Positions 1-39,775 of a stretch of DNA of 39,775 bases are shown piece by piece. The stretch lies in the IMG/VR virus record IMGVR_UViG_3300027706_000028, positions 1 through 39,775 of that record; one strand, written 5' to 3'. Source of the DNA: a virus. Positions within the stretch are counted from its first letter, which is position 1, and the number at the start of each line of letters is the position of its first letter. The notes under the pieces were generated by a model, which saw nothing but the letters and a program-made list of their open reading frames with translations, was not told the origin of the DNA and ran no database searches. The position numbers and the translations under genes are program-made.

Positions 1-118
1 GGTCGGCGCCAGCGCCATGACCCTGAACCAGGGGCAGAGTGCGATCATCGCGCTCGACGGCTCGGGCAATTACAACGCGCTGGTGATCGGTGCCAGTGCG
101 GTGACCACCTGGCTCGGG
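1..118. repeat. Left copy of the 118-bp terminal direct repeat
   Basis: Bases 1-118 are identical to 39658-39775. The repeat lies inside one open reading frame that enters from the right end and continues at the left end in the same frame. The simplest reading is an assembly overlap of a circular or circularly permuted molecule. A short true terminal redundancy is possible but less likely, because the repeat sits inside a coding region and not at a packaging site. Confidence 0.9.
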
Positions 119-928
119 CATGGCACCTACAGCTATGCCAAGCCGCCTTATGCCCATGCCGTGACCTTTGCCTGCATCGGCGCCGGCGGCAGCGGCGCCA
201 GCGGTTTTGCCGGCACCAGCGCCACCCAATATGGCGGCGCCGGCGGCGCCGGTGGCGTATACAACGAGATCACGCTGCCGGTCAGCTCGGTGACCTGGCC
301 GGTCACGGTCACGGTCGGGCAGGGCGGTGCGGCCCCGGCCGGCGTCACCTCGGGCGGCGGCAACGCCTCGAACGCCGGCGGGGCGACGACCTTCGCCAAT
401 GGCGGCACCACCTATCTGACCTGCTATGGCGGCCGTACGTCGGGCAATTACAGCAGCGCCGGGGGCGCCACCTGCACCAACGGACTTGGCATATTGTGCC
501 CGTCCAATGCCGACACCAGCGGTCAGGCGGGCGGCGCGCCTTCGACCGGCGGCTTTGCCGGAAACGGCGCTTACAGCTCTTGGGGCGGCCCGGGCGGGGG
601 CGCCGGGGCCGGCATCAACGGTAGCGGCGCCGGCGGTACCGGCGGCTCGGGCGGGATCAGCGCCGCGCAGACGACACAGGCCGGCGGCGTCTCGAGCGGC
701 AACGGACCGGCGGGCAGCAACCCGCCGATCATCGCCTTGCGCTCATTGGCGGGCTCCGGGGGAGCCGGCGCCGGCGCGTGCACGACAGCGAGCTGCACCG
801 CCGGCGCCGGAGGTGCCGGCGGCTACGGCGCCGGCGGCGGCGGCGGCGGAGCCTGCGATGCGACCAGCTGCACCTCGGGCGCCGGCGGCGCCGGCGGCGA
901 CGGGGCCGCCATTGCAGTCGCGTTTTGA
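1..928 (+). CDS. Glycine-rich tail fibre / adhesin, C-terminal part (continues from 39011)
   Basis: This is the 3' part of a gene that begins at 39011 and crosses the contig ends. Position 1 is the third base of codon 216, and the full protein is about 524 residues. From about residue 276 to the end the chain is dominated by Gly, Ala, Ser and Thr with runs such as GGAGGAGG. Near the C terminus the pattern GAC-x-x-x-SC-T followed by GAGGAGG occurs twice. Such glycine-rich tracts are typical of receptor-binding tips of phage fibres, for example the glycine-rich segments of T-even gp38 adhesins. The ATG at 17 is internal and is not the true start. The gene overlaps the small candidate gene starting at 912. 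The tail-fibre role is inferred from composition and position. Confidence 0.75.
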   Translation, partial: VGASAMTLNQGQSAIIALDGSGNYNALVIGASAVTTWLGHGTYSYAKPPYAHAVTFACIGAGGSGASGFAGTSATQYGGAGGAGGVYNEITLPVSSVTWPVTVTVGQGGAAPAGVTSGGGNASNAGGATTFANGGTTYLTCYGGRTSGNYSSAGGATCTNGLGILCPSNADTSGQAGGAPSTGGFAGNGAYSSWGGPGGGAGAGINGSGAGGTGGSGGISAAQTTQAGGVSSGNGPAGSNPPIIALRSLAGSGGAGAGACTTASCTAGAGGAGGYGAGGGGGGACDATSCTSGAGGAGGDGAAIAVAF

Positions 929-1127
929 AGCGATAACCCCGGAAGAGAGCGGGGGGGAATGTTACCGCCGCGGCGGCTCGATCGAGGATCTGCCGCGCTA
1001 CGTTGACGAACACAATGATTGGCGGTGGCTGCGCGGCTATTGCGGCGCCGCCGGGATCGCGTTCACAAGGCAGGCTGATCATGGGCGAAAAGGAACATCT
1101 GACGACCCCGTACAATCGCGGCGCTGA
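912..1127 (+). CDS. Small Rmf/CrpP-like motif protein (TTG start, tentative)
   Basis: This is a 71-residue frame with a TTG start at 912, overlapping the end of the tail fibre by 17 nt. Residues 8-40 match the N terminus of the next gene position by position: both have a TP...G.E...R.G..I.D.P.Y......WLRG...AA pattern. Such G...G....CP.........W..G motifs occur in small ribosome-modulation-factor (Rmf)/CrpP-like phage and plasmid proteins. The conserved part begins upstream of the nearest ATG (959, which is in another frame), which is why the TTG start is proposed. The last 20 or so residues, overlapping the next gene, look unconstrained. It could be a decayed duplicate. No function is claimed beyond the motif. 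Confidence 0.45.
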   Translation: MQSRFEAITPEESGGECYRRGGSIEDLPRYVDEHNDWRWLRGYCGAAGIAFTRQADHGRKGTSDDPVQSRR

Positions 1128-1491
1128 GAGCTTCCGTGAGGGGAAAACGATCGACGACTGCCCAGAGTATATCTCGCCGGACGACACCAACGAGTGGCTG
1201 CGCGGCTTCCGCGCCGCCGCCGCCGAGCACGCGGGCGCGGTTCTCGATCAGGACAGGAGAAGCACCGAGTATTACGTCAAGCTTGTACTAGCTGAGCTTG
1301 AGCGCGCCCGACACAAGTTCCCGGCGATTCGCTCACCTCACGAGGGCTTCGCAATCCTCAAAGAAGAGGTCGATGAGTTATGGCAAGCCGTAAAATACCA
1401 GTACGACGACGCTCAGCGGCGAACCGGGATGCGAGAGGAAGCAATCCAGGTGGCGGCGATGGCGTTACGCTTCTTGACCGACCTGTTATAA
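1081..1491 (+). CDS. Rmf/CrpP-like motif fused to a MazG-like pyrophosphohydrolase domain
   Basis: This protein has 136 residues. Residues 8-47 carry the small G....F..GK.IDDCP...........WLRGF motif. Residues about 60-136 look like a phage MazG-type all-alpha NTP pyrophosphohydrolase: a KFP.I.SPHEGFAIL stretch, then the metal-binding type KEEVDEL helix and a final REEAIQVAAMALRF helix. MazG-like enzymes hydrolyse nucleoside triphosphates or alarmone-type nucleotides, but the substrate here cannot be read from sequence. ATG 1081 is preferred over 1003 because the upstream extension is an out-of-frame reading of the preceding gene. Base composition is less GC-rich than the structural genes, suggesting separate acquisition. 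Confidence 0.7.
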   Translation: MGEKEHLTTPYNRGAESFREGKTIDDCPEYISPDDTNEWLRGFRAAAAEHAGAVLDQDRRSTEYYVKLVLAELERARHKFPAIRSPHEGFAILKEEVDELWQAVKYQYDDAQRRTGMREEAIQVAAMALRFLTDLL

Positions 1492-1790
1492 ACTTCGATG
1501 TAAAATATAACGACGACGAAGATTTCATTAACATCGTCGCGGCCGAAACGCTCTTTCAAATCGATCGAGTACTCGCCGCGATCGAGGAGAGAAAGAACGC
1601 GGCGAAAGGCAAAGAACAGGAATTCCTGACTGAAATGTGGGAGACCGCGAAAGCAATGGCAGTGGCGCGCCGGTGTCAGTTCGGGTTCGTGAGCCTGGCG
1701 CCGCCGCGCCTCTGGATGAAGCACACCGCGGCACTCGCGGGGATGACCGTGGGCCACCTCGCGGCGCTATGGGAATGGCTGTCGGAATGA
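1380..1790 (+). CDS. Unknown protein; start uncertain (ATG 1380 or a non-canonical start near 1488)
   Basis: The open frame gives 136 residues from ATG 1380, but bases 1380-1488 overlap the MazG-like gene and have poor third-position G/C in this frame. Protein-like sequence begins at about 1488 (INFDVKYNDDEDF...), and there is no ATG, GTG or TTG in frame there. An ATA codon at 1488-1490 overlaps the MazG stop as ATAA, where a coupled start would be expected. The downstream gene starts with ATGA overlapping this gene's stop, which supports its reality. The protein is mostly helical, with no family recognised. Very rare AUA initiation, a frameshift or an upstream ATG are all possible. Confidence 0.5.
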   Translation: MASRKIPVRRRSAANRDARGSNPGGGDGVTLLDRPVINFDVKYNDDEDFINIVAAETLFQIDRVLAAIEERKNAAKGKEQEFLTEMWETAKAMAVARRCQFGFVSLAPPRLWMKHTAALAGMTVGHLAALWEWLSE

Positions 1791-2749
1791 CCAGCCGCGA
1801 GCGCGCCATCGAGCTTGCCGGCACGTTGTGCCTGCTGCTGCTATCGCCGCTGGTCATGTGCGGAACCAGAATGACGCGCGGCCGCGCCATGGACCGCGTG
1901 CGTGCCCTCGAGGCCATCGCCACGCTGTGGCTATTGCTGTTGTGGATGCTGGCCTTCGCGGCGGCGCTGATCATGACCTACCTCGCGCTGATCCCGGCGC
2001 CGGCCGAGGCCGCATGGCTTTACTGGGACGGCTACCGGGTGACCGCGTGCAATCCGTGCACCTCGGCCTCGATGACGATCATCATGCCGGCGGTGCAATT
2101 CGCGCCGGCCAATGGCGGGTCGAGCCAATTCAACGATCTCTGGGTCGGGATCAGCGACACCGGGGAGTACACAGTGGCCCAGGTGTGGTTTGCCAACAAT
2201 GTTGCTTCGGGCTGCCCGAACTGGAGCGGCTGCATCACCACCCCGAACTGGACGGTAATCTCGGGTAGCCTCAACACGTCGCATTCGAGCCAGTCGGACG
2301 GCACCTATAACGCCTATCCCGGCGACGTCATCAAGATGAGCCTCAATTGCACCACACCCTGCGGCGCGACAAACCAGCAATGGAATTTCTCGGTCACCGA
2401 CTACACCCAGAAATGGACCTGGAGCAGCTCGGCCCCGGCCAGCGCCAATGTCGGCCTGGGCCAGGCTAATTATATCTCAAACGAAGACAACGGCACCGGC
2501 TCGGGCGGCCCGACCGCGAATTACGATCAGTTTCTGATCTACGACGTGACCGCCAACGGCGCCCCGGTCAATCTTCAAACGCAGGGCAGCCCGACCACCA
2601 GCTCGACCGCTTACGGCGGCACCAATGTGCAGAACCCGCCGGGCGTGACGAGCTTTTGGAGTTGTTGGTCGCCGGCCGGGGTTGCGCTGACCTCGCCCTG
2701 CCCGAAGCGGGTTGCGACCCGCGCCGCGGCCGGTTTCCGCCGCCGCTAA
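1787..2749 (+). CDS. Membrane-anchored protein with a possible peptidase G1 (eqolisin)-like beta-sandwich
   Basis: This is a 320-residue protein with start ATG 1787, overlapping the previous stop by ATGA. Two hydrophobic segments (about residues 9-25 and 42-70) are followed by an AEA/AW junction that resembles a signal-peptidase site. The remaining 245 residues are rich in Thr, Ser, Asn, Trp and Cys and look like an exported beta-sandwich. The order WVGI (about 119-122), AQVW with Gln132, a YPGD motif and later W-x-F-x-V-x-D recalls the concanavalin-like fold of G1 peptidases, but the family's usual catalytic Glu is not evident. It may instead be a carbohydrate-binding or decorating virion protein. 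The fold assignment is tentative. The C-terminal 16 residues are basic. Confidence 0.6.
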   Translation: MTSRERAIELAGTLCLLLLSPLVMCGTRMTRGRAMDRVRALEAIATLWLLLLWMLAFAAALIMTYLALIPAPAEAAWLYWDGYRVTACNPCTSASMTIIMPAVQFAPANGGSSQFNDLWVGISDTGEYTVAQVWFANNVASGCPNWSGCITTPNWTVISGSLNTSHSSQSDGTYNAYPGDVIKMSLNCTTPCGATNQQWNFSVTDYTQKWTWSSSAPASANVGLGQANYISNEDNGTGSGGPTANYDQFLIYDVTANGAPVNLQTQGSPTTSSTAYGGTNVQNPPGVTSFWSCWSPAGVALTSPCPKRVATRAAAGFRRR

Positions 2750-2753
2750 GCCG

Positions 2754-3920
2754 ATGCCGTGGATCGCCCCCGGCAATCGACCTGGTGCGCCTCGGGCGGC
2801 GCAGTATTTTATCGCCCAGGCGGTAGCGGCGATCGTCGAGAGCGGGGCCGCCGCCGATACGCTGACCGAGACGGCACAGCTGGCGCTCACCGTCAGCGAG
2901 GCCGGCGCGGCCGCTGACACGGTCACCACCACAGGAATCAGCGTCAACGTCGCCGAGAGCGGCGCGGCGGCCGACACGGTCACCGAGACGGTGCAGTTGG
3001 CGCTCAGCGTCGCCGAGAGCGGAGCGGCTGCCGACGCGCCACAGATCCCCGGCCAAGGGCAAGGCCAGTGGATCGCGCCCAGCAACCGCCCAGGCGCGCC
3101 GCGCGCCGCGCACTATTTCCTGGCCGCGAGCGGTCCGATCGCCGTCAGCGTCGCCGAGAGCGGCGCGGCGGCCGACACGGTCACCGAGACGGCGCAGTTG
3201 GCGCTCAGCGTCGCCGAGAGCGGCGCGGCGGCCGACACGGTCCAATCGAACAGCATCACGGTCTCGATCAGCGAGAGCGGCTCGGCGACTGACGCGGTCA
3301 CCGAGACAATCACCATCACGGTGGGGATCACCGAGAGCGGGGCCGCGACCGACGGCCCCGGAGAGACCGGCAGATTTGGGCTCACACAGGCGGAGAGCGG
3401 TCTTGCCACGGACGGATGGGCGGTGCCCGGTGCGGGCATCGGCACGATGGCGGAACAAGGAGCCGCACAAGAGAGCTGGAGCGCGGCGGTGCGCTCGCCG
3501 CAGCCGAGCCCGTATTACGACCTGCTTGCGATTTTTGCCCAATGCGCCCCGGGGGTGGTGCTGACCGCCGAGATCGACGCCGCGCTGCATCTCGCCTATC
3601 AGCAAAACGGCTATCAGCCGCTGACCTGCGCGCAGGTCTTGGCAGTGGTGTTGCCGCTGATCCCGGACGGAAACCCGCCGGAATACACACTCGGCGCGCC
3701 GACCTGGCCGCCGCCGACGCCGCAACCCGGAGCCACTCCGACATTCACCGCGGAGCTGCCCGCGCAGCCGACGCAGACCACCGCGCAGATTGTCGGCGAC
3801 GTGCCGCCGGGCCGCGGAGTGGCACTCTTTCCGTGGGGATTGCCGCGCTTCAAGGATTCGAACCCGACGCCCCTGGACGATTGGGCGATCGACAACGAGG
3901 CGGATTTTGGCGAGCCGTGA
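2754..3920 (+). CDS. Repeat protein with about ten ~19-residue ESGAAADT units
   Basis: This is a 388-residue protein. ATG 2754 is chosen because the N terminus WIAPGNRPGAPRAAQYF recurs almost exactly at about residues 106-122, showing that the mature unit starts there. Roughly ten units with the core ESGAAADTVTET, separated by short beta-prone stretches (QLALSV), occupy 2832-3470. They are interrupted once by the second WIAP block, so part of the gene looks like a segmental duplication. The C-terminal 150 residues are non-repetitive and proline-rich. Position just before the portal genes suggests a virion or fibre accessory protein, but the function is unknown. Confidence 0.75.
   Translation: MPWIAPGNRPGAPRAAQYFIAQAVAAIVESGAAADTLTETAQLALTVSEAGAAADTVTTTGISVNVAESGAAADTVTETVQLALSVAESGAAADAPQIPGQGQGQWIAPSNRPGAPRAAHYFLAASGPIAVSVAESGAAADTVTETAQLALSVAESGAAADTVQSNSITVSISESGSATDAVTETITITVGITESGAATDGPGETGRFGLTQAESGLATDGWAVPGAGIGTMAEQGAAQESWSAAVRSPQPSPYYDLLAIFAQCAPGVVLTAEIDAALHLAYQQNGYQPLTCAQVLAVVLPLIPDGNPPEYTLGAPTWPPPTPQPGATPTFTAELPAQPTQTTAQIVGDVPPGRGVALFPWGLPRFKDSNPTPLDDWAIDNEADFGEP
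2832..3470 (+). repeat. Tandem degenerate 54-60-bp coding repeats
   Basis: Units around GCCGAGAGCGGCGCGGCGG recur about ten times, encoding ESGAAAD cores. Copies at about 2950-3030 and 3150-3240 are nearly identical at nucleotide level, while the later ones (3270-3470) have diverged to ESGSATD, ESGAATD and ESGLATD. This gradient suggests expansion by unequal exchange. Confidence 0.8.
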
Positions 3921-3935
3921 TCGTCTTGTTATGGG

Positions 3936-4187
3936 ATGAATGGGAAGATGGCTGCGCTATTCTCTCGCCCCTCGGCACCGGAAATCGTGCAGGTGCCCGC
4001 GCCGACCACGCCGAGCGTGACCCCGACGACGCCCCCGACGCCGACCAGCGCCAGCGTGCAGGCGGCCGGACAGACGGCCGCCGCCGCCGCCGGCTCTGGC
4101 GCCGGGCAGGCTTCAACGATCCTAACCTCGGGCTTGGGCGTCCTTGGCGCGCCACCCACCACAAAGCGGCAATTGCTAGGCGCATGA
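3936..4187 (+). CDS. Small proline/alanine-rich protein upstream of the portal
   Basis: This is an 83-residue protein with a central PTTPSVTPTTPPTPTS region and a C terminus of the form ILTSGLGVLGAP...KRQLLGA. Short proteins ending in an ILTS...G....KTLLG-like tail are commonly found beside portal genes of tailed phages, but their role is not established. ATG 3948 is an in-frame alternative start four codons later, and neither start has ideal Shine-Dalgarno spacing. The gene ends 1 nt before the portal start, so it is part of the head operon. Confidence 0.65.
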   Translation: MNGKMAALFSRPSAPEIVQVPAPTTPSVTPTTPPTPTSASVQAAGQTAAAAAGSGAGQASTILTSGLGVLGAPPTTKRQLLGA

Positions 4188-4188
4188 G

Positions 4189-5874
4189 ATGGCGGACGAG
4201 CTAGCTCAAGAAATCCTCCGCGACTGGGAGCGCGGAAACGCCGATCGCGGCGTATGGATGACGCACTGGCAGCGGATCGCCAACTATCTACTGCCCAACC
4301 GCGCCGATTACATCGTGCACCGCGCGCCGGGCGCGAAGCGCATGCAGTGGATCTTTACGTCGGCACCGTTGACGGCGGTGGATCAGTGCGCTTCCGGCCT
4401 GCATTCCTACCTGACCAGCCCTTATCTGCCCTGGTTCGCGCTGAGCCCCGATGACGATCGGCTCGCGCGCAACTGGCGCGTACGGCGCTGGTTCGATCAA
4501 GCGACGCTGGCGATGTATCGGTACTTCAACGGGCCGTCGCACAATTTCGCCGCGCAAAGCTACGAGCTTTATCTCGATCTTGTGACCATCGGCACCGCGG
4601 CGATGCCGGTCTTGCCCTCGCCGCGCCGCACGATCCTGTTCTCGACGCGCCACATGCGGGAGCTGGTGTGCTGGGAGAACGAGGAAGACCGGATTGACCG
4701 GGTGGTGCGCCGCTGGCAGTTCACCGCCAAGCAGGCTGTAGACCAGTGGGGCGAGCGCGCCGGCGAAAAAGCGCTGAAGGCGGTTGCAGACGGCAAGCAC
4801 GACGAAAAATTCTGGTACCTGCACCGGGTGCAGCCGCGCCAACGGCGCGACACGCAGCGCGGCGACCGCCGCAACATGCCGTTCGAAAGCGTGTATGTCA
4901 GCGAGGAAGACCGCACCGTCATCGACGTTGGCGGCTACCATGAATTTCCCTTCCTGGTGCCGCGCTTCGCCAAGGCCGCGGGCGAAATCTACGGACGCGG
5001 CCCCGGAATGCTGCAGCTGCCGGACGTGCAGATGCTCAATGAATTCGTCAAACTGCTGTGGAAGGGCGCGCAAAAAATCGTCGATCCGCCGCTCCAATTG
5101 CCGGATGACGGCTTCATCGTGCCGATTAAGACCACCCCCGGCAGCCTCAATTACTTCCGTTCTGGGACCAGACCCACCGATCGGATCGCGCCGATTGAGA
5201 CAAAGGGGAATATCGAGATCGGCCTCGAGCTGTTGAACGCGCTCATTCAGCAGATCAACCGAGGCTTCTATCTGGAATATCTGGCGATGCCGGTCGATCC
5301 GCGCGATCCGGCCTCGACCGGCAAGGGTGTCACCGCCACGTTCTACGTGCAGAAACAGCAATCGGACATGCGGCTGTTGTCGCCGATGCTGTCGCGCCTG
5401 ACAGCGGAGTTTCTGGAGCCGCTGATCAATCGCACCTTCATGATCTTGTGGCGCGAATCGCGCGCGCGCCGGTTCGGCCCCGGCAGCCCGTTTCCGGCGC
5501 CGCCCGAGGAACTGGCCGGGCAGCCTTGGCATGCCGAGTACGTATCGCCAATCGCGATCGCGCAGAAGGGCGCGCAACTCGACGCCGTGCAGCGGCTGAT
5601 GCAGACGCAGCTCGAGTTGCGCCAGATCGATCCGACAGCGCCAATGTCGATCGACACGGATGCGATCATGCGGCTGACGGCCGAGGATCTGAACGCGCCG
5701 GCTGCGGTGATGCTTCCGCCCGAGCAGGTGGCGGCGATCCGGCAGCGCCAGGCGGCGATGCAGCAGCAGGCGCACGAAGCGCAGACGGCCGAGCAGATCG
5801 CCGGCGCCGCCAATCAGGGTGGCGCCGCGCTTGTCAACCTGGCGCAGGTCGCGCAGCAGCGCGCGGCCGGATAG
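4189..5874 (+). CDS. Portal / head-tail connector protein (T7 gp8-like)
   Basis: This is a 561-residue protein, close to the roughly 536 residues of T7 gp8. The opening reads ILRDWERG...W...W..IA.YLLPNRADY, followed by TSAPLTAVDQCASGLHSYLTSP...WF.L, both typical of the podoviral head-to-tail joining family. Further support comes from the central PFL.PRF....GE.YGRGPG block and the later DPASTGKGVTATFYVQ segment. The dodecameric portal occupies one capsid vertex, admits DNA during packaging and docks the tail adaptor. The C-terminal 60 residues are rich in Gln and Ala. The scaffold, capsid and adaptor genes lie downstream in the expected order. Confidence 0.95.
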   Translation: MADELAQEILRDWERGNADRGVWMTHWQRIANYLLPNRADYIVHRAPGAKRMQWIFTSAPLTAVDQCASGLHSYLTSPYLPWFALSPDDDRLARNWRVRRWFDQATLAMYRYFNGPSHNFAAQSYELYLDLVTIGTAAMPVLPSPRRTILFSTRHMRELVCWENEEDRIDRVVRRWQFTAKQAVDQWGERAGEKALKAVADGKHDEKFWYLHRVQPRQRRDTQRGDRRNMPFESVYVSEEDRTVIDVGGYHEFPFLVPRFAKAAGEIYGRGPGMLQLPDVQMLNEFVKLLWKGAQKIVDPPLQLPDDGFIVPIKTTPGSLNYFRSGTRPTDRIAPIETKGNIEIGLELLNALIQQINRGFYLEYLAMPVDPRDPASTGKGVTATFYVQKQQSDMRLLSPMLSRLTAEFLEPLINRTFMILWRESRARRFGPGSPFPAPPEELAGQPWHAEYVSPIAIAQKGAQLDAVQRLMQTQLELRQIDPTAPMSIDTDAIMRLTAEDLNAPAAVMLPPEQVAAIRQRQAAMQQQAHEAQTAEQIAGAANQGGAALVNLAQVAQQRAAG

Positions 5875-5884
5875 GGGATAGCCT

Positions 5885-6166
5885 GTGACCAAGGAAGAGG
5901 CACACGATCGAGCGATCCTCGCGATCTGCCGGCCGATGATCGAGGATTTCCGCGCCGGGCTGATCGACGCGGAGCGGCTGAAAAAGGACATCCTCCGCCG
6001 CCGCGCTGAGATCGAGGAACATGTCCGCGCCCTGCTCGAGATCGCGGCCGCCGCACCCGCGCTTTGCGTGGTGTGCGCGACGACCGCAACCACCAAGATC
6101 AAGGACAAGGATTATTGTGACCGGCATGCGCGGCTGGTACCGCGCCAGATCCCTGACAACCCATGA
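5885..6166 (+). CDS. Small putative zinc-binding protein
   Basis: This is a 93-residue protein with GTG start at 5885 preceded by AGGGGATA. The N-terminal two thirds are helical and charged (residues 1-55). Residues about 61-81 carry a C-V-V-C ... C-D-R-H arrangement that could ligate one zinc ion. It ends with a 4-nt ATGA overlap to the next gene, which has a similar Cys/His pattern. The family is not recognised. Its place between portal and scaffold genes suggests a phage-specific accessory role. Confidence 0.6.
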   Translation: MTKEEAHDRAILAICRPMIEDFRAGLIDAERLKKDILRRRAEIEEHVRALLEIAAAAPALCVVCATTATTKIKDKDYCDRHARLVPRQIPDNP

Positions 6167-6612
6167 GCGACCCGCAATTCCGCCACCGTTTTGACCCGCG
6201 GCTCGGCAGCGTCTATGTGGCGGCCCGCTATGCGCAGGCCCGATGCGATCATGGCGGCTGCAGAATTCCGCCGGCCCGCGGACTGTTTGTGAAAATTCCC
6301 GCGATGCCCTGGACCGTGCCGATGCCGAAGCCGATCAGGCTGCGCACGGTGCTGCATTTCTGCGACCTGCATCGGGCCGAGGTGACCGCGACGGACGTCT
6401 TGACGCCGCAGGTCAAGGCGATGGTCGAGGAGATCGCGCGACAGCTGGCGAGGCTGCCCGAGCCGCATAGCCGTTATTGGCGCACGACTCACCGCCCCGA
6501 TTTTGAGGCGGCGTGGATCGAGTGGCCGCTGATCGGCACGCCGGAATATCGCCAGTTCTTAGTCGACCTCGAGCGCAACCATGAACTTCCGCCGGGAGTG
6601 CGGGTGATATGA
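6163..6612 (+). CDS. Hypothetical protein with Cys/His zinc-ribbon-like residues
   Basis: This is a 149-residue protein with ATG 6163 overlapping the previous stop. It contains CDHGGC near residue 28 and FCDLH near residue 67, a C-x4-C ... C-x2-H pattern plausible for a single zinc site. The rest is mixed helix and loop with many aromatic residues. It is translationally coupled on both sides (the next ATG is at 6609). No known function is recognised. Confidence 0.6.
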   Translation: MSDPQFRHRFDPRLGSVYVAARYAQARCDHGGCRIPPARGLFVKIPAMPWTVPMPKPIRLRTVLHFCDLHRAEVTATDVLTPQVKAMVEEIARQLARLPEPHSRYWRTTHRPDFEAAWIEWPLIGTPEYRQFLVDLERNHELPPGVRVI

Positions 6613-6950
6613 ACGGCCGCCAATGGTTCGCCAGCGGTGCGCTGCGCCGGCTGTTTCCGCAATACAACCGCCGCATCGAGCTGGCCAATGCCTATCAGAC
6701 GGTCTTTGATAGCCCCGAGGGCAGCCGCGTGCTGCGCGACCTGTTGACGGCCGGCGGCCTGTTATCGACGAGCGTCGTTGAAGGCGATGCGCAACTGACC
6801 GCCTACAACGAGGGCAAGCGCGCGCTGGCCCTGCACATCCTGCACCGGCTGCGATGGTCTGAGGGCGAGCTGATGCAGCTCGGCCAAGAGCTGACGGCGG
6901 AAGAGATCGAGGCCCGCGAGCAGGCAATGAGCCAGGAGACGATGACATGA
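6609..6950 (+). CDS. Bbp19-like phage protein
   Basis: This is a 113-residue protein. Residues about 27-85 contain AYQTVFDSPEGSRVLRDLL followed by a gap and YNEGKRALALHILHRL. This fits the small family named after Bordetella phage BPP-1 Bbp19 (pattern F.....G..VL.DL......GD.....EG.R...L.I). The function of the family is unknown; it is encoded in head modules next to scaffold and capsid genes, as here. Both junctions are 4-nt ATGA overlaps. Confidence 0.75.
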   Translation: MNGRQWFASGALRRLFPQYNRRIELANAYQTVFDSPEGSRVLRDLLTAGGLLSTSVVEGDAQLTAYNEGKRALALHILHRLRWSEGELMQLGQELTAEEIEAREQAMSQETMT

Positions 6951-7150
6951 GCATCCTAACGGCAAAGGCGCGCAAAGCCATTCCACGCCGCGATTTTGCG
7001 ATCCCGGAGAAGGCCCCCGGCCCGGGCAGCTACCCGATCGAGGATCGCGCGCATGCGCGCAACGCGTTGGCGCGCAGCGCCGGCAAGCCGGTGGCCGCCC
7101 GGGTGCGCCGCGCCGTTGAACGGAAATATCCGGGGTTGGCGAAGTCGTGA
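6947..7150 (+). CDS. Small conserved phage protein with a YPIEDRAHARNALAR motif
   Basis: This is a 67-residue protein. The core reads IPRRDFAIPEK....SYPIEDRAHARNALAR, then a basic C terminus ending KYPGLAKS. Such YPI.D..HA..AL.R sequences are found in many phage and prophage head-module or virion-associated proteins without a known mechanism. ATG 6947 overlaps the preceding stop. The following gene starts with a GTG overlapping this stop (GTGA). Confidence 0.7.
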   Translation: MSILTAKARKAIPRRDFAIPEKAPGPGSYPIEDRAHARNALARSAGKPVAARVRRAVERKYPGLAKS

Positions 7151-7350
7151 CCGAAATCAAATGGCCGCCGCGCGAAGAGGTGATGAAGCGCTTCGCCTAT
7201 AAATGCGAGTGGCTCAATCTGAGGATCGGCGGCCGCCATCCGATCTGGTATAGCTGGGAAGGCGACGAGATCAGGATGCAATATCCGCAGAGCCCTGGAA
7301 ATGCCCCTAACTCCGAAAGGTCGCACAATTCTGACGGCGATGCGGAATAG
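7147..7350 (+). CDS. Small hypothetical protein
   Basis: This is a 67-residue protein with a GTG start at 7147 overlapping the previous TGA. It contains several Trp and Tyr residues and charged residues (MTEIKWPPREEVMKRF...). The last 15 residues are Ser/Asn-rich. No family is recognised. Coupling to its upstream neighbour supports expression as part of the head operon. Confidence 0.55.
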   Translation: MTEIKWPPREEVMKRFAYKCEWLNLRIGGRHPIWYSWEGDEIRMQYPQSPGNAPNSERSHNSDGDAE

Positions 7351-7375
7351 ATACGGAGACAAAAAGGGGAAGAGC

Positions 7376-7453
7376 GTGTTTTACGCGTCCATCAACAAAG
7401 GCAAGCTGAGTGGCGTAGAGAAGCGCCCAGAGCCTAAAAGGAAACCGAAATGA
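7376..7453 (+). CDS. Candidate 25-residue basic microprotein
   Basis: GTG 7376 is preceded at good spacing by AAGGGGAAGAG and opens a 25-codon frame (MFYASINKGKLSGVEKRPEP...). Its TGA overlaps the scaffold ATG as ATGA (7450-7453). Both the strong ribosome-binding site and the coupling junction argue for translation. It could also act only as a leader that delivers ribosomes to the scaffold gene. The peptide is Lys/Arg-rich. Confidence 0.4.
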   Translation: MFYASINKGKLSGVEKRPEPKRKPK

Positions 7454-8358
7454 GCGGCGCGCAAGGGATTACCGCCGCCGGCCCGAGCAGCGCGCCGCCC
7501 GCGCCGAACGCACCCGCGCCGCAAGCCGCGGCCCCCGAGGACCCGACCGCCGCGTTCCTGGCGCAGGTACCCGAGAACATCCGCGGCGAGGCCTATTTCA
7601 AGGACATTAAAGATGTCCCGACCCTCGCGCTCAAAGCCTACCACCAGGCGAAGCTTATCGGCCGCGACCCGGAAACGATGGTCGTCATTCCTGGCCCCGA
7701 CGATGCCGAAGGGTGGGCGCGCCTCTGGCAAAAGCTCGGCCGGCCGGAAAAGCCCGAAGAATACAAATTCGCCGCGCCTCAACTTCCCGAGGGCCTGACC
7801 CTCGACGAGAGCCTGCATCAGGCATTCACCGCCAAGGTGCACGAGCTGGGCTTGTCGCAGCGTCAGGCCGAACAGCTTTATCAGTGGTGGAACGAGCAGC
7901 GGATCGGCGCGCATAACGCGTTCCGCGCGCAGGAAACCACGCGCCAGCAGGCGGCTATCGCCCAGCTGCGCGCCGATCCCGAATTCGGCGGCGCGGCCTT
8001 TGAGCAGAACGTCGAAACAGCGCAAGCCGCTCTGGCGCACTACGGCACGCCGGAGCTGATCGCCGAGCTTGACCGCACCGGCCTCGGCGACCATCCCGCC
8101 CTGATCAAGGTTTTCGCGAAGATCGGCCGCGAGCTGCAGGAAGACGGCTTGATCGGCCGCGCTGGCGAAGGCGCGGCGGCGATGACGCCGGCCGAGGTCC
8201 AGCAGCAGATCAACGCTAAGCGCGCCGATCCCCAATTCCGGGCGCGCTATTATTCGCGGGACCGGAACACGCGCCAGGCCGCGATCGCTGAACTGAGCGC
8301 GCTTTACGATATGTTGGCCGAGGGCAACGCCGCGATGCGCGGCGAAAGCCCGGGCTGA
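7450..8358 (+). CDS. Capsid assembly scaffold protein
   Basis: This is a 302-residue acidic, helix-rich protein placed directly before the major capsid gene, the standard scaffold position. After a Pro/Ala-rich N terminus, residues about 32-110 read FLAQVPENIRGE...FKDI.DVPTLAL..YH...LIG.DPE..V.IP, then a WARLWQKLGRP.KPEEYKF segment. This is a pattern shared by many podoviral scaffold-like proteins. The remainder is long amphipathic helix. The protein should fill the procapsid interior and leave or be degraded on maturation. No protease domain is seen in it. Confidence 0.85.
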   Translation: MSGAQGITAAGPSSAPPAPNAPAPQAAAPEDPTAAFLAQVPENIRGEAYFKDIKDVPTLALKAYHQAKLIGRDPETMVVIPGPDDAEGWARLWQKLGRPEKPEEYKFAAPQLPEGLTLDESLHQAFTAKVHELGLSQRQAEQLYQWWNEQRIGAHNAFRAQETTRQQAAIAQLRADPEFGGAAFEQNVETAQAALAHYGTPELIAELDRTGLGDHPALIKVFAKIGRELQEDGLIGRAGEGAAAMTPAEVQQQINAKRADPQFRARYYSRDRNTRQAAIAELSALYDMLAEGNAAMRGESPG

Positions 8359-8562
8359 TAGCGGCGGCCGGGGATCGCTCAGGCGTCCGGCCAACGCCCC
8401 TCTTACGGCAGAGGTAAAATCGCCGAGACACGGGTCCGCTGAGGCGACCGCCGGGTGCGGAAGCGGGAGCGGGGATCTCAGTCGCAACCGTAGCGCCGCC
8501 GGTCAGCGGCGCGCATCCCCCGCAAGCCGGAAGGAGAGCTTGCGGTACCAGGAGAGATCCTG
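8359..8562 (+). promoter_or_regulatory. 204-bp spacer before the capsid gene with two hairpins
   Basis: This is the longest gap in the head operon. It contains a 7-bp stem at 8493-8499/8506-8512 (gcgccgc/gcggcgc, 6-nt loop) without a T run. A second 7-bp stem at 8521-8527/8538-8544 (cgcaagc/gcttgcg) has a loop holding an AAGGAG sequence. A second Shine-Dalgarno (aggaga at about 8549) precedes ATG 8563. The spacer may separate or boost capsid expression through mRNA processing, stability or a local promoter. No clear -35/-10 pair was found. Confidence 0.45.
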
Positions 8563-9480
8563 ATGTCGTTCACGATCTCGGAGTCCTTTGTCCTGCAGTT
8601 CGGCGCCAACGTGATGGAACTGGCGCAGCAGCGCGTGTCCCGCTTCAAAGGACACGTCTATGAGGACCAGATCACCGGCGAAGCCGCCTACCTCGAGCAG
8701 CTGGCGCCGACCGCGGCCCGAAAAGTGACCGCCCGGCACGCCGATTCGCCGATGATGAATAGCCAGTGGCTCAGGCGCCGGATCGCCCCCTACGATTACG
8801 ACTGGGGCGATCTGATCGACCGGCTCGACAAGGTTCGGCTGTTGATCGATCCCGAAAGCCACTACACCCGGAACGCCGGCCGCGCGCTTGGCCGCGCCTA
8901 TGACGACGAAATTATCGCGGCGGGCTTTGGCACCGCGTGGGCCGGCCATGCGGGCTCGATTGCGATCACCTGGCCGAACGGCAACACCGAATCGAACCCG
9001 GCGCAGCCCGGCGGGACACAGATCGCGGTCAATGACTGGACCTTTGGCAACGGCTCGGGCAACGCCGGCCTGACGATCTCGAAACTGATCTCGGCGAAGG
9101 TCGCCCTCGACCAGGCGGAAGTCGATGAGGACGAGGAGCGCTATCTAGCCGCCACCGGCCGTCAGCTCGGCAACCTGCTGGCCACGACGGAAGCCACCTC
9201 GAGCGACTACAACACGGTCAAAGCGCTTGTCCGAGGCGAGCTAGACGAGTTCCTCGGATTCAAGATCATCCGCTCCGAGCGGTTGCTTGTGAACGCGCTC
9301 GGTCAGACGCGCTGCATGGCGTGGGGCCGCATGGGGCTCGGGCTCGGCGTCGCGAAAGACATCTCGCCGCAAGCCGGCCCGCGGCCCGACAAGCGGTTTG
9401 CCCAATATATCTATTGCGACATGTCGATCGGCGCGGCCCGCCTCGAGGAGGCTCGGGTCGTTGAAGTGATCTGCGCCTAA
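8563..9480 (+). CDS. Major capsid protein
   Basis: This is a 305-residue protein with a good ribosome-binding site (aggagagatcctg before ATG). The sequence MSFTISESFVLQF...V..LAQQ...RF.G.V......GE....EQL.P, then SPMMNSQWLRRRIAPYDYDWGDLID, LLIDPESHYTRNAG and a C-terminal SIGAARLEEARVVEVIC, fits the HK97-fold capsid family of BPP-1-like podoviruses. It assembles the icosahedral shell around the scaffold. Neighbours (scaffold upstream, small structural protein and tail adaptor downstream) agree. Confidence 0.92.
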   Translation: MSFTISESFVLQFGANVMELAQQRVSRFKGHVYEDQITGEAAYLEQLAPTAARKVTARHADSPMMNSQWLRRRIAPYDYDWGDLIDRLDKVRLLIDPESHYTRNAGRALGRAYDDEIIAAGFGTAWAGHAGSIAITWPNGNTESNPAQPGGTQIAVNDWTFGNGSGNAGLTISKLISAKVALDQAEVDEDEERYLAATGRQLGNLLATTEATSSDYNTVKALVRGELDEFLGFKIIRSERLLVNALGQTRCMAWGRMGLGLGVAKDISPQAGPRPDKRFAQYIYCDMSIGAARLEEARVVEVICA

Positions 9481-9495
9481 CAGCGGAGGCCGCAA

Positions 9496-10005
9496 ATGGC
9501 TATTGCCACGCAATGGGGTACGCAGATGACGGCGCTGGTGAACAATGCCGGCGGCGCCATCCAAACACTGCCGCCCGTGAACCTTGTAGGCGGCCGGCAG
9601 CGAACCTTTGTCGAGACCGTCAACCTGGCCGGCCAGGCCAACGGAACGGTGATCGGGGTCGCGCGGATCCCGCTTTACGCGGTGTTTCTCGGGATCACGC
9701 TGGTTAGCTCGGTCTCGCTCGGCACCGCCACGATCAGCTTTGGCGACGCGAACAACGCGACAGTGTTCGCACCGGCCGCGACGCTGACGGTCACGACGCC
9801 CACCCTGGTGGGTGCCGCCGCGGCGATCGGTCAGCAGATCAGCGTCGGCTATGACAGCGTCACCGGCAACCAGGTGACGCCGTTCATGCCGCAAAAAATC
9901 GGCGAGGGCGGCGCGCTCTACGAGGATATCGTGATGACGGTGGGGGCGGCCGCGCTGCCCGGCTCGGGCGTGCTGGTCGTGATGACGGACTTCGCGATCG
10001 ACTAA
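9496..10005 (+). CDS. Small capsid-associated structural protein
   Basis: This is a 169-residue protein starting 15 nt after the capsid gene with a GCGGAGG ribosome-binding site. It is predominantly beta-strand, rich in Val, Thr, Gly and Ala with almost no charged residues in the middle, as expected of a virion protein. Genes in this position often encode capsid decoration or stabilising proteins (compare Bbp16 of BPP-1). That role is inferred from position and composition only. Confidence 0.7.
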   Translation: MAIATQWGTQMTALVNNAGGAIQTLPPVNLVGGRQRTFVETVNLAGQANGTVIGVARIPLYAVFLGITLVSSVSLGTATISFGDANNATVFAPAATLTVTTPTLVGAAAAIGQQISVGYDSVTGNQVTPFMPQKIGEGGALYEDIVMTVGAAALPGSGVLVVMTDFAID

Positions 10006-10010
10006 AAGCA

Positions 10011-10616
10011 ATGGCCGCCAACGACAGCCCGTTGACGATCGCAAATCTCGCGCTACTCGACCTCGGCGAGGAACCGATCAGCGCGATTTTCCCGCCCGAC
10101 GGCAGCGACCGCGCGGCGAAGGCGGCCTTGTATTATCACAACGTCCGGCGGCAGGTCTTGAGAGATGGCCTGTGGGGCTGCGCCAAGCGCGACGTCTTGC
10201 TCGCAGCCTCGACCGTCACCCCGCCGTTCGGATGGGGGAACGCCTACCCCCTCCCAGCCGACTACCTGCGGATTGTCGATAGCCCCGAGGATTTCTATTG
10301 GGGCCGCGTCGGCCGGCGGCGGGTGCGCAACCTGGCGAATGTCGGCCCGTGCCTGTTGACGCCGGACGCCGCCCCGTATCGGCTGACCTACATCTTCGAT
10401 CTGCAGGATTGCACGCAGATGACGGCCGATCTGGTGATGACGATCGCCAAATCGCTGGCCGCTGCCCTGGCCATCCCGCTAGCCAAGGATTTGCAGATCA
10501 AGCAGGACATGGAGGCGGCGCGCGAGGGCATGCTCGCGGTCGCGCGCACCACCAGCGCGCAGGAGAACGCCGCGGTCGAGTGGGACGTTGACGTGCTTTT
10601 GCGGAGCAGGTTCTGA
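10011..10616 (+). CDS. Head-tail adaptor / tail tubular protein A (T7 gp11-like)
   Basis: This is a 201-residue protein, matching T7 gp11 (about 196). The N terminus reads SPLTIANLALLDLGEEPI, followed by a YYHNVRRQVLRDGLWGCAKRDVLL segment and W..AYPLPADYLRI. This is the signature of podoviral tubular protein A adaptors, which sit as a ring under the portal and connect it to the nozzle. The stop overlaps the nozzle ATG (TGATG at 10614-10618). Confidence 0.9.
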   Translation: MAANDSPLTIANLALLDLGEEPISAIFPPDGSDRAAKAALYYHNVRRQVLRDGLWGCAKRDVLLAASTVTPPFGWGNAYPLPADYLRIVDSPEDFYWGRVGRRRVRNLANVGPCLLTPDAAPYRLTYIFDLQDCTQMTADLVMTIAKSLAAALAIPLAKDLQIKQDMEAAREGMLAVARTTSAQENAAVEWDVDVLLRSRF

Positions 10617-13339
10617 TGCTGCAGGACCTGCAAATCTCGAACTTCACCGCCGGCGAGCTGTCGCCGCGCATGAAGGGCCGCACCGACTACCAAAAATATT
10701 ACCAGGGCCTCGATGTCGAGCGGAACATGGTCACGATGCCGCAAGGCGGCGCGACCAAGCGGCCCGGCACGATGTTCGTCGCATTAGCCAAGGACCAGCA
10801 GGCCGCCCCGTTCGCGGTGCGCCAGCTGCCCTTTATTTTCTCGCATGTGCAGGCCTACACCCTCGAGCTGGGCGGCGGCTATGTCCGCATCTACGCCAAT
10901 GACGGGCAGGTGTCGAGCGGCGGCTCGCCGGTCGAGATCGCAGTGCCATACCAGACAAACGAAATCTGGGACGTGCACATCACCCAATCGGCCGACACGT
11001 TGTTTCTTGCCTGCGGTACCGGCGGCCCCAACGGCACCGGATACCCGCTCGCGACCATCACCCGCTCGGGGGCCACGACCTGGAGTTATCAGACCTATCC
11101 GCTGCTCGACGGCCCCTATACAGACCTTAACAGCGTGCCGCAGACGACGCTAGCGCTCTCAGGCAACCAGCAGGCGGTAACGGGTGCCGCGAATAACGGT
11201 TCCGGCGCGATCCGGCTCACGGTCGGCAGCACCACCGGCTTCGCCAGCGGCCAGGCGGTGACGGTCTCGCTTGTGGAGGGAACGACAGAAGCGAATGGCC
11301 AGTGGACCGTGACCGTAGTCGATGGCACGCATCTCGACCTCAACAACTCGGTATTCCAAAATGCGTGGACGCAAGGCGGCAAGGTGTTTGCCTGCGCGAC
11401 GCCAACCACGATCACCGCGAGCCAGACCGCCGGCATCAACGGCGGTGCCGGCTTCCAGGCGAGCGACGTCGGCCGCGCGCTGAGGATCAACACGACAGAC
11501 GGCACTAACACAGGATGGTGCTGGTTTGTCATCAACACAGTGATGAGCCCGACGCAGGTGACCGCGACCCTGCAGGCCGCCACGATCACGACCCAGGCGC
11601 AGGCGCAGGGCGGCCTGCCCACGTCGGAATGGCAGCTAGGCGCCTTCGGCCCGAGCCTCGGCTATCCCTATGTCGTGGGGTTCTGGCAGCAGCGGCTCAC
11701 GCTCTTTGGGAACGCCGCGGTCCCCAATGCTGTGTGGCTCTCGAACACCGGTGCCTTCGACGTGTTCGGCACGACGAACGCCGATGGCACCGTGACTCCA
11801 TCGAACGGCCTCTATTGGGTGATCGACACCACCTCGAGCAACGGCCAGATCAACGCCGCGCGATGGGTGATCACCGCCGGCAGCGCCGAGGCGCTGCAGC
11901 TGGGCCTCGGCACCTCCGGCAGCGAGGCGATCTTGCAGGCGGCGACCACGTCGGCCGCCCTGAGCGCCACGAACGTACAGGTGTACCAGGAAACGGCCTA
12001 TGGCTCGGCCGCCAATGTGCCGCCCCTGCGGATCGGCAAGGCAGTGCTGTTCGCCGATGTGACGGGCCGAAAAATCCGCGAGTGGGCTTATTATTGGCAA
12101 GCCTTCGGCTACCTGGCGCCGGACAAGACAGCGGAAAGCGAGCACATCACCCGCGGGCCGCCGGGAACGCCGCCGACGAGCTGGGGCCTGCGCTGGATGG
12201 CCTATCAGCAATCGCCGCACCAGGTGATCTGGGCGGGGCGGAACGAGGGAGGCCTCATCTCGATCACCTACGACCGTGATCAACAGATTTGGGCGCCCTC
12301 GCAGCACGTGCTCGGCGGCCAGTACTATGGCGGCCCGCCAATCGTCGAGAGCGGATGCGTCATCCCGTCTCCCGATGGAACCTATGACGAGCTGTGGCTT
12401 GTGGTGTTGCGCACGGTCGCCGGCCGGCCCACGCGCACCATCGAGGTGATGACACGATTTTACGACGCCATGCCGCAAGATCAGGCATGGTTCCTCGATT
12501 GCGCAATCGCCTCCCCGCTCACCTATCCTGACGCCACGCTGACAATCTCCGGGCTGAGCGGAACGAGCCCGCTTCCCGGCACGGCCGCGCTGACCATGAC
12601 GCCGGCGTGGGCCGGCACCGGCACCTTCAGCGCCAACGCGCCGGTGTTTTCCGGGGGCGCCCCCGATTTGGGAAAGATGATCCGCGTCAATGGTGGCCGG
12701 GCGGTGGTAACCGGCGCGATTTCGACCACCGCAGTCACCGCGCAGGTCACCACGCCGCTGTTGAGCCTCGCCCCCGCCGCCAGCGGGCAGTGGAGTTGTA
12801 CTGCGCCACGATCGAGCTTCAGCGGGCTGGATTACGCCGTCGGCGAAACGGTGCGGGTGCTGGCCGATGGCGCCGACTTCGGCGAGCAGGTAGTGCCGGG
12901 CGCGCCAACCCCGGGCGAGATACAATTGCAGTTTCCGGCCAGCTATGTGGTCGCCGGATTTCCCTACACCCCGGTGCTGGTATCGGAGCCGTTCGAGGCG
13001 CAGCGCGCCGCTTTTGCCGCCGCGCGCGGCAAGGCCAAGCGCTTGGTGCACCTCTATCTGCGATTTTACGAGACGGTCGGCGCGATCTTCGGCCGCCGGC
13101 TGACCGATCCGACATCCGGCCAGGTCAGCGACATTGTCGAGCGGCTGCCCTGGCGACAGCCAGCAAACCCGCTCAACGTGCCGCCGCCGCTCTTCTCCGG
13201 AATCCGCAGGCTCGACGCGCCAGGCGGCTTCGATCGAGAGGGCCAGGTCATCGTGACCCAGGACGGCCCCTTGCCGCTGACAGTGCTATCGATCAACGCG
13301 TCGGTCGAGGTTGGCGATGTCCCCATCACCGCGCAGTGA
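10616..13339 (+). CDS. Tail nozzle / tail tubular protein B (T7 gp12-like)
   Basis: This is a 907-residue protein with a start typical of the family: LQISNFTAGELSPRMKGRTDYQKYYQGL...NM...PQGGATKRPGT.FV. Members form the hexameric nozzle at the distal end of the podovirus tail and bear the fibres. Residues about 190-250 (GAIRLTV....GF..GQ.VTVS) look like an inserted beta-sandwich. A later FETVGAIFGRRLTDPTSGQ segment near the C terminus is also found in nozzle homologues. Its position between adaptor and internal-protein genes is as expected. Confidence 0.9.
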   Translation: MLQDLQISNFTAGELSPRMKGRTDYQKYYQGLDVERNMVTMPQGGATKRPGTMFVALAKDQQAAPFAVRQLPFIFSHVQAYTLELGGGYVRIYANDGQVSSGGSPVEIAVPYQTNEIWDVHITQSADTLFLACGTGGPNGTGYPLATITRSGATTWSYQTYPLLDGPYTDLNSVPQTTLALSGNQQAVTGAANNGSGAIRLTVGSTTGFASGQAVTVSLVEGTTEANGQWTVTVVDGTHLDLNNSVFQNAWTQGGKVFACATPTTITASQTAGINGGAGFQASDVGRALRINTTDGTNTGWCWFVINTVMSPTQVTATLQAATITTQAQAQGGLPTSEWQLGAFGPSLGYPYVVGFWQQRLTLFGNAAVPNAVWLSNTGAFDVFGTTNADGTVTPSNGLYWVIDTTSSNGQINAARWVITAGSAEALQLGLGTSGSEAILQAATTSAALSATNVQVYQETAYGSAANVPPLRIGKAVLFADVTGRKIREWAYYWQAFGYLAPDKTAESEHITRGPPGTPPTSWGLRWMAYQQSPHQVIWAGRNEGGLISITYDRDQQIWAPSQHVLGGQYYGGPPIVESGCVIPSPDGTYDELWLVVLRTVAGRPTRTIEVMTRFYDAMPQDQAWFLDCAIASPLTYPDATLTISGLSGTSPLPGTAALTMTPAWAGTGTFSANAPVFSGGAPDLGKMIRVNGGRAVVTGAISTTAVTAQVTTPLLSLAPAASGQWSCTAPRSSFSGLDYAVGETVRVLADGADFGEQVVPGAPTPGEIQLQFPASYVVAGFPYTPVLVSEPFEAQRAAFAAARGKAKRLVHLYLRFYETVGAIFGRRLTDPTSGQVSDIVERLPWRQPANPLNVPPPLFSGIRRLDAPGGFDREGQVIVTQDGPLPLTVLSINASVEVGDVPITAQ

Positions 13340-13802
13340 CGAGCTGACGATCGTTCCGCTCACCCCCGAGCTGCACCAGGCGCTGGTAGCGCGGCCGCTG
13401 CGCCATCAGACGCTTAAGTTGTTCGGCGCCGACGCAGCCGCCGAGGCGCGGCACTGCAATGAATACGGCTATGCCGTGACGGTTGACGGCTTCCCGGTGG
13501 CCGCCGGCGGCCTCGTTCCGTACTGGGAGGGACACGCCGAAGCGTGGCTGATCCTGGCTGACGCATGCGCGCCGCGGATGGTGCTGCGAATATTGACGGC
13601 TGCGCGCCGCCGCCTCGACCGCTGGCAGACCCTGCCGCACCTCGCTCGGATACAGATGTTCGTGCGCGCCGATGCGCGTTGGCGCAACAAATTCGGGCTG
13701 ATGCTAGGCATGACCTGCGAGGGCGTGCATCGCCGATGGGGGCCGGACGGCGCGGATTATGAATGCTGGGCGCGCGTGGCGCCGCGATACGGCCGGCCAT
13801 GA
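13317..13802 (+). CDS. GNAT-like internal virion protein (T7 gp13-like)
   Basis: This is a 161-residue protein. ATG 13317 has GAGG seven bases upstream, so it is preferred over TTG 13311. The layout is that of a single N-acetyltransferase fold: GYAVTVDGFPVAAGGLVPYWEGHAEAWLI, helix ARRRLDRW, then LARIQMFVRADARWRNKFGLMLGMTCEG. T7 gp13 (internal virion protein A) has this fold and sits at the same place in the gene order. Whether it retains acyl-CoA binding is unclear; no classic R/Q-x-x-G-x-G/A loop was seen, so a structural or assembly role is plausible. Confidence 0.7.
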   Translation: MSPSPRSDELTIVPLTPELHQALVARPLRHQTLKLFGADAAAEARHCNEYGYAVTVDGFPVAAGGLVPYWEGHAEAWLILADACAPRMVLRILTAARRRLDRWQTLPHLARIQMFVRADARWRNKFGLMLGMTCEGVHRRWGPDGADYECWARVAPRYGRP

Positions 13803-14074
13803 CAGCGCACTTCGAGCCAACCGCGGGCGTCATCCGCGTCTACCGGCACGGCAACCAGTGGGGCGACCCGTTCGACCTCGCGCTTGCTGTCAGCGGCGAC
13901 GAGGGCGTGGCGACACTGAAAGCGCTGTCGCATGCCACGCCGCGGCCCGACGATTTCGCGGCGATCGCGCAAGCGCTCCGCGCCGCCGGCTTCCACACCA
14001 TGCGCTGGACCCGTCACCGGCCCGACGGCACGGTGCAAGAAAAGCGCTTCTCGACGGCCCGGCGCGATGGCTGA
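13799..14074 (+). CDS. Small hypothetical structural-module protein
   Basis: This is a 91-residue protein with ATG 13799 overlapping the preceding stop (ATGA). The sequence MTAHFEPTAGVIRVYRHG... alternates short strands and a helix (DDFAAIAQALRAAGF). It resembles an alpha/beta minidomain but no family is recognised. It overlaps the next gene by 8 nt. It lies where T7-like phages encode small internal or assembly proteins. Confidence 0.6.
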   Translation: MTAHFEPTAGVIRVYRHGNQWGDPFDLALAVSGDEGVATLKALSHATPRPDDFAAIAQALRAAGFHTMRWTRHRPDGTVQEKRFSTARRDG

Positions 14075-14600
14075 TTTCGGGATCGGCGAGGCGTTGTTAG
14101 CGGCGACCGCCGCCGCCACGACGATCGGCTCCGCGATCTCGGCCGCCGGCGCCGCCAGCGAAGGGCAAGGCCAGGCCGCGGCCCTTCAGACCAACGCGCA
14201 AATCCAACAGCAGAATGCGCAGATCGCCACGGCGCAGGCGGCCGCCCAGGCCGCCATCGACAAGGCGCAAACAGAGCGCACCCTAGGGCAGATAGCGGCG
14301 AGTTATGGCGCCAGCGGCGTTGACGTGACGCGCGGCTCTCCGCTGCAGGTGATGGCTGACCAGGCCGCAACCGGCGAGCTGACGCGCCAGCTCGACTTGT
14401 ACCGCGGTGCCGTGGCGGCCACGGGCAACCTGAACCAGGCCCAGCTTTACCGGATCGAGGCGCAGCAGGCGCAACAGGCCGGGCAAATCCGCGCCGGCGC
14501 CACGATCCTGACGGGGCTTGGCGCGACGGCGCGGGCCGCCGCCCCGCTGTTCGGCAGCAGCGCCGTCAATCAGGACTTCTCCGGCCGGGTAAGCTACTGA
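14067..14600 (+). CDS. Internal virion protein B-like (T7 gp14-like)
   Basis: This is a 177-residue protein. The N terminus has a hydrophobic Ala/Gly/Thr-rich segment (about residues 8-30). It is followed by a long Gln/Ala helix (QTNAQIQQQNAQIATAQAAA...) and GQIAASYGASGVDVTRGSPLQV, a pattern common in podoviral gp14-type proteins. In T7 this protein is ejected and helps form the channel across the envelope. Gene order (gp13-like, gp14-like, muramidase-bearing and giant internal proteins) matches T7. The stop overlaps the next ATG by one base. Confidence 0.75.
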   Translation: MADFGIGEALLAATAAATTIGSAISAAGAASEGQGQAAALQTNAQIQQQNAQIATAQAAAQAAIDKAQTERTLGQIAASYGASGVDVTRGSPLQVMADQAATGELTRQLDLYRGAVAATGNLNQAQLYRIEAQQAQQAGQIRAGATILTGLGATARAAAPLFGSSAVNQDFSGRVSY

Positions 14601-16636
14601 TGCCGGTAATCCCCACCGACTTCAATCCCGGCCGCACGCCGTTTGCCGCCGGCGAGCTGCGCGCCGAGGCGAGCCCGGCTTATTTCGGCATCGCCGGGGC
14701 TGCGACCGCCGCCGGCGGCGAGCAAATCTCAGCGGAAGCCCGGCAGTTCGCCACGCAATACGCAGACGCCATCCGACAGAAGACCGCCAGCAACCTGGCG
14801 TTCACCGCGATGTCGCAAATCTCGCAAGCACAGGAGAAGTGGTCGAGGATCCCGGATTCACGGCAGGCGATCGCCGGGTTCGATGCCGAGACGCGCCAAA
14901 TCCGCGACCAGATCGCCGGACAGACCGAGGACCCGGAAGTGCAGGCGCTGGTATTGCGCCAATTGAACAGCCACGTGATTTGGTCGCAGCTGGGCGTTCA
15001 AAACCGCTCGTTTGCGCTCGAGGCCAGCGCGCACCGCGCGCAGCTCGACGAGCAGCTCTTTGGCCCGACCGGCTACGCGGCAATGGCGATGCAAGCGCCG
15101 AATGCGCCGGCGCGCGCCAGCATCATCGACAGCGCCGCCGCCGCGATCAAGGGCGCCGTCGCCGCCGGCTGGATGTACGGCGAGCACGGCGAGGAGCGGC
15201 TAGAGCGCTTCCGGGACCAGGTCAACGCCTCGGTATTGCGCCGCGATCTGCGCGAAAATCCTCAACGGGCTCTCGCCGAGCTGGACAGCGGCCAGTATGA
15301 TGGCCAGATCAGCCCGGCCCAGCGCGCTGCGCTGCAGCCGGAGATCGATCGCGCGCGCGGCGTGAAAGCCTTGAGCGAGGTGCTGAGCAGCGGGATCGGA
15401 TTGCCCGCGCAACTGCCGAGCGACCCCAACGCCGCCGCCGAGCTGATCAAGACCCGCGAAAGCGGCGGCAGCTACACCACCGGCTATGGCGGCGTCGATC
15501 TGAGCAACGCGCCGCACGACGACACCGGCTTTCCGCAATGGGCGGGCGCGCCGGGGCCGGCAGGGATCACCCACGCCGCCGGCGCCTATCAGTTCGAGCC
15601 CGGCACCTGGCGCAAATACGCCGTGCCGCTTGGCATTCATGACTTCTCGCCGGCGAGCCAGGACCGGGTGTTTCGCGCGGCGTTCGGCGCGGAGGGTTAT
15701 GCGCCTTGGCGCGAGACCTTCGCGCAGCGCAGCCTCACCGCCGCCTATGACCGGATCGACCAGATGGGGCTCGACCCCGAAACGGCGCTGCGCGTCAAGG
15801 AAGAGGCCCGCGCCAATTACGCCGCCCTCGAGGCGGACCAGCTGCGCCAGGAACGGATACAGGCGCAGCAGCAGAAGGCCGCCCGCGAGGCGCGGGAAAA
15901 CGAAATCATCGAGGACGCCTATAGCGGCCACCCAAAGATCGCCGCGCAGGACGTAGCCAACGATCCCGCCTTTGCCTCCGACCCCGAGGCACGGCTGCGA
16001 ATGATCGCCGTCGTGCGCAGCGGCGGCCAAGCGGGGCCGCCGCCGGGGCCCAGCCACGCCGAGGCGATGCAGCTCATCCAACGGATCAGGCTGCCCGCCG
16101 ATGACCCCAATCGCATCGCCTCGCTTGATCCGATCTATGATGCACTGATCGCTGGCCGGCTGACAAAATCCGATTTCGATTTTGTGCGAAACGAGTTCAT
16201 CAATATTCGCTCGCCAGCCGGCGAGATATTCGCCAAGAGAAAGGCGGAATTCATCAAGGCGATCGAGCCGCAGATCGACCGAAGCATTCTAAGCGGAATC
16301 CCGGATTTGACGGGGAAAGAACGCCTATACGAATACGAATATGCGCTCGATCGGAAGATCGACGAATACCGTAAGGCGGGCAAGGACCCGAACGACCTGC
16401 TAGACCCTAGCAAGCCGGACTATTACGGCAAGCCCGAGGTGCTGAAGCCCTATCAGCGCACGCTGCAGCAATTGCTTTCGGACCTTCCCGGCGCCGGCGA
16501 GCCGCCGCAATGGGCAATCGACCGGCTGCGCGAGCACCCCGAATGGCGCGCCGCGTTCGACCAGAAATTCGGCCCCGGCGCGGCGGCGAAGGTGCTCGGT
16601 CCCGCCGCCGGCGTCGCGGCGCCGATGGGGCGGTAG
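14600..16636 (+). CDS. Internal virion protein with embedded lysozyme-like (GH104/lambda R-type) domain
   Basis: This is a 678-residue protein. Residues 1-270 are mostly helical. Residues about 280-375 look like a peptidoglycan-cleaving domain: ESGGSYTTGYGG with Glu287 as candidate catalytic acid, then ITHAAGAYQFEPGTWRKY and LGIHDFSPASQDRVF. This AAG.YQ...TW......DFSP.SQD signature occurs in lambda endolysin-type lytic transglycosylases. The remainder is helical and charged. A muramidase carried in the virion should open the cell wall locally during DNA ejection. T7 gp16 also carries a transglycosylase, though of a different family and at its N terminus. Confidence 0.85.
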   Translation: MPVIPTDFNPGRTPFAAGELRAEASPAYFGIAGAATAAGGEQISAEARQFATQYADAIRQKTASNLAFTAMSQISQAQEKWSRIPDSRQAIAGFDAETRQIRDQIAGQTEDPEVQALVLRQLNSHVIWSQLGVQNRSFALEASAHRAQLDEQLFGPTGYAAMAMQAPNAPARASIIDSAAAAIKGAVAAGWMYGEHGEERLERFRDQVNASVLRRDLRENPQRALAELDSGQYDGQISPAQRAALQPEIDRARGVKALSEVLSSGIGLPAQLPSDPNAAAELIKTRESGGSYTTGYGGVDLSNAPHDDTGFPQWAGAPGPAGITHAAGAYQFEPGTWRKYAVPLGIHDFSPASQDRVFRAAFGAEGYAPWRETFAQRSLTAAYDRIDQMGLDPETALRVKEEARANYAALEADQLRQERIQAQQQKAAREARENEIIEDAYSGHPKIAAQDVANDPAFASDPEARLRMIAVVRSGGQAGPPPGPSHAEAMQLIQRIRLPADDPNRIASLDPIYDALIAGRLTKSDFDFVRNEFINIRSPAGEIFAKRKAEFIKAIEPQIDRSILSGIPDLTGKERLYEYEYALDRKIDEYRKAGKDPNDLLDPSKPDYYGKPEVLKPYQRTLQQLLSDLPGAGEPPQWAIDRLREHPEWRAAFDQKFGPGAAAKVLGPAAGVAAPMGR

Positions 16637-16639
16637 CGG

Positions 16640-19600
16640 ATGGCCAATCCGTTCGACGCCCCGCCCGAACAAGCCAATCCCTTTGACGCGCCGCCCTCGA
16701 CGCTGGCGCCGATCGGCCACGCCCTGGACGAGGCGCTCGGCCTTTCGAAATTCGCCGCCGGGTTCCGTGAAGGGTGGGGTGCCTCGCCGCCCGGCGAGGC
16801 CGCGACGCGAGCGCTGCGCGAGGCCGGCATTCTGCCGGATTACCAGCGCGGCCAGACCGGGATCATGCGCGAGATCAACGAGGCGCTGTTGCGGCCGCTA
16901 TTGACGGCAGTAGACGCGGCGGCGCGCCTGCCTTACGCGACCGCCCGCGGGCTCGCCGAAGCGGCGCCGCTGATCGGCGGCCCGATCGCGGCGGCGATGG
17001 AAGCCTTTCCCGCCGCAAGTTTCACCGGGCTGCCCAACGTGCCGGGCGCCGGGCTGGCGGCCGCCGAAGCGGCGCGAGTGATTGGACACGGCGAGGCCGG
17101 ATGGAAAGGCTTGCCGGAGCGGCCGGCAGAGGCCGAACCGCCGACCGAAGCACCCGCGGAGCCGCCCTCGGCACCGCCGGCGGCGATCGCGGTGGCGGAG
17201 AGCGAGCCGCCGCCGGCACCGCAGATCAACGTGCACGCGGCGGCGCGCTCGATCGACCCCCAGACGATGGAGCAATACGACCGGCTCAAACAGCAGCGCG
17301 CGATCTTCCGCCAGCAGCTCGACGAATTGAGCGAGCTGCGCTCCCGCCAGGCGGAGGAGCTGGCGCCCGGCAGCGCGCGGATTCCGCGGCTGCAGGAGCA
17401 GATCGCCGCCGCTGACGCGCGCCGCCGCGCGATCCTGCAAGACCGGCTTGACCGGCTGCAAGCGCAGCGCTCGGCATGGATCGAGGATTACCTCGGCCAT
17501 GACACGCCCGAAATGGCGCGGGTGCGGCAGGACTTGATGCAGACCGATTTTCAGATGCGCGATCTTGCCGAGGCTGTCTCGGCGATCTACCGCCAGGCGC
17601 GCCAGATGGTTCCCGAGGAGATAAGCGCTGAGCAAGCCACGCCGGAGACACTCGAGCGACCGCCGCCGCCGCCGCAGGCTCCGCCGCCGCAGGCTCCGCC
17701 GCCGCAGGCTCAGCCGCCGCAGGCTCCGCCGCCGCAGGCTCCGCCGCCGCGCCCGACGACGACGCTACCATTACCGCCCGGCGGGATTGCCGCCGACGTA
17801 GCGAGGCAATTGATGGCCGCCGGCCGGCCAGCCGACGAAGCGCAAGCCGCGGCGCAGATCGTGACGGCCTACTACGATACCCGCGCGCAGCGCTTCCAGG
17901 GCCGGCTTGGCACGGCCGAAGACCTCTATGCGCGTGAGGCCGCGACCATCCGAGGCGCCGAACAGGGCGGCCCGCGAGGCGTGGCGCGGGGCCGCACTGT
18001 GATGCGGAACGGCCGCGCGATCGTGACCTTGTTCCGCCGCGCCGACGCCTCAACTTTTGTGCACGAGACGGCCCACCAATGGCTCGAGCAGCTGCTTGCC
18101 GATGCCGAGCGGCCCGAAGCCCCCGAGCAACTCCGCGCCGACGCGCGCACGGTTCGCGACTGGGCGCAGGAACCGACCGGCCCACTGCCCCGCGCGGCAC
18201 ACGAGCGCTTCGCGCGCAATTTCGAGGCCTATCTGCTGGAGGGCGTAGCGCCGTCGCGGCGCCTGGCCAGCGTATTCGCCCAGTTCCGGCTATGGCTGAC
18301 GGAAGCCTATCGCGCGCTCAACCGCGTGCGGGCGCCGGTCGAGCCGCAGCTGCGCGCGATCTTCGACCGGATGCTGACCACGGCACCCGTCGAGCCGGTC
18401 ATCGCTCCCGAGCAGCGCGTTCCCGATCTGGCGACAGCAATCGAGGACGCCGCGGAGCAAGCGCGGAACGAGGACGCCGAAGAGATCGCCGAGCAGGTCA
18501 GCGAGGCGCGCGCGCGAGCGGCCGACCGTCTAAGCGAGGGAGCCCAGAATGATCGGGAGCGAGAGCGACCGCATCCAGCACCACCAGCGGCAGATCGAGG
18601 CCTTGCACCACGAAGTCAGGTGGCTGACGGTGGCGCAGATGAACCCGAAATATTCAATGTCGGATCGCGCGGTGTTCCGGCTCCTCGAGCGATCGGCGAG
18701 GGCGGAAATCAAACTGAGACGCAAGGCGATCGCGCACCTGGAGAGCAGCCCCAACCAGGCATAACGGTTACGCTGCGCCCGCTGAGTCGGCGGCCGCAAA
18801 GCCCCTATGCCGAGGTGCCCCCGGCGCCGGTAACGCTCAGCGAATTCCTGCGTCGGGCGGGCGGTGTGCAGAACCAGGACGGCGAGCTGACCCGCTACCT
18901 GCGGCGCAAGCCCGGTCTGATCAACCGCCGCGGCATGCCGCTCGATGAGGCGACGCTACAAGCGTGGGAAGCCGGCTATTTACCGGGCCGCGAGCGGCCG
19001 GAGATCAGGGTGCTGCTCCAACATCTGGAGCGCGAGCTGACCGACGGCCAACCGGTTTATTCGGAGGCAGATCGCGACAAGCTCGCGGCGTGGGAGGCCG
19101 CGATCCAACACAATCGGGAGATCGATCGCCTCGGCCAGATGCTGGGCGTCGATCCGCGCGATTTCACCCAGGAGCAATTCCTGAACCTGACGGCCGAGAT
19201 GCTTCGCGGCGAGGAAGCCGACGAGCTGGAGAAATCGCTGAGCGACGCGACCGAGGCCGAGATCGCGGAAGCTGAGCGCCGCGCGCAGGAGTGGGCGGAA
19301 AGCCGCGGCGACGCCTGGGAACCCGATTATTTTGCTGGGCCGCCGCGCACATGGGAGGACCTTGAGAATGAAGAGCGAGCAGAGGCAGAGGCTTACGGCC
19401 GTCTACCGCCGAGCGCTGGCGGCACTGCACCATCCCGACCTGCCGCCGGAGATCAAGGCTCTTTACAAGCGGGCGCTCGACAAAGCCGACCTGGCGCTGG
19501 GGCTGGATCACGCCAGAATGCGGCGCCAGGCCCTGGCAGACCTGGCGCCGACCGTCTCCCGCCCGGATCAGACCTGATCGACAAGGCCGGCAACATCCGG

Positions 19601-21799
19601 CTCGACCTGCTCGACCTGCCGGAACAAGTCGATCAGGTGATCCGGGACGTAGCCGAGCGCAATAGCGATTTTTGGACCGAGCGGCGCGGCCGCATGTCGG
19701 ACGGCGAAATCCTCGATCTTGCCCAGGCGCTCGGCCGCGATCCGGCCTTTCTCGACGCCAAGCGGATCGGGGAGGCATTCAACGCCGAGGAAATCCGCGC
19801 CGCCCGCGGATTACTCAAGGCCGCCGCGGTGCAGGTATACGAGGGCTTTGTGCGGGTGCGCGCGGCCCTGATGGCCGGCCAGGACGCCGAGCAGGACACC
19901 GTCGCACTGGCGCGCAGCATCGCGCGCCTCGAGATGATACAAGGCAAGGTGGCGCAAGCCACGGCGGAGTGGGGCCGCGCCGGCCGAGCGCTGCAGATGC
20001 TCGCGAGCGAAGCGCCGGAAGACATCAACGAGTTCCTGCGTCAGAACACCGGCCGAACTTTCTACCAATTACAGGAAATGGCGCGCCGCGGCGTGTCGTT
20101 CCGCGACCCCGCCCAAGTATCCCGCTTTGTTACCGACACGGCGGGCGGGAAAATCACGAGGGCGGTGCTTTATTATTACATAAACGCATTAATCAGCGGC
20201 CCCTTTACTCACGCGAGATATAGCGTCGGCAACGCCTTAAATGCGCTATGGACACCGCTGGTGGAAATTCCGCTGGCCGCCGCCTACGGCAAGATGACCG
20301 CCGCCGAAAATCGCGTCTTTCTCGGCGAGGCCGGCGCGCAGCTTTATGCGCTGCTTAAAGGATCGAGGGATGGATGGCGCGCCGCGATCGAGGCCTATCG
20401 GACCGGCTACAGCGGCCCGCTGCGCGGCGAGCGGCCGCCGTCAAGCGTCACCGGGGTGGCCGCGGCGCCGCTCGGCCCGTTCAGCCGAGCCATCGGCGTT
20501 CCTTCCCGCGCTGTGTCCGCGATCCACTCGTTCTTTAAGACGCTGCGCTACGAGCAGCAAATCCAAGGGCTAGCCTACCGAGACGCTATGGCGCGCGGCC
20601 TCGAGGGCGACGCTTTTGCCCGGCATGTCGCCTATCTCGAGCGCAGCCCGACCCCGGCAATGGTCGAGGAGGCGACATCAACCGCGCTGCGCGAGCTGTA
20701 TATGAGCCCGGTAGATTACGACAGCTTTGCCGGCCATTTGGTGCGCGCGACCGATCGCAACATCCTGGCGAAGATCGTGATCCCGTTCCTGCGGATCGGC
20801 AGCCAGATCACGCGCCAGGCTTTCATCGAGCACACACCGCTCGGCCTCGCCTCGCCCACAGTCCGCGGCCGCCTGGCCGGCGGCGGCCCTGCCGCGCAAT
20901 TACAGGCCGCCCGGATCAGCGCCGGCGTGGCGCTGATGGGCGTCACAGTCGGCATGGCGGCCGAGGGGCTGATCACCGGCGACGGCCCGGACGACCCCGC
21001 GCAGCGCGCGGTCTGGCGGCTCAACCATCGACCGAACACGCTGACGATCGGCGACATCACGATCCCGTTCATGGGGCTCGGCCATCTCGGCATGCTCATG
21101 AGATTCACGGCGAACATGTACGAGACCGCCGCCGGCTGGCGGCAAAACGACGGCGAGAAGCTCGCGGTCAGCTTTTTGAACGGCGTCAGCCGCGCTGTCC
21201 TAGACGACAATTTCATGCGCGGCCTCAAAGACGCGCTCGATGCCGTCTATCACTGGGAGGAATACGGCCCGAGATTTGTCAGGAACTTCGTAGTCAACTG
21301 GTTGCCCTATTCGATCGGCCTAGGGCAGACCGCACGTCAGATGGATCCCTATCAGCGCGAGGCGCGCAGCATCTTCGATGCCGCGCGCGAGCGGATACCG
21401 TTCCTGCGCGAGACCCTACCGCTGATGCGGGATGTATTCGGCGAGCCTATTCCCGCCGGCGCGCCGCTGGCGCGCTACGCCAATGACCCCACCGTGCTGA
21501 CCTTGGAACGGCTACAGATCGGGATCGCCAGGCTGCGCCCAAAGATCCGCGGCGTGGACCTCGACCCGCAGCAATACGACGATTACGCGCGAATTGCGGG
21601 TCGGCTGACCAAGATGCGGCTCGACGCCTTGGTGACCTTGCCAAACTTCCACACCCTCGCCGTCACCCAGCAAGTCGAGCTGATCCGCCACACCATCGCC
21701 GACAGCCGCGAGGCGGCGCGAAATATCGTCATGGGGATGTATCCGGCAATCGTCACCCAGGCACTCCAAGCGAAGGCGCAGGACGCGGGGCAAAAATGA
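16640..21799 (+). CDS. Giant polyvalent internal virion protein with HETAH metallopeptidase motif
   Basis: This 1719-residue protein is likely the largest ejected protein (T7 gp16 position). The N terminus holds the repeat NPFDAPPEQANPFDAPP. Residues about 340-372 are a PPPQA repeat linker. Residues about 465-560 contain STFVHETAHQWLE (HETAH 475-479) and, 50 residues later, RFARNFEAYLLEG (Glu529), the arrangement of a gluzincin-like domain found in phage polyvalent proteins. Residues 637-708 and 910-979 are low-complexity and coincide with nested genes in another frame. The C-terminal 600 residues have amphipathic and hydrophobic helices (for example about 1426-1445), as in large polyvalent protein-associated domains. 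It overlaps the tailspike by ATGA. Confidence 0.85.
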   Translation: MANPFDAPPEQANPFDAPPSTLAPIGHALDEALGLSKFAAGFREGWGASPPGEAATRALREAGILPDYQRGQTGIMREINEALLRPLLTAVDAAARLPYATARGLAEAAPLIGGPIAAAMEAFPAASFTGLPNVPGAGLAAAEAARVIGHGEAGWKGLPERPAEAEPPTEAPAEPPSAPPAAIAVAESEPPPAPQINVHAAARSIDPQTMEQYDRLKQQRAIFRQQLDELSELRSRQAEELAPGSARIPRLQEQIAAADARRRAILQDRLDRLQAQRSAWIEDYLGHDTPEMARVRQDLMQTDFQMRDLAEAVSAIYRQARQMVPEEISAEQATPETLERPPPPPQAPPPQAPPPQAQPPQAPPPQAPPPRPTTTLPLPPGGIAADVARQLMAAGRPADEAQAAAQIVTAYYDTRAQRFQGRLGTAEDLYAREAATIRGAEQGGPRGVARGRTVMRNGRAIVTLFRRADASTFVHETAHQWLEQLLADAERPEAPEQLRADARTVRDWAQEPTGPLPRAAHERFARNFEAYLLEGVAPSRRLASVFAQFRLWLTEAYRALNRVRAPVEPQLRAIFDRMLTTAPVEPVIAPEQRVPDLATAIEDAAEQARNEDAEEIAEQVSEARARAADRLSEGAQNDRERERPHPAPPAADRGLAPRSQVADGGADEPEIFNVGSRGVPAPRAIGEGGNQTETQGDRAPGEQPQPGITVTLRPLSRRPQSPYAEVPPAPVTLSEFLRRAGGVQNQDGELTRYLRRKPGLINRRGMPLDEATLQAWEAGYLPGRERPEIRVLLQHLERELTDGQPVYSEADRDKLAAWEAAIQHNREIDRLGQMLGVDPRDFTQEQFLNLTAEMLRGEEADELEKSLSDATEAEIAEAERRAQEWAESRGDAWEPDYFAGPPRTWEDLENEERAEAEAYGRLPPSAGGTAPSRPAAGDQGSLQAGARQSRPGAGAGSRQNAAPGPGRPGADRLPPGSDLIDKAGNIRLDLLDLPEQVDQVIRDVAERNSDFWTERRGRMSDGEILDLAQALGRDPAFLDAKRIGEAFNAEEIRAARGLLKAAAVQVYEGFVRVRAALMAGQDAEQDTVALARSIARLEMIQGKVAQATAEWGRAGRALQMLASEAPEDINEFLRQNTGRTFYQLQEMARRGVSFRDPAQVSRFVTDTAGGKITRAVLYYYINALISGPFTHARYSVGNALNALWTPLVEIPLAAAYGKMTAAENRVFLGEAGAQLYALLKGSRDGWRAAIEAYRTGYSGPLRGERPPSSVTGVAAAPLGPFSRAIGVPSRAVSAIHSFFKTLRYEQQIQGLAYRDAMARGLEGDAFARHVAYLERSPTPAMVEEATSTALRELYMSPVDYDSFAGHLVRATDRNILAKIVIPFLRIGSQITRQAFIEHTPLGLASPTVRGRLAGGGPAAQLQAARISAGVALMGVTVGMAAEGLITGDGPDDPAQRAVWRLNHRPNTLTIGDITIPFMGLGHLGMLMRFTANMYETAAGWRQNDGEKLAVSFLNGVSRAVLDDNFMRGLKDALDAVYHWEEYGPRFVRNFVVNWLPYSIGLGQTARQMDPYQREARSIFDAARERIPFLRETLPLMRDVFGEPIPAGAPLARYANDPTVLTLERLQIGIARLRPKIRGVDLDPQQYDDYARIAGRLTKMRLDALVTLPNFHTLAVTQQVELIRHTIADSREAARNIVMGMYPAIVTQALQAKAQDAGQK
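17659..17752 (+). repeat. Pro-Gln-Ala coding microsatellite
   Basis: The 15-bp unit gccgccgcaggctcc (PPPQA) is repeated about six times, with one variant carrying Gln for Pro. It encodes an extended linker between the N-terminal region and the metallopeptidase-like domain of the giant virion protein. Such tracts readily change copy number by slippage. Confidence 0.85.
18549..18764 (+). CDS. Nested 71-residue gene inside the giant virion gene (alternate frame)
   Basis: ATG 18549 follows GAGGGAGCCCAGA and opens a 71-codon frame (MIGSESDRIQHHQRQIEALH...), an amphipathic, mostly helical and basic protein ending at TAA 18764. By hand count about 86 % of its third codon positions are G or C, the genome's coding signature. 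The same bases read in the host frame give about 41 % and a low-complexity stretch rich in Gly, Pro, Arg and Glu. So the alternate frame appears to be the selected one here. The host frame stays open, so the region is either dual-coding or a small gene captured in phase inside a tolerant linker. No family is recognised. Confidence 0.6.
   Translation: MIGSESDRIQHHQRQIEALHHEVRWLTVAQMNPKYSMSDRAVFRLLERSARAEIKLRRKAIAHLESSPNQA
19368..19577 (+). CDS. Second nested gene (69 residues) inside the giant virion gene
   Basis: ATG 19368, with GGGAGGACC about 10 bases upstream, starts a 69-residue basic helical protein (MKSEQRQRLTAVYRRALAAL...) ending at TGA 19577. Its third positions are about 84 % G/C by hand count, against about 46 % in the host frame. 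There the host protein reads as a Gly/Pro/Arg/Ala-rich filler. The alternate frame is the same as that of the nested gene at 18549. It could be a regulator, chaperone or unrelated moron; no family is recognised. An ATG at 19332 further upstream is in frame but has poor coding character. Confidence 0.6.
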   Translation: MKSEQRQRLTAVYRRALAALHHPDLPPEIKALYKRALDKADLALGLDHARMRRQALADLAPTVSRPDQT

Positions 21800-23877
21800 C
21801 CGTCACAAACACCCTCGACCGCTTCCAATATGCCGGCGATGGTACGACGACCGGCTTCCCGTTCCCGGTGGTATTCACCGCCCCCGCCGATATCAGCGTA
21901 GCGCTGACGATGGGTGCCGCGCAGGTGCCGGTGACGGTGGTGTTGAACGGCGGCGGCACCTACGATTACCAGGTGATCGGCACGCCCGATCCGCAGACCG
22001 GCGAGTATCTGTCGGGCGCCACAGTGGCCTTCAACACCGCACCGCCCGCCGGCTACACCGTCACCCTGTGGCGGGAGCCGCCGATCACTCAGCTCGTCGC
22101 CTTCGCGGAGAACGACCCGCTCCCGGCCGGCGTGCTGAACGCCGCCCTCGACAAGGGCGCGATGATCAGCCAGTACCTCGACGATCAGCTGCAGCGGGCG
22201 ATCTGCGCGCCATGGACGGACCCGCCGCCGCCCTCGGCGCCCAACATGACCCTGCCGCCGGTTGCGACTCGCGCCGGACAGCTGGTCAGCTTCGACAGCG
22301 CCGGCAACGTCATTGTCGTGCCGCCGGCCGGCAGCTTTACGACCGGGAACTTTGTGGCCAACATGGCCGCGCTGCGCGCCACGATCGGCGCGCCAGGCGA
22401 GCAAGCCGTATTGACCGGCTACTACACCGCCGGCGACAAGCCGATGGTTCTCTACACGTGGCAGCAGGCCGACAGCCGCAGCGACGACGGCGGCGCCGTC
22501 ATCAACCCGACCGGCAACCCCGGCAGCGGCAGATGGAACCTCGACATCCGCGGCGGCCCCTATAGCGTGCTGGATTGGGGCGCCGACCCGACCGGCGCCA
22601 CAGCGAGCGACGGCGCATTCAACAACTGCATCGCGGCTGCGATCACGGCCGGCGCCGCCGTGCAAATCCCGGCCGGCCACTACGTCTTTGCGTCCCCGCA
22701 ATATTGGAACGTCTCGAGCGACCGCACCAGCCCGATCTGTATTGCCGGCGCCGGCTCGGGCCTGACCCGCCTAGATTTCTCAACCGTTAACGCGGCACCG
22801 GCATTGTTGATCGGCGCCAGCGCCGACATCTTCCGGCTCACGATCGACGGCCTCACGATAATCGCGAACGTTGCCGGCCCGGCGGTGCAGATCGGCCACG
22901 AGGATTTCTCGGACCCGATCAACACCAGCCGGATAGGCTACGATTTCAACGTTCAGAACAACTCGACATCAGCGGCGGCGTGCGCAGTTGAGGCTAACAG
23001 CTTCCTGAACGGGATATTGTGGGGCGAGTTCAATTGCGCCGGCCATGGCGACGCGCTCCGGCTCCGCCAGGTGCAATTCTCAATGATCGGCGGCTCGCAC
23101 TCGACGGCCGATTATTGCCACCATTGGACGGCCGGATACTCGTTCGGCAATATCATCGTGGGCGCCGACCTCGAGAACGTCTCGGCGACCGGCAACAATA
23201 TCCTTGTGGACGTCACGACCGCATCGAGGAACACCTATCTCGGCGGCCAGTTTGTCGGATCGAGCGGCGGCGGCGCCTTCGTGCAGATGCAGGCCGCCTC
23301 TGATTATTTTCGTTTTGTGGGCTGCAACCCCGGCACGAGCAATCCGCTGATTGCCGGCCCCGCCGCCGCCGCCGCGATCTGGGAGGATTTATTCACCGGG
23401 ACGAGCCCGTTCGGCGGCGTGTGGATCAAGCCCGGGAGCGGGCTCGACGCGGTGCTGCAACTCGACGCCGCGGCCGGCCAAACGGCCGCCACCCAAATGA
23501 AATCGGCCAGCACCTTCCGCTGGCAGATCGCCAAGAACAACGCCACCGAGAGCGGCGGCAACAGCGGCAGCGATCTGATCGTTACGCGCTACAACGACGC
23601 CGGCGGGGCGATCGACAACCCGATCTCGATTCAGCGGTCCACCGGGATCGTGACGATCCAAGACGGACTAAGCGCGCCGAGCAGCGCTGTGTTCGGTTGG
23701 TTCGGTGTGACCCCAGTGGCGCAGCCGACCGGCGGCCACGGCTACAACCCGCACACTGGCGGCAGCGCCAGCCCGGCCCTCTATGACACCGCGTGGGATG
23801 GCGGCGTGGGATCGCAGGCCTATACCGTTTTCGACCTAGTGCGAGCGCTGAAACTGTTGGGGCTGATCGCGAGCTGA
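21796..23877 (+). CDS. Tailspike / tail fibre with T7-type anchor and pectate-lyase-like beta-helix
   Basis: This is a 693-residue protein. Residues 1-150 (NTLDRFQYAGDGTTTGFPFP.VF..ADI.V, TLWREPPITQ, LPAGVLNAALDK....QYLDDQLQRA) match the N-terminal particle-binding domain of T7 gp17-like fibres. From about residue 250, YSVLDWGADPTGATASDGAFNNCIAAA begins a parallel beta-helix of the pectate-lyase-3 type found in capsule- or LPS-degrading tailspikes. The C terminus (GYNPHTGGSASPALYDTAW) looks like a trimer cap. It likely binds and perhaps cleaves a surface polysaccharide of the host; catalytic residues cannot be named. It is the second fibre-type gene of the phage beside the glycine-rich one. 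Confidence 0.88.
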   Translation: MTVTNTLDRFQYAGDGTTTGFPFPVVFTAPADISVALTMGAAQVPVTVVLNGGGTYDYQVIGTPDPQTGEYLSGATVAFNTAPPAGYTVTLWREPPITQLVAFAENDPLPAGVLNAALDKGAMISQYLDDQLQRAICAPWTDPPPPSAPNMTLPPVATRAGQLVSFDSAGNVIVVPPAGSFTTGNFVANMAALRATIGAPGEQAVLTGYYTAGDKPMVLYTWQQADSRSDDGGAVINPTGNPGSGRWNLDIRGGPYSVLDWGADPTGATASDGAFNNCIAAAITAGAAVQIPAGHYVFASPQYWNVSSDRTSPICIAGAGSGLTRLDFSTVNAAPALLIGASADIFRLTIDGLTIIANVAGPAVQIGHEDFSDPINTSRIGYDFNVQNNSTSAAACAVEANSFLNGILWGEFNCAGHGDALRLRQVQFSMIGGSHSTADYCHHWTAGYSFGNIIVGADLENVSATGNNILVDVTTASRNTYLGGQFVGSSGGGAFVQMQAASDYFRFVGCNPGTSNPLIAGPAAAAAIWEDLFTGTSPFGGVWIKPGSGLDAVLQLDAAAGQTAATQMKSASTFRWQIAKNNATESGGNSGSDLIVTRYNDAGGAIDNPISIQRSTGIVTIQDGLSAPSSAVFGWFGVTPVAQPTGGHGYNPHTGGSASPALYDTAWDGGVGSQAYTVFDLVRALKLLGLIAS

Positions 23878-24206
23878 TGATGATGGACGAGGCACTGCAT
23901 CGCATCCTTGCCGAGCTGGGCGAGCTGCGCGGCGACGTGCGCGCGCTGGTCAGCGCCTGCGCGCGGCTCGACAGCCGGATTGACGATCACCTGGCGGCCG
24001 ACGAGCGGGCCCATGCGAGGCAGGACGAGCGCATCCTGGAAGTGAGCGAGCGGCACGATCGCGAGATCGGCGAGCTGATGAAGCAACTAGCCCGCATCGA
24101 AGCCGGCCACGAGGCAGCCGTGCGCACAGCGATCGTGGTCTCGGCGGTACTCGGCGCTACGGTCGCCGCGCTGGGCGAGGCGCTGTTGAAGTTTTTGGCG
24201 CACTGA
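23877..24206 (+). CDS. XhlA-like membrane protein: coiled coil plus C-terminal TM helix
   Basis: This is a 109-residue protein. Three consecutive ATGs (23877, 23880, 23883) follow the tailspike stop (TGATG). Residues about 8-75 form a heptad-rich helix (LAELGELRGDVRAL...ARLDSRIDDHL). Residues 82-105 are a transmembrane helix (TAIVVSAVLGATVAALGEAL). A coiled coil followed by one C-terminal membrane anchor is the architecture of XhlA-type proteins that assist holins. Position after the tailspike and before another one-TM protein supports a lysis role, but this is inference. Confidence 0.65.
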   Translation: MMMDEALHRILAELGELRGDVRALVSACARLDSRIDDHLAADERAHARQDERILEVSERHDREIGELMKQLARIEAGHEAAVRTAIVVSAVLGATVAALGEALLKFLAH

Positions 24207-24284
24207 GGGGTGAGGTACCGGCGGCACAGAAAAACGCATCAGAGACCCGTTTGCGGCTGTTTTAGAGCACGAGGAGCTTAAGAA

Positions 24285-24470
24285 ATGTGGAAGAACCCGG
24301 TAATGGCGTGGATGGTGCTCGCGATCGTATTATCCGGGCTCGGCACGATCTGCACCAGCCTGGCGGCGCTGTGGCAGCATCCGCCCAGCGCCGGCAGCAG
24401 CGGCAGCGGCGGCAGCGCTGACGTGACACCGCCAGCGCCAGGCCCCTTGCCGCCGCCCGCGGCGCACTAA
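24285..24470 (+). CDS. Small single-TM protein, holin candidate
   Basis: This is a 61-residue protein with ATG 24285 preceded by GAGGAGC. Residues 6-29 form one hydrophobic helix (VMAWMVLAIVLSGLGTICTS). The C-terminal half is a Gly/Ser then Pro-rich tail. Size and topology are consistent with a holin or lysis regulator, but one-TM proteins are not diagnostic. The upstream 78-bp gap contains no clear promoter. Confidence 0.55.
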   Translation: MWKNPVMAWMVLAIVLSGLGTICTSLAALWQHPPSAGSSGSGGSADVTPPAPGPLPPPAAH

Positions 24471-24547
24471 TCGCACCATTCTATCGACCCGGCCAACAAA
24501 GGCGCCCTGCCCTGCCGCCGATGCCATCTGGCCTCCGAAGAACGACG

Positions 24548-25213
24548 ATGCGGCAAGCGCTTGACCTCTTTTGCGGGGTCGGCGGGGCCTCGGTCGGCTT
24601 GGCGCGCGCTGGCTTCGAGGTGACCGGCGTGGATATCCGCCCGCAACCGCGCTACCCCTTTCGGTTCATCCGAGCCGACGCGCTGGCGCCGCCGTTGTGC
24701 CTCCACGATTTCGCGCTGATCTGGGCGAGCCCGCCCTGTCAGGCGTTCTCCGCGGCGAACGCTGCGGCGCGGGCTGCCGGCCGCGTGCATCACCCGAACC
24801 TGATCCCCGCCGTCCGCAGGATGCTCGGCTTGGCGCGCGCACTGACGGTCATCGAGAATGTCCCGTTCGCGCCGCTGCGCCCCGACCTAATCCTCGACGG
24901 CACGATGTTTCCCGCGCTCCGGGTCGTCCGGCGCCGATGGTTCGAAACGAGCTGGTGGCCGGGTCTCGCGCCGCCCTCGCGGATCAGGCGCGGCATGATC
25001 GCAGCCGGCTACAGCTGCGTCGCCGGGGGAGGGCGCAGCAACCATGCCCCGGTCGCCGCTAATGCTTGGCACACGACTGAAGCGCGGGCCCGCGCAATGG
25101 GAATCGACTGGCCGGCGACGCGCGACGAGGTCGCGCAGGCGGTACCGCCCGCTTATGCCGAATTCATCGGCCGCAGTGCCGCGGCCGTGCTCGACCAGCG
25201 GGGCGCCGCATGA
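24548..25213 (+). CDS. Compact DNA cytosine-C5 methyltransferase
   Basis: This is a 221-residue protein, much shorter than the usual 300-400. Motif I is LDLFCGVGGASVGLARAGF (residues 5-23), which binds S-adenosylmethionine. Motif IV is SPPCQAFS with catalytic Cys64. Motif VI is IENVPF with Glu103. The target-recognition part is very small. The enzyme should methylate cytosine in a specific sequence and may protect phage DNA from host restriction. No partner endonuclease is present. It is the last gene group before the terminator and attP, a typical site for cargo genes. The start ATG 24548 is preferred over 24521 because family homology begins there. Confidence 0.9.
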   Translation: MRQALDLFCGVGGASVGLARAGFEVTGVDIRPQPRYPFRFIRADALAPPLCLHDFALIWASPPCQAFSAANAAARAAGRVHHPNLIPAVRRMLGLARALTVIENVPFAPLRPDLILDGTMFPALRVVRRRWFETSWWPGLAPPSRIRRGMIAAGYSCVAGGGRSNHAPVAANAWHTTEARARAMGIDWPATRDEVAQAVPPAYAEFIGRSAAAVLDQRGAA

Positions 25214-25284
25214 CCGAGTATCCGTGGCCGCTGGTCGTCGAGCTCGACGGGCAGCCAAAGGCGCCCTGGGCGCCCATCTACTAG
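25210..25284 (+). CDS. Candidate 24-residue peptide coupled to the methyltransferase
   Basis: ATG 25210 overlaps the methyltransferase stop as ATGA and opens 24 codons (MTEYPWPLVVELDGQPKAPW...) ending at TAG 25284. The junction type is the one used by most real gene pairs in this genome. Without homology this remains a weak call; it could be the truncated start of a longer ancestral gene. Confidence 0.3.
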   Translation: MTEYPWPLVVELDGQPKAPWAPIY

Positions 25285-25335
25285 AAGGCCACTACGAGCT
25301 TGGGCTGCTACGCAAGGACGCGTAGAACACGCCGA

Positions 25336-25366
25336 AGCGCCGCAGTTGACTGCGGCGCTTTTTGTT
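25336..25366 (+). terminator. Strong rho-independent terminator ending the late operon
   Basis: A perfect 10-bp stem agcgccgcag/ctgcggcgct (25336-25345/25350-25359) with loop TTGA is followed by TTTTGTT. It should stop rightward transcription from the structural, lysis and methyltransferase genes before it enters attP and the convergent integrase gene. The stem shares 9 of 10 bases with the terminator at 33175. Confidence 0.92.
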
Positions 25367-25377
25367 AAGTTGTTGGA

Positions 25378-25397
25378 ATTGCGGGAAAACCCGCAAT
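25378..25397. other. Perfect 8-bp inverted repeat next to attP
   Basis: The sequence attgcggg/cccgcaat with an AAAA loop abuts the tRNA-like core that starts at 25398. Read from the minus strand it lies just downstream of the integrase stop and could terminate leftward transcription, although no T run follows. It could equally be an arm-type protein-binding site of the attachment region. Confidence 0.5.
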
Positions 25398-25452
25398 CTC
25401 AAAATCTGTTGTCCGAGAGGACGTGGGAGTTCAAGTCTCCCCGCCCGCACCA
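25398..25452 (+). other. attP core: 3' half of a class II (leucine-type) tRNA gene
   Basis: From 25398 the sequence reads as a tRNA 3' half: anticodon-loop-like CTCAAAA (CAA anticodon, leucine), stem strand TCTGT, and a class II variable arm GTCC-GAGA-GGAC. A T arm follows (GGGAG-TTCAAGT-CTCCC, 25425-25441), then acceptor strand CGCCCGC, A and CCA (25442-25452). The 5' half is absent: the bases just upstream do not pair with TCTGT. This is the usual structure of a phage attachment core that restores a host tRNA gene upon integration, and the tyrosine integrase gene begins within it on the other strand. Leucine CAA identity is read from the loop and is fairly secure. Confidence 0.85.
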
Positions 25453-26684
25453 ATCTTATCAAATCGTTCCGGATCGGCAGCGGCTACCGCGTTCAACCCG
25501 CGTTCAACGTCAGAAGTTGAACGGCGCTCAGCCGCCAGACGCCGATCGAACGCCGCGACGGCTTGCTGCCGAGTGCGAACGAGGTAGCGCGCGAGGATCT
25601 GTTGCACGCTGGCGAGCGAATGACCGCTGACCGCGGCGATCAGCGGCACCTCGCACTCGGCTTCCGCCAGGCGTGTGATCGCGGTATGGCGCAGGTGCCG
25701 AAACAACAGCTCAGAGGTGCGGATACGGAAGGCGTCAGGATCGCCCGGATTTCGGCCCGGCATCAACCAATCGATCTCGAAACTCGGCCGCTCAGCGGCG
25801 AGCGCTGCGCGCACCGAGGCAAAGACGTGTCCGAAATGCGACACACTCCAGGGCCGGCCCGTATGCTCATCGATGAGCAGCTGCAGCGGCACCGCCGGCC
25901 GCTGCGCCGCCCGCGCCATTTCCGCCTCAAGCCGCGCCATCAGCGGCGCCACCCGACCGATGGGCAGCGCCAGCGCCGCCCCGGTCTTGTGTTGCCGGAT
26001 CAGCAACGTCCCGTTGCGGATCGCGGATCGTGAAAGCCGCAACAGGTCGGCCGGCCGCTGGCCGATCCACTCGTTGAGAGCGACCGCCGTTCCGACCGAC
26101 GGCCGGCCGCAGCGATCGGCCATCGCGACAAACGCGGCCACCGCCTCACGCGGCCAGATCAGTCCCGACGGCGGCAGCCCCTCGATCCCCGGCCGCGCCG
26201 CGGGATTGCTCGCCAGCCATCCGAGCTGCACGCCGTAGGACAGCACGAGGCGAAGCACCCGGACAACGTTGTTGCGGTGCCCTGGCGTGTCGCGCATCGC
26301 CCGCTGCAACGCCGCGATCCGCGGCCAGGCGATCGCCGACACCGGCGCGTCGCCCGCCCACGCCAGCAGCCGCGCCAGACATTGGTCGTAAAGCCGCCGC
26401 GTGGCCGGCGCGAGCCGCATATAACGCTGATCGGCGCGGTAGGCCGCGATCAGATGGCCAAGGGTGCGACCGCCCGCATTATCGCGCGGCGCCGCACCGC
26501 GCTCGCGCGCCGCATCCACCTCGCGGTTCAGTTGCTCGGCGGCCGCGATCGCCGCCTCGCGATCATCGGGAAGGCGCCGCAGCGCCCACCCGCGTTGAGC
26601 CAGGTGCGCGCTCGGCACCCAGTAATAGGCGACAGCGCCAGAGGCGCGCCGCCGCTCGACGAAGTGTCGGATTTTCAGCCTCAT
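25431..26684 (-). CDS. int: Tyrosine-family site-specific integrase
   Basis: This is a 417-residue protein. The core domain has Arg210 (EWIGQRPADLLRL), Lys233 (RQHKTGAAL), box II RHLRHTAIT with Arg332, GHS with His355, and nucleophile candidate Tyr367 (LARYLVRTRQQA). The usual His of the H-x-x-R box is Arg329 here, a variant also seen in other phage integrases. Residues about 73-155 form the SAM-like core-binding domain. It catalyses attP x attB recombination at the tRNA-Leu core. The stop codon lies inside that core, so the last seven codons are specified by the conserved tRNA 3' sequence. Its start overlaps the excisionase-like gene by 4 nt, forming one leftward operon. Confidence 0.95.
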   Translation of the reverse strand: MRLKIRHFVERRRASGAVAYYWVPSAHLAQRGWALRRLPDDREAAIAAAEQLNREVDAARERGAAPRDNAGGRTLGHLIAAYRADQRYMRLAPATRRLYDQCLARLLAWAGDAPVSAIAWPRIAALQRAMRDTPGHRNNVVRVLRLVLSYGVQLGWLASNPAARPGIEGLPPSGLIWPREAVAAFVAMADRCGRPSVGTAVALNEWIGQRPADLLRLSRSAIRNGTLLIRQHKTGAALALPIGRVAPLMARLEAEMARAAQRPAVPLQLLIDEHTGRPWSVSHFGHVFASVRAALAAERPSFEIDWLMPGRNPGDPDAFRIRTSELLFRHLRHTAITRLAEAECEVPLIAAVSGHSLASVQQILARYLVRTRQQAVAAFDRRLAAERRSTSDVERGLNAVAAADPERFDKIGAGGET

Positions 26685-26971
26685 ATTGCTCCCCCTGACA
26701 AATCGCGGGCGCGCCGATCAAGCTCGACCGCCCAGTCAATAGCCGCCGGCCCGCAGAGGTCGGCGCGCGCGGCAGCGGCCGCGCCGCCGAGCGATAGCAT
26801 CCGATCTTGCCAGGCGGCAACGGCCGCCTCATCCCAACGGTAATGGAGGCCGACGGCGGGGCGCGGGAATCCGTAATCCCGCGTGAGGCGCCCGCGGTGG
26901 CGATAGAGCCACCTCGAGCTGACGCCGAGCCGCTGCGCCACGTCGCGCAGCTTTAGATAGCGCCGGATCAC
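26681..26971 (-). CDS. Excisionase-like helix-turn-helix protein
   Basis: This is a 96-residue protein. Residues 5-55 (YLKLRDVAQRLGVSSRWLYRHR...FPRP...RWDEAAVAAW) match the AlpA/MerR-type winged HTH of small phage directionality factors. Such proteins bend att DNA and bias integrase to excision, or act as regulators. It is translationally coupled to integrase (4-nt overlap) and to the small gene upstream (26968-26971). The C-terminal 40 residues are Ala-rich and helical. Confidence 0.8.
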   Translation of the reverse strand: MIRRYLKLRDVAQRLGVSSRWLYRHRGRLTRDYGFPRPAVGLHYRWDEAAVAAWQDRMLSLGGAAAAARADLCGPAAIDWAVELDRRARDLSGGAI

Positions 26972-27183
26972 GCGGCCGCGCTCCGGCGAGGCAGCGCCTC
27001 ATACGAGGCGACAGAGATCGCGGCGATCTCGAGCAAGATCGCCGCCTCGCTCAGCGCGAAGCGGCGTTCGCTGGCCAACGCCAGCGCCTCGACGAGCGCG
27101 CGCAGATGCACCGCCGCGCGGGCCGGCGGCAACGGCCGGCGATCGGAAAGACGGCAAAGGAGGGCTTCGGTTGAGCTACGCAT
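26968..27183 (-). CDS. Small helical protein heading the integration operon
   Basis: This is a 71-residue protein with a strong ribosome-binding site AGGTGAGG six bases before the ATG at 27183. It is rich in Ala, Leu and Arg and predicted helical, with no recognised domain. It is the first gene of the leftward int operon and overlaps the excisionase-like gene by ATGA. An A-tract operator-like site (27221-27234) lies about 40 bases upstream, so expression is probably under phage repressor control. Confidence 0.6.
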   Translation of the reverse strand: MRSSTEALLCRLSDRRPLPPARAAVHLRALVEALALASERRFALSEAAILLEIAAISVASYEALPRRSAAA

Positions 27184-27359
27184 CGCATCCTCACCTGTTA
27201 AAAAGGCGGCGCGACGCTAGCAGATTTTTTTCTGTTGAGCCAGACTGCCGGCTACCGGCGCCGCAGTCCAAAAATCGTCAAAATGGTAAACACCGCTTGC
27301 CGGCGCCGCTGACGGGTCGATAGTCTAAGCGCCGCGTGCGCGACCTAGGGAGCGTGCCG
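27184..27359. promoter_or_regulatory. Divergent control region between int operon and gene 27360
   Basis: These 176 bp separate divergent genes. They contain the A-tract site at 27221-27234 and two exact copies of CCGGCGCCGC (27255-27264 and 27300-27309), 45 bp apart and each centred on the palindrome CGGCGCCG. A candidate rightward promoter is TTGCCG (27298-27303) and TAGTCT (27321-27326) with a spacer of about 17. An AGGGAG ribosome-binding site (27348-27353) precedes ATG 27360. Operators of one or both regulators probably lie here. Confidence 0.5.
27221..27234 (-). promoter_or_regulatory. A-tract operator-like site, copy 1 (int operon)
   Basis: Read on the minus strand the site is CAGAAAAAAATCTG: inverted CAGA/TCTG ends around an A/T core. 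The same 14-mer recurs at 28009-28022 in the opposite orientation, with 11-base matches at 27954 and 31925. It lies in the leader or promoter region of the leftward integration operon. A binding site for the phage repressor or Cro-position protein is the most economical explanation. Confidence 0.6.
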
Positions 27360-27680
27360 ATGCGGTACCCGATCCGCCCGATTGCGACTGCCCCGATCCG
27401 CGAGGGCCGGCGCCGTGGCCCCTATCTGATCTACTCCGATCGAGCTAAGAGCTGGACGATCGCCCAGTGGACGGGGACCGAATGGGCGGACCAGGACGGG
27501 ATGGTGCACTCGCCGACGCACTGGACGCTCCTGCCGCCGGCGCCGAGCCGGGCGCCTGCAAAGCGGCCCGCGCGAGATCACGCAGCGCCAATGCCAGCGC
27601 GTGCGCGACGGCATCGGCCGGCGAGATCAATTGCGCCAGATGATTGGCCAGATCCGCGATCTGCAACAGGTAGGCCGTGA
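27360..27680 (+). CDS. Small DUF551-like phage protein
   Basis: This is a 106-residue protein. ATG 27360 has AGGGAG at good spacing. Residues 1-65 (RPIATAPIREGRR..PYLIYSDRAKSWTIAQWTGTEWADQ...PTHWTLLP) follow the pattern of short phage proteins of the DUF551 type (IATAP...W..G.W....W.......PTHW.PLP), whose function is unknown. The C-terminal 40 residues lie antisense to the repressor gene and have weak coding character. The conserved domain ends at about the point where overlap with the repressor's structured part begins. Confidence 0.65.
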   Translation: MRYPIRPIATAPIREGRRRGPYLIYSDRAKSWTIAQWTGTEWADQDGMVHSPTHWTLLPPAPSRAPAKRPARDHAAPMPARARRHRPARSIAPDDWPDPRSATGRP

Positions 27681-27930
27681 CCGCCGCCCCGGCCGAGGAT
27701 TGCCCGCAGGCCAGCCATAACAGATCGACGCCCAGCACCGCGCTAAGCGCCAGAACAACATCGATTCGCCGCCCATAATTGCGGCCCTTGGCGAGATAAT
27801 CCTCGGCGTAATGCGGACAGCGCCCATCTGTCCGCATCCGGCGCGCAAGGTCGGCTTGCGTCCACCCCAGCTCCGCCAGGCGATCGAACGCACGGCGGCG
27901 GAAAGCTTCATCATCCCATGTGGAAGCCAT
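27445..27930 (-). CDS. Putative phage repressor (HTH, CI-position)
   Basis: This is a 161-residue protein. ATG 27930 is chosen because residues 8-50 (EAFRRRAFDRLAELGWTQADLARRM...) form a Cro/C1-type helix-turn-helix from near the N terminus. Residues 55-75 (LALSAVLGVDLLWLACGQ) are typical of the following helices in phage repressors. Residues 80-125 are a hydrophobic, heptad-like helix that may dimerise. The last 40 residues are Ser/Pro/Ala-rich and antisense to gene 27360. Divergent orientation to 28036 and the A-tract sites in between fit a lysogeny repressor. No peptidase-type cleavage domain is present, so induction is probably not by RecA-stimulated self-cleavage. Confidence 0.75.
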   Translation of the reverse strand: MASTWDDEAFRRRAFDRLAELGWTQADLARRMRTDGRCPHYAEDYLAKGRNYGRRIDVVLALSAVLGVDLLWLACGQSSAGAAVTAYLLQIADLANHLAQLISPADAVAHALALALRDLARAALQAPGSAPAAGASSASASAPSRPGPPIRSPSTGRSSSS

Positions 27931-27953
27931 GGCAGCCACATACGCGCAGACGC

Positions 27954-27964
27954 GAAAAAAATCT
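27954..27964 (+). promoter_or_regulatory. A-tract operator-like site, copy 2
   Basis: GAAAAAAATCT is preceded by GC and followed by ATAAAA. It has the 11-base core shared by all four sites but only half of the inverted CAGA/TCTG symmetry. It overlaps a possible -10 hexamer in the repressor/Cro gap. Confidence 0.55.
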
Positions 27965-28007
27965 ATAAAAACTCCCACGACAGCGCGCCGAAAACGAGGC
28001 TTGCGCG

Positions 28008-28023
28008 CCAGAAAAAAATCTGG
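28008..28023 (+). promoter_or_regulatory. A-tract operator-like site, copy 3 (most symmetrical)
   Basis: CCAGAAAAAAATCTGG is a 16-bp inverted repeat (CCAGA/TCTGG arms) around an A6 core, immediately upstream of the Cro-position gene. It has the same 14-mer as the site before the int operon, in opposite orientation. Confidence 0.6.
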
Positions 28024-28035
28024 CACCGAGCCGCC

Positions 28036-28281
28036 ATGTATACCGCCGACCAGATCCTGACGCTCGCGCGCGCCTACGGCGCTGAGATGAACATCTCTCT
28101 CGCCACTGTAGGCGTGAAGGCGCTAAAGAACGACAAGATTTTCCGGCGGCTCGCCGCCGGCAAAGGCTGCTCGACGCGGTCGATCGAGCGCGCCGCGCTG
28201 TGGTTCCAAAGCCACTGGCCGGACGATCTGCCGTGGCCGCGGAACGTGCCGCGGCCGCGGCCGCTGGACGCGGCAGCGTGA
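28036..28281 (+). CDS. Small DNA-binding-type protein in Cro position
   Basis: This is an 81-residue protein with ATG 28036, divergent from the repressor. It reads YTADQILTLARAYGAEMNIS...GVKALKNDKIFRRLAAGKGCSTRSIERAALWFQSHWP.DLPWP..VPRP. This closely follows a widespread small phage protein of about 70-90 residues, commonly next to repressors, with a helical core that may contact DNA. The upstream 13 nt hold the end of operator-like copy 3. Its stop overlaps a GTG start of the next gene (GTGA). A Cro-like role is inferred from position. Confidence 0.7.
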   Translation: MYTADQILTLARAYGAEMNISLATVGVKALKNDKIFRRLAAGKGCSTRSIERAALWFQSHWPDDLPWPRNVPRPRPLDAAA

Positions 28282-28994
28282 GCGACGCCATCGAGGCCCT
28301 ACGGCTCGCGCGCGAGCTGTGGCCTGACCTGCCGCCCGCCGAGCTGACAGCAGCGGCAAGCGAGATCCTGCGATTCCTCACCGCGCCTTCCCCCGCCTCA
28401 CCGCTCGACGAGGATGCGGAGCTGACGGCCGCCGCGATCGCCGCGCGATACAAACAGGGCGCCACACTTAAGCGGCTGGCGCACCAGAAAGGCGTCAGCA
28501 CCAACACGATCCGGCGGATGCTGCTGTCTCACGGGGTCGAGCTGCGACCGATAACCGAGCGGCAGCGCGCGCACCTCTTGCGGATGCGGCAAAGCCGGCG
28601 CCGGCCGCCAGGCTCCCCAGCCGCCGCGCCGGCAGAGGCCGCGCCGCCGCAACCAGCCCCGCCGGCGCCGCCGCCGCCGCAACCAGCCCCGCCGCCGCCG
28701 CAGCCAGCCCCGCCGCCGCCGCCGCCGTCCGCTCCGCCGCCGCCGCAACCAGCCCCGCCGGCGCCGCCGCCGCCGCAACCAGCCCCGCCGCCGCCGCAGC
28801 CAGCCCCGCCGCGGCCGCGGCCCTCCGCTCCGCCGCCGCCGCAGCCAGCCCCGCCGCCGCAGCGCCCGATCACGTCTCGGCGGCTCGCGGAATTGGAAGC
28901 CATCTCGCGCGCGATCGAGGCCGGGAAGATCAAGCGCATGCCGACGGCTTACGCCGTCGAGACCCCGCAGGGCGCCCGCGCCGCCCCGAGATGA
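28278..28994 (+). CDS. HTH protein with long proline-rich repeat domain
   Basis: This is a 238-residue protein with GTG 28278 overlapping the previous stop. Residues about 50-91 (TAAAIAARYKQGATLKRLAHQKGVSTNTIRRMLLSHGVELRP) form a resolvase/homeodomain-like helix-turn-helix. Residues about 120-195 are composed of PPPPQPAPP units, including an exact 96-bp tandem duplication. The C-terminal 43 residues are charged (RRLAELEAISRAIEAGKIKR). It may be an early transcription or replication regulator with a flexible protein-binding arm; such roles cannot be shown from sequence. It overlaps the primase start by ATGA. Confidence 0.7.
   Translation: MSDAIEALRLARELWPDLPPAELTAAASEILRFLTAPSPASPLDEDAELTAAAIAARYKQGATLKRLAHQKGVSTNTIRRMLLSHGVELRPITERQRAHLLRMRQSRRRPPGSPAAAPAEAAPPQPAPPAPPPPQPAPPPPQPAPPPPPPSAPPPPQPAPPAPPPPQPAPPPPQPAPPRPRPSAPPPPQPAPPPQRPITSRRLAELEAISRAIEAGKIKRMPTAYAVETPQGARAAPR
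28650..28842 (+). repeat. 96-bp tandem duplication encoding a proline-rich segment
   Basis: Two adjacent copies encode a 32-residue unit of the form PQPAPPAPPPPQPAPPPPQP then APPPPPPSAPPP. The second copy differs mainly by RPRP in place of PPPP. Within each unit a CCGCCGCCGCAACCAGCC block is itself repeated. The structure indicates a recent duplication and potential length variation among relatives. Confidence 0.8.
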
Positions 28995-30034
28995 ACGATA
29001 TCGCGGACATCATCGAAAACCTGCGCCGCCACGCGCCGGCGCTCGCGGCCGAGCTGCTCCCCGGTGGCACGCGCCAAGGCCACGAATGGGTGGTCCCGAG
29101 TGAGCGCTCACCGTGGGGCTGTTCAATCGCGGTGCACCTCGACGGCCGCAAGGCGGGAGTGTGGGGCGCCTGGGCGGCCGGCCGCTACGGCGATGCGCTG
29201 ACCCTGATCAGCGAGACGCGCACCAATGGCGATCGCAGGGCCGCCATCCGTTGGGCGCGCGAATGGCTGCGCTGGCCCCCGCTGGCCCCGACCCCGTCAG
29301 CCGCGCAGAAGCCCCGCTTACATTCACGATCGGCGCCGGGCCGCGCCGCTTGGCTGGAGATTTGGCAGCACGCCAAACCGCTCACGCCGCGTGACCCGGT
29401 GTGGAGCTACCTGCGAGGCCGCGGCCTTGACTTGGCCCGCTTGCCGCGACCACCCCGCGCACTGCGCTACCATCCCTCGCTTTATCACGCGCCCTCTGAC
29501 CGGCACTGGCCGGCGATGGTGGCCGCGATCGTGCGGCAGGAGGCCGGCAAATATCGCCTAACCGGAGTGCACCGCACGTTTTTGGCGCGCACCCCGGGAG
29601 CCGCAAACGACTGGCGGAAAGCCCCCGTGGACAGCCCGAAGATGATGCTCGGCGAGAAGCGGGCGGGCTTCGTCGCCCTGACCCGCGGCGCAGCAGGCAG
29701 ACCGATATCCTCGCCGGCCGCGGGCGAGGTCTGTCTGATCGCGGAAGGGATCGAGGACGGCTTGACGGCCGCGCTCGCCGCGCCTGAGCGCCGCGTGATT
29801 GTTGCCCTCGACATCGGCAACATGGCGACAATTGAGCTGCCCGTTGCGATCGCTGAAATTGTGATTTTGGCGCAGCGCGATCCATGGTGGCACGACAGCG
29901 CCCGCCGGCCGGCGCCGGCTCGCCTAGCGCTGGAGGCCGCGATCCGCCACTTCCAGGCTCAGGGCCGCCGCGTGCGGCTGGCGTTGCCGCCGCCCGAGAG
30001 CAAGGACCTCAACGCGATGGTGGCCGCATCATGA
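28991..30034 (+). CDS. Toprim-domain DNA primase
   Basis: This is a 347-residue protein. Residues 1-90 contain a short primase-like N-terminal region (EWVVPSER...WGCSIAVHLDGRKAGVWGAWAAGRYGDAL..I). Residues about 135-215 read YLRGRGLDLARLP..LRYHPSLYH and LTGVHRTFLAR, typical of phage Toprim primase proteins. The Toprim domain has Glu252 (LIAEGIEDGLTAAL) and Asp274 (IVALDIGNM), metal-coordinating positions. It should synthesise RNA primers with the downstream helicase. No zinc-binding cysteine cluster is visible. The ATGA overlap with the helicase gene supports joint function. Confidence 0.85.
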   Translation: MNDIADIIENLRRHAPALAAELLPGGTRQGHEWVVPSERSPWGCSIAVHLDGRKAGVWGAWAAGRYGDALTLISETRTNGDRRAAIRWAREWLRWPPLAPTPSAAQKPRLHSRSAPGRAAWLEIWQHAKPLTPRDPVWSYLRGRGLDLARLPRPPRALRYHPSLYHAPSDRHWPAMVAAIVRQEAGKYRLTGVHRTFLARTPGAANDWRKAPVDSPKMMLGEKRAGFVALTRGAAGRPISSPAAGEVCLIAEGIEDGLTAALAAPERRVIVALDIGNMATIELPVAIAEIVILAQRDPWWHDSARRPAPARLALEAAIRHFQAQGRRVRLALPPPESKDLNAMVAAS

Positions 30035-31800
30035 GCGACGATCCGCTCAGCGGCCCGCGGCTGGTGATCGACAACGCCCCGACCGTGCCGGCCGCGATCA
30101 GCGACGCAGAAGGCGACGCCACCGACCGCGCCAAGAGCGGATTGCCGCGTGATTGCCCGGTCAAGCCGCTGGGGATGGACGATGACGGGCGGTTTTTTTA
30201 TCTAGACGCAATCCAGCAATTGCGTGTGCTGCGCGAGAAAGACCACTCCCGCCTAGGATTGCTCGCGCTGTTCAACCACCGCTGGCCGATCTTGCAGGAG
30301 ACGTGGCCGCGTGTGGCTAAGGATGGCACCGTCACCGGATGGCGCCCCGAGCGCGCCGCCGAAGAGCTGATTGCAGCCTGCGGGCGACGCGGCCCGCTCG
30401 ATATCGCCGTGCGCGTGCGCGGGCCCGGAGCCTGGCGAGACGATGACGGCCAGCTGGTATTGCACTGCGGCGACCGCGTGCTGATCGATCGGCAATGGCA
30501 CCGGCCAGGCGAGCATGGCGGCTACATCTACCCGGCCGCCGCACCCGTGCCGCCGCCTAGCGAGGCGATCGCGCTCGGCGGCGCGCGCGGCCCCGCCCAG
30601 GCTCTCTTAGACCTGCTAAAGCAATGGAATTGGCGAGAGCCTGAAACCAGCCCCTATCTGTTGCTCGGCTGGATCGGCGCCGCGAAGCTTGGCGGGGCCC
30701 TGCCGTGGCGCCCAACGCTCTGGGTGACCGGCGACCTCAGCACCGGCAAATCGACATTGCTCGGTATGCTTTCGGAGATTTTCGGCAGCGGCGGCGTGCA
30801 TGCCGCGGTTAATACGTCGGCCGCCGGGATCTGGCAGACCACCCGTCATTCCTCACTGCCGATCACCCTCGACGAGAGCGAGGCCGACAGCGACCCACGC
30901 CGGATGCGCAGCCTCATCGAGCTGGCCCGCGCGGCTAGTTCCGGCGGCGTAATTTATCGCGGCGGCAGCGAGCACCACCCGATCACTTTCACGATCCGCT
31001 GTTGTTTTCTCTTTTCGTCAATCCTGATCCCCGGCTTGCTGCCACAAGATTGGTCGCGGATTGCCGTCCTCGAACTCGACCCGCTCGACCGCGCACCGCA
31101 GACGCTCAGCCTCGATCCGCGCAAACTGCGCGCCCTCGGAGAAGCGCTGACGCGGCGCGCCGTAGACAACTGGCCCCGCCTGACACGCTCGTTTGAGAGC
31201 TACCGCCAGGCACTCGCCGCAGCCGGCCACAAGGCGCGCGGCGCCGACCAGTACGGCATGTTGCTCGCCTGCGCCGATCTGCTATTGCACGACGACGAGG
31301 CGATCCCGAGCGACGAGCTGGAAATGTGGGCGCGCCGGCTCAGACCCTCTAAGGTGGCGGTCTACAGCGATCAGAAGCGCGACCATCAGCGCTGCATTGA
31401 CCGGATCATGTCCGCTGTGATCGATCCGTACCGCAACGGCTCCCGCCGCACGATAGCGCAATGGATTTCGGACGCCATGGACCCGATCGAGGATCAGCCG
31501 CGCGCCGCGAATAAAGTGCTAGAAACCTACGGGCTGGCAGTAGAGCGCACCGACGGCCCGGCCGGAACGGCATGGTGGCTCTTGGTAGCCAACACCCACG
31601 CCGGCCTGGCCGAACTGTTTTCTGGCTCGCACTGGGCGCCGAGCAGCGGGACGTCGGCCCCATGGGTGCAAGCCCTGCGCCGCTTTGCGGGCGCGGCGCC
31701 AGTAGCGCAGCACCGATTTGCGGGCTATCCCGCCCGCGCGACGCGCTTGCCATTACGGGAAGTGCTAGACGCCGCGCCGCCGCCCGAAGACGACGAATGA
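30031..31800 (+). CDS. Replicative helicase-like P-loop ATPase
   Basis: This is a 589-residue protein with ATG 30031 overlapping the primase stop. Walker A is WVTGDLSTGKSTLL with Lys240 and Ser241. Walker B-like is LPITLDESEAD with Asp281-Glu282, followed by a helix and IRCCFLFSSILIPGL, resembling a sensor-1 strand. This layout (long N-terminal region, ATPase core at 220-400, C-terminal helical region) fits DUF927/D5-like phage helicases paired with Toprim primases. It likely unwinds the origin for host polymerase. No phage polymerase gene is found nearby. Confidence 0.8.
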   Translation: MSDDPLSGPRLVIDNAPTVPAAISDAEGDATDRAKSGLPRDCPVKPLGMDDDGRFFYLDAIQQLRVLREKDHSRLGLLALFNHRWPILQETWPRVAKDGTVTGWRPERAAEELIAACGRRGPLDIAVRVRGPGAWRDDDGQLVLHCGDRVLIDRQWHRPGEHGGYIYPAAAPVPPPSEAIALGGARGPAQALLDLLKQWNWREPETSPYLLLGWIGAAKLGGALPWRPTLWVTGDLSTGKSTLLGMLSEIFGSGGVHAAVNTSAAGIWQTTRHSSLPITLDESEADSDPRRMRSLIELARAASSGGVIYRGGSEHHPITFTIRCCFLFSSILIPGLLPQDWSRIAVLELDPLDRAPQTLSLDPRKLRALGEALTRRAVDNWPRLTRSFESYRQALAAAGHKARGADQYGMLLACADLLLHDDEAIPSDELEMWARRLRPSKVAVYSDQKRDHQRCIDRIMSAVIDPYRNGSRRTIAQWISDAMDPIEDQPRAANKVLETYGLAVERTDGPAGTAWWLLVANTHAGLAELFSGSHWAPSSGTSAPWVQALRRFAGAAPVAQHRFAGYPARATRLPLREVLDAAPPPEDDE

Positions 31801-31810
31801 TTTGAGCGGC

Positions 31811-31840
31811 CGCCGCGGGATCCCGCCGCGGCGTGTTTTA
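31811..31840 (+). terminator. Probable terminator after the helicase gene
   Basis: The stem cgccgcgg/ccgcggcg (31811-31818/31826-31833, 8 bp, 7-nt loop) is followed by TGTTTTA. It starts 11 bases after the helicase stop. The T run is interrupted, so termination may be partial, leaving a separate promoter at 31916-31946 to drive the next genes. Confidence 0.65.
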
Positions 31841-31915
31841 CCTTCCTGATGCTTTAGCACGACATTAGTCGGCCGTTGGTGACGACTTTTGGACGCCCGT
31901 TTGACGCATCTTTTA

Positions 31916-31946
31916 TTGCTTACAGAAAAAAATCTATTACTATATT
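31916..31946 (+). promoter_or_regulatory. Promoter-like sequence with embedded A-tract operator (copy 4)
   Basis: A -35-like TTGCTT (31916-31921) is followed by -10 candidates TACTAT (31938-31943, spacer 16) and TATATT (31941-31946, spacer 19). CAGAAAAAAATCT (31923-31935), the same core as the repressor-region sites, fills the spacer. A protein bound there would block polymerase, the classical arrangement for a repressor operator. The downstream gene starts at 31990. Confidence 0.6.
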
Positions 31947-31950
31947 GAGC

Positions 31951-31975
31951 GGCCACAGTGCTGGCCGGTTTTTGC
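31951..31975 (+). other. Leader hairpin with following T run
   Basis: Stem ggcca/tggcc (31951-31955/31962-31966) with a 6-nt loop is followed by GGTTTTT and lies between the promoter candidate and ATG 31990. It could be a weak attenuator or a 5' stabilising hairpin. The short stem makes efficient termination unlikely. Confidence 0.3.
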
Positions 31976-31989
31976 AAAGGGAACGGGAG

Positions 31990-32529
31990 ATGACCATCAC
32001 TGTCAGCGCCGAAGGGCGCCGCCATTATCTGCAGGGAGATACGTATCCCCTGCGGAAGCGGATTAAGGAAGCGGGCGGCCACTGGGACGCAGATCGCCGC
32101 GCCTGGTGGATTGCCGACGCCACAAAGGCCGAGCAGCTCGCCGCTAGCGCGGCCGCCGCCGACGCCGACGCCGGCGACGGCGACGCCACGATCGTGGCGG
32201 CCCGAGTCCGCTATAAAGGGCGCCTGTATTACTGGGTCGGCCGCGCCCCCCTCGCCGTGCGCCGGGGCCTCGACCGTCGCGGGCTGGCCGCGGAAGGCAT
32301 CCAGACGCAGGACGGACTGCGGCTGAAACTGGCTTTTAAGAGCGGCGCCAAGACCTTTTGGGCGCCCCGCGACGATGTATTCCTGGAGCGCCGCTATAAG
32401 CGGCCCCAGACGATCGGCGCATTACGGCGGTATGCGGAAGACGTGCGCAGCGGGCGTGTTCGAACCTGCCGAATGTGCGGCAGCCCCCAATGCGAGGGCG
32501 TCCACGGTGGGCTTTGCGAGCACGATTGA
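31990..32529 (+). CDS. Early protein with GGxWDADRRAWW motif and C-terminal zinc-finger-like cysteines
   Basis: This is a 179-residue protein with ATG 31990 and GGGAACGGGAG upstream. Residues 10-45 (RHYLQGDTYPLRKRIKEAGGHWDADRRAWWI) form a small domain frequent in phage and plasmid early proteins (Y..R..IK..GG.WD...K.W). Residues 70-150 include KGRLYYWVGRAP and KTFWAPRDDVFLE. The C terminus has C-R-M-C, P-Q-C and H-x4-C, likely one zinc site. The function is unknown; the combination suggests nucleic-acid binding. Control by the A-tract operator places it in the repressed regulon. Confidence 0.7.
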   Translation: MTITVSAEGRRHYLQGDTYPLRKRIKEAGGHWDADRRAWWIADATKAEQLAASAAAADADAGDGDATIVAARVRYKGRLYYWVGRAPLAVRRGLDRRGLAAEGIQTQDGLRLKLAFKSGAKTFWAPRDDVFLERRYKRPQTIGALRRYAEDVRSGRVRTCRMCGSPQCEGVHGGLCEHD

Positions 32530-32577
32530 TCAAGGGTACGGCCGCGGCCGGCGGTTTTTCCTGGAGGAGTTTTAGGC

Positions 32578-33153
32578 ATGAAACACACCCGCGACACCAC
32601 GCCCATCTACGATCGGCAGATCGGCGCCCTCATGCTACGAGGCTACGAGGGGGAATTTGGGAATGAAGTCAAAGAGCGGCTCATCGCTCTTTGCCAGCGC
32701 CGGCAGCGCTGCCCGGATATCGAGGTCGATGTTGTGGACCTTGCGATTCTGCAGCTCTTGGCGCCCTGGCGCAAGGGCGCCATCCTCGACATCGCGCGCC
32801 AGCACTTCGGCCGGCGCCGGCTGATCTGCCGGCACGAGCTAGCCGGCTATCTGCGCAGGCTCGCGAATGAGGGCCTGATCACCCTGGACGCTGCCGGCTA
32901 CGCCCCCGGCCAAGCACGGCCCGAAGATTGGGCCGATGCTTGCCGCGAGAGTTTGTTGATCAGTGTGATCGACTATCACACGGACACAGGCATGCCGGCC
33001 TCGGTAAACCCCGGCTCGATCCGCTTCGATCAGCCCGGCGACCTTTACGGTGCCGTAACAGTCATGTTTGCGGCCTTGGGAGGTGTGCGCGGCGCCACTC
33101 TCTACCACGTCCGGCGCTATACGCGCCGGCTGTGGTTGGTCCGCGACGCATAA
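32578..33153 (+). CDS. Hypothetical early protein, possibly winged-helix
   Basis: This is a 191-residue protein with a very good ribosome-binding site (CTGGAGGAGTTTTAGGC before ATG). Residues 50-105 (DLAILQLLAPWRKGAILDIA..., HELAGYLRRLANEGLITLD) could form a winged helix. Residues 120-191 include LLISVIDYHTDTGMPASVNPGSI and the C-terminal YHVRRYTRRLWLV. No family is recognised. It is the last gene before a strong terminator and the repeat array, so it may be part of the early transcription unit. Confidence 0.65.
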   Translation: MKHTRDTTPIYDRQIGALMLRGYEGEFGNEVKERLIALCQRRQRCPDIEVDVVDLAILQLLAPWRKGAILDIARQHFGRRRLICRHELAGYLRRLANEGLITLDAAGYAPGQARPEDWADACRESLLISVIDYHTDTGMPASVNPGSIRFDQPGDLYGAVTVMFAALGGVRGATLYHVRRYTRRLWLVRDA

Positions 33154-33174
33154 CCGCGCGGCTCGGTTTAGAGC

Positions 33175-33204
33175 AAGCGCCGCACCTTTGTGCGGCGCTT
33201 TTTT
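33175..33204 (+). terminator. Strong rho-independent terminator ending the early operon
   Basis: A perfect 11-bp stem aagcgccgcac/gtgcggcgctt (33175-33185/33190-33200) with loop CTTT is followed by TTTT. It separates early replication genes from the packaging region. Confidence 0.92.
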
Positions 33205-33269
33205 CGTGCTTGACAGCCGGCTCAGCCTGCGCCAGCCCTGGCGTCAGCCCCTAACCCGAGGTTTGTGGA

Positions 33270-33539
33270 TGCAACGCTGCAACGCTAAATGCAACGCTCA
33301 GAAAAGCCAGCGTTGCGCATTTTTTGTAATCATGCCAACAGGTTAGAGGGATCTGCAACGCTGCAACGCTGCCGCTCGCGCGCACACGCGAGAATACCGC
33401 CATAGGAATAGATGCGTCCTTGGCGCGCGCGAAGTATAGCGTTGCAGCGTTGCAGCTATAGATATCTCATTGAAGGGACGTGGAAAAATAGTGCAACACC
33501 CCTGCAACAACACTGCAACGTTTCATTTCCAGCGTTGCA
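33270..33539. repeat. Iteron-like array of TGCAACGCT / AGCGTTGCA
   Basis: Exact forward copies lie at 33270, 33278, 33290, 33354 and 33362. Exact reverse copies lie at 33438, 33446 and 33531. An 8-of-9 reverse copy starts at 33309 and an 8-of-9 forward copy at 33514. Shorter TGCAAC copies lie at 33492 and 33503. Six of the exact copies form three 17-bp double sites sharing one base (33270-33286, 33354-33370, 33438-33454). Their starts are exactly 84 bp apart, about eight helical turns. The third pair is inverted. Such phased double sites imply cooperative binding of a phage protein. The adjacent small terminase candidate and the early initiation proteins are the obvious candidates. Confidence 0.85.
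33291..33325 (+). terminator. Hairpin formed by opposed repeats followed by T6
   Basis: Stem gcaacgct/agcgttgc (33291-33298/33309-33316) with a 10-nt loop is followed by GCATTTTTT. It can fold as a rho-independent terminator-like structure on the plus strand, backing up the terminator at 33175. The arms are array repeats, so the inversion may exist for protein binding instead. Confidence 0.5.
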
Positions 33540-33566
33540 GCGAATAAAGAATGGTCGGGATAATCC

Positions 33567-34139
33567 GTGGCTGGCGATCGCACCGCGCTCGACGAAGTGA
33601 TGGCCCGGCAGGAAGCCGAGGCTGACGACGAAGACCGGCAATTCAGCCTGTTCGCGCCGCCGCTTACCGAAGCCGGCATGGCGCGCTCAGTGATCCATCG
33701 CCGCGGCCGCGGCCGGCCGCCCGGCGCCCGGAACAAGCGCACGATCAAGACCGTGGCGATGCTGCTATCCCGCCACAGGAACCCGCTCGAGGTACTGCTC
33801 GAGATCGCCGAGACCAACGTCGCCGACCTCGCGGCGCTGTATGACTGCAGCCTACTCGAGGCTGGCCAGGAAAAGCGCCTAGCCGCGATCGCCGCGCTCC
33901 CCTACGTGGCGCAACGCCAGCCGCTGGCTATCGATATCACCCAGCGCCGCGCCGTCTATCTGACGATCACGGATGGCGACACGACGATGACCGCCGCCGC
34001 GCAGGAAGGGCCGGCGCCGATCGAACTCAAAAATGTGGAATATCAATGGCTTCCTGAAGGCGACCCAACGCCAGTTGAACGCGCCGGGGTTGAACGCGGA
34101 ACCGAACCCGAGCAAAGCCGCGGCCATGAGAGCGAATGA
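33567..34139 (+). CDS. Putative small terminase subunit / packaging DNA-binding protein
   Basis: This is a 190-residue protein with GTG 33567 and CGGGA six bases upstream. It directly precedes the terminase large subunit region. Residues about 45-65 contain RRGRGRPPGARNKRTIKT, an AT-hook-like basic segment common at the N terminus of phage small terminase-type proteins. Helices (AMLLSRHRNPLEVLLEIAE, AALYDCSLLEAGQEKRLAAIAAL) follow. Its start lies 27 bp from the repeat array, making the array a plausible binding site for packaging or autoregulation. The last 35 residues overlap another frame (34033) that has the better coding signal, so the true C terminus may differ. Confidence 0.7.
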   Translation: MAGDRTALDEVMARQEAEADDEDRQFSLFAPPLTEAGMARSVIHRRGRGRPPGARNKRTIKTVAMLLSRHRNPLEVLLEIAETNVADLAALYDCSLLEAGQEKRLAAIAALPYVAQRQPLAIDITQRRAVYLTITDGDTTMTAAAQEGPAPIELKNVEYQWLPEGDPTPVERAGVERGTEPEQSRGHESE

Positions 34140-34314
34140 GCGGCAGATCGCCAATCTGCCAGCCCGCCGAGATCAACCGCGTGCCGCTCAACCACCGCGG
34201 CGCGCCTCGCCGCGGCCGCGATCCGGCCCCCGGTACCCCGGTTTTTCGCAAAGCCGGCCACGCGTATCCATGCCAGTGAGCATTTTTAAGATTTCGGGAG
34301 TTTCGAAAGCCTAA
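34033..34314 (+). CDS. Overlapping small basic protein between terminase genes
   Basis: This is a 93-residue frame (MWNINGFLKATQRQLNAPGL...) overlapping the end of the small terminase candidate by 107 nt in another frame. By hand count about 28 of its first 35 codons end in G or C, against about 17 of 36 in the terminase frame over the same bases, so this frame is probably translated. The protein is Arg/Pro/Gln-rich in the second half. The ribosome-binding site is weak. A frameshift in or from the upstream gene is an alternative, giving a longer fused protein. Confidence 0.45.
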   Translation: MWNINGFLKATQRQLNAPGLNAEPNPSKAAAMRANERQIANLPARRDQPRAAQPPRRASPRPRSGPRYPGFSQSRPRVSMPVSIFKISGVSKA

Positions 34315-34347
34315 AAAACAAAACGACACGGAGGGGGTGAGGGGAAA

Positions 34348-35901
34348 ATGAACGAGAGCGTCCTCGAGCTGGCATGGAAAAGCCCCGGCCCGGTGTCGAG
34401 CCAATTCATGCGATCAACAGCGCGAGTTCAGGTGCTGAACGGACCGGTCGGGTCCGGCAAGACCACGACTGTGTTCATGAAGGCCGTCAAGCTGGCGCAG
34501 CAGCAAGCGCCGTCACCGAAGCGGCGCATCCAACTGCACGGCGAGCCGATACCGCGACCGGTGCGGATGTTCAAGCTTTGCGTGGTGCGCGACACCTACC
34601 GCAATCTCTGGCGCTCGACCATAAAAAGCTGGGAAAAACGGATGCCGCGAGACATCGGAGAGTGGAAGGGAGCGGAAGGCGGCCCGGCGACCCACACCAT
34701 TCCTTTGGTGCTGCAGGACGGAACAGTGGTTGAGCTGATCGTGGATTTTATCGCGATCGGAGACAACTCGGCTGAGGACGTGCTGAGGGGCTACGAGCCG
34801 ACCGCCTTTTACCTGAACGAAGCGGACCGATTACATTGGGAATGCTACCAGTGGGCGCGCACCCGGTGGGGGCGCTATCCCGACATCGACCATGGCGGCC
34901 CGACATGGTGGGGGATCCTGATGGACTGCAACGCGCCGCAGATCGGCACGCCGCTTTACGAGCGGATTTTCCTGCGCACCCCGCCCGACGTCGAGTTGTT
35001 CCGCCAGCCCTCGGGATTGGCGCCAGACGCGGAAAACAAAAGCAACCTCGCTCCCGGCTATTACGAGGAAATGATGGCCGAGATGGAAGAGGCTTTAATC
35101 GATCGAATGATCCGCAACCGCCCCGGTTTTTCTCTGGCCGGCAAGCCAGTTCATCCCGAATTCAACGATCTTTTGCATGTGGCCGATCACACCCTCGAGC
35201 CGATCCCGGGGCTGCCACTGATCATGGGTTTCGATGCCGGCCTCGACCCCGCCGCCGTGATCTGTCAGAAGATCGGGAATGGCCGCTGGCACGTGCTGGA
35301 CGAGATCGTCTCGGAGCATGGCACCGGAGCGATTCGCTTCTCGCGCCACATCAACGAGCTGTTGCGCGAACGTTATCCCGACTGGCACGCAACCCCGATC
35401 AGCGAGCCCGCCGCATGGCTCGAGCCCCCGCATCGTCGCTCGCGGATCAAGATCCAGGGATGGGCCGATCCGGCTGCGCAGTGGGGCGTTGATCGCCAGG
35501 AGGACGAACAGACCTGGATCGAACTGGTTTCCTACCACACCGGCATTCGGATTGCGCCCGCGCCGACCAACGACCGCACGACGCGGCGCGAGAGCCTTCG
35601 GCGCGTACTGACCCTGATGCCCGACGGCAAGCCCGCCTTCGTGCTGAGCCCGCGGTGCGAAAAGTTGCGCGCCGGCCTCAATGGTGGCTTCCACTATCGC
35701 AAGATGCAGCTGTCGGCCTCGACCGAAGACCGATGGTCGGACGAGGTCGAAAAGAACGGCTTCAGCCATGTTTGCGAGGCGCTGGAATACGCGATGATGG
35801 GCGGCGGCGAGGCCGCCGAAATCCATGAGCGCCGCCAACGCGGCTGGGACGTGCATCGTCTGCCGCGGCAAGCCGTCGATGACCTGCGGCTGCCAGAATG
35901 A
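34348..35901 (+). CDS. terL: Terminase large subunit
   Basis: This is a 517-residue protein with a very strong ribosome-binding site (GGAGGGGGTGAGGGG). The ATPase domain has Walker A GPVGSGKTT (residues 32-40), Walker B AFYLNEAD (Glu158 catalytic candidate) and a WGILMDCNAPQIG segment consistent with the coupling motif. The nuclease domain begins at IMGFDAGLDPAAV with Asp296 as first metal ligand. It powers DNA translocation into the procapsid through the portal and cuts concatemers. The length is normal for the family. It is followed by a short gap and the small virion-gene cluster. Confidence 0.95.
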   Translation: MNESVLELAWKSPGPVSSQFMRSTARVQVLNGPVGSGKTTTVFMKAVKLAQQQAPSPKRRIQLHGEPIPRPVRMFKLCVVRDTYRNLWRSTIKSWEKRMPRDIGEWKGAEGGPATHTIPLVLQDGTVVELIVDFIAIGDNSAEDVLRGYEPTAFYLNEADRLHWECYQWARTRWGRYPDIDHGGPTWWGILMDCNAPQIGTPLYERIFLRTPPDVELFRQPSGLAPDAENKSNLAPGYYEEMMAEMEEALIDRMIRNRPGFSLAGKPVHPEFNDLLHVADHTLEPIPGLPLIMGFDAGLDPAAVICQKIGNGRWHVLDEIVSEHGTGAIRFSRHINELLRERYPDWHATPISEPAAWLEPPHRRSRIKIQGWADPAAQWGVDRQEDEQTWIELVSYHTGIRIAPAPTNDRTTRRESLRRVLTLMPDGKPAFVLSPRCEKLRAGLNGGFHYRKMQLSASTEDRWSDEVEKNGFSHVCEALEYAMMGGGEAAEIHERRQRGWDVHRLPRQAVDDLRLPE

Positions 35902-35905
35902 CGCG

Positions 35906-35918
35906 CGCAGAAAAAAAG
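35906..35918 (+). promoter_or_regulatory. Degenerate A-tract site after the terminase gene
   Basis: CAGAAAAAAAGCT differs by one base from the CAGAAAAAAATCT core of the four operator-like sites. It lies in the 120-bp gap between the large terminase (ends 35901) and the gene at 36022. It lacks the TCT half and the inverted symmetry, so it may be chance or a weak site in front of the late genes. No convincing promoter was found beside it. Confidence 0.3.
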
Positions 35919-36021
35919 CTTGACCACCAGCCTGAAATCTGCGAACCGGTGCCTGTTTCCTCCCTGTTCCCTGCCCGGCGTATGAGCATGCTCTGCGCCG
36001 AGCCTTTTGCCGGAGCACGGA

Positions 36022-36318
36022 ATGGCAGACATCGCTGGTGCGGCGAGTTGCGAGCAATGCCCCTGGTACCGGCCGCGGCACAAGGATGCGGCGGCCCTCA
36101 GCGCCGCGGCAGCCGCCGGCCACCCTGTCCCCGAAGGCATCTGTCATCGCTGGCCGCGAATCGAGCTTAAGCGGCCGGCCGATTTCTGTGGCGAGCACCC
36201 GCTGAACCGGCAGCAGGCCGACCAGCAGCTGGCCGACGCGGTGGCCTGGGCCGTCTCCACGATGCTCGCCGCGGCCGGACTAGCCAAGACCGAGCTCCGC
36301 CCCACGCGGAGGAACTGA
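36022..36318 (+). CDS. Small cysteine-containing phage protein
   Basis: This is a 98-residue protein. ATG 36022 with CGGAG upstream is preferred over TTG 36007. The N terminus has SCEQCPWYRPR, then a helix, GICHRWPR and ADFCGEHPLN. Four cysteines and two histidines are arranged as C-x2-C ... C-H ... C-x2-H, likely one metal site. The C-terminal half is a helix (ADQQLADAVAWAVSTML). Such Cys-rich small proteins are frequent near phage terminase genes but have no assigned function. Confidence 0.65.
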   Translation: MADIAGAASCEQCPWYRPRHKDAAALSAAAAAGHPVPEGICHRWPRIELKRPADFCGEHPLNRQQADQQLADAVAWAVSTMLAAAGLAKTELRPTRRN

Positions 36319-36656
36319 TGCCGAGAAACCTCGGAACCCGGAGAAAGCAAGGGCTCAAATATGAGCGCCTCGAGCAGGGTAACGAGACGCGCAGCCACAC
36401 GCGCGATCTCGGCCTCAACGAGCTGGTGAGCGCCTCGATCACGTTCACAGCCTCACCGGGCCGCGCAACGGGCGCGAACGGGACGTTTTCGACAAATAAG
36501 TGGAACGTCAACGATCCCGTGCTGATCGTCGGCGCTAACCTCAACAACGGTTATTTCACGATCACAGGACTGGACGCGACGAACCAGAGCTATCTCGCGC
36601 TCGACCCGCCCCCGAAAAACGAGGGGCCGGTCACGGTCACGATCCGCACGCCATGA
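36318..36656 (+). CDS. Hypothetical beta-rich virion-module protein
   Basis: This is a 112-residue protein with ATG 36318 overlapping the previous stop by one base (TGATG). After a basic N-terminal helix (RKQGLKYERLEQG), residues 38-110 alternate short strands rich in Thr, Asn and Gly (ITFTAS..., DPVLIVGANLNNGYFTITGLD...). This resembles a small beta-barrel or sandwich as found in virion accessory proteins. No family is recognised. It overlaps the next ATG by 4 nt. Confidence 0.6.
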   Translation: MPRNLGTRRKQGLKYERLEQGNETRSHTRDLGLNELVSASITFTASPGRATGANGTFSTNKWNVNDPVLIVGANLNNGYFTITGLDATNQSYLALDPPPKNEGPVTVTIRTP

Positions 36657-37012
36657 TTCGGCAGGCGATCGCCGCCATTGCGGCAGCGCTTTTGGTGTGG
36701 GGCGGTGCCGCTCACGCCAGCGGTGGGACGGGGAGCGCGGTCACCGCGACCACCCTCGGAACCAGCTCGGCGCAGGCGCTTGCCGCCAACACGATCACGG
36801 GATACCGCCTGATCATCATCGACAACGAGAGCGCCACCGCGTCGATCGCGTGCACGCTAAACGGCACCGCCGCGCTCAACACCGCCGGCAGCATCACGTT
36901 GGCGCCGCAGACCCGTGTGGTGATCGGCGGCGTGCCGAACGTCTCGATCCGCGAGCCGCTCAACTGCATCGCCAGCGCGGCGTCAACGCCGCTCACGATC
37001 TGGGCGTGGTGA
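36653..37012 (+). CDS. Small protein with Sec-type signal peptide
   Basis: This is a 119-residue protein. Residues 1-22 (MIRQAIAAIAAALLVWGGAAHA) form a textbook signal peptide with an AHA cleavage site. The mature part is a beta-rich domain (TITGYRLIIIDNESATASIACTLNGTAALN...) with two Cys residues that could form a disulfide. Export of a phage late-region protein is unusual and suggests a surface or periplasmic role such as receptor blocking, or signal-like processing of a virion component. Both ends are coupled to neighbours. Confidence 0.65.
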   Translation: MIRQAIAAIAAALLVWGGAAHASGGTGSAVTATTLGTSSAQALAANTITGYRLIIIDNESATASIACTLNGTAALNTAGSITLAPQTRVVIGGVPNVSIREPLNCIASAASTPLTIWAW

Positions 37013-37212
37013 TGCTTCCCGAGGTGTTGACCAGCGCCGACCCCGAGCACGAGCGCCGGCGCTACAAGCTTGTGCGGCTCGACACCCTCGAGGATGTCCC
37101 GGGATTGATCCTGAGCGCCAGCACCAAGACCGGCCAGTGCTTGGTGCAGCAGGACGGCGTAAGCCGCGAGCTGCAATTCGGTCCGGACGGCGTGCGGATC
37201 ATCGGCGCTTGA
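37012..37212 (+). CDS. Small beta-rich hypothetical protein
   Basis: This is a 66-residue protein with ATG 37012 sharing one base with the previous stop. The sequence YKLVRLDTLEDVPGLILSASTKTGQCLVQQDGVSRELQFGPDGVRII reads as a small five-stranded barrel. No homologue is recognised. Its position between an exported protein and the lysozyme-like gene places it in the late accessory cluster. Confidence 0.6.
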   Translation: MLPEVLTSADPEHERRRYKLVRLDTLEDVPGLILSASTKTGQCLVQQDGVSRELQFGPDGVRIIGA

Positions 37213-37223
37213 CGGAACGCAAA

Positions 37224-37709
37224 ATGACCATCAACGCCAAGCAGCTCGCTCAGCAGGTCGTGATCCCGACCCTGCGGTTGCTCGACCAAAAGGCCGGAGT
37301 GCCGTACTCGAGCACGGCTCTCCACCTGGTGATGGGGACCCTGGCGCAGGAGAGCCTCCTAGGCACCTACCTTGTGCAAGAAGATGGTCCGGCCTTGGGG
37401 ATCGGCCAGGTCGAGCCGAGTACGCTCAACGATCTGGTGGGCCGGCTGAGCCCCGCAGAGCAGGCCGCGCTCGCCCAGCTGGCCGCGCCGACCTCGCCCG
37501 AGCACAACGTTGTGACCAATCTGGCCTATGCGGTCGCGGTGACCAGGTTGCTTTATTGGAAAGTCAGGGAGCCGCTCCCGCAGCCGCCGACCGTGACGGC
37601 CCTGTTTGGCTACTACAAGGCGCACTACAACACGGCGGCCGGCGCCGCAACGCTGGCGCAATTCATCCAAAACTGGAACTTGACCGGCATCGACCTGCCG
37701 AGGAGCTGA
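37224..37709 (+). CDS. Lysozyme-like (transglycosylase fold) phage protein
   Basis: This is a 161-residue protein with ATG 37224. The core LVMGTLAQESLLGTYLVQEDGPALGIGQVEPST carries a Glu in the QES position (about residue 51) and the G.GQ.EP motif of transglycosylase/lysozyme-fold domains in phage proteins. Later LAYAVAVTRLLYWKV and NTAAGAATLAQFIQNW match the helical continuation. It may be the endolysin, since no other stand-alone candidate exists, or a structural lysin. The next gene is a small lipoprotein, which fits a lysis cassette. No signal peptide is present. Confidence 0.7.
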   Translation: MTINAKQLAQQVVIPTLRLLDQKAGVPYSSTALHLVMGTLAQESLLGTYLVQEDGPALGIGQVEPSTLNDLVGRLSPAEQAALAQLAAPTSPEHNVVTNLAYAVAVTRLLYWKVREPLPQPPTVTALFGYYKAHYNTAAGAATLAQFIQNWNLTGIDLPRS

Positions 37710-37718
37710 GGGGAGCCC

Positions 37719-37958
37719 ATGAGAGCGTGGATTGCCTGGATCGCGGCGGCGGCAGCCCTTACCGGCTGCGTGCAGACCAAGCTCACCGCGGCCGACGTCG
37801 CACAGGCGATAAAGGTCGCGGAGAGCCTGAACAGCCCCGCGACCGCCGCCTGCCTGCAGGGATTGAAGGTCAATGACCTCAATTCCGCGCTCGCGGCGCT
37901 CGAGAGCCCCGCCTGCGCACAAGTGCTTGCGCAGGTGACGAGGATCGCCGCGCCGTGA
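37719..37958 (+). CDS. Small lipoprotein (spanin-like position)
   Basis: This is a 79-residue protein with AGGGGAG before ATG. Residues 1-17 (MRAWIAWIAAAAALTGC) are a lipoprotein signal with lipobox LTGC and Cys17 as the lipid anchor. The mature part is helical with two further Cys residues (AACL, PACA). Location next to the lysozyme-like gene suggests an outer-membrane spanin component, but no partner inner-membrane spanin is obvious. Alternatives are an exclusion lipoprotein or an entry factor. Confidence 0.7.
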   Translation: MRAWIAWIAAAAALTGCVQTKLTAADVAQAIKVAESLNSPATAACLQGLKVNDLNSALAALESPACAQVLAQVTRIAAP

Positions 37959-38479
37959 CCCACGAAGCCGCACAAATTCGCGGCCGCTTCACGGTTGAGT
38001 GCCGCAATCCTGACGGCACCCTCGCATGGCGCGAGGAATTCGACAATGTAGTGGCGACGGTCGGCAAGAATGCCTTATTGGACGCGGGCCTCGCCGGATC
38101 GGCCTATACGGTGACCGGCCCGTATGTTGGGCTGATCAGCTCGGTAGGGTGGAGCGCGGTAGCCGCGAGCGACACGATGACCTCGCATGGCGGCTGGACC
38201 GAAGCCGGCAGCACGAACGCGCCGACCTATAGCGGCAACCGCCCGACCGCCGCGTGGTCGGCCGCGTCCGGCGGCGCGAAATCGTTCAGCTCGGCCGCGG
38301 TCTTTTCGATCACGTCCTCAGGCACCGTAGAGGGCGCCTTTCTTGTGTTCGGCAGCGGCGCGAGCAACACGATCGGCAACACCGGCGGCGTGCTGTTTTC
38401 CGCGGGGCAATTCCAGAGCGGCGCGCAGCCGGTCACCAACGGCAGCCAGCTGAACGTCAGCTATAGCGTCAGCATATGA
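37955..38479 (+). CDS. Conserved beta-rich phage structural protein
   Basis: This is a 174-residue protein with a GTG start overlapping the previous stop. The N terminus RGRFTVECRNPDGTLAWREEFDNVV.TVGKNALLDAGLAGSAYTV..YVGLIS, followed by SDTMTSHGGWTE, is a pattern common in proteins encoded beside phage tail-fibre genes. The rest is Ser/Thr/Gly-rich beta structure. It is probably a virion or fibre-associated protein. It overlaps the next gene by 4 nt. Confidence 0.7.
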   Translation: MTHEAAQIRGRFTVECRNPDGTLAWREEFDNVVATVGKNALLDAGLAGSAYTVTGPYVGLISSVGWSAVAASDTMTSHGGWTEAGSTNAPTYSGNRPTAAWSAASGGAKSFSSAAVFSITSSGTVEGAFLVFGSGASNTIGNTGGVLFSAGQFQSGAQPVTNGSQLNVSYSVSI

Positions 38480-39024
38480 GCAATCCGTGGAACCGAGCCG
38501 CTGCCGGCGCCCCGCTCGTTTGGCCCTATGGGGCCAATGGTGCCTCGGGCGATAATTTCTCGGGGCTTCCCAATGGCCAGGCAAAATGCGTCGGGGTGGT
38601 GCAGCCGGCGACGCTGACCGCCCCGCTCGGCGATCTGATCATCCCGCCGTGGAAGATCACCTTTGCTTCGGGGCCGACCACCGGCGCCACATTCAGCCGC
38701 TATATTCTGGCCAGCGAGGACAACACCACCCCGGTCTGGCCGGGTGGGATCAGCCCGACATCCTCGAGCGACCAGTCGGCCGCCTTGGCGGCGCTGCTCG
38801 CCTACGACCCGCAATTCGCCAGCCTTGCCCTTCTTGACCAGCTGGTTTTGAGCAACAGCGTCACGACCTATTACACCCGCTGGCACGGGCTGCGCGGCAT
38901 CTTTACCGACGGCAACGTGCCGACCTTTATCACGATCCTGTGTTACAATCAGAGCGGCGTAGCGCTGGCCACCTATAGCGCCGGCAATCAGATCACGACC
39001 TATGTCACCGATGTTTACAACTAA
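38476..39024 (+). CDS. Fibre-associated hypothetical protein
   Basis: This is a 182-residue protein with ATG 38476. It is beta-rich, with few charged residues and many Gly, Thr and aromatic residues (NPWNRAAAGAPLVWPYGANG...). Composition and tight coupling to the preceding gene and to the glycine-rich fibre (14-nt overlap) suggest a tail or fibre component. No family is recognised. Confidence 0.65.
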   Translation: MSNPWNRAAAGAPLVWPYGANGASGDNFSGLPNGQAKCVGVVQPATLTAPLGDLIIPPWKITFASGPTTGATFSRYILASEDNTTPVWPGGISPTSSSDQSAALAALLAYDPQFASLALLDQLVLSNSVTTYYTRWHGLRGIFTDGNVPTFITILCYNQSGVALATYSAGNQITTYVTDVYN

Positions 39025-39775
39025 GCGCGGGCTCGCGCTGTCGGCGACCCTGCCGCTGGCGCTCGCGGCTTTTCAGCCTCAGGCCGCGGCGCAGGACCGG
39101 CTGTTTGGATTTCCGGCCCCGGGCAGAGCGGTCACGACCGGCACCGCCGACAGCGCCAGCCCGCGCGATTACCAAGGCTGGGTTTTTTGGCGCAGCGCCA
39201 CGACTGGCGCCAAGACCGAGACGCTGCCCGCTTGCGGTGCCGCGAATAACGGCGCCTGGATCGGGGTCATCGACGAGAAAGGCAACGCCGCCACATACAA
39301 CCTCGGCATCGTCGCCGCCAGCGGCAATGTCGGCGGCAGCGCCAGCGGGGTGGCGATTACGTCCAATCTCGGCGGGGTGATCCTCGCCTGCGACGGGCCG
39401 AACAGCAATTGGAACGTCGCCGCCTGGTATGCGCCGGGCGCCAATGTCCGCGCCGTCACGGGCACCAGCGACACGATCCTCGCCAGCGATAATGGTGGGC
39501 TTGTCACCTACAACAATGCCAGCGCCGTCGCCGTGACCCTGCCGCAAGGCGGCTCGGCCGGCTTCCCCGACAACGGCTTTGTGCTGATGGTCGCCAATTA
39601 CGGCGCCGGGGCGGTGACGATTACGCCGACGACCTCGACGATCAATTACGCCGGCACGGTCGGCGCCAGCGCCATGACCCTGAACCAGGGGCAGAGTGCG
39701 ATCATCGCGCTCGACGGCTCGGGCAATTACAACGCGCTGGTGATCGGTGCCAGTGCGGTGACCACCTGGCTCGGG
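39011..39775 (+). CDS. Glycine-rich tail fibre / adhesin, N-terminal part (continues at 1-928)
   Basis: ATG 39011 starts a frame that stays open to the end of the window and continues in phase at the left end to TGA 928. Residues 1-27 (MFTTKRGLALSATLPLALAA...) resemble a signal peptide with an AAA/QD-type cleavage region, odd for a fibre. Residues 30-215 form beta-rich repeats (FPAPGRAVTTGTADSASPRDYQGWVFW..., VTLPQGGSAGFPDNGFVLMVANYGAGAVTITP), the latter typical of phage fibre or hydrolase-associated domains. The glycine-rich tip follows in the other half. The gene is not visible as a whole unless the ends are joined. Confidence 0.75.
   Translation, partial: MFTTKRGLALSATLPLALAAFQPQAAAQDRLFGFPAPGRAVTTGTADSASPRDYQGWVFWRSATTGAKTETLPACGAANNGAWIGVIDEKGNAATYNLGIVAASGNVGGSASGVAITSNLGGVILACDGPNSNWNVAAWYAPGANVRAVTGTSDTILASDNGGLVTYNNASAVAVTLPQGGSAGFPDNGFVLMVANYGAGAVTITPTTSTINYAGTVGASAMTLNQGQSAIIALDGSGNYNALVIGASAVTTWLG
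39658..39775. repeat. Right copy of the 118-bp terminal direct repeat
   Basis: This is the second copy of bases 1-118, with no mismatch seen by eye. Joining position 39657 to position 1 restores one uninterrupted tail-fibre gene, which supports circularity of the source molecule. Confidence 0.9.

Follow-up and report, generated by a model that had tools for sequence, protein, structure and literature searches.

A near-dyad hexamer iteron array as a probable phage replication origin read by the C-terminal region of a DUF927-like helicase

Phage helicases of one family come with hexamer iterons in a near-dyad arrangement, and the sequence of the hexamer varies together with that of the helicase C-terminal region. 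Comparison of these sequences indicates that the array is very probably a replication origin, with iterons that would be bound by the helicase C-terminal domain in the manner of SaPI Rep. A replication origin was among the original predictions for this array, and it gained support from a layout that is kept with the helicase and a hexamer that tracks the helicase C-terminal region. The array is thus a candidate origin for a large and poorly studied phage group. Further, with the layout constant, approximately 46 hexamers pair with helicase C-terminal regions that diverge, a natural series that makes the rules of initiator-DNA recognition and the drift of its specificity directly testable.

The window, the whole 39.8-kb virus record that was analysed, carries genes for an integrase, a primase, a helicase, a TerS-like protein and a phrog_2 large terminase. 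Exact copies of TGCAACGCT were found eight times, all within the 270 bp at 33270-33539 and none elsewhere in the window, as compared with 0.51 expected window-wide; none of 100 shuffles reached eight, and the shuffle maximum was 2. These copies begin at 33270, 33278, 33290, 33354 and 33362 on the plus strand and at 33438, 33446 and 33531 on the minus strand, and the core TGCAAC is present in 11 copies. As originally predicted, the array contains three 17-bp double sites, at 33270, 33354 and 33438, which are 84 bp apart from start to start, and the third of them is inverted. The prediction that no gene covers the array also held, as none of the small open reading frames in this region was supported as a gene and an Rfam search of the region returned no match.

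The array, the proposed replication origin, has an architecture common to 31 aligned arrays. From left to right, it consists of an outer-left cluster of three direct-orientation sites (33270-33298, plus strand), an inner-left tandem pair with an 8-bp period (33354-33370, plus strand), a central tract in which alternating purine-pyrimidine (CG/CA) steps are abundant (33371-33437; alternation, 0.65), an inverted inner-right tandem pair (33438-33454, minus strand), an AT-rich spacer that is a candidate strand-opening element (33455-33491), and an outer-right cluster (33492-33539) with TGCAAC at 33492, 33503 and 33514 on the plus strand and an inverted site at 33531-33539. Directly before the array lies a terminator-like hairpin with a strong 11-pair stem (33175-33200, plus strand), the one such hairpin found, with 0.9 expected in shuffles.

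All of the neighboring genes described here lie on the plus strand. A DnaG-type primase (28991-30034; DUF7146 and Toprim_3 by Pfam and PHROGs) precedes a DUF927-like AAA+ helicase (29884-31800; phrog_21086/phrog_35358), the proposed initiator. Matches to DUF927 were obtained for 7 of 31 members of the helicase family (best E value, 0.0007), and none was shown above the gathering score; with matches below threshold only, the phage helicase is a candidate member of DUF927. The C-terminal region of the helicase (residues 481-638; 31324-31797) is the proposed reader of the hexamer. At its end, the AlphaFold model of this region (pLDDT 89) shows two helix-helix-strand-strand modules whose secondary structure resembles that of winged helices; this resemblance is read from the model and is not a fold match. 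Fold comparison of both predicted models against the PDB, that of the helicase C-terminal region included, gave no confident match, and when the helicase was searched for a P4-like origin-binding domain, neither profile nor fold gave a confident PDB match. The array is followed by the gene for the TerS-like protein (33567-34139) and by that for the terminase large subunit (phrog_2; 34348-35901). Proteins of the 33567 type are called TerS-like here on two grounds, a gene position ahead of TerL and family matches that are weak.

Scanning viral_contigs with the single TerS and helicase sequences of the window recovered no relatives. An exact 17-mer scan matched 12 viral contigs; several of these matches were isolated copies, and the scan was rejected as a sole criterion. 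Dense TGCAAC clusters were present in five of the matched contigs (L008, L010, L011, L017 and the AT-rich L014). A gapped pattern of two tandem pairs in inverted orientation matched 27 viral and 10 genome contigs, and many of the arrays recovered in this way sit between replication helicase and terminase genes. Because TGCAAC was the search criterion, arrays found through it are uninformative on sequence drift. One locus found through its terminase (L004) has the identical layout made of GTTACC, and the arrays of named phages found through their helicases are made of other hexamers. A helicase profile yielded 80 viral loci, including a few near-duplicates. Hexamer clusters scoring at least 22 were present in the helicase-TerL interval of 74 of these 80 loci, as compared with 3 of 80 for the remainder of the loci, and 46 distinct top hexamers were counted across the surveyed helicase loci.

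The relatives share one order of elements: outer cluster, tandem pair, alternating purine-pyrimidine center, inverted pair, AT-rich spacer and outer cluster. Their inner tandem pairs, repeating every 8 bp, face inward across a gap of 47-92 bp, and their outer clusters are spaced at 10-12 bp and mostly face the opposite way to the inner pairs. The window array conforms to this layout with one exception, the inward orientation of its outer-left cluster, which is opposite to that in most relatives. Across the 31 arrays, alternation in the center was 0.70 as compared with 0.50 in shuffled sequence, and an AT-rich element beside the iterons was evident in the mean GC of the right spacer (0.33 versus 0.63 for the loci). 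In most half-arrays the inner pair and the outer cluster were 40-46 bp apart, with a mode of 42 bp, or four turns, and a second mode at 63-66 bp. This distance was phased at 10.5 bp (Rayleigh p ~1e-9, not corrected for relatedness). The interval across the center had no conserved phasing in the relatives (gap, 47-92 bp; Rayleigh p ~0.09) and was rejected as a conserved helical spacing. Thus, the predicted conservation of the 84-bp spacing across the center was not found among drifted relatives, and the helically phased protein complex once proposed gains support in altered form, its phasing standing at about 42 bp between inner pair and outer cluster and falling at the center.

Co-variation was assessed by Mantel and partial Mantel tests of hexamer distance against protein distance in 40 loci, eight others being left out where the motif frame could not be aligned. 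The correlation of hexamer distance with the distance between helicase C-terminal regions was r=0.379, and it persisted given the rest of the helicase (0.317) or given TerS (0.306; each p=0.0003). In the same 40 loci, TerS had no residual association with the hexamer given the helicase C-terminal region (0.00, p=0.48), and nothing was left for the rest of the helicase (-0.11). TerL behaved like TerS (0.009), and a slight residual association remained for segment 45-125 of TerS (0.07, p=0.06). For locus pairs that include any of the seven loci whose array is more than 900 bp from the helicase, the values were 0.405 for the C-terminal region and 0.097 for TerS. Simple linkage is an unlikely cause of the co-variation, since the C-terminal signal persists in these loci. 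With all 48 loci the direction was the same and the contrast weaker (helicase given TerS, 0.16; TerS given helicase, 0.10). Since distance-matrix tests leave some of the relatedness among the sequences in place, the contrast between regions outweighs the p-values. Residue-by-base mutual information was not relied on, its top scores falling on near-invariant motif positions. Collectively, these sequence correlations support the helicase C-terminal region, rather than TerS, as the putative hexamer reader.

The position of the array by itself is ambiguous, and its proximity to TerS favored a packaging site. According to this alternative, the array would be a terminase recognition site (pac or cosB): the TerS-like protein encoded at 33567 would bind it, and its wrapping or looping would initiate packaging. 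In most loci it lies 20-300 bp before TerS, even with the helicase 1-3.5 kb away, and is nearer to TerS than to the helicase, from which its distance ranges from 43 bp to several kilobases across loci. In L097, where the helicase is downstream of TerS, the array stays with TerS. Like cos and pac sites, the repeats stand immediately upstream of terS, and in other phages terS is commonly found next to the site that its product recognizes. Unlike at such sites, control for the helicase C-terminal region leaves the hexamer with no association to TerS, the residue in segment 45-125 aside, and the array is kept with unrelated terminases. In L120 and L095, helicase and array are retained beside unrelated terminases of the P27 and phrog_57 types (phrog_83/phrog_9 and phrog_57/phrog_15, respectively), and the array of the Bdellovibrio phage phi1422 comes after the primase-helicase, 7.5 kb from TerL. 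The expectation that a cos or pac site travels with the terminase genes failed in these three genomes, although in most loci the array adjoins TerS. The predicted pac or cosB site read by the 33567 product was therefore not borne out by the zero TerS residual and the arrays beside unrelated terminases, and we consider it improbable. The same adjacency to TerS, together with the L097 arrangement, counts against the origin reading, as do the relatedness left in the Mantel tests, the DUF927 matches below threshold, the C-terminal model without a confident fold match, and cumulative GC skew, a check suggested with the original prediction, which had no clear turn at the array across the window and was uninformative.

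Somewhat less doubtful, although still unlikely, is the use of one region for both replication and packaging, in which the helicase would read the hexamers and TerS would use the same region or nearby newly replicated DNA. The constant neighborhood of TerS favors this possibility, as does a motif at the N terminus of the TerS-like proteins (QLDLL, QLSLL or QFSLF; window 33567-34139 and L064-L143) that resembles a bacterial sliding-clamp-binding peptide and that, judged by the consensus, may be one. Strict matches to this clamp-binding-like motif, QFSLF in the window, were found in 49 of 73 TerS-like proteins as compared with 0.8% in shuffles. An AT-hook-like RGRPxGSxNKRT segment follows the motif, and the TerS-like sequences are otherwise very divergent. 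Synechococcus phage S-H1 (L148, 17683-21054) encodes a DNA polymerase III beta subunit, the sliding clamp, between the array region and the terminase. An unlikely but conceivable replication-to-packaging hub would thus couple a helicase-read origin to a sliding clamp that recruits the TerS-like protein via its N-terminal motif, with packaging starting there or nearby on new DNA. Against dual use, the hexamers carry no TerS signal, the proximity may be mere gene order, and array and terminase are apart in phi1422 and in the Acinetobacter phage Acjo_20. In the latter, the array precedes the primase-helicase and TerS lies toward the opposite end of the record, at a distance of about 4 kb from the array if the record is circular. 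Literature searches for a clamp-binding TerS found none among the papers listed. Most improbable of all is an operator through which a DNA-binding regulator would control late genes. The array does stand at the boundary of early and late genes, after the terminator-like hairpin, but an origin would better account for eleven sites in 270 bp with near-dyad symmetry and an AT-rich spacer, the hexamer co-varies with a helicase domain, and no sigma-70-like promoter was found at the array.

For the favored replication origin, the nearest described system is the SaPI Rep origin (DUF927 Rep of SaPIbov1; SCCmec Cch and Cch2 relatives). SaPI Rep helicases bind iterons directly downstream of their gene via a C-terminal domain, apparently as two hexamers at the iterons, and one Rep type is related to the DUF927-containing Cch (PMC7581432). 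The best reading by this analogy is that the array works like a SaPI Rep origin and that the phage version may be a variant of a known origin type. Both would have a self-loading helicase with a C-terminal iteron-binding domain, as proposed here, a primase nearby, multiple short iterons downstream of the helicase gene and two proposed helicase assemblies. Unlike SaPI Rep origins, the arrays described here occur in tailed-phage genomes and combine an alternating purine-pyrimidine center and an AT-rich flanking spacer with inward pairs and outer clusters at 42 bp; their hexamers are strongly diversified, the helicase is below the DUF927 threshold, and the array is sometimes kilobases from it. 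By this model, the helicase would act as a SaPI-Rep-like initiator that binds the iterons via its C-terminal domain. Two facing helicase assemblies would probably occupy the two half-arrays, which a flexible center may let approach each other; the strands would first open at the AT-rich spacer, and the primase encoded just upstream would then prime replication. The alpha protein of phage P4, compared by description only, is also a primase-helicase initiator that reads short iterons, and P4 differs in needing a second region (crr). Plasmid iteron origins of the Rep_3 type resemble the array in having repeated initiator sites beside an AT-rich element, but their initiator is not a helicase and their iterons are longer and in direct tandem.

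Several further arrays and motifs were observed. Arrays of inverted TGCAAC pairs also occur beside another replication protein (PriCT_2 and AAA_25) in L021, L026-L028, L030, L031, L033, L034, L037 and L038, which share the hexamer because they were found by TGCAAC. A single Thermotogae contig (JALSLY010000054.1) is the source of the matches in L042 (7849-7948) and L045 (5-92), which seem to be two portions of one array after a primase and a helicase; no terminase was recognized among the listed genes of this contig. In L040 (626-722), a TGCAAC array has divergent terminase-like genes on one side and a VapE/BT4734-type helicase on the other. TGCAAC also occurs inside terS in L014 (6532-6780) and L062 (749-1099), Gram-positive-type phages whose TerS has an N-terminal HTH, perhaps as separate packaging sites; these copies were set aside as support for a pac site, the TerS being of a different type and most named relatives examined (L061, L063) being without them. 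At the C terminus of the TerS-like proteins (alignment A3), a recurring QNQ-x-(L/V)-S motif is followed by acidic and serine residues and is possibly another short interaction motif. Finally, an ACAGGT-containing repeat is present in 26 copies at the left end of L137 (2-382) and forms a tandem or CRISPR-like array.
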